From Phyllobacteriaceae bacterium (GTDB taxonomy: Bacteria; Pseudomonadota; Alphaproteobacteria; Rhizobiales; Rhizobiaceae), in contig PAPF01000007.1 of NCBI GenBank assembly GCA_002708825.1, positions 376,776-440,775 of the forward strand: 64,000 bases of DNA, given 5' to 3'. A program made the position numbers and the translations under genes. The notes under the pieces were generated by a model. That model was not told where the DNA came from. It did not search any database and saw nothing but the letters and a program-made list of their open reading frames with translations. How positions within the stretch are numbered: the first letter of the stretch is position 1; each line of letters opens with the position of its first letter. Below are positions 1-64,000 of this stretch, piece by piece.

Positions 1-914
1 TGGGTCAGCGCGAAGAAGAAGGGTATGCGGTCCGTGACCGTGATCCAGATCGCGTTGGTGACCGAGAACAGCACGATCAGGCCCAGGTAGACGCGGATCT
101 GCGGATCGAGGAACACGTCCCTGCGGCCGCGAACGGCAAACAGGATGAGCACAGCGAAGGGCAGGCCGCCAATGGTCATGAAGATCGTGCTCGTCCAGAT
201 GATGGCTGGCGAGGTATAGAAGCCCATCGAGGCGTCATGGGTGGAAAAGCCGCCCGTCGCCATGGTGGTCATGGCATGATTGACGGCGTGGAACAGCGGC
301 ATGCCGGCCAGGGCATAGGCCACCGCGCAGATCAGCGTCAGCAGCGCATAGATCGAGATGATCGACACCGCGTAGGTGGAGAAGCGGGCGAACGGCTTGT
401 CCTCCTTGTCGGAGGATTCGATCCGGAAGAAGGACACGCCGCCGAGCTTCAGGAACGGCAGCAGGAAGACGCCGAGCGCGATGACGCCGAGCCCGCCGAT
501 CCATTGCAGGATCGAGCGCCAGAGCAGCAGTCCCGGCGGCATGTCGTCCAGTCCGGTCAGCACGGTCGCGCCCGTGGCCGTGATCGCCGAGACGGTTTCG
601 AACACGGTGTCGGCAAACCCCAGCTCCAGCGACGACGCCAGGAAGGGAAAGGCGCCGGCGACGATCATGGAGAGCCACAGGAGGTTCACCAGCAGGAAGC
701 CGAACCGGCTGTTGATGGCAGGGGTCGGAACGCGTGTCGCCATCGCGACCGCCGAAGACAGCCCCGACAGGAAGAAGGCCGACAGGGCGAAGGCCTTCCA
801 GTCCGGATTGTTGAAATAGAGGTCCACGGCCGCCGGGATCAGCATGGCCACTGACATGTAAAGCGCAAAGATGGAGGCGACGAAGACCGCCGCGCGAACC
901 GTGTTTGCGTTCAA
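1..914 (-). CDS. TrkH-family potassium uptake protein (3' part lies outside the window)
   Basis: Reverse-strand translation gives a continuous multi-TM protein (…AINSRFGFLLVNLLWLSMIVAGAFPFLASSLELGFADTVFETVSAITATGATVLTGLDDMPPGLLLWRSILQWIGGLGVIALGVFLLPFL…NHAMTTMATGGFSTHD…) with TrkH P-loop motifs. It runs off the left edge, so it is not in the ORF track. The TTG start at 912-914 is tentative. Confidence 0.85.
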   Translation of the reverse strand, partial: MNANTVRAAVFVASIFALYMSVAMLIPAAVDLYFNNPDWKAFALSAFFLSGLSSAVAMATRVPTPAINSRFGFLLVNLLWLSMIVAGAFPFLASSLELGFADTVFETVSAITATGATVLTGLDDMPPGLLLWRSILQWIGGLGVIALGVFLLPFLKLGGVSFFRIESSDKEDKPFARFSTYAVSIISIYALLTLICAVAYALAGMPLFHAVNHAMTTMATGGFSTHDASMGFYTSPAIIWTSTIFMTIGGLPFAVLILFAVRGRRDVFLDPQIRVYLGLIVLFSVTNAIWITVTDRIPFFFALT

Positions 915-1111
915 ACCGCCATCCCAGTGCTTTCGCGGCCCGCCTTGCGTCGCCGCTGCCATCGTTCCATAACGGCCGTCTTGCCGCATATGCGCCGGCA
1001 TGTCGGCCTTCGGCTTTCCTTAGCCTATGCGTGCCCGCCGGTCACCGGGCAAGGCCGGTTTGTTCGATAAATTTTCCGGGTGAGGGATGATCCCGGGCGA
1101 AAGGATGCGCC

Positions 1112-2365
1112 ATGAGCGGATTCATGAAGAGCGTCGAAACCACCGCCCGGGCCCTGCGCGATCTGTTCGCCGCCACGCCCCTGCAACGCAACGACTATCT
1201 CTCGCGCAAGTATCACGCCGATGTCTGGCTCAAGCGCGAGGACCTGACGCCGGTGCGTTCCTACAAGCTGCGCGGCGCCTACAATTTCATGCGCAAATCG
1301 GTGGATCGCGGTGGCGACCGGATATTCGTCTGCGCATCGGCGGGCAACCACGCGCAGGGGTTTGCCTTCACCTGCCGTCATTTCGGCCGCAAGGGCGTGG
1401 TCTTCATGCCGGTCACGACCCCGCAGCAGAAGATCGACAAAACCGTCGCCTTCGGCGGCAGGCATGTCGAGATCCGGCTTGTCGGTGACATTTTCGATGC
1501 CTGCTACAAGGCTGCCATTGCCTATGCGAAAGCCGAGGGCGGCGAACTCGTGCCACCCTTCGACCACAAGGACATCATCGAGGGACAGGCGACGGTGGCG
1601 CTGGAAATCGGCGAACAGTTGCCGCAGGGCGTGACCGCGGACCTGTGCCTTCTTCCCGTCGGCGGCGGCGGACTTTCATCCGGCATGATCCGCTATTGGC
1701 GCGAGGCGGGTGGCGAACCCCGGTTCGTCCTTTGCGAACCGGCCGGCGCGCCAAGCCTGAAACGCAGCCTGGAGGCAGGCCGCCGCGTCCGGCTGGAACA
1801 GGTGGACAATTTCGTCGATGGTGCGGCCGTGGCGGAAATCGGTGCCGAACCCTTCCGCCATCTGGCCGCGATGCCGGCGGACGATGTTCTCCTGATCTCC
1901 AAAAACCGGCTTTGTTCCACCATCATCGACATGCTGAACGTCGAGGGCATCGTGCTGGAACCGGCCGGCGCGCTGGCGGTCGATGCGCTGAAGGACATCC
2001 CCGCCGCCGAATTGCGCGGCAAGACCGTGGTCTGCGTCACCTCCGGCGGCAATTTCGACTTCGAGCGCCTGCCCGACGTGAAGGAACGTTCGCTGCGCTT
2101 CGAGGGGCTGAAGAAGTACTTCATCTTCCGTTTCCCTCAGAGACCGGGCGCGCTCAGGGACTTTCTCGATCTCCTGGGACCGCAGGATGATATCGTGCGC
2201 TTTGAATACCTGAAGAAATCGGCGCGCAATTTCGGCTCGGTCCTGATCGGAATCGAGACGAAGGACCCGCGCAACTTCCCCCGCCTCAAGAAGCGGTTTG
2301 ACAAGGAGGGCTGGGGCTATCAGGACATCACCGAAAACGAAATCCTCGCCAACCTGATCATCTGA
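1112..2365 (+). CDS. ilvA: Threonine ammonia-lyase (threonine dehydratase)
   Basis: 417 aa; PLP lysine motif LKREDLTPVRSYKLRGAYNFM, glycine loop PVGGGGLSSG, C-terminal regulatory-type domain. Confidence 0.9.
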   Translation: MSGFMKSVETTARALRDLFAATPLQRNDYLSRKYHADVWLKREDLTPVRSYKLRGAYNFMRKSVDRGGDRIFVCASAGNHAQGFAFTCRHFGRKGVVFMPVTTPQQKIDKTVAFGGRHVEIRLVGDIFDACYKAAIAYAKAEGGELVPPFDHKDIIEGQATVALEIGEQLPQGVTADLCLLPVGGGGLSSGMIRYWREAGGEPRFVLCEPAGAPSLKRSLEAGRRVRLEQVDNFVDGAAVAEIGAEPFRHLAAMPADDVLLISKNRLCSTIIDMLNVEGIVLEPAGALAVDALKDIPAAELRGKTVVCVTSGGNFDFERLPDVKERSLRFEGLKKYFIFRFPQRPGALRDFLDLLGPQDDIVRFEYLKKSARNFGSVLIGIETKDPRNFPRLKKRFDKEGWGYQDITENEILANLII

Positions 2366-2379
2366 CGCAAGGGCAGGGC

Positions 2380-3408
2380 ATGTTCCAGAAAATCGCCATC
2401 GCGATCGGCATTTCCATCGCGATCTACTTCTCCATTGCCGTGGCCCTCGTGTTCAGCGAAGCGCCGCCACCGGTCGGCGGCAATGCCGGCGACGGTGAAT
2501 CGCTTGATTTCGCCGAAGCCATGGAGGCCGACTATGCCGGCCTGCCGGACGCAACCTTGTACAAGGCACGCGACGGCACGGACCTGACCTACCGGCGTTA
2601 CGATTCCGCCGTGCCGGGCGCTCCCTATCTGGTCCTCGTGCACGGCTCGGGCTGGAATTCCCTGCAATGGCATCCGCTGGCCATGTGGCTGTCCCGGGAA
2701 GGGCTGGCGACGGTGATCGCGCCGGACATGCGCGGCCATGGCGTGAACCCCGCACCGCGCGGCGATGTGGGCCATATCGGCCAGCTTGAGGAGGACATGG
2801 CGGACCTGATCGCCGTCATCCGGCGGCCGGGCGATCCGCGCAGGGTCGTCCTCGGCGGTCATTCCTCCGGGGGCGGATTTGTCATCCGTTATGCCGGCGG
2901 CAAGCCTGCCGTGCCGGTCGACGGCTATGTTCTGTTCGCGCCCTTTCTGAAATACGATGCGCCGACGGTGCGGCCCAATTCCGGCGGCTGGGCGCAGCCG
3001 GCGACTCGGCGTATCATCGGTCTTGTCATGCTGAACACGATCCGCTTTCCGGCGCTCAATCACCTGCCGGTCATCTCCTTCGACATGCCGCAATCCGTGC
3101 TCGAAGGTCCGTATGGCGATCTGGCGACGACCGAATACACCTACAGGATGAATGTCAGCTTCGCTCCGCGTGACAACTACGAGGCCGATCTCCGTGCCAT
3201 CGGCAAGCCGCTTCTGGTGCTGGCCGGATCGGATGACGAGGCCTTCCGCGCGGACCGCTTCGAAGCCGTGATGGCGGCGCAGACGGGCCAGGGCACCTAC
3301 GCCGTCCTGCCGGGGGTATCCCACCTTGGCATCGTGATGGGCGAGGCCGTGCGCCCGGTTCTGGCGGGCTGGCTGCGCGACCATTTCCGCGCGGGGGAAA
3401 GCAACTGA
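2380..3408 (+). CDS. Alpha/beta hydrolase (lysophospholipase-like), N-terminal membrane anchor
   Basis: Hydrophobic N-terminus; nucleophile elbow GGHSSGGGFV; LVLVHGSGWNSLQW oxyanion region; C-terminal GVSHLG. Confidence 0.8.
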   Translation: MFQKIAIAIGISIAIYFSIAVALVFSEAPPPVGGNAGDGESLDFAEAMEADYAGLPDATLYKARDGTDLTYRRYDSAVPGAPYLVLVHGSGWNSLQWHPLAMWLSREGLATVIAPDMRGHGVNPAPRGDVGHIGQLEEDMADLIAVIRRPGDPRRVVLGGHSSGGGFVIRYAGGKPAVPVDGYVLFAPFLKYDAPTVRPNSGGWAQPATRRIIGLVMLNTIRFPALNHLPVISFDMPQSVLEGPYGDLATTEYTYRMNVSFAPRDNYEADLRAIGKPLLVLAGSDDEAFRADRFEAVMAAQTGQGTYAVLPGVSHLGIVMGEAVRPVLAGWLRDHFRAGESN

Positions 3409-3450
3409 GATGAAGCGGGCGAGGGGTGCCGCGAAGGCCGGGCCGCAACG

Positions 3451-5034
3451 ATGATCGACGACATCCTCCTTGCCATTGGCGGCGTCGGGCTGTTCATCCT
3501 CGGCATCTCAATGCTGACCGGCGGATTGCGCAGCCTGGCCGGCGGCATGTTGCGCCGTCTGCTGGCCCGCTTCACCACCAATGCCGCATCCGGCGTGCTG
3601 ACCGGCGCCGCACTGACCGCCGTCATCCAGTCATCGGGCGCGACCACGATAACCGCCGTCGGTCTTGTCGGCGCGGGCGTGCTCTCCTTTCATCAGGCGT
3701 TGGGCATCATATTCGGCGCCAATATCGGCACCACCGTCACCGGCTGGATCGTGGCGGCCATCGGCTTCAAGCTGAAACTCGGCACAATCGCCATGCCGCT
3801 GCTTCTGGCCGGTGTTCTCGCCAGCATGTTCGCACCCGGCCGCTGGCGCCATGCCGGCGAGGCGCTCACCGGCTTCAGCCTGCTCTTCATCGGCATTGAC
3901 GCCATGCAGCGCGGCATGGTCGCCTTCGAGGGACTCGTCACGCCGGAGACATTCCCGGCCGATACCATTGCCGGACGGATTCAACTGGTCGGCGTGGGTA
4001 TCGCCATCACCCTGATCACCCATTCCTCTTCCGCCGGCGTGGCAACCGCGCTGGCCGCCCTTGCGGTTGGAACGGTGACCTTGCCCCAGGCCGCGGCCAT
4101 GGTCATCGGCATGAACATCGGCACCACCTTTACCGCTGCGCTGGCAACCATAGGCGGTTCGCAGGCCGTCCGCAGAACCGGCCTTGCCCATGTCATTTTC
4201 AATTTGATGACAGGTCTGCTGGCCTTTGCCTTGCTCGACATGTTCTCCACGGTCGCGATGCCGCGCATCCATGGGCACGGCGACGAACAATTCGCACTGG
4301 TCGCCTTCCACACCGCCTTCAACGTGCTTGGTGTGCTGCTCGTCCTGCCCTTCACCGGCGCTTTCGCTCGCCTCATGGAAAGACTGGTTCCCGAACGCGG
4401 CCCCTCGCTCACCGCCATGCTCGACAAGCGCCTGCTGGCAGACGTGGAGGCTGCAGCGGATGCGGCGACAGCCTGTGTCCGCCTGCTGGTGGCCGAGATG
4501 GAACGCCACGTCGCCGCCCGCCTGTCATCGGCGCGCAAGCCGCGCGCGGACGATCTTGTCCGGATTCGCGCGGCCAAGGAGGGTCTGGTGGACTATGTCG
4601 CGGCAATCCCCAGCACGGCATGGAACCGGGAACGGGTGAACGCCTTCCTGCACGTGTTCGACCATCTTGAGCGCCTGCTGCGCCGCTGCGAGGATGACGA
4701 GCGCCTGTCGATCATGCCCCATGACCGGCGGCTGTCACGGCTGGCGCGCGTGTTCGTGCGGGTCGTCGATACCTCCGGACCGCTTGACGAAAAGGCCCGG
4801 TCTGCCCGCTATGCCCGGCTGGAGACCATCATTCGCAGCCAGGAAGAGCGCTATCGCATGGACGTGATCGGACATGCCGCGCCGGTACCCGCGACGATGC
4901 ACGAGATCGCCATGCGCCTCGATGCGATGCGCTGGCTGCATCGCGCCGCCGCGCATCTGTCGCGGATTCATTTCCATCTCGTCAATGCCGCGGACGCGCC
5001 GCACAAGCCCGCGCAGGGCGAGGGGAGAATTTGA
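3451..5034 (+). CDS. Na/Pi cotransporter family protein
   Basis: Repeated QSSGATTITAVGLVGAG / HSSSAGVATALAALAVG motifs typical of Na/Pi cotransporters, plus a C-terminal PhoU-like helical region. Confidence 0.88.
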   Translation: MIDDILLAIGGVGLFILGISMLTGGLRSLAGGMLRRLLARFTTNAASGVLTGAALTAVIQSSGATTITAVGLVGAGVLSFHQALGIIFGANIGTTVTGWIVAAIGFKLKLGTIAMPLLLAGVLASMFAPGRWRHAGEALTGFSLLFIGIDAMQRGMVAFEGLVTPETFPADTIAGRIQLVGVGIAITLITHSSSAGVATALAALAVGTVTLPQAAAMVIGMNIGTTFTAALATIGGSQAVRRTGLAHVIFNLMTGLLAFALLDMFSTVAMPRIHGHGDEQFALVAFHTAFNVLGVLLVLPFTGAFARLMERLVPERGPSLTAMLDKRLLADVEAAADAATACVRLLVAEMERHVAARLSSARKPRADDLVRIRAAKEGLVDYVAAIPSTAWNRERVNAFLHVFDHLERLLRRCEDDERLSIMPHDRRLSRLARVFVRVVDTSGPLDEKARSARYARLETIIRSQEERYRMDVIGHAAPVPATMHEIAMRLDAMRWLHRAAAHLSRIHFHLVNAADAPHKPAQGEGRI

Positions 5035-5135
5035 ACCGGCGCCTGAAAAAGCTTTGTGTGTCGGCGACTTGCCAGTTTGCACCATTCGGTGCCATTCACG
5101 CTGGCCACGGCAAGGCCGGGCGTTGAAGCCCGGAA

Positions 5136-6347
5136 ATGGAGAGGAAAGATCAGATGGCCGGCATCGCCGCGCTCGCGCTTGCATATGTCCTGTCGCAGTT
5201 CTACCGCTCCTTCCTGGCCGTCCTCGCCCCGGCACTGATCCAGGATCTCGGCGCCACCAAGGCCGACCTGTCGGAGGCCTCGGGCGCCTGGTTCATCGCC
5301 TTCGCGCTTATGCAGTTTTTTGTCGGCGTCTCGCTGGACCGCTTCGGTCCGCGCCTGACCGCGGCCGTCATGCTGGGGGTGGCCGGCGGCGGTGGCGCGT
5401 TGCTGTTCGCCGCAGCGACAGCGCCGTGGATGATCACGCTCGCCATGGTGCTGATCGGGATCGGCTGCGCGCCGGTGCTCATGGCCGCCTTCTTCATCTT
5501 CGCGCGCGCCTACTCGCCGGCGCGTTTTGCCCTTTATGCATCCTGGATGGTGGCCTTCGGCTCGGCCGGCAATGTCATCGGCGCCACGCCGCTGGCCGCT
5601 GCCGGCGAAGCCTTCGGCTGGCGCCCGGTCATGGCCGGGCTTGCGGTCGTCACCCTGGCCGTTGCGGCCTTCATCCTCGCCGTGCTGCGCGATCCGCCGC
5701 GCCTGGAAAACGAGGGCCGGTCGAGCGGCTTTGCCGGTTACGGTGAACTGATGCGCTTGCGGGTCCTTTGGCCGATCATCCCGCTGGTCGCGATCAACTA
5801 TGCCGCGACCGCCGGGATCCGCGGCCTTTGGGCCGGTCCCTATCTGGCCGATGTCTACACGGCCGACGCCCTGGTGATCGGCAACGTGACGCTCGCCATG
5901 GCGCTGGCCATGGTCGCGGGCAGCTTTGCCTACGGCCCGCTCGACCGCGTCTTCGGCACGCGCAAATGGGTTGCGGCCGGTGGCAACGCCATCGCGCTCG
6001 GCGCGATTCTCTGGCTGTTTCTTTCGCCGGGTGCCGGGCTGGCAGGCGTCACGGTGGCGTTCGTGGTGATCGGTCTGGCCGGCATGAGCTACGGCATGCT
6101 CATGGCCCATTCACGGGCCTTCCTGCCGCCCCATCTGACCGGGCGCGGGGTCACGCTGATGAATTTCTTCTCCATCGGCGGCGTCGGCCTGATGCAGTTC
6201 CTGACCGGCTGGGTGGTGACCGCATCGACCGTCCCCGGCGAACCGCAGGCCGCCTATGGCGCGCTATGGTTCTTCTACGCCGCTGCGCTCGGCCTCGGCC
6301 TTGCCATTTATCTGGCGTCGCGGGATTCGCGTCCCGAACCGGTCTGA
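5136..6347 (+). CDS. MFS transporter
   Basis: About 12 TM segments; LDRFGPRLTAAVMLG loop motif. Start could also be 5154. Confidence 0.85.
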   Translation: MERKDQMAGIAALALAYVLSQFYRSFLAVLAPALIQDLGATKADLSEASGAWFIAFALMQFFVGVSLDRFGPRLTAAVMLGVAGGGGALLFAAATAPWMITLAMVLIGIGCAPVLMAAFFIFARAYSPARFALYASWMVAFGSAGNVIGATPLAAAGEAFGWRPVMAGLAVVTLAVAAFILAVLRDPPRLENEGRSSGFAGYGELMRLRVLWPIIPLVAINYAATAGIRGLWAGPYLADVYTADALVIGNVTLAMALAMVAGSFAYGPLDRVFGTRKWVAAGGNAIALGAILWLFLSPGAGLAGVTVAFVVIGLAGMSYGMLMAHSRAFLPPHLTGRGVTLMNFFSIGGVGLMQFLTGWVVTASTVPGEPQAAYGALWFFYAAALGLGLAIYLASRDSRPEPV

Positions 6348-6350
6348 GAC

Positions 6351-7331
6351 CTAGAGGTTCAGGCCCCGAATCCAGGCGGCCGTTTCAGCGGCCAGCCGTC
6401 CGGTGGTGTTGGGCGAGAGGATGTCCCCGGCGATCACGTGCTGCGAGGGGTCGGCACTGTCGGTCACTTCGATGATGGCATGCGGCGCGGCCCATTTCGC
6501 CGCCTTTTCGGCGGTCGCGGCCTGGTCGACCACCGCGTCGTCCGGTGCGTAGATGAACAGGGCCGGAACGCTGATGTTTTGCGGAAAGACGCTGTTGGCG
6601 AGACCCACTGCCGCTGCCATCGGCATCAGCGCGCGGGTGGGATAGCGGGTTGTCCAGTATTTGGCGTGGTCCGCGCTGCGCGGTTCATAGGAGCGTTCCG
6701 GACCGATCAGGAACTCGGCGAATTGCAGGCCCCATGGCTGGCTGAGCAGGAAGGATCCGGCCGCCTTCAGCCGGTAGTTGGGCGAGATCAGCACCAGCGC
6801 GTTCATGTCCCCCGCCAGCGCCGGTTGCGCGGCCGCCCAGGTCGCCAGCGAACCGCCGGTCGACGTGGCGATGACGATCACCTTCTCGCCTATGGCCTTG
6901 CCGACCGCCAGAGCCTCGGCGAAATCGTTGATCCAGTCGTTGACGGATGCCTGTGCCAGCGCCTCGCCGTTCTGGCCATGGCCCGTCAGGCGCGTGAAGA
7001 AGAGGTTTGCGCCGAGGTCACGCGCCAGAAGATCGGGCAGGGGCCGCGTTTCCTGCGCCGTGGCGGAAAAGCCATGCACATAGACAATGGCAAGCGGTGT
7101 GCGCGCCTTCGAGCGCGGAAAGGCCCAGACGATCTGTTTGGCCGCACCCTCGCGGATGCCCGCGACATTGGCTTCGCTGCGCGCGATCGCGGCTTCCGGA
7201 TCGGCGGCAATGCCGGTCTTGTCTATAGAGATAGAGGTGTCCACGGGTGTTCGCGGCCCCACCAGATAGAGAACGCCGCCGACGATCACCAGAAAGAGAA
7301 ACGCCCCGATGATCTTGCGCAGCATGTCCAT
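6351..7331 (-). CDS. Alpha/beta hydrolase (serine aminopeptidase-like)
   Basis: ATSTGGSLATW nucleophile elbow, IVYVHGFSATAQE, C-terminal DPSQHVIAGD. ORF extends to 7373; start placed at MDMLRKIIGAFLFL. Confidence 0.75.
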   Translation of the reverse strand: MDMLRKIIGAFLFLVIVGGVLYLVGPRTPVDTSISIDKTGIAADPEAAIARSEANVAGIREGAAKQIVWAFPRSKARTPLAIVYVHGFSATAQETRPLPDLLARDLGANLFFTRLTGHGQNGEALAQASVNDWINDFAEALAVGKAIGEKVIVIATSTGGSLATWAAAQPALAGDMNALVLISPNYRLKAAGSFLLSQPWGLQFAEFLIGPERSYEPRSADHAKYWTTRYPTRALMPMAAAVGLANSVFPQNISVPALFIYAPDDAVVDQAATAEKAAKWAAPHAIIEVTDSADPSQHVIAGDILSPNTTGRLAAETAAWIRGLNL

Positions 7332-7460
7332 GCCTCCCCTTGAGCCCGCGACCCATAGCGCGATGGCCGGCATTAGACAATCGGTCCCGCAGCGTCACGC
7401 GGGGTGAAGAACCGGCGCGCAGGTCATGCCGTAGAAGGCAGGGTCAGAAGGAACCCGCCG

Positions 7461-8795
7461 ATGCCCGCCGCCCGCCTGCCCGTTGCAACCATTGTCGCCT
7501 ATGGCCTTCCGGCCATGCCGGTGGCGGCGCTGACATTGCCGCTCTACGTCGTGGTGCCGACTTTCTATTCGGAGACCGTCGGCCTGCCATTGGCCATGGT
7601 CGGCGCCATCCTGGTGGCCGTACGCCTGTTCGATGCGGTCAACGATCCGCTGTTCGGCTGGCTGGGCGACCGGATGGGCAACGGCTTCGGCCGCCGCCGC
7701 ACCATGGTCGCACTGGCCCTGCCGGTCACCGCTTTTGCGGCGTGGAAGCTGTTTGCCCCGCCACCGGACGCCACCGGCGCCTATCTCGGCCTCTGGATGG
7801 CCATCCTGACTGCCGCGCTCAGCGCCATGCTGCTGTCCTGGTCGGCCTGGGGGGCGGAACTGGCCGGCGGCTATCGCGAGCGCAGCCGCATCACCGGCTG
7901 GCGCGAATCCTTCACCGTCATCGGCACGCTGGCGGCCATCGCCATTCCCTTTGCAATGTCGGAAGGCGATGATATCGGCCGCGAGGGCATGGCGGCGCTC
8001 GGCTTGGCCGTTGCCGGCAGCCTGATGGTATTCGGCGCGTTGAGCCTGCTGGCGGTGCCTGAACCGGTGGATCATTCCGTGACCCGCCTTGCCTTGCGCC
8101 AGAGCCTTGCCGCCATGGCCGCCAACAAACCGTTTCTCAGGCTCATCATTGCCTATTTCGTGAACGGGCTCGCCAACGGGATCCCGGCAACGCTTTTTCT
8201 CTATTTCGTGTCCGCCCGGCTTGGCGCGCCGGACATGCGCGGCCCGCTTCTGTTCCTCTATTTCTTTTGCGGACTGGCCGGCGTGCCCGCCGCCACATGG
8301 CTCGCCGGACGCATCGGCAAGCACCGCGCCTGGTCGTTTGCCATGATCCTGGCCTGCGCCGTGTTCGCCTTCGCACCGTTGATCGGAACGGGCGACATCG
8401 TCGCCTTCGGCGCGGTCTGCATCGTCACCGGCTTCGTGCTCGGCTTCGATCTGGCCTTGCCGCCCTCCATACAGGCCGACGTGATCGACGCTGACACCGC
8501 CGCGTCCGGTGCGCAGCGTTCGGGCATCTATTTTGCCGCCTGGAGCCTGGCGACCAAGCTGTCGCTTGCCGCCGGCGCGGGAATTGCCTTCCCGCTGTTG
8601 TCGCTTTCAGGCTTTGATCCGGCTGCGGGTGCGGCAAATTCCTCTTCGTCGCTGTTCGTTCTGGCCGCGCTCTATGCCTGGGCACCGGTGGGGCTGAAGC
8701 TGCTGGCCGTGGCGCTGATGTGGTCTTTCCCGCTGGATGAGGCGGGACAGGCCGAGGCCCGCCAGCGCATCGAGACGCGCGGCAGGCTGGCCTGA
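7461..8795 (+). CDS. MFS transporter, GPH/MelB-like
   Basis: NDPLFGWLGDRMGNGFGRRRTMV is a GPH-family signature; 12 TM. ORF opens at 7404; start set at MPAARLPVATIVAYG. Confidence 0.82.
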   Translation: MPAARLPVATIVAYGLPAMPVAALTLPLYVVVPTFYSETVGLPLAMVGAILVAVRLFDAVNDPLFGWLGDRMGNGFGRRRTMVALALPVTAFAAWKLFAPPPDATGAYLGLWMAILTAALSAMLLSWSAWGAELAGGYRERSRITGWRESFTVIGTLAAIAIPFAMSEGDDIGREGMAALGLAVAGSLMVFGALSLLAVPEPVDHSVTRLALRQSLAAMAANKPFLRLIIAYFVNGLANGIPATLFLYFVSARLGAPDMRGPLLFLYFFCGLAGVPAATWLAGRIGKHRAWSFAMILACAVFAFAPLIGTGDIVAFGAVCIVTGFVLGFDLALPPSIQADVIDADTAASGAQRSGIYFAAWSLATKLSLAAGAGIAFPLLSLSGFDPAAGAANSSSSLFVLAALYAWAPVGLKLLAVALMWSFPLDEAGQAEARQRIETRGRLA

Positions 8796-8809
8796 ACCGG
8801 GCGTGCCCT

Positions 8810-9610
8810 TCAGTCGCGCAGCGGGCGCCGGTTCCAGCCCATGGCCCGCTTCATGACCGGAAAATAAAGTCCCCAGGGAAGCAGGTTGATGGCCTTGAGG
8901 AGGAAGGCGAATCGGCGCGGGAAGGCGGTCTCGAAGCCGCCGCGTTCCAGGCCCGTGACGATCCGCCCGGCAGCATCGCCGGAATCCATGAGGAAAGGCA
9001 TGGGAAAGCGGTTCTGTTCGGTCAGCGGCGTGTCGACGAAGCCCGGATTGAACACCTGGAGCCGGATGTTCATCTTGTCGAAGTCGAACTTCAACGATTG
9101 CGCCATGTAATTGACCGCCGCCTTCGAACCGCCATAGGCCGAGGCCAGCGGAAGGCCGCCATAGGCGGATACGGAGCCGACGATGCCGACCTGACCGCGT
9201 CCGCGCCCGCGCATGTGTTCGGCCACCGGAACCAGTCCGTTGAGCACGCCGAACAGGTTGACCTCATAGGTCTTGCGGAATTTTTCCGGGTCGGGCTTTT
9301 CCCCTTGAACGGGCCAGTAATTTCCGGCCACGAACAGGGCGAGCGCGATCGGCCCGTGCGTGTCCTCCAGCGTCCGCACCAGGTCCGCCATGGCCGCGGC
9401 GTCCGTCGTGTCGCAGGGGGCGGGGATGATGGACCCCTCCAGCGCCGCAGCCGCGTCTGCCAGGTCGTCGAGCTTGCCGGCGCTGCGCGCCGTCGCGACA
9501 ACCCGCCAGCCCTTTGCCGCCATTTGCAGGGCGACCTCGCGTCCGATTCCGCTGGACGCGCCGGTGATCCAGGCGATGCCGTCTTGCGGCTTCGCGCGAT
9601 AGTCACTCAT
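8810..9610 (-). CDS. SDR-family oxidoreductase (type often linked to RpoE/ChrR gene clusters)
   Basis: TGASSGIG cofactor motif, SAYGGSKAAV (YxxxK) catalytic motif; C-terminal LPWGLYFPVMKRAMGW. Confidence 0.85.
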   Translation of the reverse strand: MSDYRAKPQDGIAWITGASSGIGREVALQMAAKGWRVVATARSAGKLDDLADAAAALEGSIIPAPCDTTDAAAMADLVRTLEDTHGPIALALFVAGNYWPVQGEKPDPEKFRKTYEVNLFGVLNGLVPVAEHMRGRGRGQVGIVGSVSAYGGLPLASAYGGSKAAVNYMAQSLKFDFDKMNIRLQVFNPGFVDTPLTEQNRFPMPFLMDSGDAAGRIVTGLERGGFETAFPRRFAFLLKAINLLPWGLYFPVMKRAMGWNRRPLRD

Positions 9611-9650
9611 GGAATGCTCCAATTCGTTTTTCCTGACCGGATATACGAAA

Positions 9651-9679
9651 AAGAAGGCCCGCCGGTTTCCCGGCGGGCA
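9651..9679 (-). terminator. Rho-independent terminator of the ChrR-like gene
   Basis: 9-bp stem GCCCGCCGG/CCGGCGGGC (9658-9666/9671-9679), followed on the minus strand by CCTTCTTTTTC. Confidence 0.75.
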
Positions 9680-9704
9680 GTGGGGCATTCATTCTTGAGC
9701 TGTC

Positions 9705-10355
9705 TCAGGCCAGAAGGATGTCGGACAGGCGCTGGCCGATGGAACCGGTCAGCCGCAACGGGCCGTCGGTGACGGCCATGCCGATGCAAGGGGTCGTCTT
9801 CTCGGCGATCGGGCGGTGATCCACCGTCTCGTCGTTGACGGAAATGTCGCCGCGCGCATAGCGCCCGGTGTCGTCGTTGAAGGCGCCATCGAGGACGAGC
9901 GACAGTTCCATGCCTTCGTGGGTGTGCTTGGGGATCGCGCGGCCCGGCTTGATCCAGAACAGTTCGACGTGGCAGCCGTCGATCTCGCCCAGCTCGAAGT
10001 CCCGGAAACCGGGCATTTTCGTCTTCCACGGAATTTCGTCAGCAGTCATGCCGATGAAGCCCGCGATGGCGCGCGGCAGCAGACCGTCGGAAGACACCGC
10101 GCGCGGCAGCCGTATTTCCGGAGCGCGCGATGCGAAGATGCGTTCCAGGCATGCATCGGCGCCGTGAATCGGCGCCGGCTCCATGTGTTCCAGCACGTCC
10201 CCGGCGAGCGTCTCGAGACCGTTGACCATGCTCCGGTTAACCGGTGAGATTTCCAGATGGGCATCGACCAGCACACGCGCGGGCTCCGGTAGCAGCCCGG
10301 ACACGTAGCGCGCCAGAAGGGCGTCGATGCGTTCCTGTGTTTCCGTGTTCTTCAA
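9705..10355 (-). CDS. ChrR-like cupin protein (anti-sigma-factor family, degenerate zinc-binding N-terminus)
   Basis: 216 aa; N-terminal DALLARYVSGLLPEPARVLVDAHLEISPVNR aligns by eye to ChrR ZAS domains; C-terminal cupin PKHTHEGMELSLVLDGAFNDDTGRYARGDI…DHRPIAE. Confidence 0.82.
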   Translation of the reverse strand: MKNTETQERIDALLARYVSGLLPEPARVLVDAHLEISPVNRSMVNGLETLAGDVLEHMEPAPIHGADACLERIFASRAPEIRLPRAVSSDGLLPRAIAGFIGMTADEIPWKTKMPGFRDFELGEIDGCHVELFWIKPGRAIPKHTHEGMELSLVLDGAFNDDTGRYARGDISVNDETVDHRPIAEKTTPCIGMAVTDGPLRLTGSIGQRLSDILLA

Positions 10356-10412
10356 GTTCGTTTCCCCTGGCCCGGAGTTGCACCTTCACTCCGGCATTGC
10401 GAAGTTCTGCCT

Positions 10413-10442
10413 GATCTACGCTGTTCTGCGCAATCCGGATCA
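10413..10442 (-). promoter_or_regulatory. Putative RpoE(ChrR)-type ECF sigma promoter
   Basis: Minus strand reads TGATCC-N18-TAGATC about 58-87 nt upstream of the ChrR-like start codon; resembles the TGATCC/TAAGA-type sigma-E promoter of Rhodobacter. Confidence 0.5.
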
Positions 10443-10580
10443 CCGGCAAAACAAGTCCGGCTTTTTGCCCCGCTGAGACAAAAACTGCCAAAACCGGGGT
10501 CCGGGCGCAAAAACCCTGCTTGCAAGGCCGCGCTGCGGTCCATACCCTTCCGGCGGCAAAAGGAAAAATACGGGAAAAAC

Positions 10581-11618
10581 ATGACCGCGTCAGTACTTGA
10601 GTGCATCGGCAATACGCCGCTGATCCGCTTGCGCAAGGCGTCCGAGCAAACCGGATGCGAGATTTACGGCAAGGCGGAGTTCATGAATCCGGGCCAGTCG
10701 GTCAAGGATCGCGCCGGCCTGTTCATCGTTCGTGACGCTGAAAAGCGCGGCCTGCTGGAACCCGGCGGCCTGATCGTGGAAGGCACCGCCGGCAATACCG
10801 GCATCGGCCTGACCGTCGTCGCCAAGGCGCTCGGCTATCGCACCGTCATCGTGATTCCCGAGACCCAGAGCCAGGAAAAGAAGGACGCGCTTCGGGTGCT
10901 GGGCGCCGAACTGATCGAGGTTCCCGCCGTCCCCTATCGCAATCCCAACAACTACGTGAAGGTCTCGGGCCGGCTCGCCGCGAAACTGGCCGAGAGCAGC
11001 CCGCATGGTGCCATCTGGGCCAACCAGTTCGACAACATCGCCAACCGGGATGGCCATGTCGCGACCACGGCTGAGGAAATCTGGGCACAGACGGGCGGCA
11101 AGGTGGACGGTTTCGTCGCTGCGGTCGGCACAGGCGGCACCCTGGCCGGCGTTGCCATGGGTCTCAAGGCGCGCAATGCGGACGTGAAGGTGGCACTCGC
11201 CGACCCGATGGGCGCGGCGCTTTACAGCTACTACACGACCGGCGAGATGAAGTCGGAAGGCGCGTCCATCACCGAGGGCATCGGCCAGGGGCGCATTACC
11301 GCGAACCTGGAAGGCTTCACCCCGGATTTCGCCTTCCAGATCGGCGATGAGGAGGCATTGCCCGTCGTTTTCGATCTGGTGCAGGAGGAAGGGCTGTGCC
11401 TTGGCGGATCGTCGGGCATCAACATCGCCGGCGCCATGCGCCTGGCCCGCGAACTCGGCCCCGGCCATACCATCGTGACGATCCTGTGCGACTATGGCAC
11501 GCGCTACCAGTCCAAGCTGTTCAACCCGGATTTCCTGCGGTCGAAGGACTTGCCGTTTCCGGCCTGGATGGAAGCGAAGAGCGACATTGCCGTCCCCTTC
11601 GAGGATGCCGAGGCATGA
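10581..11618 (+). CDS. cysK: Cysteine synthase A
   Basis: NPGQSVKDRAGLFIVRDAE PLP motif; EGTAGNTGIGL; VGTGGTLAGVA. Confidence 0.88.
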   Translation: MTASVLECIGNTPLIRLRKASEQTGCEIYGKAEFMNPGQSVKDRAGLFIVRDAEKRGLLEPGGLIVEGTAGNTGIGLTVVAKALGYRTVIVIPETQSQEKKDALRVLGAELIEVPAVPYRNPNNYVKVSGRLAAKLAESSPHGAIWANQFDNIANRDGHVATTAEEIWAQTGGKVDGFVAAVGTGGTLAGVAMGLKARNADVKVALADPMGAALYSYYTTGEMKSEGASITEGIGQGRITANLEGFTPDFAFQIGDEEALPVVFDLVQEEGLCLGGSSGINIAGAMRLARELGPGHTIVTILCDYGTRYQSKLFNPDFLRSKDLPFPAWMEAKSDIAVPFEDAEA

Positions 11619-12352
11619 GCGCGACCCAATGCCTGTTTCGTGACGACGCCTATCTCTCGACAGCCGAGGGCAGGGTGGTTGCGGTCAACGAGCGTGGCGG
11701 CATCATCCTCGACAGGACCGTCTTCTATGCCACGTCGGGTGGCCAGCCGGGCGATACCGGCCGGCTGGAACGCGCCGACGGTTCCATGATCGAGATCGCC
11801 GCCACCATCACCGGCGAGACCAAGGACGAGATCATCCATGTGCCGGCCAACGGCCAGCCCGTGCCGGATGTGGGTGAGTCGCTGGTCCTGCACATCGACT
11901 GGGACCGGCGCTACCGGCTGATGCGCATGCACACCGCCTGCCATCTGCTGACCGTCGTCTGCCCCTTCCCGATCACCGGCGCTTCCGTTGGCGAGGAGGA
12001 AAGCCGCGTCGATTTCGACATTCCCGACGCCGCCTTCACCAAGGAGGAGGTGACCGCCCGACTCATGGACCTCGTCAACGGCGCGCATCCGGTCTTCACG
12101 AAGCTGATCGCGGAGGCCGACCTCGCGGCCAATTCGGCGCTGGTGAAATCCAAGAACGTGCGCCCGCCTTCCGGCGCCGGCACCATCCGCCTTGTCTGCA
12201 TCGGCGAGGAAGGCACGGTCGACAGCCAGCCCTGCGGTGGAACCCATGTGTCCACGACCGAGGAGGTCGGCGCCATCCACATCGGCAAGATCGAGAAGAA
12301 GGGGCGGGAAAACCGCCGCTTCCGCATCCGCTTCGGCGCGCTTCCGGGGTAG
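11615..12352 (+). CDS. Alanyl-tRNA editing protein (AlaX-type)
   Basis: HTACHLL (HxxxH) and CGGTHVSTTEEVG motifs; ATGA overlap with cysK. Confidence 0.87.
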   Translation: MSATQCLFRDDAYLSTAEGRVVAVNERGGIILDRTVFYATSGGQPGDTGRLERADGSMIEIAATITGETKDEIIHVPANGQPVPDVGESLVLHIDWDRRYRLMRMHTACHLLTVVCPFPITGASVGEEESRVDFDIPDAAFTKEEVTARLMDLVNGAHPVFTKLIAEADLAANSALVKSKNVRPPSGAGTIRLVCIGEEGTVDSQPCGGTHVSTTEEVGAIHIGKIEKKGRENRRFRIRFGALPG

Positions 12353-12358
12353 GGCGTC

Positions 12359-12832
12359 ATGAAGCTGGAGGGCTCCTGTCATTGCGGATCGGTGCGGTTT
12401 TCCTGCCAGAGCGACACGCCCGTGCCCTACCAGCGCTGCTATTGCTCGATCTGCCGCAAGACGCAGGGCGGCGGCGGTTATGCCATCAACCTGAAGGGCG
12501 CTGCCGATACGCTGGTGGTGGAGGGGCGTGAGATGGTCTCCGTCTATCACGCTGTCATCGACGGAGACGAAAGCCCTGCCGCGCGGCATTTCTGCGCCCG
12601 CTGCGGTTCGGCCCTCTGGCTTCATGATCCACGCTGGCCGGATCTCGTCCATCCCTTTGCCTCGGCCATCGACACGCCCTTGCCGAAGCCGCGGCAAACG
12701 GCGCATATCATGCTGGCCTTCAAGCCGGCATGGGTGGAAGAACCGGGCGCGGATGCCACGCGCTGTCACGATGGCTATCCCGACGAATCGATTGCCCAAT
12801 GGCATGAACGGACCGCAAACAGGACGGATTGA
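12359..12832 (+). CDS. GFA-family (glutathione-dependent formaldehyde-activating-like) protein
   Basis: GSCHCGSVRF, CYCSICRK and FCARCGSALW cysteine motifs. Confidence 0.88.
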   Translation: MKLEGSCHCGSVRFSCQSDTPVPYQRCYCSICRKTQGGGGYAINLKGAADTLVVEGREMVSVYHAVIDGDESPAARHFCARCGSALWLHDPRWPDLVHPFASAIDTPLPKPRQTAHIMLAFKPAWVEEPGADATRCHDGYPDESIAQWHERTANRTD

Positions 12833-12838
12833 AGCAGG

Positions 12839-13690
12839 ATGAGCAGCGAAGAAACCCCCGTGATCGTCACCGCCGGCTGGCTTCAGGAACGTCTGGGCAA
12901 GCCGGGCCTCTCCATTGTCGACGGCTCCTGGTATCTGCCCGCGCAGAACCGTGACCCGAAGGCCGAATATGCCGCAGGCCACATTCCCGGCGCCGTCTTC
13001 TTCGACCAGGATCTGGTGGTGGAACCGGGGGTCGACCTGCCGCACGCCCTGCCGTCGCCCTTGGAATTCGAGCGACATGCCAGTTCCATGGGGATCACAG
13101 TTCACGACACGATCGTCGTCTATGACGGGCCGGGTTTCTTTTCCGCCCCGCGTGTCTGGTGGCTGTTCCGCACATTCGGCGCGCGGGACGTGCATGTCCT
13201 TGAAGGCGGGCTGGATGGCTGGAAGCGCGAAGGCCGTCCGGTGACCGCAGAGCAGACCCATTGCGCCGGGGCCTTTTTCAAACCGTCCTTCGACCGGTCT
13301 GCGGTCGTCTCCTTCGACGAGATGCGAGACATCGTGAAGACGGGCAGTGCACAGGTGGTGGACGCACGCCCGGCCGGCCGGTTTGCCGGTGCCGATCCGG
13401 AACCGAGGCAGAGTGTGCGTTCTGGCCACATGCCGGGCGCGTTCAATGTTCCTGCGCTCGACCTCTCGCGCGACGGAAAGTTGCTGCCGCCCGGCGAACT
13501 GGAGGCGCGTTTCGAGGCCGCGGGTGTCGACCTTTCCAGACCGGTCGTCACCTCCTGCGGATCCGGGGTGACGGCTGCCGCATTGATCCTTGCGCTGGAG
13601 CAGATCGGCCATTCCGCTCACCGCCTCTATGATGGCTCCTGGACCGAGTGGGGCGGGCGCAACGACACCCCGGTCGAGACCGGGGCCTGA
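12839..13690 (+). CDS. sseA: 3-mercaptopyruvate sulfurtransferase (two rhodanese domains)
   Basis: VDGSWYLP…AGHIPGAVFFD, WWLFRTFG, CGSGVTAA active-site loop, YDGSWTEWG. Confidence 0.88.
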   Translation: MSSEETPVIVTAGWLQERLGKPGLSIVDGSWYLPAQNRDPKAEYAAGHIPGAVFFDQDLVVEPGVDLPHALPSPLEFERHASSMGITVHDTIVVYDGPGFFSAPRVWWLFRTFGARDVHVLEGGLDGWKREGRPVTAEQTHCAGAFFKPSFDRSAVVSFDEMRDIVKTGSAQVVDARPAGRFAGADPEPRQSVRSGHMPGAFNVPALDLSRDGKLLPPGELEARFEAAGVDLSRPVVTSCGSGVTAAALILALEQIGHSAHRLYDGSWTEWGGRNDTPVETGA

Positions 13691-13695
13691 AACCG

Positions 13696-14220
13696 GTGAG
13701 CGTGCTGGAAACCCGCGTGACGCATCTGGAGATGCGCGCGCGGCCGGCCCGCGTCGCGATGCCGACGGGACCCCGGCTGGCACTGATGCGTGCGCCGTCG
13801 ATCCCCGTCGCCTATTACCGCTGGCTCTACGAACAGGTCGGCCGTCCCCACCACTGGCAGATGCGCCGCGGGCTGGACGATGCCGCCCTTTCCGCTGCCA
13901 TCCATGATGCCGAGGTCGAGATGGCGGTCCTTTACTGCGACGGTGCGCCGGCCGGCTTCTTTGAACTGGGCCTTGCGGGCCTGCCGCAGGCGGTGGAGAT
14001 CGTCTATTTCGGTCTCTTGCCTGACTTCCAGGGCAGGGGGCTGGCGCGCTTCTTCCTGTCGGAAGCCATTCAGGCCGCCTTTGCCCACGATCCGGAAAAG
14101 GTGACGCTCCAGACCAATACGCTGGACAGTCCCCGCGCGCTCGTCCTCTACCAGAAGGCGGGCTTCCGGCCGGTCGCCTGGTCACTCCAGCGCGTGACGG
14201 CCTGGGAAGATGCCGGCTGA
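13696..14220 (+). CDS. GNAT-family N-acetyltransferase
   Basis: VYFGLLPDFQGRGLARFFL acetyl-CoA motif; ALVLYQKAGFRPV. GTG start just after the sseA stop. Confidence 0.82.
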   Translation: MSVLETRVTHLEMRARPARVAMPTGPRLALMRAPSIPVAYYRWLYEQVGRPHHWQMRRGLDDAALSAAIHDAEVEMAVLYCDGAPAGFFELGLAGLPQAVEIVYFGLLPDFQGRGLARFFLSEAIQAAFAHDPEKVTLQTNTLDSPRALVLYQKAGFRPVAWSLQRVTAWEDAG

Positions 14221-14321
14221 GCCGGATTTGCCAGATCCTGTTCATGCTGGCTTCAGGAATCCGGTGGCAACCTCGCCTTGCACAACAGACAGCTTCGCCG
14301 GTTCCATGCAGGAGACCTTAC

Positions 14322-14897
14322 ATGATCAATCGCCGTGCCATTTTCACCCTGGCCGCCGGAGCGGTTGCCGCAGCGGCCATGCCCGGCCTTGCCACCGCCC
14401 AGTCCGGGAACTCGCCATCCGCGGCTACCATCCAGCGCAGGCTTGAAGCCGCGCCACGCCGGGCCTTGCGGCCGGAACGCCGGGTGAGCGTGGAGGAATT
14501 GAAAAGGCGGCCTGAAATCCGCAGGGATTATGCGCCCTCCATTGACATCCAGACGATCAACTTCGCCTTCGGATCGGCGGAAATTCCCTATCGCGAGTTC
14601 TACAAGGTCGAACAGATCGCCATTGCGATGCGAAATATCCTGCGCCGCCGCCGGCATGAGATATTCCTCATCGAAGGCCATACCGACGCCGTCGGCTCCA
14701 ACCGGTCCAACCAGATCCTGTCCGAGCAGCGTGCCCGGTCGCTCGCCCGCGTTCTCAACAGCGAGTTCGGCATTCCCTGGCGGGCCATGGAAACCGTCGG
14801 CTACGGCGAGGAATTTCTCCTCGTGCCGGTGCCTTACGAGGAATGGCGCAACCGCCGCGTCACCCTGCGCCGGGTCACCGACATCGTGCGCCGGTAA
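14322..14897 (+). CDS. OmpA-family protein with twin-arginine-like/Sec leader
   Basis: MINRRAIFTLAAGAVAAAAMPGLATAQ leader; IFLIEGHTDAVGSNRSNQILSEQRARSL OmpA C-terminal motif. Confidence 0.82.
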   Translation: MINRRAIFTLAAGAVAAAAMPGLATAQSGNSPSAATIQRRLEAAPRRALRPERRVSVEELKRRPEIRRDYAPSIDIQTINFAFGSAEIPYREFYKVEQIAIAMRNILRRRRHEIFLIEGHTDAVGSNRSNQILSEQRARSLARVLNSEFGIPWRAMETVGYGEEFLLVPVPYEEWRNRRVTLRRVTDIVRR

Positions 14898-14914
14898 GGC
14901 GCAGCCGGAAACAC

Positions 14915-14946
14915 GAAGGCCCGCCGGTGAACGGCGGGCCTTCTTC
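14915..14946 (+). terminator. Rho-independent terminator
   Basis: 12-bp perfect stem GAAGGCCCGCCG-GTGAA-CGGCGGGCCTTC then TTC. Confidence 0.7.
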
Positions 14947-15022
14947 TGTCCGGTCCCGGAGCCGCAGCGATGGCTTGGCCCGGCTCCTGCCTTCCGGCGC
15001 GCGGACCGGACGGGAGGAACCG

Positions 15023-16141
15023 TCAGGCGACCTTGAGAGCCTGTTCTGGCGCCGCCATCTCGTAACCCAGGGCCTCGGCCACGGGGCCATTGGTGATACG
15101 GCCGCGATGGACGTTCAGCCCGTTGCGCAGATGCGGGTTGTCGGCCAGCGCCTTGAGGCCCTTGTCGGCCAGTTGCAGGCCGTAATGCAGCGTCGCGTTG
15201 TTCAGTGCATGGGCCGAGGTGACCGGAACGGCACCCGGCATGTTGGCAACGCAGTAATGGATGATGCCGTCGACCTCGTATGTCGGATCGGCATGGGTGG
15301 TGGCCTTCGATGTCTCGAAACAGCCGCCCTGGTCGATGGCGACATCCACCAGAACGGCGCCCTTCTTCATGCCCGACAGCATTTCCCGGCTGACCAGCTT
15401 GGGCGCGGCTGCACCCGGAATGAGCACGGCGCCGACCACGCAATCGGCCGAGAAGCATTCCTCTTCCAGTGCCTCGACGGTGGAGTAGCGCGTGTGGACA
15501 CGGCCGTTGAAGATCTCGTCCAGCTGGCGCAGGCGCGGGATCGAACGGTCGATAATGGTGACATCGGCGCCAAGGCCGACCGCCATCTTCGCCGCGTTCA
15601 GGCCGACCACGCCGCCGCCGATGATCGCCACCTTGCCCGGCAGCACGCCCGGCACGCCGCCCAGCAGCACGCCGCGTCCGCCATGTGCCTTCTGCAGCGC
15701 CGTGGCGCCGGCCTGGATGGCAAGCCGTCCGGCCACTTCCGACATCGGGGCGAGCAGCGGAAGGCCGCCGCGATCGTCCGTTACCGTTTCATAGGCAACG
15801 GCTGTCACGCCGCTGTCGATCAGGCCCTTCGTCTGCTCCGGATCCGGTGCCAGGTGCAGATAGGTGTAGAGGATCTGGCCCTCGCGCAACTGCACCCATT
15901 CCGACGGCTGCGGCTCCTTGACCTTGACGATCATGTCGGCCCTGGCGAACACCTCCTGGGCCGTTTTCGCGATGGCCGCCCCGGCGGCGCGATAGGCGTT
16001 GTCATCGGCACCGATTCCGGCACCGGCTCCGGTCTCGACGATGACCTCGTGGCCATGCGCGATATACTCGCGCACCGACCCCGGCGTCAGGCCGACCCGG
16101 TATTCGTGGTTCTTGATTTCCCTGGGGCATCCAATGCGCAT
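15023..16141 (-). CDS. ald: Alanine dehydrogenase
   Basis: [67 protein letters not shown]. Confidence 0.92.
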
Positions 16142-16285
16142 TGCGCTCTCCTCGACGGCGAATTCAGATGCGACTCATTGTCTCTTAAAAGACGCAGAAG
16201 GGGTTTGCATTGTTCCGGTTCGCCCCTTGAAAATTCGGTGAAATCTTGTTCAAAAAGGCCGTTGTCACGCAAGAGGTTTGCGCCA

Positions 16286-16759
16286 ATGAATTTAGACAAG
16301 ATTGATATTGCCATCTTGTCGGCTCTTCAGGCGGAGGGCCGCATTTCCAATGCTGCGCTGGCCGAGAAGGTCGGCCTGTCGCAATCGGCCTGTTCCAGGC
16401 GCCTCGATGCGCTGGAAAAGGCGGGCGCGATCCGCGGTTATCATGCCCGCCTGCACAACCAGGCCTTGGGATACGGCCTGACCGCCATTGTCCATATCTC
16501 GCTGTCGGGACAGTTCGAGAAGACGCTCAATGACTTCGAGGCGGCCATCAGGCGGGTGCCGAACGTGATGTCATGCTTTCTGGTGGCCGGCGAATATGAC
16601 TACATCCTGCGCATCGCGGCGCGCGATCTCCAGGACTACGAGCGTATTCACCGGGACTGGCTGACCGCGCTGCCCCATGTCACGAAGATCAATTCCACCT
16701 TCGCCCTGCGCGAAGTGGTGGACAGGGCCGGGCGCGGCGTGGACCCGCAACTGCTCTGA
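16286..16759 (+). CDS. Lrp/AsnC-family transcriptional regulator (divergent from ald)
   Basis: MNLDKIDIAILSALQAEGRISNAALAEKVGLSQSACSRRLDALEKAGAIRGYHA HTH plus RAM domain. The ORF-track extension to 14843 is antisense read-through. Confidence 0.9.
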   Translation: MNLDKIDIAILSALQAEGRISNAALAEKVGLSQSACSRRLDALEKAGAIRGYHARLHNQALGYGLTAIVHISLSGQFEKTLNDFEAAIRRVPNVMSCFLVAGEYDYILRIAARDLQDYERIHRDWLTALPHVTKINSTFALREVVDRAGRGVDPQLL

Positions 16760-16780
16760 ACGGCCGTCAGGCCCATGCTG

Positions 16781-18034
16781 TCACGCCCGGTAGACCACCT
16801 GCCGCACGTCGATATATTCGCTGCGGAATCCCGCCTCGCAATAATGCAGGTAGAACTCCCACAGCCTGCGGAAGCGCAGGTCGAAGCCAAGCGGCGCAAT
16901 GCGGTCCCAGGCACGGTGGAAGCGCTCGCGCCATTCCGCCAGCGTGCGGGCGTAGTCCTGGGGAAACAGCCGCTCGTGGATATAGTCCAACCCGGCCGCC
17001 TTGCCCTGGCGGACCAGTTCGGTAGGCGAGGGGAGCATGCCGCCGGGAAAGACGTAGCGCTGGATGAAGTCCGGCCGCTTCCGGTAAAGCGGAAAGGCAT
17101 CGTCATTGATGGTGATGATCTGCATTCCGGCCGTTCCGCCAGGCTTGAGCACCTGCTTCACCTTTGAGAAGAAGACCGGCCAGTATTCCTCGCCCACAGC
17201 CTCGAACATCTCGACCGACGCGATGCGGTCATAGCGGCCGGCCTCGTCGCGGTAGTCCTGGAAGCGGATTTCCACCCGGTCCGAAAGCCCTGCCTCATGG
17301 ATGCGGCGCGATGCGAATTCGTGCTGCTCGCGGCTGATCGTGAGCGCGGTCACGCGCGCGCCGGCCTTGCCGGCCTGTTCTGCAAAGCCGCCCCAGCCGC
17401 AACCGATTTCGAGAACGTGGTCGCCCGGACGGATGCCCGTGTCGTCGATCAGCGCCTGGTACTTGGCGCGCTGCGCCGAGGCGAGGTCGTTGGCACCGGT
17501 GGAATAGAGCGCGGAGGAATAGGTCATCGTCTCATCGAGCCATTCGCGGTAGAAGGCATTGCCGAGATCGTAGTGCGCGGCGATGTTGCGCCGCGACCCG
17601 CTGCGGGAATTGCGGTTGAACCAGTGGCGAAGCCGGTGCAGCGCGCTCAAGAGGGCCGATCCGCCGGCCAGTTTCTCGCCTTCCTCGGTGTTGACGATGA
17701 AAAGCTCCAGGAACGAGGTCACGTCCGGGCTTTCCCAGTCGCCGGCCATGTAGGTTTCCGCCACGCCGATCGTCCCGCCGGTGATCGCGCGCATCGGCAG
17801 GTTCCAGTTGTGCAGGATCACCTGTGCGTCCGGGCCGGGGCCGTTGCCGCCCACCTTGATGGCGCGTCCGTCGGGCATGCGGATGGCAAGCGAGCCGCGC
17901 GGCAGGTTGACCAGCGTCTTGAGCACGGCCCTGATCCGCGCCGGAACGCCGCGCGCCAAGTCCGCCACGTCGCCCGCGCTGGTCAGGCGTACCGCACCAT
18001 CGAAAGCATCGCCCGCCGTGTGCTCATGCGCCAT
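16781..18034 (-). CDS. Cyclopropane-fatty-acyl-phospholipid synthase family SAM-dependent methyltransferase
   Basis: HYDLGNAFYREWLDETMTYSSALY; VLEIGCGWGGFAE; SVEMFEAVGEEYWPVFF. Confidence 0.9.
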   Translation of the reverse strand: MAHEHTAGDAFDGAVRLTSAGDVADLARGVPARIRAVLKTLVNLPRGSLAIRMPDGRAIKVGGNGPGPDAQVILHNWNLPMRAITGGTIGVAETYMAGDWESPDVTSFLELFIVNTEEGEKLAGGSALLSALHRLRHWFNRNSRSGSRRNIAAHYDLGNAFYREWLDETMTYSSALYSTGANDLASAQRAKYQALIDDTGIRPGDHVLEIGCGWGGFAEQAGKAGARVTALTISREQHEFASRRIHEAGLSDRVEIRFQDYRDEAGRYDRIASVEMFEAVGEEYWPVFFSKVKQVLKPGGTAGMQIITINDDAFPLYRKRPDFIQRYVFPGGMLPSPTELVRQGKAAGLDYIHERLFPQDYARTLAEWRERFHRAWDRIAPLGFDLRFRRLWEFYLHYCEAGFRSEYIDVRQVVYRA

Positions 18035-18095
18035 TTGTCACTCCTTGTCTGCCGGAAGCCGCTCGCCGGAACACTTCTTTTATTAGAGTAGCCTG

Positions 18096-18929
18096 TCATT
18101 CACCGGGTTCAAGGGCATGGCCTTTTGCCGGCGCCCCGTGCGATGGCGGGCTGGAATGAAAGCGGGCGCCCTTGAGCCAGAGTTTCAGCGCTTCCCAGTG
18201 GATGCCGCCGATGACCTTGAGTGTCATGAACGGCATTCTGAGCAGCAGCGCGGCGACCGTCGCCGTGTTCAGTGCCCGCGCCGTTCCGTTGAAGGTCGCA
18301 GCCAGCACCGGCGTCCCGTGTTCGGTCTCGTGGATGCGCAGGCGCGCCTCCCGCCCCGGCGGCATCACACGGAAATGGTAATGCGCATCCATGGAAATGA
18401 AGGGCGAGACGTGGAACAGCTTGGGCTGGTCCTGGCGCAGGCCTGCCGGCGAAAGCTCGCCCGGCGCCACCGGAACCACGTAATCATGGTGGCCGCCGAA
18501 GGTATTGCTGACCGCATAGATGACGGCGATGAGCCTGCCGTCCGCGGCATGGCAAAACCACGTCGAGATGGGATTGAAGACACGGCCGAACATGCGCGGA
18601 TAGGTCATGAGCAGGATGCGCGCGGCCGGCTCGCCGACCCCGGCGCGGGCCAGAAGCGTGTCTGCCTGGCTGCGCAGCGTGGCAAACCCCTCGCGCAGGT
18701 GATCGCTGGCGTGGAAGGACACCGGCGCGGCGCGGTTGACCCCGAACAGCGGTGACAGGCGGCCGGCCTCTTCCAGACGGTCGATGTCGATGACGAGGCT
18801 GGTCACGCCATAGGTGAAGCGGTGCCCGAAGGGTTTGAGCCGGTGATGCATGACCTGGCCAGCATAGAGCGTGGCCGCGGCTTCCGGCGGCGGGCCATTG
18901 TCCTGCAGGTTCCTGGCGCGTGTCTTCAT
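18096..18929 (-). CDS. DUF1365 family protein
   Basis: ATLYAGQVMHHRLKPFGHRFTYGVTSLVIDID; RMFGRVFNPISTWFCH; GHHDYVVP. Start at MKTRARNLQ. Confidence 0.85.
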   Translation of the reverse strand: MKTRARNLQDNGPPPEAAATLYAGQVMHHRLKPFGHRFTYGVTSLVIDIDRLEEAGRLSPLFGVNRAAPVSFHASDHLREGFATLRSQADTLLARAGVGEPAARILLMTYPRMFGRVFNPISTWFCHAADGRLIAVIYAVSNTFGGHHDYVVPVAPGELSPAGLRQDQPKLFHVSPFISMDAHYHFRVMPPGREARLRIHETEHGTPVLAATFNGTARALNTATVAALLLRMPFMTLKVIGGIHWEALKLWLKGARFHSSPPSHGAPAKGHALEPGE

Positions 18930-18946
18930 GGTCGTGGGCCTTCCGT

Positions 18947-20284
18947 TCACTCGGCCGCCACAAGGCTGTCGCCGGCGGGCATGGCCGGTTCGCGCCACGG
19001 GATGACGGCGCCGAGTTGCTCTGCCGCGGCAAGGCCGGATTTCAGGCCGTCCTCGTGGAAGCCGTAGCCGGTCCAGGCGCCGGCAAACCACGTGTTGCGG
19101 ACGCCCTGCAATGCAGGCAATGCACGCTGGGCGGCAAGCGCTGCGGCATCGAATTGCGGATGGGCATAGCTGTATTCGCCGAACAGGGTTCCCGGCTTCG
19201 GCTCGCGCGGCGGATTGAGCGACACGAACAGGGGCGTGTTCGCATCGATGCCCTGCAGCTTGTTCATCCAGTAGGTCACGGCGACATCGGAAGAGCCGTC
19301 GTCACGGCTGTCGCGCAGGTAGTTCCATGCCGCCCATGCGTGGCGGCGGCGCGGCATCAGGCTCTGGTCGCGATGCAGCAGCACGCGGTTGTCGCGGTAG
19401 CCGACGGCCGAAAGGACCGATGTTTCCGCTGGCGACGGGTCCGCCAGCATGGCGAGCGCCTGGTCGGAATGGGTGGCGATGACCACGGCGTCGTAGCGCT
19501 CGGCGCCGCGGGCCGTGGCGATCCGCACGCCTCCGCCCTCGCGATGGATCGAGACGACCGGTTCGCCAAGCCGTATGCGCCCGGCGAGCGGGGCCAGCAG
19601 CTTGTCGAGATAGGTGCGCGCGCCGCCCTTGACCGTGCGCCAGACCGGCCGCTCGAAATCGATCAGGCGGTGGTTCTCGAAGAAGGTGATGAAGGTTTCC
19701 GCCGGAAAGTCGAGCATGCGGATGCGCGGCGTCGACCAGATCGCGGCCGCCATGGGGATGAGGTAATCGTCGACGAACCGGTCTGAGAAACCGCGCAGCT
19801 TGAGATAGTTGCCGATGCTGATGCCGGCGAGCAGCCCGGCTGCCTTGTCCTCGCGGCACTGCCGGTTGAAGCGCAGGATCTCGCGCAGCATCCACAGGAA
19901 AGGCACCGAGACGACGTTGCGGCGCTGGGCGAAGACCTGGGTCAGCGACGAACCGCACCATTCCAGCCGCCCGTTGTCGAGCGACAGTGCGAAACCCATG
20001 TCGCTTTCGACCGTTTCGACGTCGAGATGGCGGAAGAGGGCCGTCAGGTTCGGATAATTCAGCTCGTTGTAGACGATGAATCCGGTATCGACGCTGATCG
20101 GTGTGCCGTCATAGTCGATGTCGACCGTCGCGGTGTGGCCACCGGCACGCGCGCCTGCCTCGTACAGCGTCACATCGGCGCCGCTTGAAAGCGCCCATGC
20201 TGCCGAGGCGCCCGAAATCCCGGACCCGATCACCGCAATGCGCCGCCCCCGCGGCAACGTGAATTCCGTCTTGTGAATGGTCAT
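18947..20284 (-). CDS. NAD(P)/FAD-dependent oxidoreductase (amine-oxidase-like) of the DUF1365/CfaS cluster type
   Basis: RIAVIGSGISGASAAWALSSGADVTLYEAGARAGGHTATVDIDYDGTPISVDTGFIVYNELNYPNL; 4-nt overlap with the photolyase gene. Confidence 0.88.
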   Translation of the reverse strand: MTIHKTEFTLPRGRRIAVIGSGISGASAAWALSSGADVTLYEAGARAGGHTATVDIDYDGTPISVDTGFIVYNELNYPNLTALFRHLDVETVESDMGFALSLDNGRLEWCGSSLTQVFAQRRNVVSVPFLWMLREILRFNRQCREDKAAGLLAGISIGNYLKLRGFSDRFVDDYLIPMAAAIWSTPRIRMLDFPAETFITFFENHRLIDFERPVWRTVKGGARTYLDKLLAPLAGRIRLGEPVVSIHREGGGVRIATARGAERYDAVVIATHSDQALAMLADPSPAETSVLSAVGYRDNRVLLHRDQSLMPRRRHAWAAWNYLRDSRDDGSSDVAVTYWMNKLQGIDANTPLFVSLNPPREPKPGTLFGEYSYAHPQFDAAALAAQRALPALQGVRNTWFAGAWTGYGFHEDGLKSGLAAAEQLGAVIPWREPAMPAGDSLVAAE

Positions 20285-21747
20285 GCTTCTCCCCGCATGG
20301 TCTTGTAGGCTTCAAGGGCGCTGTCCCGGGCCTGCTGGTGATCGACCAGCGGCGCCGGATAGGTTTCGCCGAGCGTCACGCCGGCCTTTTCCAGAAGGTC
20401 CTGCCCCGCTTGCCAGGGCTTGTGGATCCTGTCGGCGGGCATCGCCTCCAGTTCCGGTACGAAGCGGCGCACATAGTCGCCCTGCGTGTCGAACTTCTCG
20501 CCCTGCAGGATCGGGTTGAAAATCCGGAAATAGGGTGCCGCGTCGGCGCCCGAGCCCGCGACCCATTGCCAGCTTGCCGGATTGTTGGCCGGGTCGGCAT
20601 CCACCAGCGTGTCCCAGAACCATTGTTCCCCGTGGCGCCAGTGCACGCGCAGATGCTTGATGAGGAACGAGGCGGCGGCCATGCGCACGCGATTGTGCAT
20701 CCAGCCGGTCTGCCAGAGCTGGCGCATGCCGGCATCGATGATCGGATAGCCGGTCTGGCCCTTCTGCCACTTTTCCAGCCGGTCGCCCATCGGTCCCCAG
20801 GGAAAGGCGTCGAAATCACTGTTGAAGTTTCTCGTGGCAAGGTCCGGATTGTGGAACAGGAGATGGTAGCTGAACTCGCGCCAGCCCACTTCCTTGCGGA
20901 AATGCTCGATGTCCTTGGCCCGCGCATCGATCTGCGCCCGGTCCTCGATGGCCTGGAAGATCTGCCAGGGCGTGATTTCCCCGTGCGCGAGATAAGGCGA
21001 AAGGCGCGAGGTGCTCTCGATGTCCGGCCGGTCGCGCTCGTCGCGATAGCCCTTGATCGCGCCATCCAGGAAATCGGAGAGCAGGCGGTGTGCATGATCC
21101 TCGCCGGGCTTCCATGTCTCGCGCAGGCCGCCGGCCCAGTCGGGCTTCACCGGCAGGAGCCCCCAGTCGTCGAGGTTTTCCGATGTCACCTTGCCCTCGT
21201 ACGGGCGCAGTTCACGCGGCGCGCTTGCCGGGCGCTGGAGTTCGAAGCCGGCGACGAAGGCGCGCCAGAAAGGCGAGTAGACCTTGTAAATTCCGCCGGA
21301 GCCGGTCTTCAGCTGCCAAGGTTCGTGCAGCAGTGCGCCGGCGAAGCTCTCCGCATGCAGCCCGCGCTCCTTGAGCGAGGCCTTGATTTCCGAATCGGCC
21401 TCCATGCCGCCCGGATCGTAGCGCCGGTTCCACAGCACCATGTCGGCGCCGGTCTCTTCGATGAGCGATTCCACCACGTCGCGCTGGATGCCCGAACGCA
21501 TCGAAAGCCGCGATCCAGCCTTCTCCAACGAGGAACCAAGCGAGACGAGCGAATGGTGAAGCCACCACAGCCACGCGGCCCCAGGTGCGCGAAAGCGCGG
21601 ACCACCGGTCTCGCGGACGAAGACGGGCACCACCGGCTTGCCGCTTCGCGCGGCCGCGTCGAGCGCCGCGTTGCCGGCCAGCCGCAGGTCGTTGCGGAAA
21701 AGGACGAGGACGGGGCGGTCTTGATGGGTATCGTGCTTGAAGGCCAT
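20281..21747 (-). CDS. Deoxyribodipyrimidine photo-lyase (cryptochrome/photolyase family)
   Basis: VLVLFRNDLRLAGNAALDAAARSG; GWREFSYHLLFHNPDLATRNFNSDFDAFPW; DAGMRQLWQTGWMHNRVRMAAASFLIKHL; WHW-type W…NPASWQWVAGSGADAAPYFRIFNP. Confidence 0.92.
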   Translation of the reverse strand: MAFKHDTHQDRPVLVLFRNDLRLAGNAALDAAARSGKPVVPVFVRETGGPRFRAPGAAWLWWLHHSLVSLGSSLEKAGSRLSMRSGIQRDVVESLIEETGADMVLWNRRYDPGGMEADSEIKASLKERGLHAESFAGALLHEPWQLKTGSGGIYKVYSPFWRAFVAGFELQRPASAPRELRPYEGKVTSENLDDWGLLPVKPDWAGGLRETWKPGEDHAHRLLSDFLDGAIKGYRDERDRPDIESTSRLSPYLAHGEITPWQIFQAIEDRAQIDARAKDIEHFRKEVGWREFSYHLLFHNPDLATRNFNSDFDAFPWGPMGDRLEKWQKGQTGYPIIDAGMRQLWQTGWMHNRVRMAAASFLIKHLRVHWRHGEQWFWDTLVDADPANNPASWQWVAGSGADAAPYFRIFNPILQGEKFDTQGDYVRRFVPELEAMPADRIHKPWQAGQDLLEKAGVTLGETYPAPLVDHQQARDSALEAYKTMRGEA

Positions 21748-21981
21748 GAATTGCGTCTGGTCAGGGTATCCGGCGATCCCGTCCGGATCGGATGGGCTGT
21801 CAGATGCTCGTTACGTGACGAATCGCCGGCCGGTTTCGTCCCTCCGGAAAAAATTCTTGTCTTTCACGTATTTGTCAGCGCGTACGTGCCATCCGCGCGA
21901 ATACGCGGGAAATCCGCCGGCAAGCTCGCACGCGCAAGCGCCAGCGGCTGGGACGTTGTCACAATTTCAATCTGGAAAATT

Positions 21982-22056
21982 TGGCTCCCCGGGCCGGATT
22001 CGAACCAGCGACCAACCGGTTAACAGCCGGTTGCTCTACCACTGAGCTACCGGGGA
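21982..22056 (-). tRNA. tRNA-Asn (anticodon GTT), CCA encoded
   Basis: Reverse strand TCCCCGGTAGCTCAGTGGTAGAGCAACCGGCTGTTAACCGGTTGGTCGCTGGTTCGAATCCGGCCCGGGGAGCCA folds as a 75-nt cloverleaf. Confidence 0.96.
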
Positions 22057-22243
22057 AAGCCTGCTCGCGTTGGAGTGATGCGCCTATAGCAAACCGGATT
22101 CGGTTTTGCCAAGGCGCAAAATAAAAAAATCTTCCTTGCCGTTTGTGGCGGGTTGCCAGCCACCTACATGCCGCGCAATGGCACCGGACGGCATTTGCCG
22201 CGTTACAGCGTCAGGAAAGATCGAAAGGCGGGAGCAGGACGGC

Positions 22244-22522
22244 ATGCAAAGCGAGAGGAAACCGCCAGGGCCCCGCATGCACCTGTTCGGCAGGAAATAT
22301 CACCTGCCGCAATCCGCGCTGGTGCGCCGCGTGATCGGCATTGCTCTGGTCCTGTTCGGTTTTCTCGGCTTTCTGCCGGTACTCGGGTTCTGGATGATCC
22401 CGCTCGGCCTTCTCGTCCTCAGTCACGACTCGCCAGTCATCCGGCGTTGGCGGCGGCGTGCAACGGTGAAGATGGGCCGTCGCAACGGCAATGGCAAACC
22501 GCGCGATTCGTCGCCACGCTGA
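22244..22522 (+). CDS. Small membrane protein, function unknown
   Basis: MQSERKPPGPRMHLFGRKYHLPQSALVRRVIGIALVLFGFLGFLPVLGFWMIPLGLLVLSHDSPVIRRWRRR: hydrophobic core flanked by basic residues; plausible RBS. Confidence 0.6.
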   Translation: MQSERKPPGPRMHLFGRKYHLPQSALVRRVIGIALVLFGFLGFLPVLGFWMIPLGLLVLSHDSPVIRRWRRRATVKMGRRNGNGKPRDSSPR

Positions 22523-22743
22523 AGACGCGGCCGTCCGCAACGGATCTGCCGCCAGCCGGACCGGCGCCGGTGGCCTGTGGTGCCGGCCCGGCGATCGCGC
22601 ATCCTGAATGTCACCGTGCCGCAGGTGTCGATTTACCTCTTGCGAGCAAGGCCCTGACAGTCTATTCGGTTCGCGCTGTCGCACCGGTGTGGCCGGTGTG
22701 CAGCGGGAAAGCGGTGTCGGCTCCGGCGGACATCATGTGTGGC

Positions 22744-22817
22744 GGCCTCGTGGCGGAGTGGTTACGCAGAGGACTGCAAATCCTTGCACCCCGGTTCGAT
22801 TCCGGGCGAGGCCTCCA
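22744..22817 (+). tRNA. tRNA-Cys (anticodon GCA), CCA encoded
   Basis: GGCCTCGTGGCGGAGTGGTTACGCAGAGGACTGCAAATCCTTGCACCCCGGTTCGATTCCGGGCGAGGCCTCCA. Confidence 0.96.
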
Positions 22818-22933
22818 ACATGCTTTCTCATTGGCGCGCCGGCTGGACGTTTGCTGCAACCGGTCACGGACAATGGGCCCGGTCCGGTACTGCGCACCGC
22901 CATCGCGCACCGGAAAGCAGATGGGACGGTGAC

Positions 22934-23590
22934 ATGACTTCGGATTTCTCGCTCCTTCGCCGCCACATGGTGGACAGCCAGCTCCGCACGACCAGCGTCT
23001 CGGCGCTCGATGTGCTGGAGGCTTTCCTGTCCGTTCCGCGCGAAGAATTCGTTCCCGCGCGCAAGCGCGATCTCGCCTATATCGACGAGGATGTCGAGGT
23101 TTCGGCCGGGCGTTACCTCATGGAGCCGTCGCCGCTTGCCAGGCTGGTCCAGCTGGCCGGCGTCCGGCCCTCCGATGTTGTCCTGGATGTCGGTTGCGCG
23201 ACCGGCTACTCGGCCGCGATCCTCTCCCGCCTGGCTTCATCGGTCATCGCCGTCGAGCCGGATGAGGACCTCGCTGCCAGGGCCGGCGACACGCTTGCCG
23301 AACTTGGCTACGACAATGTCGTCGTGCTGAACCGGCCGCTTCGCGAGGGCTGTGCGCAGGAAGCGCCCTATGACGTGATCCTGATCGACGGCGCCGTGGA
23401 CGAAGTGCCGCAGGCACTTAGCGACCAGTTGCGCGACGGCGGACGCCTCGTGGCGGTCGAAGGCACCGGCAATGCCGGGGTCGCCAAGGTTTTCGTGCGC
23501 GATGGCGATGTCGTATCCGGGCGCCGCGCCTTCAACTGTTCCGTTCGCATGCTCCCCGGTTTCGAGCCGAAGACGCAATTTCAGTTTTGA
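22934..23590 (+). CDS. Protein-L-isoaspartate O-methyltransferase family protein
   Basis: MVDSQLRTTSVSALDVLEAFLSVPREEFVP; VVLDVGCATGYSAAILSRLA. Confidence 0.85.
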   Translation: MTSDFSLLRRHMVDSQLRTTSVSALDVLEAFLSVPREEFVPARKRDLAYIDEDVEVSAGRYLMEPSPLARLVQLAGVRPSDVVLDVGCATGYSAAILSRLASSVIAVEPDEDLAARAGDTLAELGYDNVVVLNRPLREGCAQEAPYDVILIDGAVDEVPQALSDQLRDGGRLVAVEGTGNAGVAKVFVRDGDVVSGRRAFNCSVRMLPGFEPKTQFQF

Positions 23591-23679
23591 CATTGCGGGG
23601 CAAATGCTGTGTCCTCTGGAGGATATGGCAGGGGCGGCTCTCTTGTCCGGCGGGATCCGGGGCCGGGAAAATTGGGCGA

Positions 23680-23742
23680 AGCACCGATTGTTGGCTGAGA
23701 AGCACCGATTGTTGGCTGAGAAGCACCGATTGTTGACTGAAA
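23680..23742. repeat. Three tandem 21-bp direct repeats upstream of tolC
   Basis: AGCACCGATTGTTGGCTGAGA at 23680-23700 and 23701-23721 (identical), and AGCACCGATTGTTGACTGAAA at 23722-23742 (2 mismatches). Confidence 0.97.
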
Positions 23743-23751
23743 GGTGAAGTT

Positions 23752-25146
23752 GTGACGCGTTTGTCCAGCACTCTGAAGGCAGTTGTTGCCGCCCTTCCTT
23801 TCGTGTGGCCCGCAGGTTCCGCATCTGCCGAGACCATCCTGGGTGCCTTGCAGAAGGCCTATGCGAACAATTCGCAGCTCAATTCCGACAGGGCCGGCGT
23901 CCGCATCCAGGACGAGGGCGTGGCGATCGCCAAGTCCGGCTACCGCCCGGTCATCAGCGGCGTCGGTACGCTCAACTACAGCTATAGCGGCCTGAGCGGC
24001 GGCACGCGCCTGTCCACGGGCAGTTTCGGCATTTCCATCTCGCAGACCCTGTTCGACGGTTTCCAGACGCGAAATTCGGTGAACGCGGCCGAGGCGCGCG
24101 TCCTCGCCGCACGCGAGAACCTCCGCAATTCCGGCCAGAACGTCTTCTTCGATGCGGCGTCCGCCTACATGGACGTGATGCGCGACCGCCAGATCGCGGT
24201 TCTTCGCCAGCGCAATCTCGAGTTCCTGGAGGAACAGGTTCGTGCTGCCCGTTCACGCTTCGAAGTGGGCGAAGGGACGCGCACCGACGTGGCCCAGGCC
24301 GAAGCCAGCCGGTCGGCGGCCCGTGCCCAGCTTTCCGCCGCTCAGGCCCAGGCACGCGCCAGTGAGGCGACCTACCGCGAGATCATCGGCGAGGAACCGG
24401 GCGACCTCAAGGGTGCCGCGCCGCTCGACAGGCTGTTGCCGCCGTCGCTTGACAGCGTGCTGGCGCGCGCCGAGGCGAACCATCCCGCCATCCAGGCCAA
24501 CAAGTACCTGGCCGACGCCGCCAATTACGTGGTGAAGGCGAACGAAGGCGCTTTCCTGCCGCAGGTTTCGGCCGAGGCCAGCCTTGGACAGAACTACCGG
24601 CATTCGGTCTCCCGTCAGATTTCGCCGCTCATCCCGACGCACAATTACCAGGAATACAGTTCCGGCAGCGTCGGCGTGACCGTCCGTGTGCCGATCTACC
24701 AGGGCGGCCGGGCCTCCGCGACGGTGCGCCAGTCCAAGGAACAGCTTGGTCAGGCCCAGATCAACATCGACGTGGTGCGTGACCAGCTTCGCCAGAATGC
24801 GACCGCGGCCTGGCACCAGTACATGGCGGCCAAGACGGCGCTCTCCGCCAACAAGGACCTCGTCAACGCCGCCCGTCTCGCACTCAACGGCGTGATCGAG
24901 GAGCGCAATGTGGGCCAGCGCACGACGCTGGACGTGCTGAACGCCCAGGCCGACGTTATTTCGGCGCAGCTGACCCTGCTGCAGGCCGAACGCGACCTCG
25001 TCGTCGCCAGTTATGCCATCCTGTCGTCCACCGGCGACCTCTCGGTGCGCAAGCTCAACCTCCAGGTGGCCGAGTACAAGCCGGAGGAGCATTACGAGGC
25101 CGTCAAGGACAAGTGGTTCGGCCTGCGGACTCCGGACGGGCGCTGA
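23752..25146 (+). CDS. tolC: TolC-family outer membrane efflux protein
   Basis: GTG start, signal peptide ending AGSASAET; ETILGALQKAYANNSQLNSDRAGVRIQDEGV; VRVPIYQGGRASATVRQSKEQLGQAQ. Confidence 0.9.
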   Translation: MTRLSSTLKAVVAALPFVWPAGSASAETILGALQKAYANNSQLNSDRAGVRIQDEGVAIAKSGYRPVISGVGTLNYSYSGLSGGTRLSTGSFGISISQTLFDGFQTRNSVNAAEARVLAARENLRNSGQNVFFDAASAYMDVMRDRQIAVLRQRNLEFLEEQVRAARSRFEVGEGTRTDVAQAEASRSAARAQLSAAQAQARASEATYREIIGEEPGDLKGAAPLDRLLPPSLDSVLARAEANHPAIQANKYLADAANYVVKANEGAFLPQVSAEASLGQNYRHSVSRQISPLIPTHNYQEYSSGSVGVTVRVPIYQGGRASATVRQSKEQLGQAQINIDVVRDQLRQNATAAWHQYMAAKTALSANKDLVNAARLALNGVIEERNVGQRTTLDVLNAQADVISAQLTLLQAERDLVVASYAILSSTGDLSVRKLNLQVAEYKPEEHYEAVKDKWFGLRTPDGR

Positions 25147-25170
25147 ACAGCCGTCGAACGGGATGAATGA

Positions 25171-25193
25171 AGCCGCCGCCGGGCGGCTTTTTC
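25171..25193 (+). terminator. Rho-independent terminator after tolC
   Basis: AGCCGCC-GCCG-GGCGGCT followed by TTTTC. Confidence 0.75.
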
Positions 25194-25355
25194 AGTTTCG
25201 GGCGGACCTTTCGGCCTGACAAAACCTGTTGGCAAACCGTGGCTTCCCTTGTCCGGGGATTCTCATTTGCCGGAGCGTCGTCTACGCTGTTGGTTGATTC
25301 GAGGCCGGACCCGGTTCCGGCGGGGCAAGTACCAGGCAAAGGCGGCAAACAGGCG

Positions 25356-26132
25356 ATGGGACAGGCAGGCAGCGCGCAACGCGAACCCTCCATGGAGGAG
25401 ATTCTCGCCTCCATTCGCAAGATTATCGAGGAAACCGAACACGCGCGCGAAGATGCGCCGGCTGTTGAAACGCCGCAGGCGCAGGCCGAAGGCCCGGCCG
25501 ACGAGATGCCGGAGCCGGAGGCAGCCGCGCCCCGCGAGGCGGACATATCGGCTTTCCGGCAGGCGATCGCCGGTATCGGGGACGACAGCGGCCCTGCCGC
25601 GCAAGACCGGCCCGGGGACACCGGCGGGAGCCTGACACTTGCCGAGGTGCAGCGGCGCCTTGTGCGTGACGGGCAGGATGACAGTGCATCGTCTGCCCCT
25701 GAAACAGCCGGAAGCTCGGTGGACTTCGATTTCGTCGATGACATGATCCCGGCGCTCGCCGATGATGACGAATCCGGAATGCCGGGGAACAGCGGCCAGC
25801 CGGCCAATGGCGGCACCGATGTGGCTGCAGCCACCGGACATGGTGGCGGGGAACCCGGTGCGCCGGATGAAATGGTCGGGCGTACCGCTGCTACGGATCC
25901 CCATCCGGCGCAAACTTCCCGTCCCGCGCTCCTGTCGCCGGATGTCGGGCGCCAGGTCGCCGGCTCCTTCGACGAACTCAAGGAAGCCTTCATGGCATCG
26001 CGCCAGAAAAGCTTTGACGAGATGGCGCAGGAAATGCTGCGGCCGATGCTGCAGGACTGGCTCGACAACAACCTTCCCGTCCTTGTCGAGCGGTTGGTTC
26101 GCGAGGAAATCGAGCGGATCGCGCGCGGCTGA
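25356..26132 (+). CDS. DUF2497/PopZ-like polar organizing protein
   Basis: N-terminal EPSMEEILASIRKIIEETE, acidic linker, C-terminal FDEMAQEMLRPMLQDWLDNNLPVLVERLVREEIERIARG. Confidence 0.85.
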   Translation: MGQAGSAQREPSMEEILASIRKIIEETEHAREDAPAVETPQAQAEGPADEMPEPEAAAPREADISAFRQAIAGIGDDSGPAAQDRPGDTGGSLTLAEVQRRLVRDGQDDSASSAPETAGSSVDFDFVDDMIPALADDDESGMPGNSGQPANGGTDVAAATGHGGGEPGAPDEMVGRTAATDPHPAQTSRPALLSPDVGRQVAGSFDELKEAFMASRQKSFDEMAQEMLRPMLQDWLDNNLPVLVERLVREEIERIARG

Positions 26133-26287
26133 AAACAGCTCCGGCCCGGACCGGGATTCTGGGCGAATGTCTCCGCCTGGGGCCGCCTTGCCGGCCTCGC
26201 GTCGAGAATGTCGCACCGCCGCCGCTTGCCATTTCGCTATCAAGGGTAGATGCTCCTCCCGGGTTACGCGCGCGGAGGAGATGGGCC

Positions 26288-26668
26288 ATGTTGCGTTTCA
26301 GGATGATGCTGCTGGTCATGGCGGGATTGGTGTTTTCGCTGCCCGCCAATGCCATGAGCCTGGGTTTTTCCTGGGGTCCGACGAAGAAGTGCTTCGATTC
26401 CAAATCACCGCCGATGAAACTGTCCGCGGTTCCCAAGGGCACTGCCAAGCTGCGCTTCCGCATGGTCGATCTGGACAAGCCGGATTATCCCCATGGCGGC
26501 GGAACGGTGAAATGGACAGGTGGCGCCAACGGCTCGCTTCCCTATGGCGCTTTCCGCTACAAGGGTCCGTGCCCGCCGAACCCGCACACCTACCGGTTTA
26601 CCGTCGACGCGCTTGACGCCAGCGGCAGAAAGCTCGGCACGGCGCAAGCCAGCCGCTGCTTCCCGTGA
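26288..26668 (+). CDS. Secreted PEBP (YbhB/YbcL)-like protein
   Basis: Signal peptide MLRFRMMLLVMAGLVFSLPANA; FRYKGPCPPNPHTYRFTVDALD resembles PEBP proteins. Confidence 0.6.
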   Translation: MLRFRMMLLVMAGLVFSLPANAMSLGFSWGPTKKCFDSKSPPMKLSAVPKGTAKLRFRMVDLDKPDYPHGGGTVKWTGGANGSLPYGAFRYKGPCPPNPHTYRFTVDALDASGRKLGTAQASRCFP

Positions 26669-26773
26669 GAACATTCGCCGGCCCTGGCGATTGAAAACGC
26701 CGCGCGGTTGACTTGGCGCGAGCGTTCGGATTTACCAGCCGTCACGTTAATCCGATGCTCCAGCAGGTTATTC

Positions 26774-29617
26774 ATGCTTGACAAGACCTATGACGCGGCG
26801 GCCATCGAGCCCCGGATCGCGACGAAATGGGATGAGGCCGATGCGTTCCGCGCCGGTGCGGGCGCCGGTCAGGACGCGGAAACCTTCTGCATCGTGATCC
26901 CGCCGCCCAATGTCACCGGGTCGCTGCACATGGGCCATGCGCTCAACAACACGCTCCAGGACATCCTCGTCCGTTTCGAGCGCATGCGCGGCAAGGACGT
27001 GCTCTGGCAACCCGGCATGGACCATGCGGGGATTGCCACGCAGATGGTCGTGGAGCGCCAGCTTGCAGAACGCGGGGAACCGCATCGCCGCGACATGGGC
27101 CGGGAGGCCTTTGTCGATCGCGTCTGGCAGTGGAAGGACGAATCCGGCGGCATGATCTTCAACCAGCTCAAGAGGCTGGGAGCGTCCTGCGACTGGGCGC
27201 GCGAGCGCTTCACCATGGACGACGGCCTTTCGAAGGCCGTTCTTGAAGTCTTCGTGACGCTTTACAAGGAAGGGCTGATCTACAAGGACAAGCGGCTCGT
27301 CAACTGGGATCCGAAGCTTCTCACGGCGATTTCCGACCTTGAGGTCGAACAGGTCGAGACAAAGGGAAACCTTTGGCATTTCCGCTATCCGCTGGCCGAT
27401 GGCGTCACCTACGAGCACCCCTACAACCTGGACGAAGAGGGCAACCGCATCGGCTGGAAGCCGTCCGATGGTGAGCCGGCCGGTTACGAGACGCGCGATT
27501 ACCTCGTGGTCGCCACCACGCGGCCCGAGACCATGCTCGGCGACACCGGGGTTGCGGTGCACCCGGACGATCCGCGCTACAGGGATCTCGTCGGCAAGCA
27601 CGTGATCCTGCCGCTTGTCGGCCGTCGCATCCCCATCGTTGCCGACGAATACCCGGATCCCGAAGCAGGCACAGGCGCGGTGAAGATGACGCCTGCGCAC
27701 GACTTCAACGATTTCGACGTTGGCAAGCGCCACCACCTGCCGGCCATCAACATCCTGACCGTCGACGCGCGCATCACGCTCAAGGAAAACGACGAGTTCC
27801 TCGAAGGCCTGCAACAGGAAGGCAAGCTGCTGCAGACCCTTGAGGACCTGGACGGGCTCGACCGGTTCGAGGCCCGGAAGGTCGTCGTCGCCAAGATGGA
27901 TGAACTGGGCCTGCTGGCCGCGGTCGAGCCGCATGTGCACATGGTGCCCCATGGCGACCGCGGCGGGGTGCCCATCGAACCCTACCTGACCGACCAGTGG
28001 TATGTGAACGCCGCCGAACTGGCCAGGCCTGCCATCGCGTCCGTGCGCGAAGGCCGCACCAACTTCGTGCCGAAAAACTGGGAGAAGACCTATTTCGACT
28101 GGATGGAGAACATCCAGCCGTGGTGCATTTCCCGGCAATTGTGGTGGGGACACCAGATTCCCGCCTGGTACGGGCCCGACGGCCAGGTCTTCGTGGAAAA
28201 GGATGAGGAGACGGCGCTGGAGGCCGCCATCCAGCACTACATCTCCCATGAAGGCCCGTGGAAGGCCTGGGTCGAGGAGAAACTGGAGAACTTCAGGCCC
28301 GGCGAAATCCTCGAACGCGACGAGGACGTGCTCGACACGTGGTTTTCTTCCGCCCTGTGGCCGTTTTCCACGCTTGGCTGGCCGGACAGGACGCCCGAAC
28401 TGAAGAAATACTACCAGACGGACGTTCTGGTGACGGGCTTCGACATCATCTTTTTCTGGGTTGCCCGGATGATGATGATGGGCCTGCATTTCATGGACGA
28501 GGAGCCGTTCCACACGGTCTACGTCCATGCGCTGGTGCGCGACAAGAACGGCGCCAAGATGTCGAAGTCCAAGGGCAACGTGATCGACCCGCTGGAACTG
28601 ATCGACGAATACGGAGCCGATGCGCTGCGCTTCACGCTGGCCATCATGGCCGCCCAGGGCCGCGACGTGAAACTCGATCCCGCCCGTATTGCCGGCTACC
28701 GCAATTTCGGCACCAAGCTGTGGAACGCGACGCGCTTTGCCGAAATGAACGGCGTTGCCCGCGATCCGGGTTTTGCGCCGGAAACGGCGGCCGATCCGGT
28801 CAACCGCTGGATTCTCGCGGAACTGACGCGCACGGCGAATGCGGTTACCCAGGCCGTCGAGGCCTACCGGTTCAACGACGCTGCCGGTGCCGCCTACCGC
28901 TTTGTCTGGAACCAGGTCTGCGACTGGTATCTCGAACTTCTCAAGCCCGTGTTCAACGGCGAGGACGAGAAGGCCAAGGCGGAGGCGCGCGCCTGCGCCG
29001 CCCATGTCCTCGACGAGACCTACAAGCTGCTGCACCCGTTCATGCCCTTCATCACGGAAGAGCTTTGGGACCGCACGGCAAGCCGCGAGGGGCTTCTTTG
29101 CCACGCGGCCTGGCCGCAGCCTTCCTTCGAGGATGACGAGGCTGCCGCAGACATCAACTGGCTGATCGATCTCGTTTCCGGCGTTCGCTCCGTGCGCGCC
29201 GAGATGAACGTTCCGGCCGGCGCCATGGCGCCGCTGGTGGTCACGGGCGCCAGCGACCTGACCCTGGCGCGCCTGGAGCGCCATGACGCGGCCATCCGGC
29301 GCCTCGCTCGTGTCGAGAACATCGCCACGGCAGCCGAAGCGCCCCGTGGATCGGCCCAGATCGTTGTCGGCGAGGCCACTGTCTGCCTGCCGCTCGGCGA
29401 CCTGATCGACCTCAAGGCGGAAGCCGCACGGCTGGAAAAGGCCCATGCCAGGGCGGCCGACGAAGCGGCCCGCATCGAAAAGAAGCTCGCCAACGAGAAG
29501 TTCGTCGCCAACGCCAAGGCCGAGGTCGTGGAGGCCGAGCGCGAGAAACTGGCCGAAGCGCAGGAAACGGCCGGGCGGCTGGCGCAGGCCTTGCAGCGGA
29601 TCCGCGAAGCCGGATGA
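26774..29617 (+). CDS. valS: Valine--tRNA ligase
   Basis: PPPNVTGSLHMGHALN (HIGH-type), KMSKSKGNVIDP (KMSKS), C-terminal coiled coil. Confidence 0.97.
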   Translation: MLDKTYDAAAIEPRIATKWDEADAFRAGAGAGQDAETFCIVIPPPNVTGSLHMGHALNNTLQDILVRFERMRGKDVLWQPGMDHAGIATQMVVERQLAERGEPHRRDMGREAFVDRVWQWKDESGGMIFNQLKRLGASCDWARERFTMDDGLSKAVLEVFVTLYKEGLIYKDKRLVNWDPKLLTAISDLEVEQVETKGNLWHFRYPLADGVTYEHPYNLDEEGNRIGWKPSDGEPAGYETRDYLVVATTRPETMLGDTGVAVHPDDPRYRDLVGKHVILPLVGRRIPIVADEYPDPEAGTGAVKMTPAHDFNDFDVGKRHHLPAINILTVDARITLKENDEFLEGLQQEGKLLQTLEDLDGLDRFEARKVVVAKMDELGLLAAVEPHVHMVPHGDRGGVPIEPYLTDQWYVNAAELARPAIASVREGRTNFVPKNWEKTYFDWMENIQPWCISRQLWWGHQIPAWYGPDGQVFVEKDEETALEAAIQHYISHEGPWKAWVEEKLENFRPGEILERDEDVLDTWFSSALWPFSTLGWPDRTPELKKYYQTDVLVTGFDIIFFWVARMMMMGLHFMDEEPFHTVYVHALVRDKNGAKMSKSKGNVIDPLELIDEYGADALRFTLAIMAAQGRDVKLDPARIAGYRNFGTKLWNATRFAEMNGVARDPGFAPETAADPVNRWILAELTRTANAVTQAVEAYRFNDAAGAAYRFVWNQVCDWYLELLKPVFNGEDEKAKAEARACAAHVLDETYKLLHPFMPFITEELWDRTASREGLLCHAAWPQPSFEDDEAAADINWLIDLVSGVRSVRAEMNVPAGAMAPLVVTGASDLTLARLERHDAAIRRLARVENIATAAEAPRGSAQIVVGEATVCLPLGDLIDLKAEAARLEKAHARAADEAARIEKKLANEKFVANAKAEVVEAEREKLAEAQETAGRLAQALQRIREAG

Positions 29618-29642
29618 CCGGCGATCGGTCACGGTGAATGAA

Positions 29643-29673
29643 AAAGGCCGGGCAGCGATGCCCGGCCTTTCCC
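29643..29673 (+). terminator. Rho-independent terminator after valS
   Basis: 12-bp perfect stem AAAGGCCGGGCA-GCGA-TGCCCGGCCTTT. Confidence 0.75.
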
Positions 29674-29703
29674 GTTTACTGGCGCCGTGACCAGGGCGCC
29701 CGG

Positions 29704-30753
29704 TCAGGCCGCGCTGGCCGCGGTGCCATTGCCCTTGCGCAACTCGGGATGCAGCGTCTTGCCCAGGATATGGTCGTCCTGGCCGATGACATGATGCGTG
29801 GACCCGACGATGAGCGGGTCAGGCGCACGGACCACCTGCCGGTTCTTGTTGGGATAGGGCAGGGAATAGAGGAAGTGGCGCATGGTGTTGAGCCGCGCCC
29901 GCTTCTTGCAGTTGGACTTGATGATCGTCCAGGGCGCGTCGGCGGTGTCGGTGTAGAAGAACATCGCCTCCTTCGCCTCCGTGTAGTCGTCCCACTTGTC
30001 CAGCGAGGCCTTGTCCACGGGCGACAGTTTCCACTGCTTCAGCGGGTCGGTCTCGCGCGCCTTGAACCGGCGGTACTGTTCTTCCTGTGTCACGGAGAAC
30101 CAGTACTTGTAGAGGCGGATGCCGGAACGCGAGAGCATCTTTTCCACCTCGGGCGCCTCGCGCATGAATTCGAGATATTCGGTCGGCGAGCAGAACCCCA
30201 TGACCCGCTCGACACCGGCGCGGTTGTACCAGGAGCGGTCGAACAGCACCATTTCGCCTGCGCCCGGAAGATGCTGGATATAACGCTGGAAGAACCATTG
30301 GGTCTTTTCCCGCTCGGTCGGCTTGGGCAGCGCCACGACGGTTGCCGCACGCGGGTTCAGATGTTCCATGAAACGCTTGATCGTGCCGCCCTTGCCGGCC
30401 GCATCCCGGCCCTCGAACAGCATCACCACCTTCTGTCCGGTCTCCTCGATCCAGCGCTGCGCCTTGAGCAGTTCCACCTGGAGCGCGGCCTTTTCCTTCT
30501 CGTAGGCGGTGCGCTTCATCTTGCTCTTGTAGGGATAGACGCCCTGTTCGAACAGCTTGGCAATCGCCTGCGGATCGTGCCGCATCTGTGCAAGATGGTG
30601 GTCGGGAACATGTGCCTTGGACTTGACCGCGGCCGCGGTGGCGTCCGGCTCGCCCAGGACCGCCAGCGTCTCTGCCGAAGGTTCTGGCGAAGTTACTGCC
30701 GAAGGAGCCGGGGCCGTTTCGCTGGCGCTGGTTTCCATGTTGTCGTCGATCAT
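29704..30753 (-). CDS. ppk2: Polyphosphate kinase 2
   Basis: FEGRDAAGKGGTIKRFMEHLNPRAATVVALPKPTEREKTQWFFQRYIQHLPGAGEMVLFDRSWYNRAGVERVMGF. Confidence 0.95.
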   Translation of the reverse strand: MIDDNMETSASETAPAPSAVTSPEPSAETLAVLGEPDATAAAVKSKAHVPDHHLAQMRHDPQAIAKLFEQGVYPYKSKMKRTAYEKEKAALQVELLKAQRWIEETGQKVVMLFEGRDAAGKGGTIKRFMEHLNPRAATVVALPKPTEREKTQWFFQRYIQHLPGAGEMVLFDRSWYNRAGVERVMGFCSPTEYLEFMREAPEVEKMLSRSGIRLYKYWFSVTQEEQYRRFKARETDPLKQWKLSPVDKASLDKWDDYTEAKEAMFFYTDTADAPWTIIKSNCKKRARLNTMRHFLYSLPYPNKNRQVVRAPDPLIVGSTHHVIGQDDHILGKTLHPELRKGNGTAASAA

Positions 30754-30934
30754 CTTGAACCCTCCTGCATTAGCTAATATTCTACCTATGGTCGATGATC
30801 AGGCTTCATGTGTCCTTGATGCGTGTCAATCCGCGACAAGACTTTTTTCAGTCTTGCCATTGCGGCCGCGGGAGGTCACTTGTCAGGCTGGGCACCCTTG
30901 AGGGGTGCGGAAACCATCCGGTGGAGCAGGGCGA

Positions 30935-31870
30935 ATGCACGGAACTGACTGGCTCTGGCCCGGCTTCCTGGCCTTTGTGTTCGCGGTCCTGTCGTTCGAC
31001 CTGTTCGTCATCCACCGCCGGGCAGAAGCGCTGTCGATCCGCAATTCGCTGGTGACGTGGGGCGTCTATGTGGCCCTGGCCCTGGTCTTCGCGGTCGGCG
31101 TCTTCCGGTTCGGCGGAGCGGGGAAGGGGGCGGAGTTCCTGACCGGCTACCTGGTCGAGCAGGCCCTGTCGATGGACAACATCTTCGTCATCGCCATGAT
31201 CTTCGCCCATTTCAAGGTGCCGCCGGAAGCCCAGCACCGGGTGCTTTTCTACGGCATTCTCGGTGCAATCGTGATGCGCATGTCGCTGATCGTGCCGGGG
31301 GTCCACCTCGTCCAGCAGTTCCATTTCATCGGCATGGCACTGGGTGCCGTGCTGGTCTGGTCGGGCTGGAAGATGCTTCGCCATGACGGTGCGCAGATCG
31401 ATCCGGGCCAATCGGCGGTGGTGCGCCTCCTCATGCGAAGCGGGCGCTGCCTGGACAGCTATCGCGGCAACCGCTTTCTCGTGAAGGTGGACGGCCGGCT
31501 CTGGATGACGCCCCTTTTTGTCGTCCTGGCCGCCGTCGAAGTGACGGATCTCGTCTTCGCCATCGATTCGATCCCCGCCGTCCTGGCCATCTCCGATGAT
31601 CCCTTCATCGTCTTCTCCTCCAACGTCTTCGCGATCATGGGGCTGCGCGTGCTCTATTTCGTGCTCGCCGGGATGATGCGGGAATTCGAATACCTCCAGA
31701 CAGGCCTGTCGCTCGTGCTCGTGTTCATCGGCATGAAGATGCTGCTGGCCGGCATCATCGAGATTCCCTCGCTCGTCGCGCTTGGCGTCACTGCCTTCCT
31801 GATCGGCGGATCGGTCGTTGCCTCGATGGTCGCGCGGGCAGAGGACCCGCGTCCGCCGGGTCGGCCCTGA
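30935..31870 (+). CDS. TerC/Alx-family integral membrane protein
   Basis: YLVEQALSMDNIFVIAMIF; VEVTDLVFAIDSIPAVLAISDDPFIVFSSNVFAIMGLRVLYF. Confidence 0.92.
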   Translation: MHGTDWLWPGFLAFVFAVLSFDLFVIHRRAEALSIRNSLVTWGVYVALALVFAVGVFRFGGAGKGAEFLTGYLVEQALSMDNIFVIAMIFAHFKVPPEAQHRVLFYGILGAIVMRMSLIVPGVHLVQQFHFIGMALGAVLVWSGWKMLRHDGAQIDPGQSAVVRLLMRSGRCLDSYRGNRFLVKVDGRLWMTPLFVVLAAVEVTDLVFAIDSIPAVLAISDDPFIVFSSNVFAIMGLRVLYFVLAGMMREFEYLQTGLSLVLVFIGMKMLLAGIIEIPSLVALGVTAFLIGGSVVASMVARAEDPRPPGRP

Positions 31871-32078
31871 GCGCCGGGAAGTCGCGCCTTGTTGCGCTTC
31901 GGCAACAGCCATCGGGAGAGCCATCGTGTAGTCAGGGGCGGTGGCGGCGATTGCCCAAGTCCCGCCACAAAACGGGAGCACCCCCGAAGCCATCGGAGAA
32001 AACGGCCCGCCATGCGGGCAAAGGGCAGGCGTCGCGCTCTCGCGATACGCCGCTTGCGGACAGAAGCAGGGCCAACAC

Positions 32079-32885
32079 GTGCAGGGCACAGGAACGACAC
32101 GGAGTTACCGGGCATTCGGCAGCCTCGCAGGGCTGGCTCTCGCCCTTCTCCTTCCAGTAACGCAGGCTGCCGCCTTTGATCCCGGCAAGGGACAGAAGAG
32201 CGACGATCCGTGGGCGGCCTTCCGCTTCGGCTTCGATGCCTATCGCAGCGGCGACAAGAAGGAAGCGATCGAGGCCTATCGCTATGCCGCCGACAAGGGC
32301 CATGCCGGCGCGCAATGGAAACTGGCGCGCATGTATGCCGATGGCGATGGCGTCAGCCGCAACGAATATGAAGCCTTCAAGATCTTCCGCAACATTGTCC
32401 GAATGGGCGCCGAACCGGGCAGCCCGAACGAGAGCTACGTGTCCGACGCGCTTGTGGCGCTGGCCGGCTACGTGCGCAAGGGAATACCCATGTCGCCGGT
32501 GAGGGCCGACCCGAGGCTCGCCCGCGATCTCTATCTCCAGGCCGCCTCCATGTTCGGCAATCCCGATGCCCAGTTCGAGATGGGCCGGATGCTGCTCGAG
32601 GGCGATGGCGGTCGGGCCAATCGCAAGCAGGCGGCGCGCTGGCTTCGCCTGTCGACCCGCAAGGGGCACTACAAGGCGGAGGCGCTGCTGGGCGACCTGC
32701 TGGTGCAGGACGGCAAGATGGTTCGCGGCCTCGCCATGCTGACGGCGGCGCTGGAACGCGCCCAGCCGGTCGACCAGGGCTGGATCCGCACCCGCCAGGA
32801 GGAAGCCTTCGGCCTTGCCGCCGAGAGCGACCGGCGCACCGCGATGGTCCTTGCCGAGCAGTTTCTCCGCGAAGGCTACAAGTAA
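32079..32885 (+). CDS. exoR: Sel1-repeat periplasmic regulator, ExoR-like
   Basis: AHAGAQWKLARMYADGDGVSRNEYEAFKIFRNIV…EPGSPNESYVSDALVALAGYVRKGIP…VRGLAMLTAALERAQPVDQGWIRTRQEEAFGLAAESDRRTA matches remembered rhizobial ExoR; GTG start gives a Sec signal peptide. Confidence 0.8.
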   Translation: MQGTGTTRSYRAFGSLAGLALALLLPVTQAAAFDPGKGQKSDDPWAAFRFGFDAYRSGDKKEAIEAYRYAADKGHAGAQWKLARMYADGDGVSRNEYEAFKIFRNIVRMGAEPGSPNESYVSDALVALAGYVRKGIPMSPVRADPRLARDLYLQAASMFGNPDAQFEMGRMLLEGDGGRANRKQAARWLRLSTRKGHYKAEALLGDLLVQDGKMVRGLAMLTAALERAQPVDQGWIRTRQEEAFGLAAESDRRTAMVLAEQFLREGYK

Positions 32886-32903
32886 GTCTCGGGCACGATC
32901 GGG

Positions 32904-33242
32904 TCAGGAACCGGGGCGTCCTCCGGCCTTGCCGGTCCAGCGCGCCGGTTCGCACAGTGCGTCCGGTGGCAGGGAAAGCGGTGTCCTGCTTTCCGGCAGC
33001 AACGCCGCCTTGCGTGCGTCGCTTGCGCTCGCATTCTCCTGCTCGCAATCGCCGGTCCTGAGCCATGAGGTGTTGTTGAGGACCATGACGCAGCGCGCCC
33101 GGAACGGCTTTCCGGCGGAGCGGATGCACACCTCCTCGTCCAGCCGGTATTCGGTCCCGTTGGCCCGGCATGTGCAATCGGGCGCGGCCTGAACCGCGCC
33201 GGACAAAGGCCACAGGAATAGCAATGCAAACGCTGCGCGCAT
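32904..33242 (-). CDS. Small secreted cysteine-containing protein, function unknown
   Basis: Signal peptide MRAAFALLFLWPLSGAVQA; APDCTCRANGTEYRLDEEVCIRSAGKPFRARCVMVLNNTSWLRTGDCEQ with conserved-looking cysteines. Confidence 0.65.
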   Translation of the reverse strand: MRAAFALLFLWPLSGAVQAAPDCTCRANGTEYRLDEEVCIRSAGKPFRARCVMVLNNTSWLRTGDCEQENASASDARKAALLPESRTPLSLPPDALCEPARWTGKAGGRPGS

Positions 33243-33296
33243 GGTGGTCATGCGCGGCACTCTACCACATGACGGAATGACGGCGCGACAGTGCCG

Positions 33297-34079
33297 TCAC
33301 GGCGCGAGATGAACGAAAGCGGGAACGTGGTCCGACGGCTTCTCCCAGCTTCGTACATGGGTCTCGATGCCCGCGCTTTCGAGCATGTCCGTCGCCTCTG
33401 GCGAGAGCATGAGGTGGTCGATGCGGATGCCGTTGTTCTTTTGCCAGGCCCCGCCCTGGTAGTCCCAGAACGTGTAGGTGCCGGGCGCGTCTGTGACCGC
33501 GCGGATGGCATCGGTATAGCCGAGGTTCTCCAGCCGCCGGAAGGCAGTGCGGCTTTCCGGCCGGAACAGCGCGTCGCCTTCCCATGCCTTCGGATCGTGG
33601 CAATCCTCCGGTTCCGGTATGACGTTGTAGTCACCGGCCAGGACATAGGGCTCTTCCAGCGCCAGGCGCTGGCGTGCATGGGCTTCCAGCCTGTCCATCC
33701 ATGCCAGCTTGTAGGCGAACTTCTCCGTGTCCACGGGATTTCCGTTTGGCAGGTAGAGCGAGGCCACCCGAAGCACGCCCGACGGCATCGACCACACGCC
33801 TTCGATGAAGCGGGCCTGCTCGTCGCCGTCATCGCCCGGCAGGCCCCGCATCACCTCGTCCGGAGAGGTCTTCGACAGCAGCGCCACGCCGTTGAAACCT
33901 TTCTGGCCGTGCGTCTCGACGTGGTATCCGAGCGCCTCGATCTCCAGCCGGGGGAAGTTCTCGTCCACCGACTTGATTTCCTGCAGGCAGGCGATGTCCG
34001 GCGCGCTGTCGCCAAGCCAGGCGAGCAGGTTTTCGATGCGCGCCTTGACGCCGTTGATGTTCCAGGTCGCGATCTTCAT
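33297..34079 (-). CDS. xth: Exodeoxyribonuclease III
   Basis: MKIATWNINGVKARIENLLAWLGDSAPDIACLQEIKSVDENFP; AGDYNVIPEPEDC; RIDHLMLS; SDHVPAFVHL. Confidence 0.92.
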   Translation of the reverse strand: MKIATWNINGVKARIENLLAWLGDSAPDIACLQEIKSVDENFPRLEIEALGYHVETHGQKGFNGVALLSKTSPDEVMRGLPGDDGDEQARFIEGVWSMPSGVLRVASLYLPNGNPVDTEKFAYKLAWMDRLEAHARQRLALEEPYVLAGDYNVIPEPEDCHDPKAWEGDALFRPESRTAFRRLENLGYTDAIRAVTDAPGTYTFWDYQGGAWQKNNGIRIDHLMLSPEATDMLESAGIETHVRSWEKPSDHVPAFVHLAP

Positions 34080-34158
34080 GGCAAACTTCGCAAAGCAAGT
34101 GTTTCAAGAAAAAATGGATGGTTCCATTAGTCTGTCTGCATGATCCTGCCCGGAACAT

Positions 34159-34180
34159 GCCGCCGGTGGGGACCGGCGGC
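34159..34180 (+). other. Perfect 9-bp hairpin in the 5' leader of the nucleobase permease gene
   Basis: GCCGCCGGT-GGGG-ACCGGCGGC; not followed by a T tract; 28 nt before the start codon. Confidence 0.7.
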
Positions 34181-34208
34181 ACTTAACAACAACGGAGGGG
34201 TCAATTCA

Positions 34209-35582
34209 ATGAGTGACGCAGCTTCAGTGAAGGGCGCTGCCGCTTCAGCCGACATGAAATCCTTGCTTCGCGATCCGGACTATACGCCGCCGGTCGCCCA
34301 GGCGGTTCCGCTTGGCATCCAGCATGTCCTGGCCATGTTCGCCTCGAACGTCACGCCGGCCATCATCGTGGCCGGCGCCGCAGGTTTCGGCTTCGGCTCC
34401 AATTCGCCCGATTTCCCGAACCTGATCTACATGATCCAGATGTCGATGCTGTTTGCCGGCATCGCCACCCTGTTCCAGACCATCGGCATGGGGCCTGTCG
34501 GTGCGCGCCTGCCCATCGTGCAGGGCACCAGCTTCGCCTTCCTGCCGATCATGATCCCCGCCGTGGCGGGGCAGGGTGTGGCAGGCCTTGCCGGGCTTAT
34601 GACCGGCGTCCTGGTTGGCGGCATCTTCCATTTCTTCCTCGGCTTCGTGATCGGCCGCATCCGCTTCGCGCTGCCGCCGCTCGTCACCGGCCTCATCGTG
34701 CTGATGATCGGCCTTGCCCTGATCCGCGTCGGCATCCAGTATGCTGCCGGAGGCGTGCCGCTGATCGGCAAGCCCGCCTATGGCACCATGGCCTATTGGG
34801 GCCCGGCGCTCGTCGTTGTCGTCGTCACGCTGGCCATCAAGTTCTTCACAAAGGGGTTCCTGTCCATCGCCGCTGTGCTGCTCGGCCTGATCGCCGGCTA
34901 TGTCGTGGCCCTGCTCATGGGCCAGGTCAGCTTCGACAATGTCGGACGCGCCGCTGTGTTTGCGCTGCCTGAGCCGTTCAAGTGGGGCATCGAGTTCAAT
35001 TCGGCGATCATCATCGGCATGTGTTTCATGGCAATCGTCTCCGCCATTGAAACGGTCGGTGACACGTCGGGCATCTGCAAGGGCGGGGCAGGGCGCGAAG
35101 CCACCGACAAGGAAATCTCCGGCGCCACCTTCGCCGATGGTCTGGGCACGGCGGTTGCAGGTGTCTTCGGGGGGCTGCCGAACACCTCTTTCTCGCAGAA
35201 TGTCGGCCTGATCTCGATCACCGGCGTCATGAGCCGCCACGTGGTCACCTACGGTGCGATCTTCCTTATCCTGTGCGGGTTCATTCCGAAGGTCGGCGCG
35301 ATCGTCTCCACCGTGCCGATCCACGTGCTCGGCGGTGGCGTCATCGTCATGTTCGGCATGGTTGCGGCCGCCGGCGTCAACATGCTGTCGGAGGTCAACT
35401 GGAACCGCCGCAACATGGTGATCTTCGCGGTGGCCCTCTCGGTCGGCCTCGGCCTGCAACTGGAACCCGATGCGCTCCAGCACCTGCCGGCCACGCTGAA
35501 GATCCTGCTGACCTCCGGCCTGCTGCCATCGGCAGTCATCGCCATCGTGCTGAACCTGGCGCTGCCGGAGGAACTCGACTGA
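34209..35582 (+). CDS. Uracil-xanthine permease family (NCS2) transporter
   Basis: QHVLAMFASNVTPAIIVAGAAGFG; VGDTSGICKGG; FGGLPNTSFSQNVGLISITGVMSRHV (NCS2 signatures). Confidence 0.93.
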   Translation: MSDAASVKGAAASADMKSLLRDPDYTPPVAQAVPLGIQHVLAMFASNVTPAIIVAGAAGFGFGSNSPDFPNLIYMIQMSMLFAGIATLFQTIGMGPVGARLPIVQGTSFAFLPIMIPAVAGQGVAGLAGLMTGVLVGGIFHFFLGFVIGRIRFALPPLVTGLIVLMIGLALIRVGIQYAAGGVPLIGKPAYGTMAYWGPALVVVVVTLAIKFFTKGFLSIAAVLLGLIAGYVVALLMGQVSFDNVGRAAVFALPEPFKWGIEFNSAIIIGMCFMAIVSAIETVGDTSGICKGGAGREATDKEISGATFADGLGTAVAGVFGGLPNTSFSQNVGLISITGVMSRHVVTYGAIFLILCGFIPKVGAIVSTVPIHVLGGGVIVMFGMVAAAGVNMLSEVNWNRRNMVIFAVALSVGLGLQLEPDALQHLPATLKILLTSGLLPSAVIAIVLNLALPEELD

Positions 35583-35607
35583 CGGGTTGCCGAATGCCGA
35601 AAACGAA

Positions 35608-35640
35608 AAGAGCCGCGGCGGGCCTCCCGTCGCGGCTCTT
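35608..35640. terminator. Bidirectional terminator hairpin between convergent permease and erpA genes
   Basis: AAGAGCCGCGGCGGG-CCT-CCCGTCGCGGCTCTT, 15-bp stem with a single G.T wobble. Confidence 0.7.
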
Positions 35641-35661
35641 CCGTTGTCGGATGATTGCGGC

Positions 35662-36012
35662 TCAGACCGAGAAACTCGTCCCGCAGCCGCAGCTTGCCAC
35701 CGCATTCGGGTTGTCGATGCGGAAGGCCTGGCCCATCAGTTCGTCCACGAAATCGACCTTCGCTCCGCCCATGTAGACCAGCGACAATTCGTCGATGAAG
35801 ACCTTCGCGCCGTTTTTCTCGAACACGACATCGTCCTCGTTCCGGGCGTCGGTCAGGTCGATCAGGTAGGAGAAGCCCGAACAGCCGCCGCCCTCGACGG
35901 CGATTCGCAGGCCGATCTTCTCCGGTTCCCGTTCCAGCACCTTCAGGATGCGGCGTGCGGCCGCATCGGTGACATCCACACCCTTCATCGTGCTTGCTGC
36001 GTCGTGACCCAT
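35662..36012 (-). CDS. erpA: Iron-sulfur cluster insertion protein (HesB/IscA/ErpA family)
   Basis: RIAVEGGGCSGFSY…NPNAVASCGCGTSFSV (C-x-n-CGCG). Confidence 0.9.
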   Translation of the reverse strand: MGHDAASTMKGVDVTDAAARRILKVLEREPEKIGLRIAVEGGGCSGFSYLIDLTDARNEDDVVFEKNGAKVFIDELSLVYMGGAKVDFVDELMGQAFRIDNPNAVASCGCGTSFSV

Positions 36013-36125
36013 GGTGTTCAGCCTTGCATTCGTTGTTCCCCCATAGGTAAGTAACCGCTGCGGGACCGTCAACAGCGGCACGGATGACGGACCTGTGCGA
36101 TTGCGGCAACAGGGGCGGGACAGGC

Positions 36126-37298
36126 ATGATCCTTGGCGACATCGGATTCGGCTATCGCGAGCGCGCGGCCTGGGCCTGCGATCCGGCCCGCACCCGCGGC
36201 CGCCTGATCCCGGAACCGGAAAGCCGCACGCGCACGCCGTTCCAGCGCGACCGCGACCGGATCATCCATTCCAACGCCTTCCGGCGCCTCAAGCACAAGA
36301 CACAGGTGTTTGTCGCCCATGAGGGCGACCATTTCCGCACGCGCCTGACGCACACGATCGAGGTTTCGCAGATTGCCCGCGCCATTGCCCGCTCCCTGAA
36401 GGTGGACGAGGACCTCGCCGAGGCGGTGGCGCTGGTGCACGATTTCGGCCACACGCCCTTTGGACATACCGGCGAGGACGCGCTGAACGAGAAAATGGCG
36501 GGCTTTGGCGGGTTCGACCACAACGCCCAGTCGCTGCGCATCGTCACGCGGCTGGAGCGCCGCTATGCCCAGTTCGATGGCCTGAACCTTTCATGGGAGA
36601 CGCTGGAAGGCCTGGTCAAGCACAACGGGCCGCTGACTGACGCGGAAGGCAACGGGCTGGACGGTCCTGTGCCGCGGGACATCCTCGATTTCGACGCGGC
36701 CTTCCCGATGGGACTGTCCCAGCATGCCTCGCTGGAAGCCCAGGCCGCGGCCATCGCCGACGACATCGCCTACAACACCCATGACATCGATGACGGCACC
36801 CGCGCGGGCCTGTTCACGCTGGAGGAACTGGAAGCCGAGGTGCCCTTCGTGGCCCGCACCCTGGCGACGGTGCGCGAAACCTGGCCGGGCCTCGATCCCG
36901 TGCGCACCGGCCATGAATTCATGCGCCGGCAGATCACCGCCATGGTCGAGGACGTCATATCCACCGCGCTTGAACGGCTGGCACGCATCAGGCCGGCCAG
37001 CGCCGCCGATATTCGCGCGGCCGGTCTCGCGATCGCCGGCTTTTCCGACGCGATGAAGGAAACCGACCGCGCGCTCAAGCGCTTCCTGTTCGCCCGCATG
37101 TACCGTCACCCGGATGTCATGCGCTGGCGTGTGGAAGCCGACCGCGTGGTCCGCGAACTCTTCGACGCCTACATGGCCGACCCGGCGGCGATGGGCGGGC
37201 ACTGGGCCGTCGAAACGCCCGCCGGTGAGGCTGCGCGCGCGCCACGTCGCAGATTTCCTGTCCGGCATGACCGACACCTTCGCACTGAAGGAATATGA
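36126..37298 (+). CDS. dgt: Deoxyguanosinetriphosphate triphosphohydrolase-like protein (apparent 3' frameshift)
   Basis: [24 protein letters not shown] motif [18 protein letters not shown]-terminus continues in +1 frame as [32 protein letters not shown] to 37332. Confidence 0.9.
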
Positions 37299-37390
37299 AC
37301 GCCTGTTTGACCGCAAGGTGGAGATGGGCTAGGCGAGGCCCGGCCTTTCCGGGCGCCGGCCCGGTGTTTCATTTCTATGGACAGCAACCC

Positions 37391-39148
37391 ATGAACATCT
37401 TCGCCGATTTCACGCAGCGGATTCTTGCCATTGTCGAAGGCCTCGGCCTCGAGGCGACGGACGGCGGCGCACCCGACCTGTCCCGCATGGCGGTGGAACC
37501 GCCGCGCGATGCCTCGCATGGCGACCTGGCGTGCAATGTCGCGATGGTGCTGGCCAGGCAGGTCGGGCGCAATCCGCGCGAACTGGCCCAGGTGATCGCC
37601 GATGCGCTTGCCGGCGATGCGGATGTCGCGGCAGCCGAGGTCGCCGGTCCGGGCTTCATCAACCTGCGGCTTTCCGACGGGTACTGGCAATCGCTGCTGA
37701 AGGACATCCTGGCGTCCGGCGCCGGTTTCGGCCGTTCCGCCATGGGGCAGGGCCACAAGGTCAATGTCGAATACGTCTCGGCCAATCCCACGGGCCCGAT
37801 GCATGTCGGCCATTGCCGCGGCGCGGTGGTGGGCGATGCGCTGGCCAACCTGCTGGGGTTTGCCGGCTACGACGTGACCAAGGAATACTACATCAATGAT
37901 GCGGGTGTGCAGATCGACGTGCTCGGCCGGTCGGCGCTGCTGCGCTACCGCGAGGCGCTCGGCGAGGATGTCGGCGAGATCCCGGCCGGGCTCTATCCCG
38001 GCGACTACCTGAAGCCGGTCGGCGAGGCGCTGAAGGCCGAACACGGGCGCGCGCTCCTGTCGATGGACGACGACGCGGCGCTTGCCATCGCCAAGGACAA
38101 GGCCGTCGCCATGATGATGGACATCATCCGGTCGGACCTGGCGGCGCTGAACGTCACCCACGAGGTGTTCTTCTCCGAACGCCAGCTTCACGCCGACAAC
38201 GCCACGCTGATCCGCTCGGCGATCAACGACCTGACGATGAAGGGCCATGTCTATCGCGGCAAGCTGCCGCCGCCCAAGGGACAGAAGCCGGAGGACTGGG
38301 AGGATCGCGAGCAGACCCTGTTCCGCTCCACCGATGTGGGCGACGACATCGACCGCCCGCTGGTCAAGTCGGACGGCGCCTATACCTATTTTGCCGCCGA
38401 CGTTGCCTACATGCTGGACAAGTACCGGCGCGGTTACGAGAAGCTGATCTTCATTCTCGGCGCCGACCATGGCGGGTATGTCAAGCGCATGGAGGCGCTG
38501 GCGCGCGCCATCTCCGGCGGGAAGATAGACCTGACCATCGTGCTGACCCAGCTTGTCAAGCTTTACCGGGACGGCGAACCGGTGCGCATGTCCAAGCGTG
38601 CGGGCGAGTTCGTCACGCTGCGCGACGTGGTCGACGAGGTCGGGCGCGATCCCGTGCGCTTCATGATGCTTTATCGCAAGGCCGATGCCCCGCTGGATTT
38701 CGACTTCGCCAAGGTGACCGAACAGTCCAAGGACAATCCGGTCTTCTACGTGCAATATGCCTCGGCGCGCTGCCATTCGGTCTTCCGCCAGGCGGTCGAG
38801 ATGTACGGTCCGGACATCGCGGTCCGGCAAGGCCTTGAAGAGGGTGTGTCGCTGCTGACCGACGCGGGCGAGATCGCGCTGATCCGCAAGCTCGCCGAAT
38901 GGCCCCGCCTGGTCGAGCAGGCGGCTGCCGCGCTTGAGCCCCATCGCGTCGCCTTCTATCTCTACGACCTTGCCAGCGCCCTGCACGGGCACTGGAACCG
39001 GGGCACGGACAATCCCGACTTACGTTTTCTTAAGGTTAACGATCCAGTATTGACACGCGCCAGGCTAGGGCTGGTGCAGGCAGTACTGGACGTCCTCGTG
39101 GCCGGACTTGGTCTCGTCGGAGCGGATGCGCCGGAAGAAATGCGCTAG
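37391..39148 (+). CDS. argS: Arginine--tRNA ligase
   Basis: [61 protein letters not shown]. Confidence 0.96.
39025..39040. promoter_or_regulatory. CtrA-like motif inside the argS 3' coding region (tentative)
   Basis: TTTT-CTTAAGG-TTAAC, close to TTAA-N7-TTAAC; embedded in locally AT-rich, atypical codons. Confidence 0.3.
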
Positions 39149-39250
39149 TCGAGCAATCTTCTGCCTGTCACCTTTTGCCCACAATGGGCTGGTAACGCCG
39201 GTAATTTGGCGCCCGGCGGCGCCCGTTTGGTAAGGTGTACGGGACAGGAC

Positions 39251-42200
39251 ATGGCAGACACCAAATCCGCGAAGCTGGATCAAGATTTCGGCCTTTCGCC
39301 CGACGATCCCTTGTCGAAGCTGGCGAATTTCTTTGTCGTTTCCGACGATCCGCTCGGGCCCGGGCCTGCGCCCGATGTCGACCAGGAACCCGTGATCGAC
39401 ATGGAGCAGGAACTCCTGCCCATGCGCGACGAGGGCGAGGCTCTGTTTGAGCCTGCCGGCGAGGCCAAGGCCGCTGAGCCGCATTTCATCCAACCTGCCG
39501 TTTCCGCCTGGGAAGCGCCGGCACAGGCGCGCGACGATTTCGCGGACGCCGGGATGCAGGATCTTGCCCCCGCAGCGGATGGAGACGAGGTCGCGGCCGG
39601 TGGTTCCCATGACGCATTCCCTGCCGGGGATGCCGGCGAAGCGGATTTCGCCGGAACGCATGGCGATGAGCCATCCGCGCCGGACCTGGAACTGGATGCC
39701 GAGTTCGCCGGTCTCCGGTGGGAAGCGGATGATGTGGCGGCGGACAGTGCCTTTGCGCCTGCGGATGCCGAACCGGCCGGATTGGCGGATGACGACGTGT
39801 CCGTGCCATCCGGCGAAGAAGCCTTCGAAGAAGCTGCGTCTTTTCAGGCGCAGGAATCATGGCTGGCACCCGCGGCCGATGCGGGCATGGATCGCGGGCA
39901 TGATGTTTCGGCCGAAATGCCCGAGCCGGAGGCTCAGCCCATGCCGGACGCGTATGCGGCCGCATCGGGCGGCAGTGCCTGGGAACAGCCCGCATCCGGC
40001 CATGACGATGCCGGCACTGACGAGGTGCTGGAAGAGATGATGGCGCTCGACTGGTCTTCCCTGCGCGCAAGCGTCGCGGATGCGGGACAGGCGGAGAGCG
40101 GCGAAGCCGTGCCCGTCCATGCCGGGGAAGCAGCGGTCCATTCGCGCCTTGATGACGAGACGCTTCCCGCGGCTCCGGAGGACGAGTGGACGGCGGACGA
40201 CGCGGGCTGGGCGCAACCGGGCGCATCGCACGAGACGCCCCAGGCCCCCGGCAGAGACCTGTCTTTCGCGGAAACGACGATCGAGGACGAACTGGCGGCG
40301 CTTCTTGCCGGAGAGCCCGCGGGCGGTGGTCGGGACATGGTGGACCACTCCGCCGCGCCGGCGGCGGATTTCGGCCAGGCGTCAGACGCGGGTGCCGGTG
40401 ATCTTGGCAGCCATGCCGATATGCCCGCGGTCGATGCCGGTGGGGAGACAGCACCTCGATACGTCTCCAGCGCCCGCCCTGAAGCCGCACCCGTCAGCCG
40501 CCAGACGAATTTCGGCTGGGCTGTGCCCTCGCATCAGCAGCCGGTCTGGAACGGTGGCGCCGCCAGCCAGGAGACGAGTGCTGCCGGCCAGCCGTGGAAC
40601 GACGGATCACCCGAGCCCATGGATCTGCCGGAAGAGGCAAGGCTCGAACCGGCCGCCGGATATGACGCTGACGACAAGGGGTTCGAATTCGAGGGCGATT
40701 TCGCCGAGGATTTTGACTCGATGGATTCGGCAGATGTTGCCGCGAGCGATATTGCCGAAGCCCCGCAGGGCCTGGTCGAACCGGAAGATGAACCGGAATT
40801 CGATCTGCCCGAGTTCGACGAATCCGCCTTCCTCGACCAGAGCTTCATCGAGGAAGACCTGCGTCTTGAAAGTCACGATCCCGTGCCGCCCGCCGTGCCT
40901 GAACCACGTGAAATTCGCGGTGAGGATGATTTCGATATCGATGCCGACCTGCTGGCGGAAATCGAATCGATCCAGATGGAACAGGACGGGGACGGCGTGG
41001 AATTCGGGGTGCCCGATGGCGCCTCCCGCGACTTCGTGGAACCGGATGCCGCAGCCGGTCAATCCTATGGCGGGGCTGCAAGGACCGGGCTTGCCGCGGG
41101 TGCTGCGGCTGCCGTTGGCGGATTGGCCTCGCGCTTCAGCCTGGGTGCCAGAAAGGCCGCCGCGGAGCCACTGCCGCCCGAAATCGAAACCACCGATGTC
41201 CCCGAATCGCGGATAGATGTCGCCGACGACCTCGATTTGCCGGAAACGGCCTACCAGACCGATTCGGCCCAATTCCCGGGAACGGACGATCTGGAAGAGA
41301 TGCTTGCCGGCGAGGAATTGTCCGACAGCCATGTCGCGGCCGGCCAATCGCATTCGGGCATGGATTTCGAGACCTTCTTCGAACGCGAACTGGAAGACGC
41401 CGGCATATCCTTTGGTGCGTCGAAACAGGCGCACCATGCACCGGAGTCCCAGGCCACGGCCCGGCTTGAAGAACCCGTTTTTGTCCCCGTGACGCCAGGC
41501 GGCACGCATGGTGGCTACGAAGATGCTCCGCATGACGAGGACCTGGAGCGGGAACTGTCCTTCGATGACATCGCGCAACCGGATGGCGATGAGCCGAAAT
41601 CGAAACGCGGCCTGGTGATTGCAGCCGTTGTCGCAGGCGTGGCCCTGATCGGCGGTATCGGTGCGTTTGCCCTGACCGGCGGCGGTGGCGACGCCGGTGG
41701 GACGCAGGACATCGTCCGCGCGGATTCCGAACCGGTCAAGGTCAAGCCGGAAAACCCGGGCGGTACGAAGGTCCCGAACCAGAACCGCGTGGTCTACGAG
41801 GAAGCGGCCGGGGCGCCGGCGGGTTCCGAGCCGCAGCAGGACAAGCTGGTGAGCAATGCTGAAACCCCGGTCGATGTGCGGTCCCGGCCCGTGCGGGTCG
41901 TGGCGCCTGGCCCGGTCGATACGGCCGCTGGCGGCGAGACACCCACCGATGAGCCATCCGGCACGGCAGCGCCGGCAGTGAAGTCCGAGGATCGCATCGA
42001 TCCGGCCCGGACGGCGCAGGAGCCTGGTCCGTCGAATGAACTGGCTGCCGTCGCACCGCGCCGGGTTCGCACCTATGTGGTCAGGCCGGATGGTACGCTG
42101 GTGGCCACGGAGGCTCCGGCCCCGACAGGCGCTGATATCGCCGCGACCGCGTCGCCAGAACCGCAAGCCGCCGCAGTTGAGGAAAACGCCGGCGAAACGG

Positions 42201-42769
42201 CGCCCGTCGAGGCAGCGGGCATACCCGTACCCCAACCCCGTCCGCAGATTGGCGGCGGGACACGGCCGAGCGGAACACCGGCTGGCGAAACGGCTGCACC
42301 GGCGACTGTGACGGCGGCAGCGGACACCGCCGGAACGGAAGCGCCGGGCCTTCAGCCGCGGCAGGTGCGCACCACGACGATCCGGCGCGATACCGTCAGC
42401 GCTCCGCCGGTCGTGCCCGAGCGCCCGGCAGATCAGCCGGTCAACATCGTCGGCACGACCCGGCGCGATGGCCAGCAGGTCGCGGCTGCCGCCCCGGCAG
42501 CAGGGACCGGCCCTGCCAATGCCAATCCGCCGGCATGGGTGCAGATCGCCTCCCAGCCGTCGCGTGAACTCGCGCAGTCGTCCTACCGCAACCTGTCGCA
42601 GCGCTTTGGCGGCATCATCGGCGGGCGAGGCGTGAATATCGTGCCTGCCGAGATTCCGGGACGCGGCACCTTCTACCGCGTCAACATCCCGGCCGGCAGT
42701 TTCAACGAGGCAGCCAGCCTGTGCCGCGAGATCAAGGCTGCCGGGGGAGACTGCCTGGCGAAACGCTGA
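39251..42769 (+). CDS. Large acidic single-TM SPOR-domain protein
   Basis: About 1170 aa; long acidic low-complexity N-terminus, TM KRGLVIAAVVAGVALIGGIGAFALTG, C-terminal SPOR repeat WVQIASQPSRELAQSSYRNLSQRF…YRVNIPAGSFNEAASLCREIKAAGGDCLAKR. Confidence 0.9.
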   Translation: MADTKSAKLDQDFGLSPDDPLSKLANFFVVSDDPLGPGPAPDVDQEPVIDMEQELLPMRDEGEALFEPAGEAKAAEPHFIQPAVSAWEAPAQARDDFADAGMQDLAPAADGDEVAAGGSHDAFPAGDAGEADFAGTHGDEPSAPDLELDAEFAGLRWEADDVAADSAFAPADAEPAGLADDDVSVPSGEEAFEEAASFQAQESWLAPAADAGMDRGHDVSAEMPEPEAQPMPDAYAAASGGSAWEQPASGHDDAGTDEVLEEMMALDWSSLRASVADAGQAESGEAVPVHAGEAAVHSRLDDETLPAAPEDEWTADDAGWAQPGASHETPQAPGRDLSFAETTIEDELAALLAGEPAGGGRDMVDHSAAPAADFGQASDAGAGDLGSHADMPAVDAGGETAPRYVSSARPEAAPVSRQTNFGWAVPSHQQPVWNGGAASQETSAAGQPWNDGSPEPMDLPEEARLEPAAGYDADDKGFEFEGDFAEDFDSMDSADVAASDIAEAPQGLVEPEDEPEFDLPEFDESAFLDQSFIEEDLRLESHDPVPPAVPEPREIRGEDDFDIDADLLAEIESIQMEQDGDGVEFGVPDGASRDFVEPDAAAGQSYGGAARTGLAAGAAAAVGGLASRFSLGARKAAAEPLPPEIETTDVPESRIDVADDLDLPETAYQTDSAQFPGTDDLEEMLAGEELSDSHVAAGQSHSGMDFETFFERELEDAGISFGASKQAHHAPESQATARLEEPVFVPVTPGGTHGGYEDAPHDEDLERELSFDDIAQPDGDEPKSKRGLVIAAVVAGVALIGGIGAFALTGGGGDAGGTQDIVRADSEPVKVKPENPGGTKVPNQNRVVYEEAAGAPAGSEPQQDKLVSNAETPVDVRSRPVRVVAPGPVDTAAGGETPTDEPSGTAAPAVKSEDRIDPARTAQEPGPSNELAAVAPRRVRTYVVRPDGTLVATEAPAPTGADIAATASPEPQAAAVEENAGETAPVEAAGIPVPQPRPQIGGGTRPSGTPAGETAAPATVTAAADTAGTEAPGLQPRQVRTTTIRRDTVSAPPVVPERPADQPVNIVGTTRRDGQQVAAAAPAAGTGPANANPPAWVQIASQPSRELAQSSYRNLSQRFGGIIGGRGVNIVPAEIPGRGTFYRVNIPAGSFNEAASLCREIKAAGGDCLAKR

Positions 42770-42888
42770 CGTCATGGCATGAGGCGCTGACGATGGGGTC
42801 GCCCCGTGCGGCCCCTTTGCCTGTGGGGAAAGCCTCAAGCCCGGCCTTGCTCCGTGTCTTCGAGGGCGATTCGTGCCAGAATCGGAAC

Positions 42889-43905
42889 ATGAGCGAATCA
42901 CGTGCGATGATCGCCGGCATGGCCGGCCTGGAATTGACACCGGAAGAAAGGGATTTCTTCCGTGGCGAACAGCCATGGGGTTACATCCTTTTCGCGCGCA
43001 ATGTCGCGGATGCGGAGCAGCTCCATGAGTTGACCGCGTCGCTGCGTGAGATCGCCGGGCGTGACGTCCCGGTGTTCATCGACCAGGAAGGCGGGCGCGT
43101 TCAGCGCATCAGGCCGCCGATGGCGCCGGACTATCCGCCGGGCGCCGCGCTTGGTGCGCTCTACAGGCACGACCGCGAGGCCGGTCTGCGCGCCGCCTGG
43201 GTCATGTCGCGCCTGCATGCCTTCGACCTGAAGCGCTACGGCATCAATGCAGACTGCCTGCCCGTGCTCGACGTTCCCGTCGAAGGCGCCCATGACGTGA
43301 TCGGCAACCGCGCCTATGGCAAGGACCCCGTCACCGTGGCCGAAATGGGCCGGGCAGCCGCCGAGGGACTGAGGGCAGGCGGCGTCCTGCCGGTCATCAA
43401 GCACATTCCCGGCCATGGCCGCGCTTTCGCTGACAGCCACCTGGAGCTCCCGGTTGTCGATGCGGCTGCCGAGGAACTGCGCGCCCATGATTTTCCGCCA
43501 TTCAAGGCCCTCGCGGATATCCCCATGGCGATGACGGCCCATGTCGTCTACTCGGCACTGGATCCGGACAATCCCGCCACCACGTCGGCGCGCGTGATCA
43601 CGGATATCATCCGTGGCGAAATGGGCTTTGACGGCCTGCTGATGAGCGACGACGTTTCGATGAAGGCGCTTGCGGGTTCGTTCGCAGAGCGCACCCGTGC
43701 CATCTTCGCAGGCGGCTGCGATGTCGTGCTCCACTGCAATGGCCGGATGGACGAGATGCGCGTGGTGGCTGCCGAGACGCCGCTGCTGTCTGGCAAGGCG
43801 CTGGAGCGGGCACAACGGGCCGTACTCGATCTTAGCCGCGACGACGGTGCCGATGAAAACGCCCTGCGGTCGGAATTCTCCAGCCTCTTCGAGGCGGTGG
43901 CGTGA
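42889..43905 (+). CDS. nagZ: Beta-N-acetylhexosaminidase
   Basis: FIDQEGGRVQRIRPP; VIKHIPGHGRAFADSHLELPVVD; GLLMSDDVSMKAL (GH3 NagZ). Confidence 0.93.
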   Translation: MSESRAMIAGMAGLELTPEERDFFRGEQPWGYILFARNVADAEQLHELTASLREIAGRDVPVFIDQEGGRVQRIRPPMAPDYPPGAALGALYRHDREAGLRAAWVMSRLHAFDLKRYGINADCLPVLDVPVEGAHDVIGNRAYGKDPVTVAEMGRAAAEGLRAGGVLPVIKHIPGHGRAFADSHLELPVVDAAAEELRAHDFPPFKALADIPMAMTAHVVYSALDPDNPATTSARVITDIIRGEMGFDGLLMSDDVSMKALAGSFAERTRAIFAGGCDVVLHCNGRMDEMRVVAAETPLLSGKALERAQRAVLDLSRDDGADENALRSEFSSLFEAVA

Positions 43906-44762
43906 TGGCTGCCGCGCGGAACGCCCCGGTGCAAGACAGGCATGCACGCACGCCGATGGACCAGCTCTGGTCCGAACGCGAGGAACGGCCCTCCGGCCCG
44001 GAACTCGTCATCGATGTCGACGGTTTCGAGGGACCGCTCGATCTGCTTTTGCACCTGGCGCGCAACCAGAAGGTCGACCTGGCCCGCATTTCCGTTCTGG
44101 CGCTGGCCGAGCAATATCTCGTCTTCATCGAGAAGGCCCGCGCCCTGAAGCTGGAACTGGCCGCCGACTACCTGGTCATGGCTGCATGGCTCGCCTTTCT
44201 GAAGTCGAAACTGCTTATCCCCCGGCCGCCGCGTGACGACGAGCAATCGGGCGAGGAAATGGCGGCCATCCTGCAATTCCGGCTGAAGCGCCTTGAAGCC
44301 ATGCGCGATGCGGCCGCGCGACTCGTCAACCGCAACAGGATCGGGCGCGACGTGTTCGTGCGCGGACAGCCCGAAGCCGTGATCGTGGATCGCAAGAGCC
44401 AGTATGCCGCCTCGCTCTACGACCTGTTGACCGCCTATGCCTCGCAGCGGCAGCGGCAGGCAATTTCACGCGTGCAGATCGCCCGGCGCGCGGTCTGGTC
44501 GCTGAAGGATGCGCGCGCCGTGCTGGAAAGGCTCGTCGGATCGATCTCGGACTGGACGGCGCTGGACCGGTTCCTTGTCGACTTCCTGGCCACGCCGGAG
44601 GAACGGACCACGGCGATTGCCAGCACGTTCGTTGCCAGCCTTGAAATGGTCCGCGAAGGCGCCCTGGATATACGTCAGGACAAGGCGTTCGCGCCGATTT
44701 TCCTGAGGCCGCGTGCCGTGCCGCGCGGTGGCCGGAATGCCGTGGACGAAGCCCATGGATGA
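43902..44762 (+). CDS. scpA: Segregation and condensation protein A
   Basis: DGFEGPLDLLLHLARNQKVDLARISVLALAEQYLVFIEKA. Confidence 0.93.
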   Translation: MMAAARNAPVQDRHARTPMDQLWSEREERPSGPELVIDVDGFEGPLDLLLHLARNQKVDLARISVLALAEQYLVFIEKARALKLELAADYLVMAAWLAFLKSKLLIPRPPRDDEQSGEEMAAILQFRLKRLEAMRDAAARLVNRNRIGRDVFVRGQPEAVIVDRKSQYAASLYDLLTAYASQRQRQAISRVQIARRAVWSLKDARAVLERLVGSISDWTALDRFLVDFLATPEERTTAIASTFVASLEMVREGALDIRQDKAFAPIFLRPRAVPRGGRNAVDEAHG

Positions 44763-45492
44763 TCATGGACACGGAGCGATGAGCGGCGAAGACGATCATT
44801 GCGCGCAGGCCGGGGCGGGCGCGGCGCCGCTGGATCAGGTGGCACTTGCAGAAGTGGCGCGCATGGCAGAGGCGCTCGTCTTCGCCTCCGCCGATCCGGT
44901 GCCCGAAAAACTGCTTGCCGAACGCCTGCCGGCCGGCGCGCCGGTTGCCGCCGTGATGGAAAAACTGAAGCGTGATTATGCCGCGCGCGGTGTGAATCTC
45001 GTGCGGGTCGGCGATGCCTGGGCGTTCCGCACCGCCGGCGACCTTTCCTTCCTGATGAGCCGGGAGGCGGTGGAACAGAAGAAGCTGTCGCGCGCCGCGC
45101 TCGAAGTTCTCGCCATCATCGCCTATCATCAGCCGGTCACACGGGCGGAGATGGAGGAAATCCGCGGCGTCGAAACCTCGAAGGGCACGCTCGACACGCT
45201 GATGGAGACAGGCTGGGTGCGCCTGCGCGGCCGCCGCCGCACACCGGGCCGCCCGGTGACATACGGAACCACGCCGGCATTCCTCGACCATTTCGGCCTG
45301 GAGGAATTGCGCGACCTGCCGGGGATGGACGAGTTGAAGGGGGCGGGGTTGTTGTCCTCGCGGATGCCTTCCGGCTTCTCCATGCCGACGCCGCTGGCTT
45401 CCCCGGACGACCTGACCGAGGACGAGGATCCCCTGAGCGATATCGATCTGGAGGAACTCGGCTTGTTGACACCGCGCGCGGGGGATGATTGA
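44755..45492 (+). CDS. scpB: Segregation and condensation protein B
   Basis: LSRAALEVLAIIAYHQPVTRAEMEEIRGVETSKGTLDTLMETGWVRLRGRRRTPGRPVTYGTTPAFLDHFGL. Confidence 0.92.
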   Translation: MDDHGHGAMSGEDDHCAQAGAGAAPLDQVALAEVARMAEALVFASADPVPEKLLAERLPAGAPVAAVMEKLKRDYAARGVNLVRVGDAWAFRTAGDLSFLMSREAVEQKKLSRAALEVLAIIAYHQPVTRAEMEEIRGVETSKGTLDTLMETGWVRLRGRRRTPGRPVTYGTTPAFLDHFGLEELRDLPGMDELKGAGLLSSRMPSGFSMPTPLASPDDLTEDEDPLSDIDLEELGLLTPRAGDD

Positions 45493-45552
45493 CCCTGCTG
45501 GCCCGCGTCGGTCGCGCGGGCGCAAGCGGAACGCGGCAGGCATGGCGCAGGC

Positions 45553-46650
45553 ATGGCATTGATGCAGAAAAAGATCGGGCGCATGCCGGCGGGGGTCTCC
45601 TTCGCCGCAGAACTTGCGTTCGAGGACATTCATCATGCCTATGGCACCAAGCCGACGCTCAAGGGGCTGTCCCTCGTGGCCGAGGCCGGCAAGGTGACCT
45701 GCCTTCTGGGCCCGTCCGGATCGGGCAAGACCACGCTGCTGCGCATTGCCGCAGGCATCGAGAGCCAGTCGCGGGGCAGGGTGCTGCTGAACGGCCGCGA
45801 GATCGCGGGGCCGGACGTCTTCCTCCCGCCGGAGGAACGCTCCATCGGCCTCGTTTTCCAGGATTTTGCCCTGTTCCCACACCTGACGATCCTGCAGAAC
45901 GTGATGTTCGGACTGACCGCCCTGTCGGCGGGCGAGGCACGCGACGAGGCCATGATCGCGCTGTCGCGCGTCGGTCTGGAGCACTATGCCGGTGCCTATC
46001 CGCATGTCCTCTCGGGTGGCGAACAGCAACGCGTGGCCCTGGCCCGTGCCATCGCGCCGCGACCGGCCGTACTGCTCATGGATGAACCCTTCTCGGGCCT
46101 CGATTCGCGACTCAAGGACGCCATCCGCTCCGAGACGCTGGCCATCCTGCGCCAAAGCCGCACAACCGCCATTGTCGTGACCCATGATGCGGAGGAGGCG
46201 ATGCGCATGGGCGACCGTATCGCGCTGCTGAAAGATGGCCGTCTCGTGCAGGCCGGAACAGGCGACGAACTCTATCACGCGCCTGCCAACCTGTTCGCGG
46301 CCGGGTTCTTTTCGGAACTCAACCTGTTCGAATCGGTCGTGACGGGAGGCGTGGTGGAAACGCCGGTCGGCCGGTTTCCGGGCGGAACGCTGGCCGAGGG
46401 TGTTCGCGCGACCGTGGCGATCCGTCTGGCCGGCATAGAGGTCGACCCGGCCGGTATCGCCGATGCGCGCGTCCTTTCGCGCCGGTTTCTCGGCATCGCC
46501 GAGATGGTGGAACTGGCGGTTCCGGGCGCGGAAAACACGATCCGGGCCCGCATCCGGCACGGCACCCTGGAGCCTGGCCGGCGCGACATTCGCATCTCCG
46601 TGCGAAAAAGCGACGTACTTGTATTTGAAACCGGCGGCGAAAGCGCTTAA
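45553..46650 (+). CDS. ABC transporter ATP-binding protein (Fe(III)/FbpC-like)
   Basis: Walker A LLGPSGSGKTTLLRI, signature LSGGEQQRVALARA, Walker B VLLMDEPFSGLD, C-terminal TOBE-like domain. Confidence 0.9.
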   Translation: MALMQKKIGRMPAGVSFAAELAFEDIHHAYGTKPTLKGLSLVAEAGKVTCLLGPSGSGKTTLLRIAAGIESQSRGRVLLNGREIAGPDVFLPPEERSIGLVFQDFALFPHLTILQNVMFGLTALSAGEARDEAMIALSRVGLEHYAGAYPHVLSGGEQQRVALARAIAPRPAVLLMDEPFSGLDSRLKDAIRSETLAILRQSRTTAIVVTHDAEEAMRMGDRIALLKDGRLVQAGTGDELYHAPANLFAAGFFSELNLFESVVTGGVVETPVGRFPGGTLAEGVRATVAIRLAGIEVDPAGIADARVLSRRFLGIAEMVELAVPGAENTIRARIRHGTLEPGRRDIRISVRKSDVLVFETGGESA

Positions 46651-46683
46651 GTCACTCTCAAGAACGCACACACGAGGTTTGTC

Positions 46684-46905
46684 ATGGGTACCTTTTCAAT
46701 CTGGCACTGGATCATCGTACTGGTGGTCGTGCTCCTGCTCTTCGGCCGCGGCAAGATTCCGGAGCTGATGGGCGATGTCGCCAAGGGCATCAAGAGCTTC
46801 AAGAAGGGCATGCAGGACGATGAATCGTCCGACAAGGCCAAGACCGTCGAACACCGCAAGGACGAAGTGGTGTCGGAAAACAAGGAAAAGTCCGCCAACT
46901 CCTGA
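46684..46905 (+). CDS. tatA: Sec-independent translocase TatA
   Basis: [43 protein letters not shown]. Confidence 0.95.
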
Positions 46906-46983
46906 TGCCGATCGGCAAGGGGAAGGGGTGCCGCGCCCGGTTCGGGGGCGGCGCCGTGGCGTGTCTGACGGGGCGCTGGTGAT

Positions 46984-47439
46984 ATGCTCGACATTGGCTG
47001 GCCGGAACTGCTCGTAGTCGCGATCGTGATGATCATCGTCGTGGGTCCGAAGGATCTGCCGAAGATGCTGCGCACGTTCGGCAAGACGACGGCGAAGTTG
47101 CGATCGATGGCCGGCGATTTCCGCCGCCAGTTCGATGACGCCTTGAAGGAGGCGGAACTTGAAGAGCTGAAGTCGCTGGCCGATACCGCCCGTTCGATGA
47201 ACCCGGCCAACGAGATCCGGAAAAATCTCAATCCGCTCAACAAGATCGGCGACGAGATCAAGAAGGATCTGACCGACGCGACGCGCGCCAGGCCGGCCGA
47301 GCCCGCCAAGGGCGGGGCAAAGGCCGAGAGCGACAGCCATCCCGCCGAACCGGCAAAGACGGGCGCCAGCGCGCTTCCGGGCGGGGGCGAGTCCGGCATG
47401 ACGCCGAAGGACGGCGCAGAGACAGGAAAAGGCGCGTGA
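46984..47439 (+). CDS. tatB: Sec-independent translocase TatB
   Basis: MLDIGWPELLVVAIVMIIVVGPKDLPKMLRTFGK. Confidence 0.95.
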   Translation: MLDIGWPELLVVAIVMIIVVGPKDLPKMLRTFGKTTAKLRSMAGDFRRQFDDALKEAELEELKSLADTARSMNPANEIRKNLNPLNKIGDEIKKDLTDATRARPAEPAKGGAKAESDSHPAEPAKTGASALPGGGESGMTPKDGAETGKGA

Positions 47440-48332
47440 GCAAGCAGGACGAAGTGGATATCGACGCCTCGTCGGCGCCGCTGATCGAACATCTGATCGA
47501 ATTGCGCCAGCGCCTCATGTGGGCAGTGGGCGGGTTCTTCATCGCCTTTCTTCTCTGCTTCTTCTGGGCCAAGGACCTGTTCAATTTCCTGGTCCAGCCC
47601 TTCAAATGGGCAGTCGAATGGGCCGGGCTCGACGAGCGCAAGGTCGCGCTGATCTACACCGCGCCGCAGGAATTCTTCTTCACGCAGATCAAGATCGCCA
47701 TGTTCGGCGGACTGGTGCTTGCTTTCCCGCTGATCGCCGCGCAGATCTACAAGTTCATCGCGCCGGGCCTTTATCGCAACGAACGCCGCGCATTCGTGCC
47801 GTTCCTGGTGGCTTCGCCGCTGCTTTTCCTTCTGGGCGCCACGCTGGTCTACAGTTTCTTCATGCCCATGGTCATGTGGTTCTTCCTTGCCATGGAACAG
47901 ACTGGCGGCCAGGGCCAGGTCGACATCTCGCTCCTGCCGAAGGTGTCGGAATATCTCGGCCTGATCATGACCTTGATCTTCGCCTTCGGCCTGGTCTTCC
48001 AGCTTCCCGTGGTCACCACGCTTCTGGCTCGCGCCGGTCTCGCCACGTCGGATGGGCTGCGGGAGAAGCGCAAATATGCCATCGTGTTCGCCTTCATCGC
48101 GGCCGCGATCCTCACGCCGCCCGATCCGGTAAGCCAGATCGGCCTTGCGCTGCCAACCATCCTTCTCTACGAGATTTCCATCTACACCGCGCGCCTTGTG
48201 GAGCGCGAGCGCGAGCAACGTCTGGCTGGAGACGACGGGGAAGAGGAAGCCGAAGCGCCTCCGGCGGAGGATGAGGCCGAAAAGCCCGGCGAACCCGATC
48301 TGGAGGAACAGGGCCGCGGCTCCATGCCGTGA
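47436..48332 (+). CDS. tatC: Sec-independent translocase TatC
   Basis: LIEHLIELRQRLMWAVGGFFIAF; six TM segments; overlaps tatB by 4 nt. Confidence 0.95.
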   Translation: MSKQDEVDIDASSAPLIEHLIELRQRLMWAVGGFFIAFLLCFFWAKDLFNFLVQPFKWAVEWAGLDERKVALIYTAPQEFFFTQIKIAMFGGLVLAFPLIAAQIYKFIAPGLYRNERRAFVPFLVASPLLFLLGATLVYSFFMPMVMWFFLAMEQTGGQGQVDISLLPKVSEYLGLIMTLIFAFGLVFQLPVVTTLLARAGLATSDGLREKRKYAIVFAFIAAAILTPPDPVSQIGLALPTILLYEISIYTARLVEREREQRLAGDDGEEEAEAPPAEDEAEKPGEPDLEEQGRGSMP

Positions 48333-48440
48333 CGGTCCGGCCTGATCGGCTCGGCCCGTTTCCCCGCTGCGGCGGTCTCGCTTCGCTCGTGCGACTCGCG
48401 TAGGAAGCGCGTGGCGCAACTGAAGGTCCGGGACTGTCCA

Positions 48441-49730
48441 ATGCTCGATATCAAGTGGATCCGCGAAAATCCTGAAGCCCTGGATGAAGCGCTTGCCCGT
48501 CGTGGCGCCGCGCCGCAGTCAGCCGCGCTGATTGCGCTTGACGAGGAGCGCCGTTCCCATATCGCCCGCCTCCAGGCGCTGCAGGAGCGCCGCAATGCCG
48601 CGTCGAAGGAGATCGGCATGGCGATGGGCCGGAAGGATGTGGAAACCGCGGAACGGCTGAAGGCGGAAGTCTCATCGATCAAGGATGAACTCCAGGCCGG
48701 CGAAGCCGTCGAGCGCGATCTCAATGCCAGGTTCACCGATGCCATGGCCAGGGTCCCCAACGTGCCCCTGCCTGATGTTCCCGTGGGCGAGGACGAGAGC
48801 GGCAATGTCGAGGTGCGCAAGGTCGGCCGCCGTCCGGAATTCGCGTTTGCCCCGAAGGAGCACTGGGAACTGGGCGAGGCGCTCGGCCTGATGGATTTCG
48901 AGGCGGCTGCAAGGCTGTCCGGCGCCCGTTTCACGGTGCTCAAAGGCGCGCTGGCCCGGCTGGAACGCGCGCTTGGCCAGTTCATGCTGGACGTTCACAC
49001 CGGCGAGAATGGCTATACCGAGGTCAACCCGCCGCTGCTCCTCAAGGATGAGGCCTATTTCGGCACCGGGCAATTGCCGAAATTCGAGGAAGACCAGTTC
49101 TTTACCGCGCATGGTTCAAGCCGGCTGGGCCTGATCCCCACAGCGGAAGTGCCGATGACCAATCTCGTCGCCGGACAGATCGTCGAGGCTGAGAAACTGC
49201 CTTTCCGCTTCACCGCGCTGACGCCCTGCTTCCGCTCCGAAGCCGGATCGGCCGGCCGGGACACGCGCGGCATGCTGCGCCAGCACCAGTTCAACAAGGT
49301 CGAACTGGTGTCGATCACCGACTCCGAAAGCTCGGTTGACGAGCATGAGCGGATGACCGCCTGCGCCGAGGATATCCTGAAGCGCCTCGCCCTGCCGTTC
49401 CGCACGGTCGTCCTGTGCACCGGCGACATGGGCTTCGGTTCTCAGAAGACCTACGACATCGAGGTCTGGCTGCCGGGACAGGATGCCTATCGCGAGATTT
49501 CGTCGTGCTCCGTCTGCGGCGATTTCCAGGCCCGGCGCATGAATGCGCGCTACCGTGCCGCCGGCGAGAAGCAGACCCGCTTCGTCCATACGCTCAACGG
49601 CTCCGGCATCGCGGTTGGACGGGCGCTGATCGCGGTCATGGAAAACTATCAGAACGAGGACGGGTCGATCACCGTGCCGGAGGTCCTGCGGCCCTACATG
49701 GGCGGCATGGAGACCATTGCCGGCGCTTGA
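48441..49730 (+). CDS. serS: Serine--tRNA ligase
   Basis: [22 protein letters not shown]; class II motifs [46 protein letters not shown]. Confidence 0.96.
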
Positions 49731-49760
49731 CGCCGCACAGGGCAACAACAAGGAGAGAGC

Positions 49761-50516
49761 ATGCGAATCCTGCTGACCAATGACGATGGCATCCACGATG
49801 AGGGAATCGCCGTTCTCGAGCGGATTGCGCGGCAATTGTCCGACGATGTGTGGGTCGTCGCGCCGGAAACCGACCAGTCCGGCCTGGCACACTCGCTGAC
49901 CCTGTCGCATCCGCTGCGGCTTCGCAAGCTCGACGACCGCCATTTCGCCGTGCGCGGCACGCCGACCGACTGCGTCATCATGGCGGTTCGCCACATCATG
50001 CCGGAAGCGCCCGATCTCATCCTTTCAGGTGTGAATTCGGGCACCAACATCGCCGATGATGTGACCTATTCCGGCACGGTGGCCGGCGCCATGGAAGGCA
50101 CGCTGGTCGGTATCCGTTCCATCGCATTGAGCCAGGGATACAATTTCTCCGACGAGGGCAGGGTGGTTCCCTATGAAGTGGCCGAAACCCATGCTGTCGA
50201 TGTCTTGCGCAAATGCCTGGCCACGGATCTGCCCGAAGGCACGCTGCTCAATGTCAATTTCCCGAACTGCAAGCCAGACGAGGTCAAGGGTGTTGCGGTG
50301 ACGACGCAGGGGCGCATCGTTCATGGCGTCGGCGTGGAAGAACGCCGCGACGGGCGCAACTTCCCCTACTTCTGGATCCGCTTTGCCCGCAAGGAGTTCG
50401 ATGCCGTCGAGGGCACCGATATTGCCGCGCTGCGTGACGATTACATTTCCATCACACCGCTCAAGCTGAACCTGACTGCCCACGAGGCCCAGGACGCGCT
50501 CAGGAGCGCGTTCTGA
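49761..50516 (+). CDS. surE: 5'/3'-nucleotidase SurE
   Basis: [61 protein letters not shown]. Confidence 0.95.
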
Positions 50517-51172
50517 TGAACGGAATGCCCGGTTCGGGGACAGAAGCGCTTGCCGCCTTCGTCTTGCGGATGCGGGCGCAGGGCATAGACGACAAGCGCC
50601 TTTTCGCGGCGTTTGAGGCGACGCCGCGGCGCGCATTCATCCCGGCCGAGCACCAGCAGGCAGCCTATGGATCCCGGTCCTGTCCGATCCCCTGTGGCGA
50701 GAGCATCGAGGGAATGGACCTCCAGGCCGGGATCATCAACGCGCTCGACCTGCAGTCCGGTCACCGCGTCCTTGAAATCGGGACCGGGTCCGGCTTCACG
50801 GCCGCGGTCATGGCCCGGATGGCGTCCCGCGTCACGACGGTTGAGCGCTTCAGGACACTTGCGGGGCAGGCGGGCGAGCGGTTCCGGACCCTGGGACTGG
50901 CCAATGTGGTCCACCGGCATGGCGATGCGGAGAGGGCCGTTGACGGTGAGGGTCCTTATGACCGCATCGTGGTCTGGGCGGCGTTCGACAGCCTGCCCCG
51001 CGGCTACGTGGACCTGTTGTCGTCCGGCGGCGTGATGGTCGCCGCCATCGGCGGGCCGGAGGAAAGCCAGACGCTTGTCAGGCTGACGAAGGTTGGCAGC
51101 CGTTTCGAAAGGTCGGATTTCGGCGAGGTCCGGTTCCAGCCGCTGGCGCGTGGCGTCGCTGCCGCGCTTTGA
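50516..51172 (+). CDS. pcm: Protein-L-isoaspartate O-methyltransferase
   Basis: VLEIGTGSGFTAAVMARMA; overlaps the surE stop; PCMT fold motifs. Confidence 0.9.
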   Translation: MNGMPGSGTEALAAFVLRMRAQGIDDKRLFAAFEATPRRAFIPAEHQQAAYGSRSCPIPCGESIEGMDLQAGIINALDLQSGHRVLEIGTGSGFTAAVMARMASRVTTVERFRTLAGQAGERFRTLGLANVVHRHGDAERAVDGEGPYDRIVVWAAFDSLPRGYVDLLSSGGVMVAAIGGPEESQTLVRLTKVGSRFERSDFGEVRFQPLARGVAAAL

Positions 51173-51239
51173 TGCTTTTTACCAAGGGTTGTTTCCTGGA
51201 GACCTTTCGCGTCCGCAATTCGCAGGCAATCGCGAGCGC

Positions 51240-51255
51240 TTAACCCGTCAGTAAC
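51240..51255. promoter_or_regulatory. Putative CtrA-like binding motif upstream of the LysM-M23 gene
   Basis: TTAA-CCCGTCA-GTAAC (one mismatch to TTAA-N7-TTAAC), 56-71 bp upstream of the start codon. Confidence 0.4.
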
Positions 51256-51310
51256 ACTAACGCGCTTTAATCATGCCGTGCGAGTTAGTGAGTATGGCGG
51301 GTTTCTGAAC

Positions 51311-53011
51311 ATGCGGATCACCAGTTTCAAGGGATATGCACGACACCTCTCCAGGGGCGCGGCCATCGCCCTCGTTGGTGGTGTGGCGGCCGGCTGCAGT
51401 TCCGATTCCATGCGCTTCACCGATGGCTTCTATACTGCGTCGGTGCCTGCGCAGGCCACTGCGGCAACAGGCAGCCAGGCCTATCCCGGCGATATCGACC
51501 GGCGCTCGACCGGCTCGGTGGCGCGAGGCGATGCAAACCTCATCCCCGGCGGGCGTGTCGCGCCCAGCGAGGGTGTCGGTTCGGCATCGGTGTCCCGATC
51601 CAGTCCCCGCCCGCCGTCCGCCGCTTACCCGGTTCGCCCCGACGGGGTCTACCGCGCGCCGCAAGCCTATCCGGGCGCCGCGGGCACGCATGCCTACCCG
51701 GCCGCGCCGGCGCGTCAGGCCGTTTCTGCGCCGCCCGTGCAGCGCCGCGCCCTGGAGGCTCCCTCGCGGGCTGCGGTCGATACCATGGCGACGGGCTCGA
51801 CGCGTTCGCCGGAACCTGCGGCCATCACGCCCAGCGTTTCGGAAAGCAAGGCCGGCACCGCCGCACAGGTGCCCGCGGTTGCCGCCAGCAAGGCCGGTTC
51901 GGGAGACGAGCGGGGTTGGACCGCTTCCGGCGGAACGCGGGTCACGCTGCGCGAAGGCGAGACGATCTATAACCTGTCGCGGCGCTTCGGCGTTCCGGCC
52001 CGCGAGATCATGCGCGTCAACAACATTTCCGATCCGCGTGACGTGACCGCAGGGCAGGGCATCGTCATTCCGACCTACGTCTATTCCCACAAGGCGCCAA
52101 CCTCCGCACCGGATGCCAATCCGCAGACACAGGCCGCGAAATCATCGCGCGGCACGAAATATGATGTCCCGGCCGACCGGGTCCCGGTGCCCGGCCAGGC
52201 GCCGGCCCGCAATGTTGCCGTCGTGCGCGAAACGCCGCGTCCGGAGGCTCCCCGCGCGGATGCCGTGACCGCTGGCACGCGGAACAGTGCAACCGCCGCG
52301 GCGAACACTGGCGGAGCCGGCTACACGGTCGCTTCCGGCGATTCCCTCTACGCCATCGCGCGCCGCCACGGCGTCAGCGTGGACGCGCTCAAGGCGGCCA
52401 ACGGGCTGGAGAGCGGTACCATTCGCGTGGGACAGAAGCTCGCCATTCCCGGCCGGACGAACGAGCCGGCGCGCACCGCAGCCGTTGCACAAAAGGTCGA
52501 TCCCATCATTACCGGGGGCGCCGGACCGTCGGTGAAATCCGGCAGGGACCTGCCCACCTATACGCCGCCCAAACGCAAGGACGAGGTTATCGCTCAGGCC
52601 GAGAAAGTGGCTGCTGTCGCACCGGAGGCGACCGGGATCGGCAAGTTGCGCTGGCCGGTGCGCGGCCGCATCGTCTCGGCATTCGGCGCCAATTCCGCCG
52701 GCAAGGCCAATGACGGCATCGACATCGCTGTCCCGGCCGGGACGCCGGTCAAGGCGGCCGAGAATGGCGTGGTCATCTATGCGGGCAGCGGGCTGAAGGA
52801 ATTCGGCAACACCGTCCTCGTGCGACACGACGACGGCCTTGTCTCGGTCTATGGCCACAACAGTTCGTTACTCGTGTCACGTGGCGACAAGGTGCGGCGC
52901 GGCCAGGAGATCGCCAAGGCCGGCAATTCGGGTTCCGCAAGCCAGCCCAAGTTGCACTTCGAGATCCGGAAGAACTCCAACCCGGTCAACCCGGTCGATT
53001 ACCTGGAGTGA
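51311..53011 (+). CDS. Lipoprotein with two LysM domains and C-terminal M23 peptidase domain (DipM/NlpD-like)
   Basis: Lipobox GGVAAGCSSD; LysM repeats VTLREGETIYNLSRRFGVPAREIMRVNNI and YTVASGDSLYAIARRHGVSVDALKAANGL; M23 NDGIDIAVPAGTPVKAAENGVVIYAG…GNTVLVRHDDGLVSVYGHNS. Confidence 0.92.
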   Translation: MRITSFKGYARHLSRGAAIALVGGVAAGCSSDSMRFTDGFYTASVPAQATAATGSQAYPGDIDRRSTGSVARGDANLIPGGRVAPSEGVGSASVSRSSPRPPSAAYPVRPDGVYRAPQAYPGAAGTHAYPAAPARQAVSAPPVQRRALEAPSRAAVDTMATGSTRSPEPAAITPSVSESKAGTAAQVPAVAASKAGSGDERGWTASGGTRVTLREGETIYNLSRRFGVPAREIMRVNNISDPRDVTAGQGIVIPTYVYSHKAPTSAPDANPQTQAAKSSRGTKYDVPADRVPVPGQAPARNVAVVRETPRPEAPRADAVTAGTRNSATAAANTGGAGYTVASGDSLYAIARRHGVSVDALKAANGLESGTIRVGQKLAIPGRTNEPARTAAVAQKVDPIITGGAGPSVKSGRDLPTYTPPKRKDEVIAQAEKVAAVAPEATGIGKLRWPVRGRIVSAFGANSAGKANDGIDIAVPAGTPVKAAENGVVIYAGSGLKEFGNTVLVRHDDGLVSVYGHNSSLLVSRGDKVRRGQEIAKAGNSGSASQPKLHFEIRKNSNPVNPVDYLE

Positions 53012-53054
53012 GGTTGGCGGACAGGCTGACCTCCAGGGCTCATCCGCAATCGTG

Positions 53055-53084
53055 CAATGCCCCGCCGCTCCCGGCGGGGCATTG
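53055..53084 (+). terminator. Terminator hairpin after the LysM-M23 gene
   Basis: 13-bp perfect stem CAATGCCCCGCCG-CTCC-CGGCGGGGCATTG. Confidence 0.65.
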
Positions 53085-53108
53085 TCGTTCCGGGGCGCCC
53101 GCCTGGCT

Positions 53109-53987
53109 TCACGCGAGCGGTTGTCCCAGCCGTCCGGCGAGATCCTGGATGAACTGCCAGGCGACACGGCCCGAACGGCCGCCACGCGTGACGGCCCATT
53201 CCAGCGCCTGCGCCCTCAGCGCGTCGGGTTCGATGTCGAGATCGAAATGCCCGGCATAGCCATTGACCATGTCGAGATAATCGTCCTGCGAGCATTTGTG
53301 GAAACCGAGCCAAAGGCCGAAGCGGTCCGACAGCGAGACCTTTTCCTCCACCGCCTCGCCCGGATTGATCGCGGTGGACCGCTCGTTGTCGATCATGTCG
53401 CGCGGCAGCAGGTGACGGCGGTTGGATGTCGCATAGAAGATGATGTTGTCCGGCCGGCCCTCGACGCCACCCTCCAGCGCCGCCTTGAGCGACTTGTAGG
53501 ACGTGTCGTCATGGTCGAAGGAAAGGTCGTCGCAGAACAGGATCACGCGCACCGGCGCTTCCTTCAGCAGTGACATCAGGCGCGGCAGCGTGTCGATGTC
53601 CTCGCGATGGATCTCGACCAGTTTCAGCGCCGGTCCGATCACGTCAGTCCGTGCCTGCGCCGCGACCGCATGGGCGGCCTTGACCAGTGACGACTTGCCC
53701 ATGCCGCGCGCGCCCCAGAGCAGGACGTTATTGGCCGGCAGTCCGTCGGCGAAGCGTTCGGTATTGGCGACGAGAATGTCGCGCACCCGGTCGACACCCT
53801 TGATGAGCCCGATGTCGACACGGTTGACGCGCACGACGGGTGCAAGGGTGCCGGTTTCCGGCTCCCAGACGAAACAGCCGGCGGCGGCGAAATCGGGCGC
53901 CGGGGCAGGGCGGGGCTTGAGGCTCTCGACGGCCTCGGCGAGCCGGTCGAGTCGGGCGGCGATCTCATCGAGCGATATGCGGGTCAT
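53109..53987 (-). CDS. DUF815-family AAA+ ATP-binding protein
   Basis: NNVLLWGARGMGKSSLVKA Walker A; RVILFCDDLSFDHDDTSYKSLKAALEGGVEGRPDNIIFYATSNRRHLL. Confidence 0.9.
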   Translation of the reverse strand: MTRISLDEIAARLDRLAEAVESLKPRPAPAPDFAAAGCFVWEPETGTLAPVVRVNRVDIGLIKGVDRVRDILVANTERFADGLPANNVLLWGARGMGKSSLVKAAHAVAAQARTDVIGPALKLVEIHREDIDTLPRLMSLLKEAPVRVILFCDDLSFDHDDTSYKSLKAALEGGVEGRPDNIIFYATSNRRHLLPRDMIDNERSTAINPGEAVEEKVSLSDRFGLWLGFHKCSQDDYLDMVNGYAGHFDLDIEPDALRAQALEWAVTRGGRSGRVAWQFIQDLAGRLGQPLA

Positions 53988-54151
53988 GGGTCCTCCGTTC
54001 GGTCATGAGCCCGTAGCATGGCCGGTGACGCCGGAAAAGCGTCCGGGCAGTGCCGGTCGCAGTTGCATTGGGGGCCTGAACCACTATATTCCGCGCCAGT
54101 TTGCCATGCGGGATTCGACCCGCCTTCTCTCGTTTTCGCAGGAGTTTCCCG

Positions 54152-54493
54152 ATGTTCGTCACCCCGGCATTCGCCCAGTCCGCCGCCCCCGCCGGCGGCG
54201 CCGACATTTTCATGAGCATCCTGCCGTTCATCCTGATATTCGTGATCATGTATTTCCTCATCATCCGGCCGCAGCGCCAGCAGATGAAGAAGCGTGAGGA
54301 AATGCTTTCCGCGGTCCGCCGTGGCGACACGGTCATCACGAGCGGCGGTATCATCGGAAAGGTTGTCAAGGCCGAGGACGCCGAACTCGACGTCGAGATC
54401 GCCCAGGGCGTGAAGGTGCGCGTCCTGCGCGCCATGATCGCCGATGTGCGGGTGAAGGGCGAACCGATCGCCAACCAGAACGAAAAAGCCTGA
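54152..54493 (+). CDS. yajC: Preprotein translocase subunit YajC
   Basis: LIFVIMYFLIIRPQRQQMKKREEMLSAVRRGDTVITSGGIIGKV. Confidence 0.95.
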   Translation: MFVTPAFAQSAAPAGGADIFMSILPFILIFVIMYFLIIRPQRQQMKKREEMLSAVRRGDTVITSGGIIGKVVKAEDAELDVEIAQGVKVRVLRAMIADVRVKGEPIANQNEKA

Positions 54494-54549
54494 CGAGGCG
54501 CGGCCCGGTTTCCCGGGCTGGCCGACCGCAGCCGGAAACGGACTGATCC

Positions 54550-57102
54550 ATGCTCTATTTCACGCGTTGGAAAACCATTCTCATCTGGCTGTCGGTGCTC
54601 GCCGGCCTGGTCTTCGCCGCGCCGAACCTTTTCTCCCAGTCGACGCTCGGCGCGCTGCCCGACTGGATGCCCAAGCAGCAGATGACGCTCGGCCTCGACC
54701 TCCAGGGCGGATCGCACATCCTTTTGCGGATCGAGCGCGACGACATCGTCAAGGACCGGCTGGAGGCGACGCGTGACGAAATCCGCCGCCTGCTGCGTGA
54801 GGAAAGCATCGGCTACACCGGGCTCACCGGGTCGGGGCGCAACGTTCAGGTGCGGATCCGCGATGCTCAGCAGGTGACTGCGGCCAGGGAAGCCCTGTCG
54901 CCGCTGACCGAGCCGGTTTCGGCGGGCATGTTCGGTGGCGGCACCATTGAGGAGGTAAGCCTCGAGGAGCCCGAGCCGGGCCTTCTGCGCTTCACGCTGA
55001 CCGAGGATGGCCTCGACTATCGCACCTCGGCAGCCCTGACCCAGTCCATCGAGGTCGTCAGCCGCCGCGTCAACGAACTCGGCACCACCGAGCCCGTGAT
55101 CCAGCGCCAGGGCAACGACCGCATTCTCGTCCAGGTGCCGGGCCTTGATGATCCCCAGCGCCTGAAGGACATTCTCGGCCAGACCGCCAAGCTGACCTTC
55201 CAGATGGTGGACCAGTCCGTGCCGGTGCAGGATGCCCTTGAGGGGCGCCCGCCTGCCGGCACCACGATCATGTATTCCAATGACGATCCGCCGGTCCCCT
55301 ACCTGATCGAGGACCGGGTCATCGTTTCCGGCGAAAACCTTGTCGACGCGCAGCCGACCTTCGACCAGCGCACCTCCGAACCCGTCGTCTCGTTCCGCTT
55401 CGACACCAAGGGCGCGCAGCGCTTCGGCCAAGCCACCCAGCAGAATGTCGGCCGCCTCTTCGCCATCATCCTTGACCAGCGTGTGATTTCCGCTCCGGTC
55501 ATCCGTGAGCCGATCCTGGGTGGCTCCGGCCAGATATCGGGCTCCTTCACGGCGCAATCGGCCAATGACCTCGCGGTGCTGCTGCGTGCCGGCGCGCTGC
55601 CCGCCACCCTGACCATTATCGAGGAGCGCACGGTCGGTCCGGGCCTGGGCGCGGATTCCGTCGCCGCCGGCCAGTTGGCGGCCATGATCGGCGCGGTGCT
55701 CGTCCTTGTCTTCATGGTGCTTGCCTACGGCCTTCTCGGCGTCATCGCCAACATCGCGCTCATCGCCAACATCGCCATGATCGTTGCGCTTCTGTCCGTG
55801 CTTGGAGCGACACTCACGTTGCCGGGCATTGCGGGTATCGTGCTGACCGTCGGCATGGCCGTGGACTCCAACGTGCTCATCTACGAGCGCATACGCGAGG
55901 AGCGTCGCAACGGCCGCTCGGTGATACAGGCCATCGACGCCGGGTTCTCCCGTGCCATGGCGACCATCATCGACGCCAACGTGACGACCCTGATCGCCGC
56001 GGTGATCCTGTTCTACCTCGGCACGGGCCCCGTGCGCGGCTTCGCCGTGACACTGGCCATCGGCATCCTGACCACGGTCTTCACCGCCTTCACCTTCACC
56101 CGCTGGATGATCGCCGCCTATGTGCGCAGCCAGCGGCCCAAGGAGTTGCCGGGTGCGCTTGTCCACCTGGTTCCGGCCGGCACGAAGATCCCGTTCATGT
56201 GGTTGCGCCGCGCGACGTTCAGCCTTTCGGCGCTTGCCGCCATTGGCGCCCTCGCGCTGTTCGTCACCGTCAACATGAATTACGGCATCGACTTCAAGGG
56301 CGGGTCCCTCATCGAGATCAAGTCCCGTGAAGGCGTGGCCGACATCTCCGATATTCGCGGCCGCCTTGGCGAACTCAATCTCGGCGACGTCCAGGTACAG
56401 GAGTTCGGCGACCCCTCGGAAGTGCTGATCCGCGTCGAGGCGCAGGGCGGCGGCGAGAATGCCGAGCAGAGCGTGATCGCCAAGGTGCGCGACGAACTGG
56501 AGGAGGCCTACGAATTCCGCCGGGTGGAAGTGGTCGGGCCGACCGTGTCGGGCGAACTGGCGCGGGCAGGAACGCTTGGCGTTCTGGCTTCCCTTGCCGC
56601 GATCCTGCTCTACATCTGGGTCCGGTTCGAATGGCAGTTCGCCGTGGGTGCCATCCTGGCGACGATGCACGACGTCATCATGACCATCGGTTTCTTCGTC
56701 ATAACGGGGATCGAGTTCAACCTGTCGTCCATTGCCGCGATCCTGACCATTGTCGGCTATTCGCTGAACGATACGGTCGTCGTTTATGACCGTGTGCGCG
56801 AGAACCTGCGACGATATCGCAAGATGCCCTTGCCGCAACTGCTCGACATGAGCATGAACGACACGCTGGCGCGCACCGTGATGACATCGGTGACAACGCT
56901 TCTGGCCCTGATCGCGCTCTTCGCGTTCGGCGGCGAGGTCATCCAGTCGTTCACTGCGGCCATGATCTTCGGTGTCGTGATCGGCACCTACTCGTCGATC
57001 TTCATCGCCGCGCCGCTTCTCATCCTGTTCAACCTGCGTTCCGGCAGGGTCGCGAGCGAGGAGGACGGGAAGGCTGACGGCGTGGAACCGGCCAAGGGCT
57101 GA
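54550..57102 (+). CDS. secDF: Fused protein translocase subunit SecDF
   Basis: 850 aa: SecD part LGLDLQGGSHILLRIERDD…GMAVDSNVLIYERIREE followed in frame by SecF part MNYGIDFKGGSLIEIK…IVGYSLNDTVVVYDRVREN. Confidence 0.95.
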   Translation: MLYFTRWKTILIWLSVLAGLVFAAPNLFSQSTLGALPDWMPKQQMTLGLDLQGGSHILLRIERDDIVKDRLEATRDEIRRLLREESIGYTGLTGSGRNVQVRIRDAQQVTAAREALSPLTEPVSAGMFGGGTIEEVSLEEPEPGLLRFTLTEDGLDYRTSAALTQSIEVVSRRVNELGTTEPVIQRQGNDRILVQVPGLDDPQRLKDILGQTAKLTFQMVDQSVPVQDALEGRPPAGTTIMYSNDDPPVPYLIEDRVIVSGENLVDAQPTFDQRTSEPVVSFRFDTKGAQRFGQATQQNVGRLFAIILDQRVISAPVIREPILGGSGQISGSFTAQSANDLAVLLRAGALPATLTIIEERTVGPGLGADSVAAGQLAAMIGAVLVLVFMVLAYGLLGVIANIALIANIAMIVALLSVLGATLTLPGIAGIVLTVGMAVDSNVLIYERIREERRNGRSVIQAIDAGFSRAMATIIDANVTTLIAAVILFYLGTGPVRGFAVTLAIGILTTVFTAFTFTRWMIAAYVRSQRPKELPGALVHLVPAGTKIPFMWLRRATFSLSALAAIGALALFVTVNMNYGIDFKGGSLIEIKSREGVADISDIRGRLGELNLGDVQVQEFGDPSEVLIRVEAQGGGENAEQSVIAKVRDELEEAYEFRRVEVVGPTVSGELARAGTLGVLASLAAILLYIWVRFEWQFAVGAILATMHDVIMTIGFFVITGIEFNLSSIAAILTIVGYSLNDTVVVYDRVRENLRRYRKMPLPQLLDMSMNDTLARTVMTSVTTLLALIALFAFGGEVIQSFTAAMIFGVVIGTYSSIFIAAPLLILFNLRSGRVASEEDGKADGVEPAKG

Positions 57103-57105
57103 ACG

Positions 57106-57492
57106 ATGGGTTCGGGCATCCAGATGCACCAGGCGCACTTTCCCGGTCGCGCCGCCATCGATGCCTATGGCAATGGCGGATTCCGCTTCGCAGGCATGTC
57201 GCATCGCGGATCCCTGATGTGCCTGCCATCGGGAATCTATGGCTGGCAGCCGAATGATCCGGAAAACCCGACCGCGGACGATCTGAAGCGGGTTTTCGAC
57301 GAGGCCGGCGAAATCGAGATCCTGCTGGCGGGCATGGGTCCCGATCTCAAGCGGCTTCGCCCCGATCTTGCCCGCAGCCTGCGCGAGGCCGGTATCATCG
57401 CCGATGCCATGAGCACCGGCGCCGCGGTGCGAACCTACAATGTCCTGGTCGCCGAGGATCGCGCCGTCGCCGCTTTCTTCATCGCGGTCTGA
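57106..57492 (+). CDS. Mth938-like domain protein (DUF498; NDUFAF3-like)
   Basis: PGRAAIDAYGNGGFRFAGMSHRGSLMCLPSGIYGW…ILLAGMGPDLKRL…GIIADAMSTGAAVRTYNVLVAEDRAVAAFFIAV. Confidence 0.88.
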   Translation: MGSGIQMHQAHFPGRAAIDAYGNGGFRFAGMSHRGSLMCLPSGIYGWQPNDPENPTADDLKRVFDEAGEIEILLAGMGPDLKRLRPDLARSLREAGIIADAMSTGAAVRTYNVLVAEDRAVAAFFIAV

Positions 57493-58343
57493 TGGAAACC
57501 CCGGGAACGCCATTGCTGGAACCGTTTCTCGCCGATCTGAAGGCGGGGGACCCGGACCGCTATCTGGCGGTGCTGTATTCCCCGCCACGCAAGCGGGCCG
57601 ATCTCGCGGCCCTTTATGCCTTCAACCTGGAGATCGCGCGTATCCGCGATGCCATCCGCGAGCCGATGGCCGGCGAGATACGGCTGCAATGGTGGCGCGA
57701 TGCGCTGGCTTCGCCGGAGGCTGGCGCAGACTCGGGCCACCCGGTCGCCGAAGCCTTCGCGAAGGTCATCGAAACGCATGGCCTGCCGGCATCCGCGCTG
57801 GATGCCTATTTCGAGGCGCGGATCTTCGATCTCTACGACGATCCCATGCCGTCGATGAACGATCTTGAAGGCTATTGCGGCGAGACGGCCGGCACCATCC
57901 TGCAACTGGCGGCGACGATTCTCGACCGCGACGCCGCGACCGGGACCGGTGAGGCCGCCGGCCACGCTGCCTGCGCCCAGGCCATGACCGGTCTCATCCG
58001 CTCCATGCCGCTGCACCGAGCGCGCGGCCAGTGCTACGTTCCCGCCGAACTTCTGGCCGCCAGCGGGCTTGACCGCGAAAGCTATCTGGACACGCCCGGC
58101 ACCAGACAGGCCGCGGCCCTGGTCTCGGCGCTTCGCGCCAAGGCGCAGGAACATCTTGCCCGCGCCAGCGCCGCTGCTGGGGCCCTGCCGAAAGCCCTGC
58201 ACCCGGCCTATCTCGTGCTCGCGCCGGTGCCGGCCTATCTCAAGGCCATCGAGCGGGCCGGGGCGGCCTGTCTGGAACACACCCCCGAGATATCGGCGCT
58301 CCGCCGTTCCTGGTCCTTCCTGCGCATGGGCCTGCGCGGCTGA
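57492..58343 (+). CDS. Squalene/phytoene synthase family protein (NDUFAF6-like)
   Basis: DRYLAVLYSPPRKRADLAALYAFNLEIARIRDAIREPMAGEIRLQWWRDAL; GYCGETAGTILQLAATIL. Confidence 0.85.
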   Translation: METPGTPLLEPFLADLKAGDPDRYLAVLYSPPRKRADLAALYAFNLEIARIRDAIREPMAGEIRLQWWRDALASPEAGADSGHPVAEAFAKVIETHGLPASALDAYFEARIFDLYDDPMPSMNDLEGYCGETAGTILQLAATILDRDAATGTGEAAGHAACAQAMTGLIRSMPLHRARGQCYVPAELLAASGLDRESYLDTPGTRQAAALVSALRAKAQEHLARASAAAGALPKALHPAYLVLAPVPAYLKAIERAGAACLEHTPEISALRRSWSFLRMGLRG

Positions 58344-58441
58344 CCACGCTGACGCTGCGTCACGAATTGACCCTTGCCCGGCGGGTTGGCACAGTCGTCT
58401 GACCGGCGCCGGACGTGGCGGCGGGTAGGGAGGAACCGGCG

Positions 58442-58861
58442 ATGAACCTGGTGGTCCTCGTCGCCATCGTCGCGGCCGGGCTTGCTGTTGTTTTCGTGGC
58501 CTTGCGGCTGTCCGGGGCCGGCAGGAGCCGCAGCCTGGACAGTGCGCAGGATGCCCTGGCACTTCTGCGCGCAGACTACCCGGACGTTCGCGACGGACCG
58601 GTATTGCGAACCGCCGATCGCGCCGCCGCCTTTGTCCTGGCGCCCTGCGGGCGCACGGGTATTGTCCGTGTCGTGGGAAGGCACGTGGCAACGCGGCTGG
58701 TCGATGAACGTGACCTGCATTCCGTGGGGTTGGAAGAGCCGGCAACGCTGCGCATCGCCTTCCGCGAGTTTGGCTGGAGCGCCATTGCCGCCCGCCTTGA
58801 AGACGCGCAGGCGGCCAGACGTCTGCTCGCGCATCTGAAGCCTGCAACGGGAGGAACCTGA
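58442..58861 (+). CDS. Small membrane-anchored protein of unknown function
   Basis: N-terminal TM MNLVVLVAIVAAGLAVVFVALRLSG; 4 nt upstream of the sterol desaturase-like gene. Confidence 0.6.
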   Translation: MNLVVLVAIVAAGLAVVFVALRLSGAGRSRSLDSAQDALALLRADYPDVRDGPVLRTADRAAAFVLAPCGRTGIVRVVGRHVATRLVDERDLHSVGLEEPATLRIAFREFGWSAIAARLEDAQAARRLLAHLKPATGGT

Positions 58862-58864
58862 CCG

Positions 58865-59821
58865 ATGGAAACCTACGCCTTTCCCAAGGTGACGGAACTG
58901 GCGATCCCGTTGTTCATCGCGGCCGTCCTTCTGGAACTTTTCCTTGTTGCAACGAAACGGGCCAGGGGCAGCTTCAACACCGCCGACACGATGACGAGCC
59001 TCGCCATGGGCGTGGGCAACGTCGTCGCCGGCCTGCTCGTCGGATTCATCTCCATATCGGTCCTGATGTGGGTCTGGCAGTACCGCTTCTTCGATCAGGG
59101 CATGGCGCCCTGGGTCTTTGTTGTCGCGTTCCTCGTCGATGACCTGCGCTACTACTGGTACCACCGCATTGCCCATCGCGTGCGCTGGGTCTGGGCCGAA
59201 CACGTCAACCACCATTCCAGCCAGCATTACAACCTGTCCACAGCACTGCGCCAGAGCTGGACCGGCCACCTGACCGGCATGGTCATCCTGCAGGCGCCGC
59301 TCGTGCTGCTGGGCTTTCATCCTGCGCTCATTGCCTTTGTCTACGGCTTCAACCTGCTCTGGCAGTTCTGGATACACACCGAGACCATCGGGCGCATGTG
59401 GTGGCCCGTCGAACTGGTCTTCAACACGCCGTCCCATCACCGCGTCCACCATGCCACCAATCCGCGTTATCTCGATGCCAACTATGCCGGCACGCTGATC
59501 GTTTGGGACCGCCTGTTCGGCACCTTCGTCGAGGAGGTGCCCGACGATCCGCCGCGCTATGGCATCGTCCACAACCTTGCCACGTGGAACCCGGTCAAGG
59601 TGGCGTTCCACGAATGGGTGGCGATGTTCCGCGACGCCTTTGGCACGCCGGGCCTCAGCCTGCGCCAGCGCCTCGGCTACCTGTTCATGCCGCCCGGCTG
59701 GAGCCACGACGGGTCGCGCCAGGGGTCCGGCGACATCAAGGCGGATTATGTGCGCCGCAATCCTCGCGAAGCGGGAAAGCCGGGCCTGCCCGCGCTGACC
59801 CAGGCGGCGCCGGGAGAATAG
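58865..59821 (+). CDS. Sterol desaturase / fatty acid hydroxylase family protein
   Basis: His clusters WYHRIAHRVRWVWAEHVNHHSSQHYN and PSHHRVHHATNPRYLDANYAGTLIVWDRLFGTF. Confidence 0.93.
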   Translation: METYAFPKVTELAIPLFIAAVLLELFLVATKRARGSFNTADTMTSLAMGVGNVVAGLLVGFISISVLMWVWQYRFFDQGMAPWVFVVAFLVDDLRYYWYHRIAHRVRWVWAEHVNHHSSQHYNLSTALRQSWTGHLTGMVILQAPLVLLGFHPALIAFVYGFNLLWQFWIHTETIGRMWWPVELVFNTPSHHRVHHATNPRYLDANYAGTLIVWDRLFGTFVEEVPDDPPRYGIVHNLATWNPVKVAFHEWVAMFRDAFGTPGLSLRQRLGYLFMPPGWSHDGSRQGSGDIKADYVRRNPREAGKPGLPALTQAAPGE

Positions 59822-59921
59822 GAGCCTTGGCAGCACTCCAGGTGTTGTGCTGCTAACATATTGAAAATGTTCGATTAAACACACGATCTATCTTGACGGG
59901 CGGGCTATCGCATGGCGCAAT

Positions 59922-59947
59922 CTCCATGTCAACAACGCACATGGAGG
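59922..59947 (+). promoter_or_regulatory. Hairpin sequestering the Shine-Dalgarno of the usg-like gene
   Basis: CTCCATGT-CAACAACGC-ACATGGAG: 8-bp perfect stem; GGAGG overlaps the 3' arm; GTG start at 59954. Confidence 0.55.
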
Positions 59948-59953
59948 TTTCCC

Positions 59954-60226
59954 GTGAAGGTCAGTGACGGTTTCAGGAAGCAGATCGAAGGCTATGGTCT
60001 GACGACGGCCAGGATCGCCTACAGGATGCCCGATCACCGGTCCGTTCTGCAGGAATTCATCTGGCAGGAATACGATCTGTGGCCGAAATTTCCGATGCTG
60101 AAGAAATTCCTCGCTTTCTGGGAAGAGACCATCGAGGGGCCGCTTCACTCGGTCACTGTCGCCCATGCCCGGCTGATCCGGCCGGCGGAAGTGCGCGCGC
60201 TTGGCGCGGAATTCCGCCTCCACTGA
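59954..60226 (+). CDS. usg: Usg family protein
   Basis: FRKQIEGYGLTTARIAYRMPDHRSVLQEFIWQEYDLWPKFPMLKKFLAFWEETIEGPLHSVTVAHARLIRPAE matches remembered alphaproteobacterial Usg proteins; GTG start with good RBS. Confidence 0.78.
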   Translation: MKVSDGFRKQIEGYGLTTARIAYRMPDHRSVLQEFIWQEYDLWPKFPMLKKFLAFWEETIEGPLHSVTVAHARLIRPAEVRALGAEFRLH

Positions 60227-60238
60227 TCCGGTTGACGG

Positions 60239-61072
60239 TCAGGCCGGCACGCCGAGGTCCTTGAAAACCGCCGCCCGCTTCTGCGCGCGCGCCTGGATGG
60301 CCTCCATCAGGTCTTCCGCGCGCAGCATCCCGCCGTTCCAGGTGGCGATGTAATCAAGCCCGTCGGCGACCGAATGGTCGCGCGAGAAGGCGAGGTTGCG
60401 CTTGATGCCGGCGATGGCCAATGGCGAGCGCGCCGCGAGCGCACCGGCCAGCAGGCGGGCTTCTTCCATCAAGGTGTCGCGGTCAGGAAAGGTGCCCGTG
60501 ACGAGGCCGATACCGCGTGCCTCGGCGCTGTCGAACCGCCGCCCGGTCAGCGCCAGTTCCGCCGCGATTCCCGGTGCGATCAGCTTGGGCAGGCGCTGCA
60601 ACGTGCCGACATCGGCGGCCATGCCGATATTGATTTCCTCGATGGCGAAGAACGCATCCTGCGACGCCAGGCGGATATCGCAGGCGGTGATCATGTCGAT
60701 CGCCCCGCCGATGCAGGCGCCGTGAATGGCCGCGATCACCGGGAAGGGGGCATGTTCCAATGCCGTGAACGTGTGTTGCAGCTTGAGGATCAGCCTGCGC
60801 AGCGTGTGGGCGGCGCGCCCCGGCTCCGCCTTCAGCATGGCGGCGATGGAATTGAAGGTGGAAAGATCCATGCCGCCGGAGAAATGGCGGCCGGCGCCGC
60901 ACAGGATCGCCGCGCGCACGCTGCCCTTGGCGGTGAGGTCTTCGATGATGCGCGGCAGGTCCTCCCAGAAATCCGGCGACATGGCATTGGCCGTGTCCGG
61001 CCGGTTCATCGTGATTTCCGCGACCGGTCCGTTCCGCTCGACGGTGAAGAAGGTGCCCTCGGCCTTGCTCAT
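60239..61072 (-). CDS. Enoyl-CoA hydratase/isomerase family protein
   Basis: AAILCGAGRHFSGGMDLSTFNS; AAIHGACIGGAIDMITACDIRLASQDAFFAIEEINIGMAADVGTLQRLPKLI. Confidence 0.9.
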   Translation of the reverse strand: MSKAEGTFFTVERNGPVAEITMNRPDTANAMSPDFWEDLPRIIEDLTAKGSVRAAILCGAGRHFSGGMDLSTFNSIAAMLKAEPGRAAHTLRRLILKLQHTFTALEHAPFPVIAAIHGACIGGAIDMITACDIRLASQDAFFAIEEINIGMAADVGTLQRLPKLIAPGIAAELALTGRRFDSAEARGIGLVTGTFPDRDTLMEEARLLAGALAARSPLAIAGIKRNLAFSRDHSVADGLDYIATWNGGMLRAEDLMEAIQARAQKRAAVFKDLGVPA

Positions 61073-61138
61073 CCAAGTCTCCTGTCTGTCCTGGAAGGAG
61101 CATTCTCGAATGCCGGGGTCCGCATGTAAAGCAGCCGG

Positions 61139-61729
61139 TCAGCCTTGCGGATCGGGAACCGTCATGTCCGCCGGGGCCGGTTCATTCTCCTGGATGATCG
61201 TGTTGTGCGGGCTGACGGTCTCGATGCGCCAGGGAAAGCCGGTTTCCGCGTCGATCCAGTATTTCCCTTGCATCGCCATGCCGGATGGTTGCAGCACATA
61301 ATCGAGGCTGAAGAAGTGAACCTTGCGCCCGTCGAGGTCCGCATCGTAGTCGCAGGTGATGTTCGTCGCCGCATCGGCCTGGCGCCGAAGGGTTTCCATG
61401 GCCTGTGCCTGTGCCTCCTCCGACGATTCGCTCATCAGCGTCCACGTCTGGCCCTTGTCCGGTGTCGTGTAGAACCGGCCGCCTTCCCATAGTGTCATGG
61501 GTGTGCCGTCCTCGGCCATCGACATGCCGCGATTGTCCGGCAGCGTCAGCGCTTTAGACCGCATGGTCGTGTTTCCCATGATGGTCTGCACATGTTGCAG
61601 GATCGCGACCGGATGACGCACATCGGTCATGGCCGAGCGGGCATCGGCCTCGCAATCGCGCGCCAGCGCCGGATTGACAGAGAGCCAGAGCAGGCCTGCT
61701 GCAAGGAAAAGGTCGGTTCGGTTCGCCAT
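61139..61729 (-). CDS. Secreted protein of unknown function
   Basis: Signal peptide MANRTDLFLAAGLLWLSVNPALA; 197 aa; antiparallel-sheet-like sequence YWIDAETGFPWRIE. Confidence 0.65.
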   Translation of the reverse strand: MANRTDLFLAAGLLWLSVNPALARDCEADARSAMTDVRHPVAILQHVQTIMGNTTMRSKALTLPDNRGMSMAEDGTPMTLWEGGRFYTTPDKGQTWTLMSESSEEAQAQAMETLRRQADAATNITCDYDADLDGRKVHFFSLDYVLQPSGMAMQGKYWIDAETGFPWRIETVSPHNTIIQENEPAPADMTVPDPQG

Positions 61730-61810
61730 GGCGGGTTTCTCCGGGCACGAGTGTCCTTCGCCCACCAGCATGCCACAGCCGGCATGCTTGGCCATACCCC
61801 CGATGGCGTA

Positions 61811-63226
61811 CTACTCGGCAGCCTGGGCTTCGGGTGCCAGGCCAAGCCAGCCGCGGCAATCCGAAAGCGCCCGCGCGCTTATCGCCTTTTTCCGGGCCAC
61901 GGCCTTTTCCTTGCCCCGGAAGCGCTTCACGCCTTCCGGCTTGCGGATCGCGCCCGGTTCGAGCGGCGGAAAAAGCCCGAAATTGATGTTCATCGGCTGG
62001 AAGGAGCGTTTGCCCGGTTCCTCGTCCGATACGAGATGCCCGCCGGTGATGTGCCCAAGCAGTGCGCCGAAGGCCGTTGTCACGGGCGGCGGCGCCGGTT
62101 CCGTGCCAAGACGGCAGGCTGCCGCGAACCGGCCGGCCAGAAGCCCCATGGCAGCCGATTCGACATAGCCCTCGCAGCCGGTCACCTGGCCGGCGAAACG
62201 CAAGCCGGGGCGTGATTTCAGTTGCAGCGTGCCATCGAGCAGCAGCGGCGAATTGATGTAGGTGTTGCGGTGCAGGCCACCGAGACGTGCGAACTGGGCA
62301 TCTTCAAGACCCGGAATCATGCGGAAGATGCGGACCTGCTCGGCATATTTCAGCTTCGTCTGGAACCCGACCATGTTGTAAAGCGTGCCGAGTGCATTGT
62401 CCTGGCGCAGCTGGACGACAGCATAAGGCTTCACATCCGGGTTGTGGCGGTTGGTCAGTCCCATCGGCTTCATCGGGCCGTGGCGCAATGTCTCGCGCCC
62501 GCGTTCGGCCATCACCTCGATGGGCAGGCAGCCGTCGAAATAGGGAACGCCCTCCCATTCGCGGAATTCGGTCTTCTCCCCGGCCAGGATGGCGTCGATG
62601 AAGGCATTGTACTGCGCTTCGTCGAGCGGGCAGTTGATGTAGTCCTTGCCGGTGCCGCCAGGACCCACCTTGTCGTAGCGCGACTGGAACCAGGCGGTAT
62701 CGAGATCGACGGATTCGAAATGGATGATCGGGGCGATGGCATCGAAAAAGGACAGCGATTCCTCGCCCGTTTCCTGCGCGATGGCCGCTGCAAGGCCGGG
62801 TGCCGTAAGCGGGCCGGTGGCGATGATGGCCTGATCCCAGTCTTGCGGCGGAAGGCCGGTGATTTCCTCGCGCACGATGGTGATCAGCGGATGGGCTTCA
62901 AGCTTCTGCGTGACGGCGGCGGCGAAGCCGTCGCGGTCGACGGCGAGGGCCGATCCGGCCGGCACCTGATGGGCATCGCCGCAAGCCATGATCAGCGAAT
63001 TGGCCAGACGCATTTCCGCGTGCAGAACGCCCACGGCATTGGTCTCGGCGTCGTCCGAGCGGAAGGAGTTGGAGCAGACGAGTTCGGCCAGCTGGTCGGT
63101 CTTGTGGGCGTCGGTGCCGCGCACGCCACGCATCTCGTGCAGGATGACCGGCACCCCCGCATTCGCGGCTTGCCAGGCGGCCTCGGAACCGGCCAGGCCG
63201 CCACCGATGATGTGAATGGGCTTCAT
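61811..63226 (-). CDS. trmFO: Methylenetetrahydrofolate--tRNA-(uracil-5-)-methyltransferase TrmFO
   Basis: [74 protein letters not shown]. Confidence 0.95.
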
Positions 63227-63365
63227 GCCGAACTCCGTGTTTGTCGATGGCGGGGAAATAGGGCTTTTCGGTGCTGCGATCAATGCGTCGCCGCCAGTGT
63301 GGACGATTGGCCGAAACCGTCGCGCCGACCATTGCCTTGTGCGCTGTCATGGCAATAATGACGCC

Positions 63366-63971
63366 ATGCACACTATCCGTATCCTCTCCCTTTGCCTGCT
63401 GGCGCCCGTTCTGGGCGCCTGTACATCCGTCTCGGCCAATTACTCCGCCTCTTTGTCCAAGGTGACGCCATCGCGGCTGACGGTCTGCCACGGCTACAAT
63501 TGTTATTTCCGCACGAAACTCGCCCTCGGCCCGGCCGACATGGAGCGGATCGGCCAGATCATGGCCGCCGGCGCGGCATCACCGGCCGCCGAGCGGCAGG
63601 CGGTCGGCGATGCTGTGGCATATTTCGAGGACAGGGCGGGCGATACGATCGGCGTTCGCGACCGTGCCAAGTCCGAACTCGACGAAGGCGGGACCAAGGG
63701 CCAGATGGACTGCATCGACGAATCCACCAACACCCGGACGTTCATGCTGCTCCTGCAGAAGAATGGTCTTCTCAAGTATCACACGGTCCAGACGAACGTG
63801 TCGCGCGGTTTCTTCCTGGATGCCCGCTATCCGCATTCGACGGCAGTGCTGAAGGAGACGGGATCGGGAAAGCTCTGGGCGGTCGATAGCTGGTACGAGC
63901 CGATGGGCGGCCGGCCCGACATCCTCGCGCTGGCCGAATGGAAGACGCGCGGGGTGGCCGGCGTTCGCTAG
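63366..63971 (+). CDS. Lipoprotein of unknown function
   Basis: Lipobox LAPVLGACTS; ORF ends just inside the window's right edge; C, H and D residues in VCHGYNC, PHSTAVL, WAVDSWYEP. Confidence 0.7.
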   Translation: MHTIRILSLCLLAPVLGACTSVSANYSASLSKVTPSRLTVCHGYNCYFRTKLALGPADMERIGQIMAAGAASPAAERQAVGDAVAYFEDRAGDTIGVRDRAKSELDEGGTKGQMDCIDESTNTRTFMLLLQKNGLLKYHTVQTNVSRGFFLDARYPHSTAVLKETGSGKLWAVDSWYEPMGGRPDILALAEWKTRGVAGVR

Positions 63972-64000
63972 CAGGCTGGCCGCCTTGCACACAAAAAAAC

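Follow-up and report, generated by a model that had tools for sequence, protein, structure and literature searches.

Zinc-ligand-less ChrR proteins of the order Hyphomicrobiales and their probable partnership with an unlinked ECF11 sigma factor

The best described relatives of the gene analyzed here belong to the ECF11 systems, among them the RpoE (sigma-E) and ChrR pair of R. sphaeroides, in which the usual rpoE-chrR operon makes sigma and anti-sigma factor rise together. The ECF11 promoter consensus TGATCC-N16-CGTA has been reported in P. syringae (PMC5507510) and in the same form in Shewanella (PMC4336711), and in R. sphaeroides rpoH2 is a direct ECF11 target (PMC6852236). The ChrR of R. 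sphaeroides has been reported to need zinc binding to inhibit sigma-E, and the role of the anti-sigma-domain zinc in the singlet-oxygen response has been described as unknown (PMC6852236). Furan fatty acids, which are made by UfaM and the DUF1365-containing UfaO (PMC7380195), have been linked to the turnover of ChrR in the same organism (PMC6852236). Among soluble class I anti-sigma factors about 28% are without the zinc motif, according to a survey that gathered only those in the genetic neighborhood of an ECF gene and that would therefore have missed any that are unlinked (PMC7406223).

The window, a stretch of 64,000 nucleotides from a Phyllobacteriaceae bacterium, contains a chrR-like gene (9705..10355, (-)) that encodes a protein of 216 residues with a zinc-ligand-less anti-sigma domain (approximately residues 1-85) and an intact ChrR cupin domain. 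The reading frame starts with TTG, with an AGGGGA site 5' of the start, and directly 3' of the gene lies an intrinsic terminator (9657..9678, (-); 9 G-C pairs, then CTTCTTTTT) that was graded strong. Profile, sequence, and predicted fold all identify the protein as a homologue of ChrR. Its score against the NCBIfam ChrR family TIGR02451 (141.2 bits, cut-off 124.5) is above the cut-off, so the resemblance is not due to chance, the ChrR cupin model PF12973 matches it, and its best PDB sequence match by phmmer is the R. sphaeroides ChrR (2z2s, E = 6e-34). An AlphaFold model based on a 28-sequence alignment (pLDDT 91.7) has N-terminal helices and a cupin barrel, and each of its top six PDB matches is a ChrR chain. 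The ChrR architecture claimed for this gene in an earlier note, which was made from the sequence alone, is borne out by the family profile, by phmmer, and by the predicted fold, and so is its claim that the cupin site (domain at 9783..10049, (-)) has been kept: H144, H146, E150, and H180 are all present and correspond to H141, H143, E147, and H177 of ChrR.

The anti-sigma domain has lost three of the four zinc ligands of ChrR. By phmmer and by the clade alignment described below, H6, H31, C35, and C38 of ChrR correspond to E8 (10334-10332), H33 (10259-10257), S37 (10247-10245), and N40 (10238-10236) of the window protein (former zinc site, 10236..10334, (-)), with H33-LEI-S37-PV-N40 aligned by phmmer to H31-LSL-C35-DE-C38 of 2z2s. 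The protein thus lacks the ZAS pattern of H-x3-C-x2-C and an N-terminal histidine, just as the earlier note had it: both cysteines are replaced at exact spacing, and the position of ChrR His6 is occupied by E8. This loss extends across the order. Neither the chrR-like gene nor any of its 27 close homologues (36-83% identity, from 151 related genomes) encodes the cysteine pair, and a CxxC at the former site was found in 0/30 unlinked relatives and in 0/80 loci from 84,980 named genomes (Rhizobium, Hoeflea, Mesorhizobium, Nitratireductor, Ahrensia, Neorhizobium, and other genera) that were scanned with a profile from an 8-member alignment. The nearest named locus, in Zhengella mangrovi, lies on a contig also present in G001, a genome assigned to the window's own genus. 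None of the 110 clade members used below has the CxxC, and H144, H146, E150, H180, and C190 are invariant in all of them. The zinc-less ChrR forms a clade spanning the order Hyphomicrobiales, neither unique nor an orphan, and we reject a unique substitution or a sequencing error as the source of the change. Cysteine ligands supplied from elsewhere in the N-terminal domain, which the earlier note had named as one observation that would count against it, are likewise rejected from the 110-member alignment, where an N-terminal-domain cysteine of any kind occurs in only 19/110 members; C69 of the window protein is such a residue and is not conserved. One genome, G149, has a second unlinked ChrR (L102, G149:C11:78878-79498) in addition to its zinc-less one, and this second protein keeps the CxxC; its gene has TGATCC-N16-CGTA upstream and a DUF1365 gene approximately 2 kb away.

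The likely partner of the chrR-like protein is encoded elsewhere in the genome. Nine genes contain sigma-70 region 2, and one of these (G000:C16:142839-143396) encodes an ECF11 sigma, with R. sphaeroides RpoE as its best PDB match (E = 1e-48) and SigK as the next solved relative (8e-17). It is located on contig C16 and the chrR-like gene on C5, so that the anti-sigma gene does not lie directly downstream of the sigma gene, and a search of the genome gave no second ChrR. The earlier note was correct that no ECF sigma gene adjoins the chrR-like gene and that cysK is divergent from it, and the search for an rpoE-chrR pair that it recommended yielded a single ECF11 sigma on another contig with the window gene as the sole ChrR; its term orphan is not supported. 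Beside the sigma gene no anti-sigma gene was seen among neighbors that, from sequence reading rather than a profile search, we take to be ialB-like, rlmN-like, DUF1232-like, phhB-like, and thpR-like, and on that reading another anti-sigma gene next to sigma was rejected. The arrangement rlmN-like, ialB-like, sigma, DUF1232-like is conserved across the order. An unlinked ECF11 sigma is present in 31 of the 151 related genomes, and all of these but G053, a genome of 88% completeness, also have an unlinked zinc-less ChrR (30/31). Another 44 have an adjacent sigma and ChrR pair, the two arrangements never occur together (0/151), and a full-length ChrR is absent from all 76 ECF11-free genomes. These are raw counts that do not account for shared descent, and the same applies to the naive hypergeometric value of 8e-31 for the co-occurrence. 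The sigma tree and the ChrR tree each have one change between linked and unlinked forms, at the same place; the reference sequences of ChrR and RpoE from R. sphaeroides in the trees and alignment match the PDB alignments over the parts that those cover. The distances of sigma and ChrR are correlated after correction for three neighboring genes (partial r = 0.36, p = 0.012), with mirror-tree controls at approximately 0.1 or below and not significant.

An exact ECF11-type promoter (TGATCC-N16-CGTA, 10417..10442, (-)) is located 61 nt upstream of the start codon of the chrR-like gene. The autoregulatory promoter of ECF11 systems is therefore present in the window, but it precedes chrR and not sigma. 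The same distribution is seen in the relatives: linked genomes have the motif in front of the sigma-chrR operon (33/38), and unlinked ones have it in front of chrR (25/30; it was not found in G080, G047, G123, G111, and G150) and never in front of the sigma gene (0/31). At the named genome loci it precedes the chrR-like gene in 76/80 cases. The motif also precedes rpoH2 in 13 of the 22 unlinked genomes tested, including that of the window, where the site reads TGATCC-N15-CGTA and lies at -63 (L293, G000:C30:94057-94081, (-)). A motif scan of the window's genome gave 13 sites, several of them inside genes, compared with 2 in a reversed control. Decay of the chrR-like gene to a pseudogene was rejected, as promoter, start, terminator, and cupin are all intact. 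As a side observation, three genomes with an unlinked sigma (G080, G047, and G053; entries L073, L097, and L087) have no DUF1365 gene. G080 and G047 are also without the motif before chrR, G053 gave no chrR, and the circuit may be eroding in these three.

Part of the neighborhood is conserved as well. The downstream neighbor, a short-chain dehydrogenase gene (8810..9610, (-)), is kept in 24/28 loci, a convergent MFS_2 transporter gene (7464..8795, (+)) in 14/28, and the divergent gene for a cysK-like PLP enzyme (10581..11618, (+)), which is probably outside the system, in 26/28. Many unlinked genomes have the short-chain dehydrogenase gene after the chrR-like gene, which faces a cluster for the MFS transporter, a CMAS methylase, a DUF1365 protein, an amine oxidase, and a photolyase; a separate TGATCC promoter is often present at the distal end of this facing cluster. 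In the window's genome the photolyase, amine oxidase, DUF1365, and CMAS genes are separated from the chrR-like gene. They form a lipid and DNA repair cluster of the ECF11 type, encoding a UfaM-like CMAS-type fatty-acyl methylase (16781..18034, (-); PF02353), a DUF1365 protein resembling the furan fatty acid enzyme UfaO (18096..18935, (-); PF07103), a flavin amine-oxidase-like protein that is UfaD-like by position only (18947..20284, (-); PF01593), and a DNA photolyase (20281..21747, (-); PF00875 and PF03441). Unlike in the relatives, no ECF11 promoter was recognizable for this cluster (16781-21747, (-)). A tRNA-Asn(gtt) gene (21982-22056, (-)) lies just 5' of the photolyase gene, and a tRNA-Cys(gca) gene is found at 22744-22817 (+).

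Based on the co-inheritance and the promoter data, we put forward a mechanism in which the chrR-like gene quite probably encodes the trans-acting anti-sigma factor of the unlinked ECF11 sigma, a factor that functions without zinc, senses through its cupin, and provides negative feedback only. Specifically, the N-terminal four-helix domain would fold without zinc and would sequester the ECF11 sigma in the cytoplasm, the binding itself being one that we infer. The cupin, by analogy with the R. sphaeroides model, would sense or transmit a photo-oxidative or lipid-peroxide signal, with release of the sigma. Free sigma would then direct transcription from TGATCC-N15/16-CGTA sites, which are present upstream of rpoH2 and of the chrR-like gene, and the gene of the sigma itself would not be among its targets. 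Since the promoter lies before chrR and not before sigma, the feedback would be negative only, in contrast to the usual operon in that the brake alone is autoregulated. The need for zinc reported for R. sphaeroides ChrR counts against such a zinc-free mechanism. Further points against the proposal are the five unlinked genomes without the motif before chrR, the photolyase cluster of the window with no recognizable ECF11 promoter, and a mirror-tree value for the N-terminal domain alone that is not significant. Nevertheless, zinc-free inhibition is plausible, given that RseA and RskA inhibit without zinc and that some linked ChrRs have lost their ligands. Both zinc cysteines are gone from L149 (G109), L160 (G009), and L174 (G084), by events that are separate on the tree (one for G109 and G009, another for G084), which makes the loss compatible with anti-sigma service. 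One cysteine is gone from L164 (G063) and L171 (G018). The two explanations offered in the earlier note fare differently under this proposal. A sigma-independent cupin sensor or enzyme is not supported, in view of the 30/31 co-occurrence with sigma and the ECF11 promoter on the gene, whereas a ChrR paralogue with altered sigma binding comes close to what we propose in its altered sigma binding and fails in its paralogy, since the only ChrR of a genome is a sole partner.

The protein could instead be an enzyme or a binding protein of the cupin type, induced by stress as part of the ECF11 regulon and no longer able to bind sigma, and this we consider unlikely. It would explain why the zinc ligands are gone, why the gene has an ECF11 promoter as a regulon member would, and why the cupin metal site is invariant, and it would also fit the correlation with sigma being carried by the cupin, because the N-terminal domain alone gives r = 0.13 (p = 0.16, not significant). 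However, a known effector follows the sigma more loosely than ChrR does: DUF1365/UfaO, a core target of ECF11 and our control, is found in 28/31 unlinked, 40/44 linked, and 17/76 ECF11-free genomes, compared with the 30/31 and 0/76 of ChrR. Furthermore, the N-terminal domain is of full length and at equal cupin divergence is nearly as conserved as that of linked ChrRs (0.34 vs. 0.37 at 40-50% cupin identity), so it does not have the look of decay, and an effector would leave the sigma locus with no other anti-sigma gene in sight.

The trans-acting anti-sigma factor that we favor might also retain a metal by means of other ligands (e.g., D/E8, H33, and H/N40) and so be metal-dependent and thiol-free, a variant to which we assign a slightly smaller chance still. 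The residues at the four site positions of the 110 clade members are D/E (76%), H (93%), K/S/R, and N/H/S. The conserved histidine, the acid at position 8 in 84/110 members, and the combination D-H-K-H in 16 of 100 distinct sequences would all suit a metal site. The commonest residues at position 37, however, are K and R, which normally are no metal ligands and which accompany the acid at position 8, and in the window protein only E8 and H33 are plausible ligands. The pairing of K/R at 37 with an acid at 8 (56/76, vs. 9/22 with neither an acid nor a base at 8; Fisher p = 0.009, without correction for descent) hints, at the level of sequence, that an ionic contact has taken the place of the zinc staple, and the window protein with its E8/S37 pair does not itself display this pairing. 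Finally, it is highly improbable that the sigma is under transcriptional or other control and the chrR-like gene a relic, for which one could cite the loss of the ECF11 motif from the sigma promoter (0/31) and the class 33 ECF sigmas found in Bradyrhizobium and its relatives, which have no neighboring anti-sigma gene and are thought to be under transcriptional control (PMC3420878), but gene and promoter have been retained order-wide (76/80 and 25/30) and the reading frame has not decayed.

The trans-acting anti-sigma mechanism can be extended, although here we are speculating and would sooner expect some part of it to fail than the whole to hold. The zinc staple may have been exchanged for an acid-base contact (H6 to D/E, C35 to K/R), leaving a domain that would respond neither to thiol oxidation nor to singlet oxygen attacking a zinc site directly, so that all signals would pass via the cupin, with the sigma parted from its own promoter and under negative feedback only. 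The clade offers a natural experiment in which the zinc site is gone and the cupin is retained. The mechanism also predicts partners, order-wide, for apparently orphan ECF11 sigmas and ChrRs that neighborhood-based surveys would overlook, and it offers a simple circuit in which autoregulation acts on the brake and the sigma is not autoregulated.

How does this system compare with those already known? RseA and RskA have class I anti-sigma domains that inhibit ECF sigmas without zinc (PMC7406223), but they are not ChrR-cupin proteins. Closer are the linked zinc-less ChrRs of G109, G009, and G084, which have lost both cysteines at the same positions but still adjoin their sigma, that of G084 keeping both histidines. 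The closest characterized system is the ECF11 pair RpoE-ChrR of R. sphaeroides (2q1z, 2z2s), with which the window system has in common the ChrR profile, the predicted two-domain fold, the cupin ligands, the promoter type, and the rpoH2 target. In contrast to that pair, the window clade is without the anti-sigma zinc ligands, has Gly or Ala in place of the cupin Cys189 in most of its 110 members, and has its gene away from that of the sigma, with the promoter of the window system before the anti-sigma only.
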